From the NCBI GenBank assembly GCA_021780705.1, contig JAJXYG010000141.1, forward strand, positions 1 through 7,625: a stretch of 7,625 nucleotides of DNA, read 5' to 3'. The DNA comes from Bacteroidota bacterium (GTDB lineage: Bacteria > Bacteroidota > Bacteroidia > Chitinophagales > Chitinophagaceae). The position numbers and the translations under genes were made by a program. Under the pieces are notes generated by a model, which was given only the letters and a program-made list of their open reading frames with translations, was not told the origin of the DNA and made no database searches. Shown here piece by piece: positions 1-7,625 of this stretch (its first letter is position 1; the number at the start of each line of letters is the position of its first letter).

Positions 1-670
1 TAAATTTTTGCACCGGCTCATAAAGGGTTCGATACACTGCTACTTGAGCAATTTTTTCGCCGTGTATTTCTAAAGCAAGAGTGCTTTGCTCCAACTTCAA
101 AGCCGCAATTTTCACAGGAAGATCGTTCAAGGCCATAAGTCCTGCCTTGAGTCCCTTCAATGATTCAGTTTCGGTTTCATTTCCTTCCAGTTTTGTCCGC
201 TTGTCCTGCCAATCAGCCAATTCTTTTAGGTAAGCCTGATATACGCGATTGGGAGCATCAAGGTTTGCCTGAAGATCGGAAAGCTTGGTTTGGCTATCAA
301 GCAATTGTTTTTTGAGATTGAGGGGATTGGTTTCGTCCAACTGCGTCTTGGTCGTAGCAACTTTCGTTATTGCTTCGTCGCGGATTTTCTCCACGCCGGA
401 TTTTTTAATTTCAATCTGGTCTGCCTTGACATTACCTTCAATGGTGCCGAAGATAATGGCAGATTTGGTGTGTACATTGCCTTCAATGAGGCCTTTTTCA
501 CCTAATACAATGCCTTCGCTTACATCGACATTGCCGACAATTTTTCCTTCTACTCGGATGCTGGAAGAGCCATTAATTTCACCAGTGATGGTATAGCCTT
601 CTCCGATGATGGTGGAAATTTCCTGGGTGGTGATTTCAAGGGATTTTTGCTTGGTATTCTTCTTAAACAT
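1..670 (-). CDS. Bactofilin N-terminal domain fused in frame to an SMC-like coiled coil (partial)
   Basis: I translated the minus strand from the ATG at 668-670: 223 codons without a stop, running off the window edge. Residues 1 to about 92 are a bactofilin: a short polar N-tail, the EISTIIGEGYTITGEI entry and repeated short beta-helix rungs (IRVEGKIVGNV, IVLGEKGLIEGNV, AIIFGTIEGNV, then DQIEIKKSG). Bactofilins polymerise into cytoskeletal filaments and in many bacteria position M23 peptidases. A normal bactofilin would add about 40-50 more beta-helix residues. Here, from about residue 93 (position 394), the sequence becomes charged and helical, with heptad-like Leu/Ala spacing, then LDAPNRVYQAYLKELADWQ and ending YRTLYEPVQKF. 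That second part resembles the coiled coil of SMC/Rad50-like AAA ATPases, possibly the TrlF type found in defence loci; I make that match from memory and am unsure of it. The ATG lies two bases after the M23 stop, so translation is probably coupled. Fusion, insertion and assembly error are all possible. Confidence 0.8.
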   Translation of the reverse strand, partial: MFKKNTKQKSLEITTQEISTIIGEGYTITGEINGSSSIRVEGKIVGNVDVSEGIVLGEKGLIEGNVHTKSAIIFGTIEGNVKADQIEIKKSGVEKIRDEAITKVATTKTQLDETNPLNLKKQLLDSQTKLSDLQANLDAPNRVYQAYLKELADWQDKRTKLEGNETETESLKGLKAGLMALNDLPVKIAALKLEQSTLALEIHGEKIAQVAVYRTLYEPVQKF

Positions 671-672
671 AA

Positions 673-1515
673 TTACTTAAGGGTTAAGAATGGTTCAGGG
701 TTAATTTGTTTGCCGTTTTTGTGCACCTCATAATGTAGATGGGGACCTGTGGACCTGCCGGTGGAACCGATCTTGCCAATCTGCTGGCCGATATCCACCT
801 TTTGTCCCACACATACGAGGATTTTGGACAGGTGTCCGTACAGGGTTTCATATCCATTGCCATGCTTCAGCATGATGCAGTTTCCAAATCCCCCTCTTTT
901 GCCGGCAAATTCCACGGTGCCTTTGGCCATGGCCCTTACCGGGGATCCGATTGGACCACTGATGTCGAGGCCCTTGTGGGTTTCAATATTGTCACCGCCA
1001 AAGGGATTTTCCCTGTGTCCGAATGTGGATGTGATGGTTCCGTGAAATGGGAAACCGAGCGGGGTATAAGCCAGATTGAAGAGTACCCGGTTGAGATACC
1101 CTTCATAAAAACCGGTGATCTCCTGTGGTGAAATGATGTCGCTGTCGGCTTCCCCTCCTTCAGGTCCTTTGACGACCGGTCTTATCCCTCTTTCACGCAA
1201 GTATTTATTAATGGTGGACAAATCTTTGTCAATATTGACAAACCGCTCTTTAATAGAACTGGTATCAATTTCGTGCAACGTTTCGTGAAGGGAAAGCAGT
1301 TTATGAGACAAGTTGGTCCGGGCGGCCACTTCCTGATAGTTGCAGGAAATCAGATAGCCAATCATCCAGACCAGGCCGGCAAATACCAGCAAAAGTGCGG
1401 CGATGTATTTTTTCCAGTTGGCCAGAAGCCTGCTGGAAACATGAAGGGGTTTAATTGGAGTGGAGCCGGTGGTTACAAATAGGATAGTGGTCTTTTCTTT
1501 TCGATTTTTCATCAT
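673..1515 (-). CDS. Membrane-anchored M23 family metallopeptidase (peptidoglycan endopeptidase)
   Basis: The protein has 280 residues: a short basic cytoplasmic tail, one transmembrane segment at about residues 35-57, a helical stretch at 60-110 and a C-terminal LytM/M23 domain at about 155-278. The zinc site is intact. H180 and D184 are in HKGLDIS and H261 is in GPHLHYEV, with the catalytic histidines H228 (YGHLS) and H259. The family cuts peptide cross-links in peptidoglycan, and the topology puts the domain in the periplasm. The gene is followed after two bases by the bactofilin gene, a pairing known from several phyla in which the filament localises the hydrolase for cell-shape control; that role is inferred here. 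Two consecutive ATG codons (1513-1515 and 1510-1512) could each be the start. The AT-rich spacer upstream is the likely promoter region, but I could not pick a convincing TAnnTTTG element. Confidence 0.93.
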   Translation of the reverse strand: MMKNRKEKTTILFVTTGSTPIKPLHVSSRLLANWKKYIAALLLVFAGLVWMIGYLISCNYQEVAARTNLSHKLLSLHETLHEIDTSSIKERFVNIDKDLSTINKYLRERGIRPVVKGPEGGEADSDIISPQEITGFYEGYLNRVLFNLAYTPLGFPFHGTITSTFGHRENPFGGDNIETHKGLDISGPIGSPVRAMAKGTVEFAGKRGGFGNCIMLKHGNGYETLYGHLSKILVCVGQKVDIGQQIGKIGSTGRSTGPHLHYEVHKNGKQINPEPFLTLK

Positions 1516-1917
1516 TTCCAGGTTAAATAACGCAAAATTGGTTTTCGTTTAACTTGGATAATCAGGTATAAAATCAGAATTCAGGAATTGGAACTATTAA
1601 GCTAATAGCACTAGAACGTAAAAAGATTTTATTAATTGCCTATCATTAAACGTTTTTTCAATTATTGCCTTATGAAATCATCAATTTATTTTACGATGTG
1701 TTTAAAAGTATGACTTATTTTCAAAAAATCACCCCTTAATTGAATGAATTCCTTGTTAATAGGCATCGCAGACGGGATTACCCGGACTGACTTAGAAACA
1801 ATAGTGCCTAAAAGCCCCAAAAAAAGTGCCAAGGGCAGGGTGGAAGAGGGATGTGGAGAAAAGAATTCAGATTGATTTTGTTTTAATACATTCAAAGCTG
1901 AAGTTCATGGATTACAA
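1516..1917. other. Intergenic spacer between M23 and antiporter genes, no convincing gene
   Basis: The stretch from 1516 to about 1690 is strongly AT-rich and lies directly upstream of the M23 peptidase, so it presumably holds the promoter of the M23-bactofilin operon. The part from 1690 to 1917 lies just downstream of the antiporter stop and has no hairpin plus T-run that I would call a terminator. Two small frames exist: a 69-codon one on the minus strand (1686-1895) and a 43-codon one on the plus strand (1744-1875). Neither resembles a family I recognise, and both look like chance frames. Confidence 0.5.
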
Positions 1918-3150
1918 TTAGTTAGCTTCGGAGTCAGGACTTGTGGACCAATGAATTTCCTCATTTGCAGTTGGAGGAACATCTGGTTTCCTGCCCCGTT
2001 TCTGGATGACCCCAATCATCATTACCAGGACACTAAGGATAATGACCTGGGTCACCAGGGAAGAATTGATGAAAGGCAGGGTGGGTCCCGGGACAAGGGC
2101 CAGGAACAGCAGGATGTTGATTAACCCCCTGGGTGCTACAAAAAGCAGGGCCGAAAGGGGCATTCTCATCAGTTTCAGGAAGAGCGCACGGATCAGGAAA
2201 ATACCCACTGTAATTCCACAGGCCCATATAATGGTCTCAGGGTTCAGGATTTCCGACCTTTTCATGAGGTAGCCAAACAACAGGAAGAACAGGGCTCGAA
2301 TCAGAAAAGTCAATTCACCGATCAGTTCCTTAAATTTTTTTACCTCCTTGTCCAGTTCCCTGGGCCGCAACAACTGGATCCACCGGACCTGCTTGAGCTC
2401 ATCCAGATTTCCGAGAAACAGCCCGAAAAGAAGGATAAATACCAGTGCGGGCAAATGATATACTTCCGAGATGGCATAGATAAGGATTGCCAGCAGGATG
2501 ATGGGCATGAACTTGATGTGGTGTGAGATTTTGCTCAGCAGATAAGAAAGCCCAAGGGTGGCCACAAAAGAAATAGCGGTGATCAAGACCATCTGAAAAC
2601 TGAACCGCCCCGCTGTATTGAGGTTGATGATTTCATTCTGGGTAATAAAATTGAAAAAGAGTACCCCCAGGATGTCGGAGAAACTGCTCTCATAGATTAC
2701 GAATTCCCGGTCACCGCCACCCAGATTTCCAGCACTTGAAATAGCTACCGTACTGCTGATGACGCAAAAGGGGATGGCATTATTTAGTGCTTCCTTGAAA
2801 GATACATGACCCGCATACTGGAAGGCAAAGGCCAAAAGAATTGACAGGATGACCATGGGGACCAGCGCAGAAAAGAACGATTTAAGGATTACCTTTTTTT
2901 TGGAGTGATTAAATTCCAGTTCCAGAGCGCCTTCCAGGACAATCAGTACCAGTCCTACCGTACCCAAAAAAGGAAGCAGGGGGCTCAAATCCGGGACCGT
3001 GATTTGCATTAGCCGGGATACCTCCCGGACCAGCCATCCCAGTAGCAATAGCAGCAATACCGATGGGATCCGGGTGACCGAAGAAGTGACATCAAAAAAG
3101 TAGGCGACCAGAAGGAGCCCGCAAAGGGTTATGATAATGGTAAAGGTCAT
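1918..3150 (-). CDS. CPA1-type cation/proton antiporter
   Basis: This is a polytopic membrane protein of 410 residues with about 12-13 hydrophobic segments between residues 3 and 384, and a polar tail of about 25 residues in place of a TrkA regulatory domain. It fits monovalent cation/proton antiporters of the CPA1/NhaP group, which exchange Na+ or K+ for H+ across the inner membrane. Family signals are the IPFCVISSTVAISSAGNL segment (residues 126-143), the ESSFSDILG core (E154, D159) where the ion-binding acidic residue of segment 5 is expected, and APRGLINI (R341), matching the conserved Arg of the late core helix. The usual Asn-Asp pair is Ser-Asp here (S158-D159), which bears on ion choice and charge stoichiometry. 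The ATG at 3148-3150 starts directly on a hydrophobic segment. It is probably transcribed alone: more than 400 bases separate it from the M23 gene and about 590 from the gene upstream. The transported ion cannot be told from sequence. Confidence 0.88.
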   Translation of the reverse strand: MTFTIIITLCGLLLVAYFFDVTSSVTRIPSVLLLLLLGWLVREVSRLMQITVPDLSPLLPFLGTVGLVLIVLEGALELEFNHSKKKVILKSFFSALVPMVILSILLAFAFQYAGHVSFKEALNNAIPFCVISSTVAISSAGNLGGGDREFVIYESSFSDILGVLFFNFITQNEIINLNTAGRFSFQMVLITAISFVATLGLSYLLSKISHHIKFMPIILLAILIYAISEVYHLPALVFILLFGLFLGNLDELKQVRWIQLLRPRELDKEVKKFKELIGELTFLIRALFFLLFGYLMKRSEILNPETIIWACGITVGIFLIRALFLKLMRMPLSALLFVAPRGLINILLFLALVPGPTLPFINSSLVTQVIILSVLVMMIGVIQKRGRKPDVPPTANEEIHWSTSPDSEAN

Positions 3151-3275
3151 AGAGGCTGATCATGGTTTAAGGGTTCTATTTCCTTTGATTCAGGATAGTG
3201 GATAAGGTGTGGGGGTCTATGCAATTTGCTACTGCTCAGAAGGAATAAAGATACTGAATTCAATTTACCTCAGAA

Positions 3276-3298
3276 ATCCACCTGCTTAGCAGGTGGAT
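3276..3298. terminator. Perfect 10-bp hairpin, possible terminator
   Basis: ATCCACCTGC and GCAGGTGGAT form a perfect 10-bp stem around a TTA loop. On the plus strand it is followed by ATTTCTTT, and on the minus strand by TTTCTGAGG, so neither side has a strong T-run. For minus-strand transcription it lies between the acyl-protein synthetase gene and the antiporter gene, where a terminator would make sense. A dispersed palindromic repeat of the REP kind is the alternative. Confidence 0.45.
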
Positions 3299-3555
3299 AT
3301 TTCTTTAGCGGCTATGCAGATACACTAAATCAGGTGAGGAGAGTTTTTGATGCAAGGATGAATTAATTTGGGCAAATGCAAAAGGCAGTAAATTACCGAT
3401 TTTATCCCACTGAAAATACAAAAGGAGTTGGGCTCAGGATTCCCAGGTTTGGTAAAGGAATAGAAGTGGTGTAAGGTGTGGCGAAGGCGGAGATGAAAAG
3501 GGAGATGAATGGAGTGATTAAGAGTGCCCGGGTAAGCAGGAGCCTACAGGGAAAA

Positions 3556-3577
3556 TATACTGAAGATATACTGAAGA
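3556..3577. repeat. 11-bp tandem duplication
   Basis: TATACTGAAGA occurs twice back to back (3556-3566 and 3567-3577). The unit is not a multiple of three, so it would shift any reading frame crossing it, which argues against the small frames here being conserved coding sequence. Confidence 0.75.
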
Positions 3578-3680
3578 AAAATACAGGTGGGTGGGACGCG
3601 ACCGAAGGGCCTGCGAGAGTCGCCGGCATTGGTCAGGGCGGAGAAGCAGGAAAAGATCGTTAGAGAAGGCTACGCCTGAT

Positions 3681-3762
3681 TCTTACGATGCCACGTTCTT
3701 TGAACGTGGTCGTTCACAAGGTACTGTGTTCTACCCGACCGGGTTCAACGGTTGCCGTAAGA
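3681..3762. other. Nested inverted repeats across the 3' end of the acyl-protein synthetase gene
   Basis: A 7-bp outer pair, TCTTACG (3681-3687) with CGTAAGA (3756-3762), encloses a perfect 8-bp hairpin CCACGTTC-TTT-GAACGTGG (3691-3709) and two weaker 4-bp hairpins (CACA/TGTG at 3715-3728 and ACCC/GGGT at 3733-3744). The outer right arm lies within the last codons of the gene, whose stop is at 3745-3747. The 8-bp hairpin may act as a 3' stem that ends or protects the minus-strand transcript, but no T-run follows. It does not fit a tRNA. The function is unknown. Confidence 0.4.
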
Positions 3763-4750
3763 TTCTGTAAGCAACAGGCTGCAACCACGGATGTCACTAT
3801 TGTCGCGGCGTCCCATGACCTCAAATTGGCTATTGGCATGAAGCCGCCCAAGGTCATCGGTGGCGATAAAGGAGCAGGCGTACAGATTGGCCAGGTCAAT
3901 GATATTGATCAATCCCGAAAGGGGCTTTTGACCCTGGGGAAGCGCCCTTATACTGAGTGGATCATTTTCCTCCCGGATCAATATCCGCATCCAGGGAGGG
4001 CATCTGAAAATACCTGCTTCACTGGAATATGCCTGGGAAAGGAGTTCAGTCATGCCGTACTCGGAATGAACGGTTGAGACGCCGAGCCGGGATTTCAACT
4101 CATGGTGTACGGCCTCACGGGTCAACTCTTCCCGCCTTCCTTTCATGCCCCCGGTTTCCATGACGGTCGTATTATGGAGTTCCATGGAATGTTTCTCAGC
4201 AAAATCCAGCAGGGCAAAGGTTACCCCCAGAAGCAAAACAGGTTGGCGGGCAATTTCAAGGTGTAACAGGCTGCGATAAAGGGCATCCCAGTCATTGAGA
4301 TAGAAGCCGCTTTCTGGGTGGGTACTGGCTCGAATTAATTCATCAGCCATCATTATCAGGGAAGAGTGACCCCGCTCCCAATACCCTGGTAACAAGGCCA
4401 GTATCCGCCAGTCCCGCGGATCTCCGTAAAATTGGTGGAAAGCAGTGAGAAAACTCCTGCGATACAGGGACAAATCTTTCACATAATGCCTGCTGGTGGA
4501 TGTCCCCGTGGTACCGCTACTTTCAAAGATTTCCTCTTCCTTAAATTCAGTAGTGGCGACCTTCGCGGATTTGAAAAATGAAATGGGCAGGAAAGGGATT
4601 TTTTCCAGGGAAGTGACTTCACGGATACTGATACCCAGCGCGTCCACATAATTTCGATAAAGGACATTGTGGGCATACTGAAATTGAAATACTTCGAGTG
4701 CCGTGGGTTCAAAATCCTCCCCCCGGATCTGGAAAATTTTATCTTCCCAT
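3745..4750 (-). CDS. LuxE/PaaK-like acyl-protein synthetase (adenylate-forming), 5' end uncertain
   Basis: This is a soluble adenylate-forming enzyme of the LuxE acyl-protein synthetase family, which activates an acyl group with ATP and transfers it to a carrier or cysteine. Counting from the GTG at 4645-4647 (300 residues), motifs in order are the phosphate loop SSGTTG (43-48), ETGGMKGRR (164-172), SEYGMTE (195-201), ATDDLGR (262-268) and GRRDNSDIRGC (279-289). Family members have about 30 more N-terminal residues. The same frame does continue upstream as KIFQIRGEDFEPTALEVFQF, matching the family start, back to a stop at 4801-4803, yet it holds no ATG, GTG or TTG before 4647. The well-placed ATG at 4748-4750 is one base out of frame (ATGGGAAGAT; dropping one G gives M-E-D-K-I-F). 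So the gene has a one-base frameshift, a sequencing error, a rare start codon, or truly starts at 4647. No LuxC or LuxD partner is nearby, so the substrate is unknown. Confidence 0.85.
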
Positions 4751-4787
4751 TTAGATTTTTCTGAAAAGTTATTCAGTTTTAAAGTTT

Positions 4788-4795
4788 TATTTTTG
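4788..4795 (+). promoter_or_regulatory. Bacteroidota-type -7 promoter element
   Basis: TATTTTTG matches the Bacteroidota -7 consensus TAnnTTTG and lies 18 bases before the lipoprotein ATG (4814), which would give a very short leader. No exact TTTG -33 element sits at the right distance; only TTCTG near 4759-4763 is close. This probably drives the lipoprotein, UbiA-like and possibly M42 genes. Confidence 0.4.
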
Positions 4796-4813
4796 AATAA
4801 TTAATTTACAAAG

Positions 4814-5254
4814 ATGCGATACCTGCTGTTATTAACCATTGTGTCCTTGGTGGTTTTTGCCTCCTGCCGCAAAAATACTGCGAACAGTGCACCTACCCTC
4901 AAGTTCAAATCCGTCAATACCACCCAGCTTCACCAGCAGGAACTCATCCACTTCACCCTGGCCTTCACTGACGGCCCTGGAAATTTACTGGACAGCGTAT
5001 ATGTGGAGGAAAAGGTGCCCAATTGCCCCACCAGCAATCTGAGCGGCTATTTTCCCGTTCCCGCATTTCCCACTTCCAAGAACCAGAAGGGGGATGTCGT
5101 GGTAACGTTTGGCTACAATGTAAGTGGCTATACCAGTCTGTCACCGCAATGCCAGGAAAACGATACTGCCGTTTTCAGGTTTGCGATCAGAGACGTAAAC
5201 AAAAACACCAGTGATACCGTTTCCTCTCCACCCATTATCCTGTATTACCAATAG
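4814..5254 (+). CDS. Small lipoprotein, function unknown
   Basis: The protein has 146 residues. The N-terminus is a lipoprotein signal: MRY, a hydrophobic core of about 12 residues, then FASC with the lipidated Cys at position 18. The mature part is polar and beta-rich, with a TLAFTDGPGNLLDSVYVEE stretch (residues 48-66) and FAIRDVNKNTSDT (123-135). These are typical of small Ig-like beta-sandwich lipoproteins in Bacteroidota. Two further cysteines (C71, C113) could form a disulfide. No acidic surface-export signal follows the lipid Cys, so it may stay on the periplasmic side of the outer membrane. It is the first gene of a plus-strand group and its stop overlaps the next start (TAGTG). I do not recognise a specific family. 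Confidence 0.82.
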   Translation: MRYLLLLTIVSLVVFASCRKNTANSAPTLKFKSVNTTQLHQQELIHFTLAFTDGPGNLLDSVYVEEKVPNCPTSNLSGYFPVPAFPTSKNQKGDVVVTFGYNVSGYTSLSPQCQENDTAVFRFAIRDVNKNTSDTVSSPPIILYYQ

Positions 5255-6099
5255 TGTTTTTCAATAAAATTGGACATTTTATCCTTTTTGGCAGCATCTA
5301 CATTGCTATCTGTGCCATTGCGCTCTGCCTGCAGACCAGCATGACCCTGGATATCCCCTTCAACAAATTAAGTTTCTATTGTTTTGTTTTTGGAGCGACG
5401 CTTGCCCAATATAATCTCCATTACCTGGTAAAAAAAAAGGCGGTAAAGAACTCCAAGAGGCTTGCCTGGTCCATGAAGCATAAGGTGACCCATAAGGTGC
5501 TTTTTGCCACCGGGATCCTGTTGATCCTCTTTAGCTTTTTTGGCTTCAGGCTAAAGCACTTCTTTATCCTGGGAGTGCTGGGCGTGATTTCCCTGTTATA
5601 TTCCTTTCCCGTGCTTCCCTTTGGAAAGAAACGGATCAAGGATTACGGGTATCTGAAGATCATTACCCTCTCCCTTTTGTGGACCGTGGTTACCGTTTGG
5701 TTTCCGGCGGTAAATCACCCCTTCGACCTGAAATTGTTTGCTTTTGTTTTTATGAAAAGATTTGTATTCATGTTCGTGTTGTGCCTGATTTTTGACGTGC
5801 GTGATATCGAAATTGATTACGAGGAAAGAATTCATACCGTAGCCGTCATCCTGGGCAAGAAGCGGTCCTACTGGTTGTCATACATGGCGTTGCTCCTATT
5901 TTTGCTGCTGGCTGTTTTCCAGAACCTGTATTACCCCGATATGAAGGAGTTGTGGGCCATGGTGGTTTCATCGGTGTGCACCTTCCTGATCATAGAGGTT
6001 TCCAAAAAGAACCACTCCGATATCGTATACCTTGCAGGAATAGATGGAATGATGTTGTTGCAACCCCTGCTGATCTACGTATTCGGTATAATGTTTTAA
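5254..6099 (+). CDS. UbiA-superfamily-like integral membrane protein
   Basis: This 281-residue protein has about nine hydrophobic segments between residues 7 and 280. Its layout fits the UbiA prenyltransferase superfamily, whose members attach isoprenoid chains to aromatic acceptors at the inner membrane using two Asp-rich motifs and Mg2+. The second motif is well kept: DVRDIEIDYEERIHT (D181, D184, D188), followed by a conserved LG..R patch (199-204). The first motif, normally NDxxDxxxD, is not recognisable; the matching loop after segment 2 reads AQYNLHYLVKK (51-61), with no Asp. The protein may therefore be a divergent or catalytically altered member; I call the fold, not the reaction. The GTG start at 5254 overlaps the last base of the lipoprotein stop, indicating translational coupling. 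There are no menaquinone or heme genes beside it to suggest a substrate. Confidence 0.75.
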   Translation: MFFNKIGHFILFGSIYIAICAIALCLQTSMTLDIPFNKLSFYCFVFGATLAQYNLHYLVKKKAVKNSKRLAWSMKHKVTHKVLFATGILLILFSFFGFRLKHFFILGVLGVISLLYSFPVLPFGKKRIKDYGYLKIITLSLLWTVVTVWFPAVNHPFDLKLFAFVFMKRFVFMFVLCLIFDVRDIEIDYEERIHTVAVILGKKRSYWLSYMALLLFLLLAVFQNLYYPDMKELWAMVVSSVCTFLIIEVSKKNHSDIVYLAGIDGMMLLQPLLIYVFGIMF

Positions 6100-6131
6100 T
6101 TTGCGTTTTTATTTTAAACCACTGCATATTT

Positions 6132-7238
6132 ATGGCTAAAAGCAAGAAGGAAGTTTCCCTCATTACCGAAAAATCATTCCAGTTTCTCAAAAGCTATGTC
6201 AATACCCCTTCTCCCGTAGGCTTCGAATCAGGAGGACAGAAGGTGTGGCTAAATTATATCAAAGATTATGTGGACAGTTATTTTACGGATGCCTATGGCA
6301 CAGCTGTTGGCGTAATCAATCCCGGAAAGGATTTCAAAGTAGTCATAGAGGCCCATGCAGATGAAATCAGCTGGTTTGTGAACTATATTACCCCTGAGGG
6401 TCTCTTGTATCTTAAACGAAACGGCGGGGTGGACAACCAGATTGCCCCCAGTCAGCGTGTGATCATCCACGGGAAAAAAGGCCCGGTAAAAGCAGTATTT
6501 GGGTGGCCGGCTATACATACCCGTTTGGGGGGCGTCGAAAACAAGGACCCGCAACCCAAAGTGGAAAACCTGTTTTTGGATTGTGGGGCCAGAAGCGCGG
6601 CTGAAGCCAAAAGCCTCGGCATTCACATAGGAGCGGTGGTGACCTATAGCGAGGGTTTTGAGGAATTGGCCTTTGGGAACCTGGTAGGCAGGGCATTTGA
6701 CAACAGGATCGGAGGTTTTATGATTGCAGAAGTAGCCCGGTTGCTACGCCTTAACAAAAAATCGCTTCCTTACTCCCTTTATATTGTCAATGCGGTTCAG
6801 GAAGAAATAGGTCTTCGGGGTGCAGAAATGATCGCCAGGAAGATCAAACCGGATGTGGCCATCATAACTGATGTGACCCATGACTCGACTACCCCACTGA
6901 TCAACAAGATGATTGAGGGGGACTGCGCTTGCGGTAAGGGCCCTGCACTCGTATACGGTCCGGCCGTACACAACAAGCTGCTGAACCTAATCGAGAATGT
7001 GGCAGAAAAGAGCAAGATCCCTTACCAGTTGAGGGCAGTGACCCGCAGTACAGGCACCGATACGGATTCTTTTGCTTATGCCAATGACGGTTGTCCTTCG
7101 GTATTGATCTCTATCCCGCTTCGCTACATGCATACCACCGTGGAAATGCTGCACAAAAGTGATGTGGAGCACACTATCAAACTGATTTACGAAAGTGTAC
7201 TGGCAGTTACACCGAAAACCAATTTAAGTTATTTTTGA
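6132..7238 (+). CDS. M42 family metallo-aminopeptidase
   Basis: The protein has 368 residues, the usual length for M42 (FrvX/PepA-like) cytosolic dinuclear metal aminopeptidases, which trim N-terminal residues from peptides and often form dodecameric shells. All expected ligands are visible: H75 and D77 in EAHADEIS, D190 in GRAFDNRIGG, E224 and E225 in QEEIGLRGA (E224 as base), D247 in IITDVTHD and H334 in RYMHTTVEM. The N-terminal NTPSPVGFE segment (residues 24-32) is also typical. I chose the ATG at 6132. The frame is open back to 5952, but that part overlaps the preceding gene and encodes nothing family-like. Only 32 bases separate it from the UbiA-like gene, so it may share that transcript. 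The AHADE form replaces the more common GHMDE form of the first metal motif; both keep the His and Asp. Confidence 0.93.
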   Translation: MAKSKKEVSLITEKSFQFLKSYVNTPSPVGFESGGQKVWLNYIKDYVDSYFTDAYGTAVGVINPGKDFKVVIEAHADEISWFVNYITPEGLLYLKRNGGVDNQIAPSQRVIIHGKKGPVKAVFGWPAIHTRLGGVENKDPQPKVENLFLDCGARSAAEAKSLGIHIGAVVTYSEGFEELAFGNLVGRAFDNRIGGFMIAEVARLLRLNKKSLPYSLYIVNAVQEEIGLRGAEMIARKIKPDVAIITDVTHDSTTPLINKMIEGDCACGKGPALVYGPAVHNKLLNLIENVAEKSKIPYQLRAVTRSTGTDTDSFAYANDGCPSVLISIPLRYMHTTVEMLHKSDVEHTIKLIYESVLAVTPKTNLSYF

Positions 7239-7248
7239 CCCCGGATAA

Positions 7249-7262
7249 GGGGAGTATTCCCC
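7249..7262. other. Short GC-rich hairpin between M42 and bioB genes
   Basis: GGGGA (7249-7253) and TCCCC (7258-7262) pair around a GTAT loop, 10 bases after the M42 stop. CCCC at 7239-7242 could pair with the same GGGG in an alternative fold. There is no T-run, so it is not a standard terminator. It could be an attenuating stem or chance. Confidence 0.3.
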
Positions 7263-7299
7263 GGTGATCTGGTGGGATTCAAACCTATAAACCTGCGAT

Positions 7300-7625
7300 A
7301 TGGAAATAAGAAACAATTGGACCAGGGAGGAAATCTCCGAAATCTATCATAGCCCACTGTTGGAACTGATCTATGAGGCTGCTACCGTGCATCGGAAATT
7401 TCATTCTACAGGGGAGGTACAGGTGTGTACCCTGTTATCCATCAAGACCGGGGGGTGTCCGGAAGATTGTGCCTATTGTCCGCAATCCGCAAAATATAAT
7501 ACCGGCCTGGATACCCAGGCTCTTATGAAAAAGGAAGAAGTGATCGCATACGCCGAGCGGGCCAAAAAAGCAGGAGCTACCCGCTTTTGCATGGGGGCTG
7601 CCTGGAGAGAAGTGCGGGATAACCG
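7300..7625 (+). CDS. bioB: Biotin synthase, N-terminal part (cut by window end)
   Basis: Reading from the ATG at 7300 gives 108 complete codons before the window ends; the full protein is normally about 320-350 residues. BioB is the radical-SAM enzyme that inserts sulfur into dethiobiotin, the last step of biotin synthesis, in the cytosol. The radical-SAM motif [13 protein letters not shown] carries C53, C57 and C60, which bind the 4Fe-4S cluster. C97 in RFCMGAAWR is the first ligand of the auxiliary 2Fe-2S cluster. These positions coincide with those of the E. coli enzyme, which supports the chosen start. The gene begins 61 bases after the M42 gene on the same strand. No BirA-type operator palindrome is visible upstream. 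Other bio genes, if present, lie beyond the window. Confidence 0.97.

Follow-up and report, generated by a model that had tools for sequence, protein, structure and literature searches.

A bactofilin frame that runs into a TrlF-type coiled coil at a contig end is most likely an assembly chimera

Bactofilins are bacterial filament proteins, and the 118 found in the best 120 of 481 matches considered here are short (127–151 aa). The system closest to the first half of the locus is a short bactofilin (PF04519) beside an M23 peptidase, as in Bacteroidota of the Hanamia/Ginsengibacter type. Its second half resembles the TrlF family of AAA-like ATPases (NCBIfam TrlF_fam_ATP, NF045780); TrlF-type ATPases are predicted defence proteins. 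A bactofilin acting with an M23 endopeptidase has already been described (title and abstract opening of PMC10945521). In the titles and abstract openings returned by literature searches on bactofilin coiled coils and domain architecture, no bactofilin–ATPase fusion was named, and the name TrlF did not occur in the papers listed by further searches. Chimeric assemblies of prokaryotic genomes have been studied in their own right (PMC8201837, title and abstract opening).

The window analyzed here, the whole stretch of 7,625 bases, is an entire contig (C60) of a draft genome that comprises 390 contigs and 2.06 Mb and is 59% complete. At one end of the contig, positions 7300–7625, a gene is truncated that we take to be a biotin synthase look-alike (CxxxCxxC motif), and the other genes of the contig appeared ordinary on reading. 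At the opposite end, a 223-aa frame (670..2, minus strand) runs without interruption from a bactofilin into a coiled coil, just as the initial annotation had described, and exits the contig, still open, at position 1. Codons 1–93 (392..670, minus strand) are the 5′ portion of a normal bactofilin gene. The next 130 codons (2..391, minus strand) stem from the later coiled-coil region of an ATPase in the TrlF family and run off the contig end. The odd part thus makes up the final 391 bases of the contig, i.e., the physical end of the assembled piece. At the junction (386..415, minus strand), bactofilin residues ...IEIKKSGV meet TrlF residues EKIRDEA..., and the two families resemble one another at this place. 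We infer that the frame is most likely an assembly chimera and not a new architecture, with a probability of roughly 0.93.

PF04519 matched residues 20–93 of the frame with an E value of 3e-15 and 56.6 bits, which passes the curated cut-off of 27.9 bits. The match covered model positions 1–75 of 98, and the final rungs of the beta-helix (positions 76–98) are missing, as had been claimed; in the intact 129-aa bactofilin P0001, the best match among the matches listed, positions 1–97 are covered. Residues 1–93 were identical to P0001 at 93 of 93 positions, as compared to 52–72% identity (over matched residues) for 13 bactofilins of the same genus, which makes P0001 a very close relative of the window. 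The identity stopped after residue 93 (codon 394–392), in agreement with a junction placed earlier near position 394. Past this residue, P0001 continues with VNGDITTDNLEIELGAQYNGKLNMKKQVVPSLAEAS, giving the normal last rungs and the canonical tail VNGDITTDNLEIELGAQYNGKLNMKKQ; an intact gene would be expected to continue beyond codon 93 with VNGDITTDNLEIEL. Of the 118 bactofilins (best 120 of 481 matches), 106 share the tail pattern of P0001, as do 11 of 12 other aligned rows, the twelfth of which enters Ns.

Matches to P0001 were found in 13 of the 19 other genomes of the genus, and all but one of the 13 extended to residue 119 or beyond, out of 129. The bactofilin gene at locus L037 (genome G018) enters Ns past residue 103, and its end cannot be judged. 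In the window, the bactofilin and its M23 neighbor keep the gene order of the genus. The Peptidase_M23 gene (673..1515, minus strand; PF01551, E 1e-37), whose partnership with the bactofilin had been recognized correctly, stops 2 bases ahead of the bactofilin start. At all nine readable loci of the genus (13 in all), a gene with the HLHYE motif of the window's peptidase, or one like it, ends 1–6 bases before the bactofilin. The gene order was read by a script at nine of the 13 loci, that is, at all except L035, L038, L039, and L040; the bactofilin locus of L035, read separately, was intact, while the bactofilins of L038, L039, and L040 were judged by match spans, which reached residues 125, 120, and 119 of 129, respectively. 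Residues 1–93 and the gene order are therefore ordinary for this type of bactofilin, whereas the frame differs from it in the absence of the last rungs and tail, with foreign sequence in their place.

The suggestion of a TrlF-type coil was borne out by a profile search, in which NF045780 matched residues 11–131 of the coil piece (E 9e-6). The score, 24.6 bits, is far below the curated cut-off of 350 bits because just 117 of 944 model positions (586–702) are present, and so short a piece could hardly attain it. Residues 94–223 of the frame fit these positions and were 67% and 75% identical to P0002 and P0004, respectively, which are TrlF fragments, both without a bactofilin part. These matches show the coil to be, as judged by its sequence, a TrlF fragment. 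The N-terminal hydrolase-like part of TrlF, Walker A, the LSPGE signature, and Walker B all lie outside the piece contained in the frame (Walker B and the N-terminal part were assessed by eye), and a search of the 223 residues for Walker A and LSPGE patterns found neither. P0004 reads on into its signature motif, LSPGERG, and then into Walker B (VIDQPEGNLDN); at 294 bits in the TrlF model it is under the 350-bit cut-off because it is a fragment. The longer relatives P0239 and P0241 exceed the cut-off. They carry Walker A (GNKGSGKS) at residues 57 and 299, respectively, and the stretch matching the coil lies far after it, at ~340 and ~590; the LSPGE signature of P0239 is at 595, and the N-terminal hydrolase-like part of P0241 is CehA/McbA-like. 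In another TrlF-family protein, P0129 (622 aa), Walker A is absent, and the N-terminal hydrolase-like part leads straight onto the coil's second half; this protein is possibly another misjoin or a deletion.

If the frame were a real, strain-level fusion, illegitimate recombination would have attached the C-terminal half of TrlF downstream of bactofilin codon 93, and the product would be a filament-anchored coil. To evaluate recurrence, both halves were compared, at an E value of 1e-3, with 242 proteins from three protein searches. Among the matches listed, 118 proteins matched the bactofilin half, 102 matched the coil half, and none matched both, the bactofilin-side and coil-side sets being the best 120 of 481 and the best 120 of 711 matches. 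The bactofilin-side search (candidates of 123–390 aa) contributed 118 bactofilin matches and two coil matches in its best 120 of 481; the bactofilin half matched none of the best 120 of 711 coil relatives; and with a 475-aa probe, which yielded 10 matches among 2,864 candidates of 261–831 aa, all 10 fit the coil. A second protein with bactofilin and TrlF parts was thus not seen in the 242 compared, among the matches listed, and an ATPase anchored to a filament, as the initial annotation had envisaged, found no support in them. The complete identity of the 93 residues to an intact bactofilin also argues against a real fusion, as does the makeup of its product, which would be without Walker A, the TrlF N-terminal hydrolase-like part, and the last beta-helix rungs. 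Since Walker A and the last rungs are missing, both halves of such a product would probably be inactive. We consider a real fusion very unlikely.

A further rival reading is that a defence gene or island was inserted in the bactofilin gene of this strain. TrlF proteins do resemble the anti-phage protein Ppl: P0004 matched the PADLOC Ppl model with an E value of 2e-16, and NCBIfam Ppl_antiphage also finds matches among TrlF proteins (PADLOC gave no match for the coil piece itself). However, an insertion would be expected to bring a gene start or end or a mobile element, whereas here the middle of a TrlF coil begins in frame, and no element end was noticed on reading of the contig. Among 395 genomes of the phylum, four besides its own matched the coil, with identities of no more than 33% and each within a frame of 838–1027 aa; the longest frame contained the LSPGE signature at all four loci, and the bactofilin word EISTIIG at none. 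With P0002 as the query, a single genome, G001, matched among the 19 others of the genus. It encodes a complete 990-aa TrlF protein (600 bits; 28% identical over the coil) on its contig C27, whereas its intact bactofilin adjoins an M23-like gene on a different contig, C1, which argues against an insertion. The G001 TrlF gene (L022:5562–8534, minus strand) is adjoined by unrelated frames at 4503–5255 (plus strand) and 9266–9877 (minus strand). Relatives with an intact bactofilin and with the coil gene elsewhere had been proposed as the mark of a chimera, and such are P0001, which has the identical 93 residues in an intact bactofilin, and G001, with its intact bactofilin and its TrlF gene on separate contigs. 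An insertion appears extremely unlikely, and of the three readings offered at the outset, it is the misjoin that fits best; fusion and insertion are not supported.

The misjoin is favored because the foreign part forms the last 391 bases of the contig, because database proteins carry the two halves separately, and because P0001 is identical up to the join. On this reading, the bactofilin gene is an ordinary one to which, during metagenome assembly, ~390 bases from the gene of an unrelated TrlF-family ATPase would have been attached at the contig end. The join itself was studied by comparing the eight residues in front of it in 14 TrlF relatives, hand-picked as extending before the join, with bactofilin residues 86–93. 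For nine of the 14, the score ranked within the top 1% among all pairings of the two proteins, and for the other five it was at 1.5–8.7%; the best, at 0.04%, was that of P0128 (LSIKKASA against IEIKKSGV of the bactofilin). The two genes thus tend, at the level of predicted protein, to encode similar residues where they are joined. Because the join falls at such a place, a short shared DNA word probably produced a false overlap; a search for the donor DNA of the coil in genome contigs and viral contigs confirmed no relative. Likeness at the join suits a false assembly overlap, and it would equally suit real recombination. Among the TrlF relatives in the best 120 of 711 matches, the few that bear an organism name come from drafts of Chloroflexota, Phycisphaeraceae, Terriglobia, Syntrophales, and others, and none of these is named as Bacteroidota; the donor is therefore plausibly another organism of the sample.

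Several observations count against a misjoin. No stop codon interrupts the frame at the join, which also speaks for a real fusion, yet by our reasoning this would occur by chance in about one case in three, and more often if the overlap was coding in register. The similar GC content on either side, likewise a point in favor of a real fusion, amounts to 44.3% for the coil and 41.7% for the bactofilin part, against 46.2% for the full contig, so that the composition is alike across the junction, as had been reported. In its trinucleotide usage the coil deviates somewhat (among 171 overlapping tiles of equal size from the remaining contig, nine were as far or farther), which counts little; base composition across the join is weak evidence only and nearly uninformative. 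P0121 matches the coil no less closely than P0002 does (68%), yet its likeness at the join was only moderate (top 2.1%), and that of P0125 was slight (8.7%). P0001 might also belong to a sister strain that lacks the fusion. The missing bactofilin end and the remainder of the TrlF gene were also not found in the draft genome. There, full-length P0001 matched C60 only, and its 36-aa tail gave no match, an empty answer that, without a positive control, shows nothing. A search of the draft genome for overlaps with the contig end gave 13 matches besides the window, all of 25 bases or less, and no overlap was recognized. Nor was a remainder of TrlF recognized: besides the window there were four weak matches, three of them on C38, C333, and C358, and the best, which was the one inspected, resembles RecN. 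These absences say little, because the genome is 59% complete.

When a draft genome is fragmented, an in-frame join less than a few hundred bases from the end of a contig can mimic a new architecture despite matching composition, and the locus serves as a caution in this respect. It is highly improbable that this strain has its own fusion, in which the C-terminal half of TrlF hangs on a bactofilin filament and a cell-shape scaffold becomes the place where a defence protein docks. If true, such a fusion would tie a defence-type ATPase to a bacterial filament.
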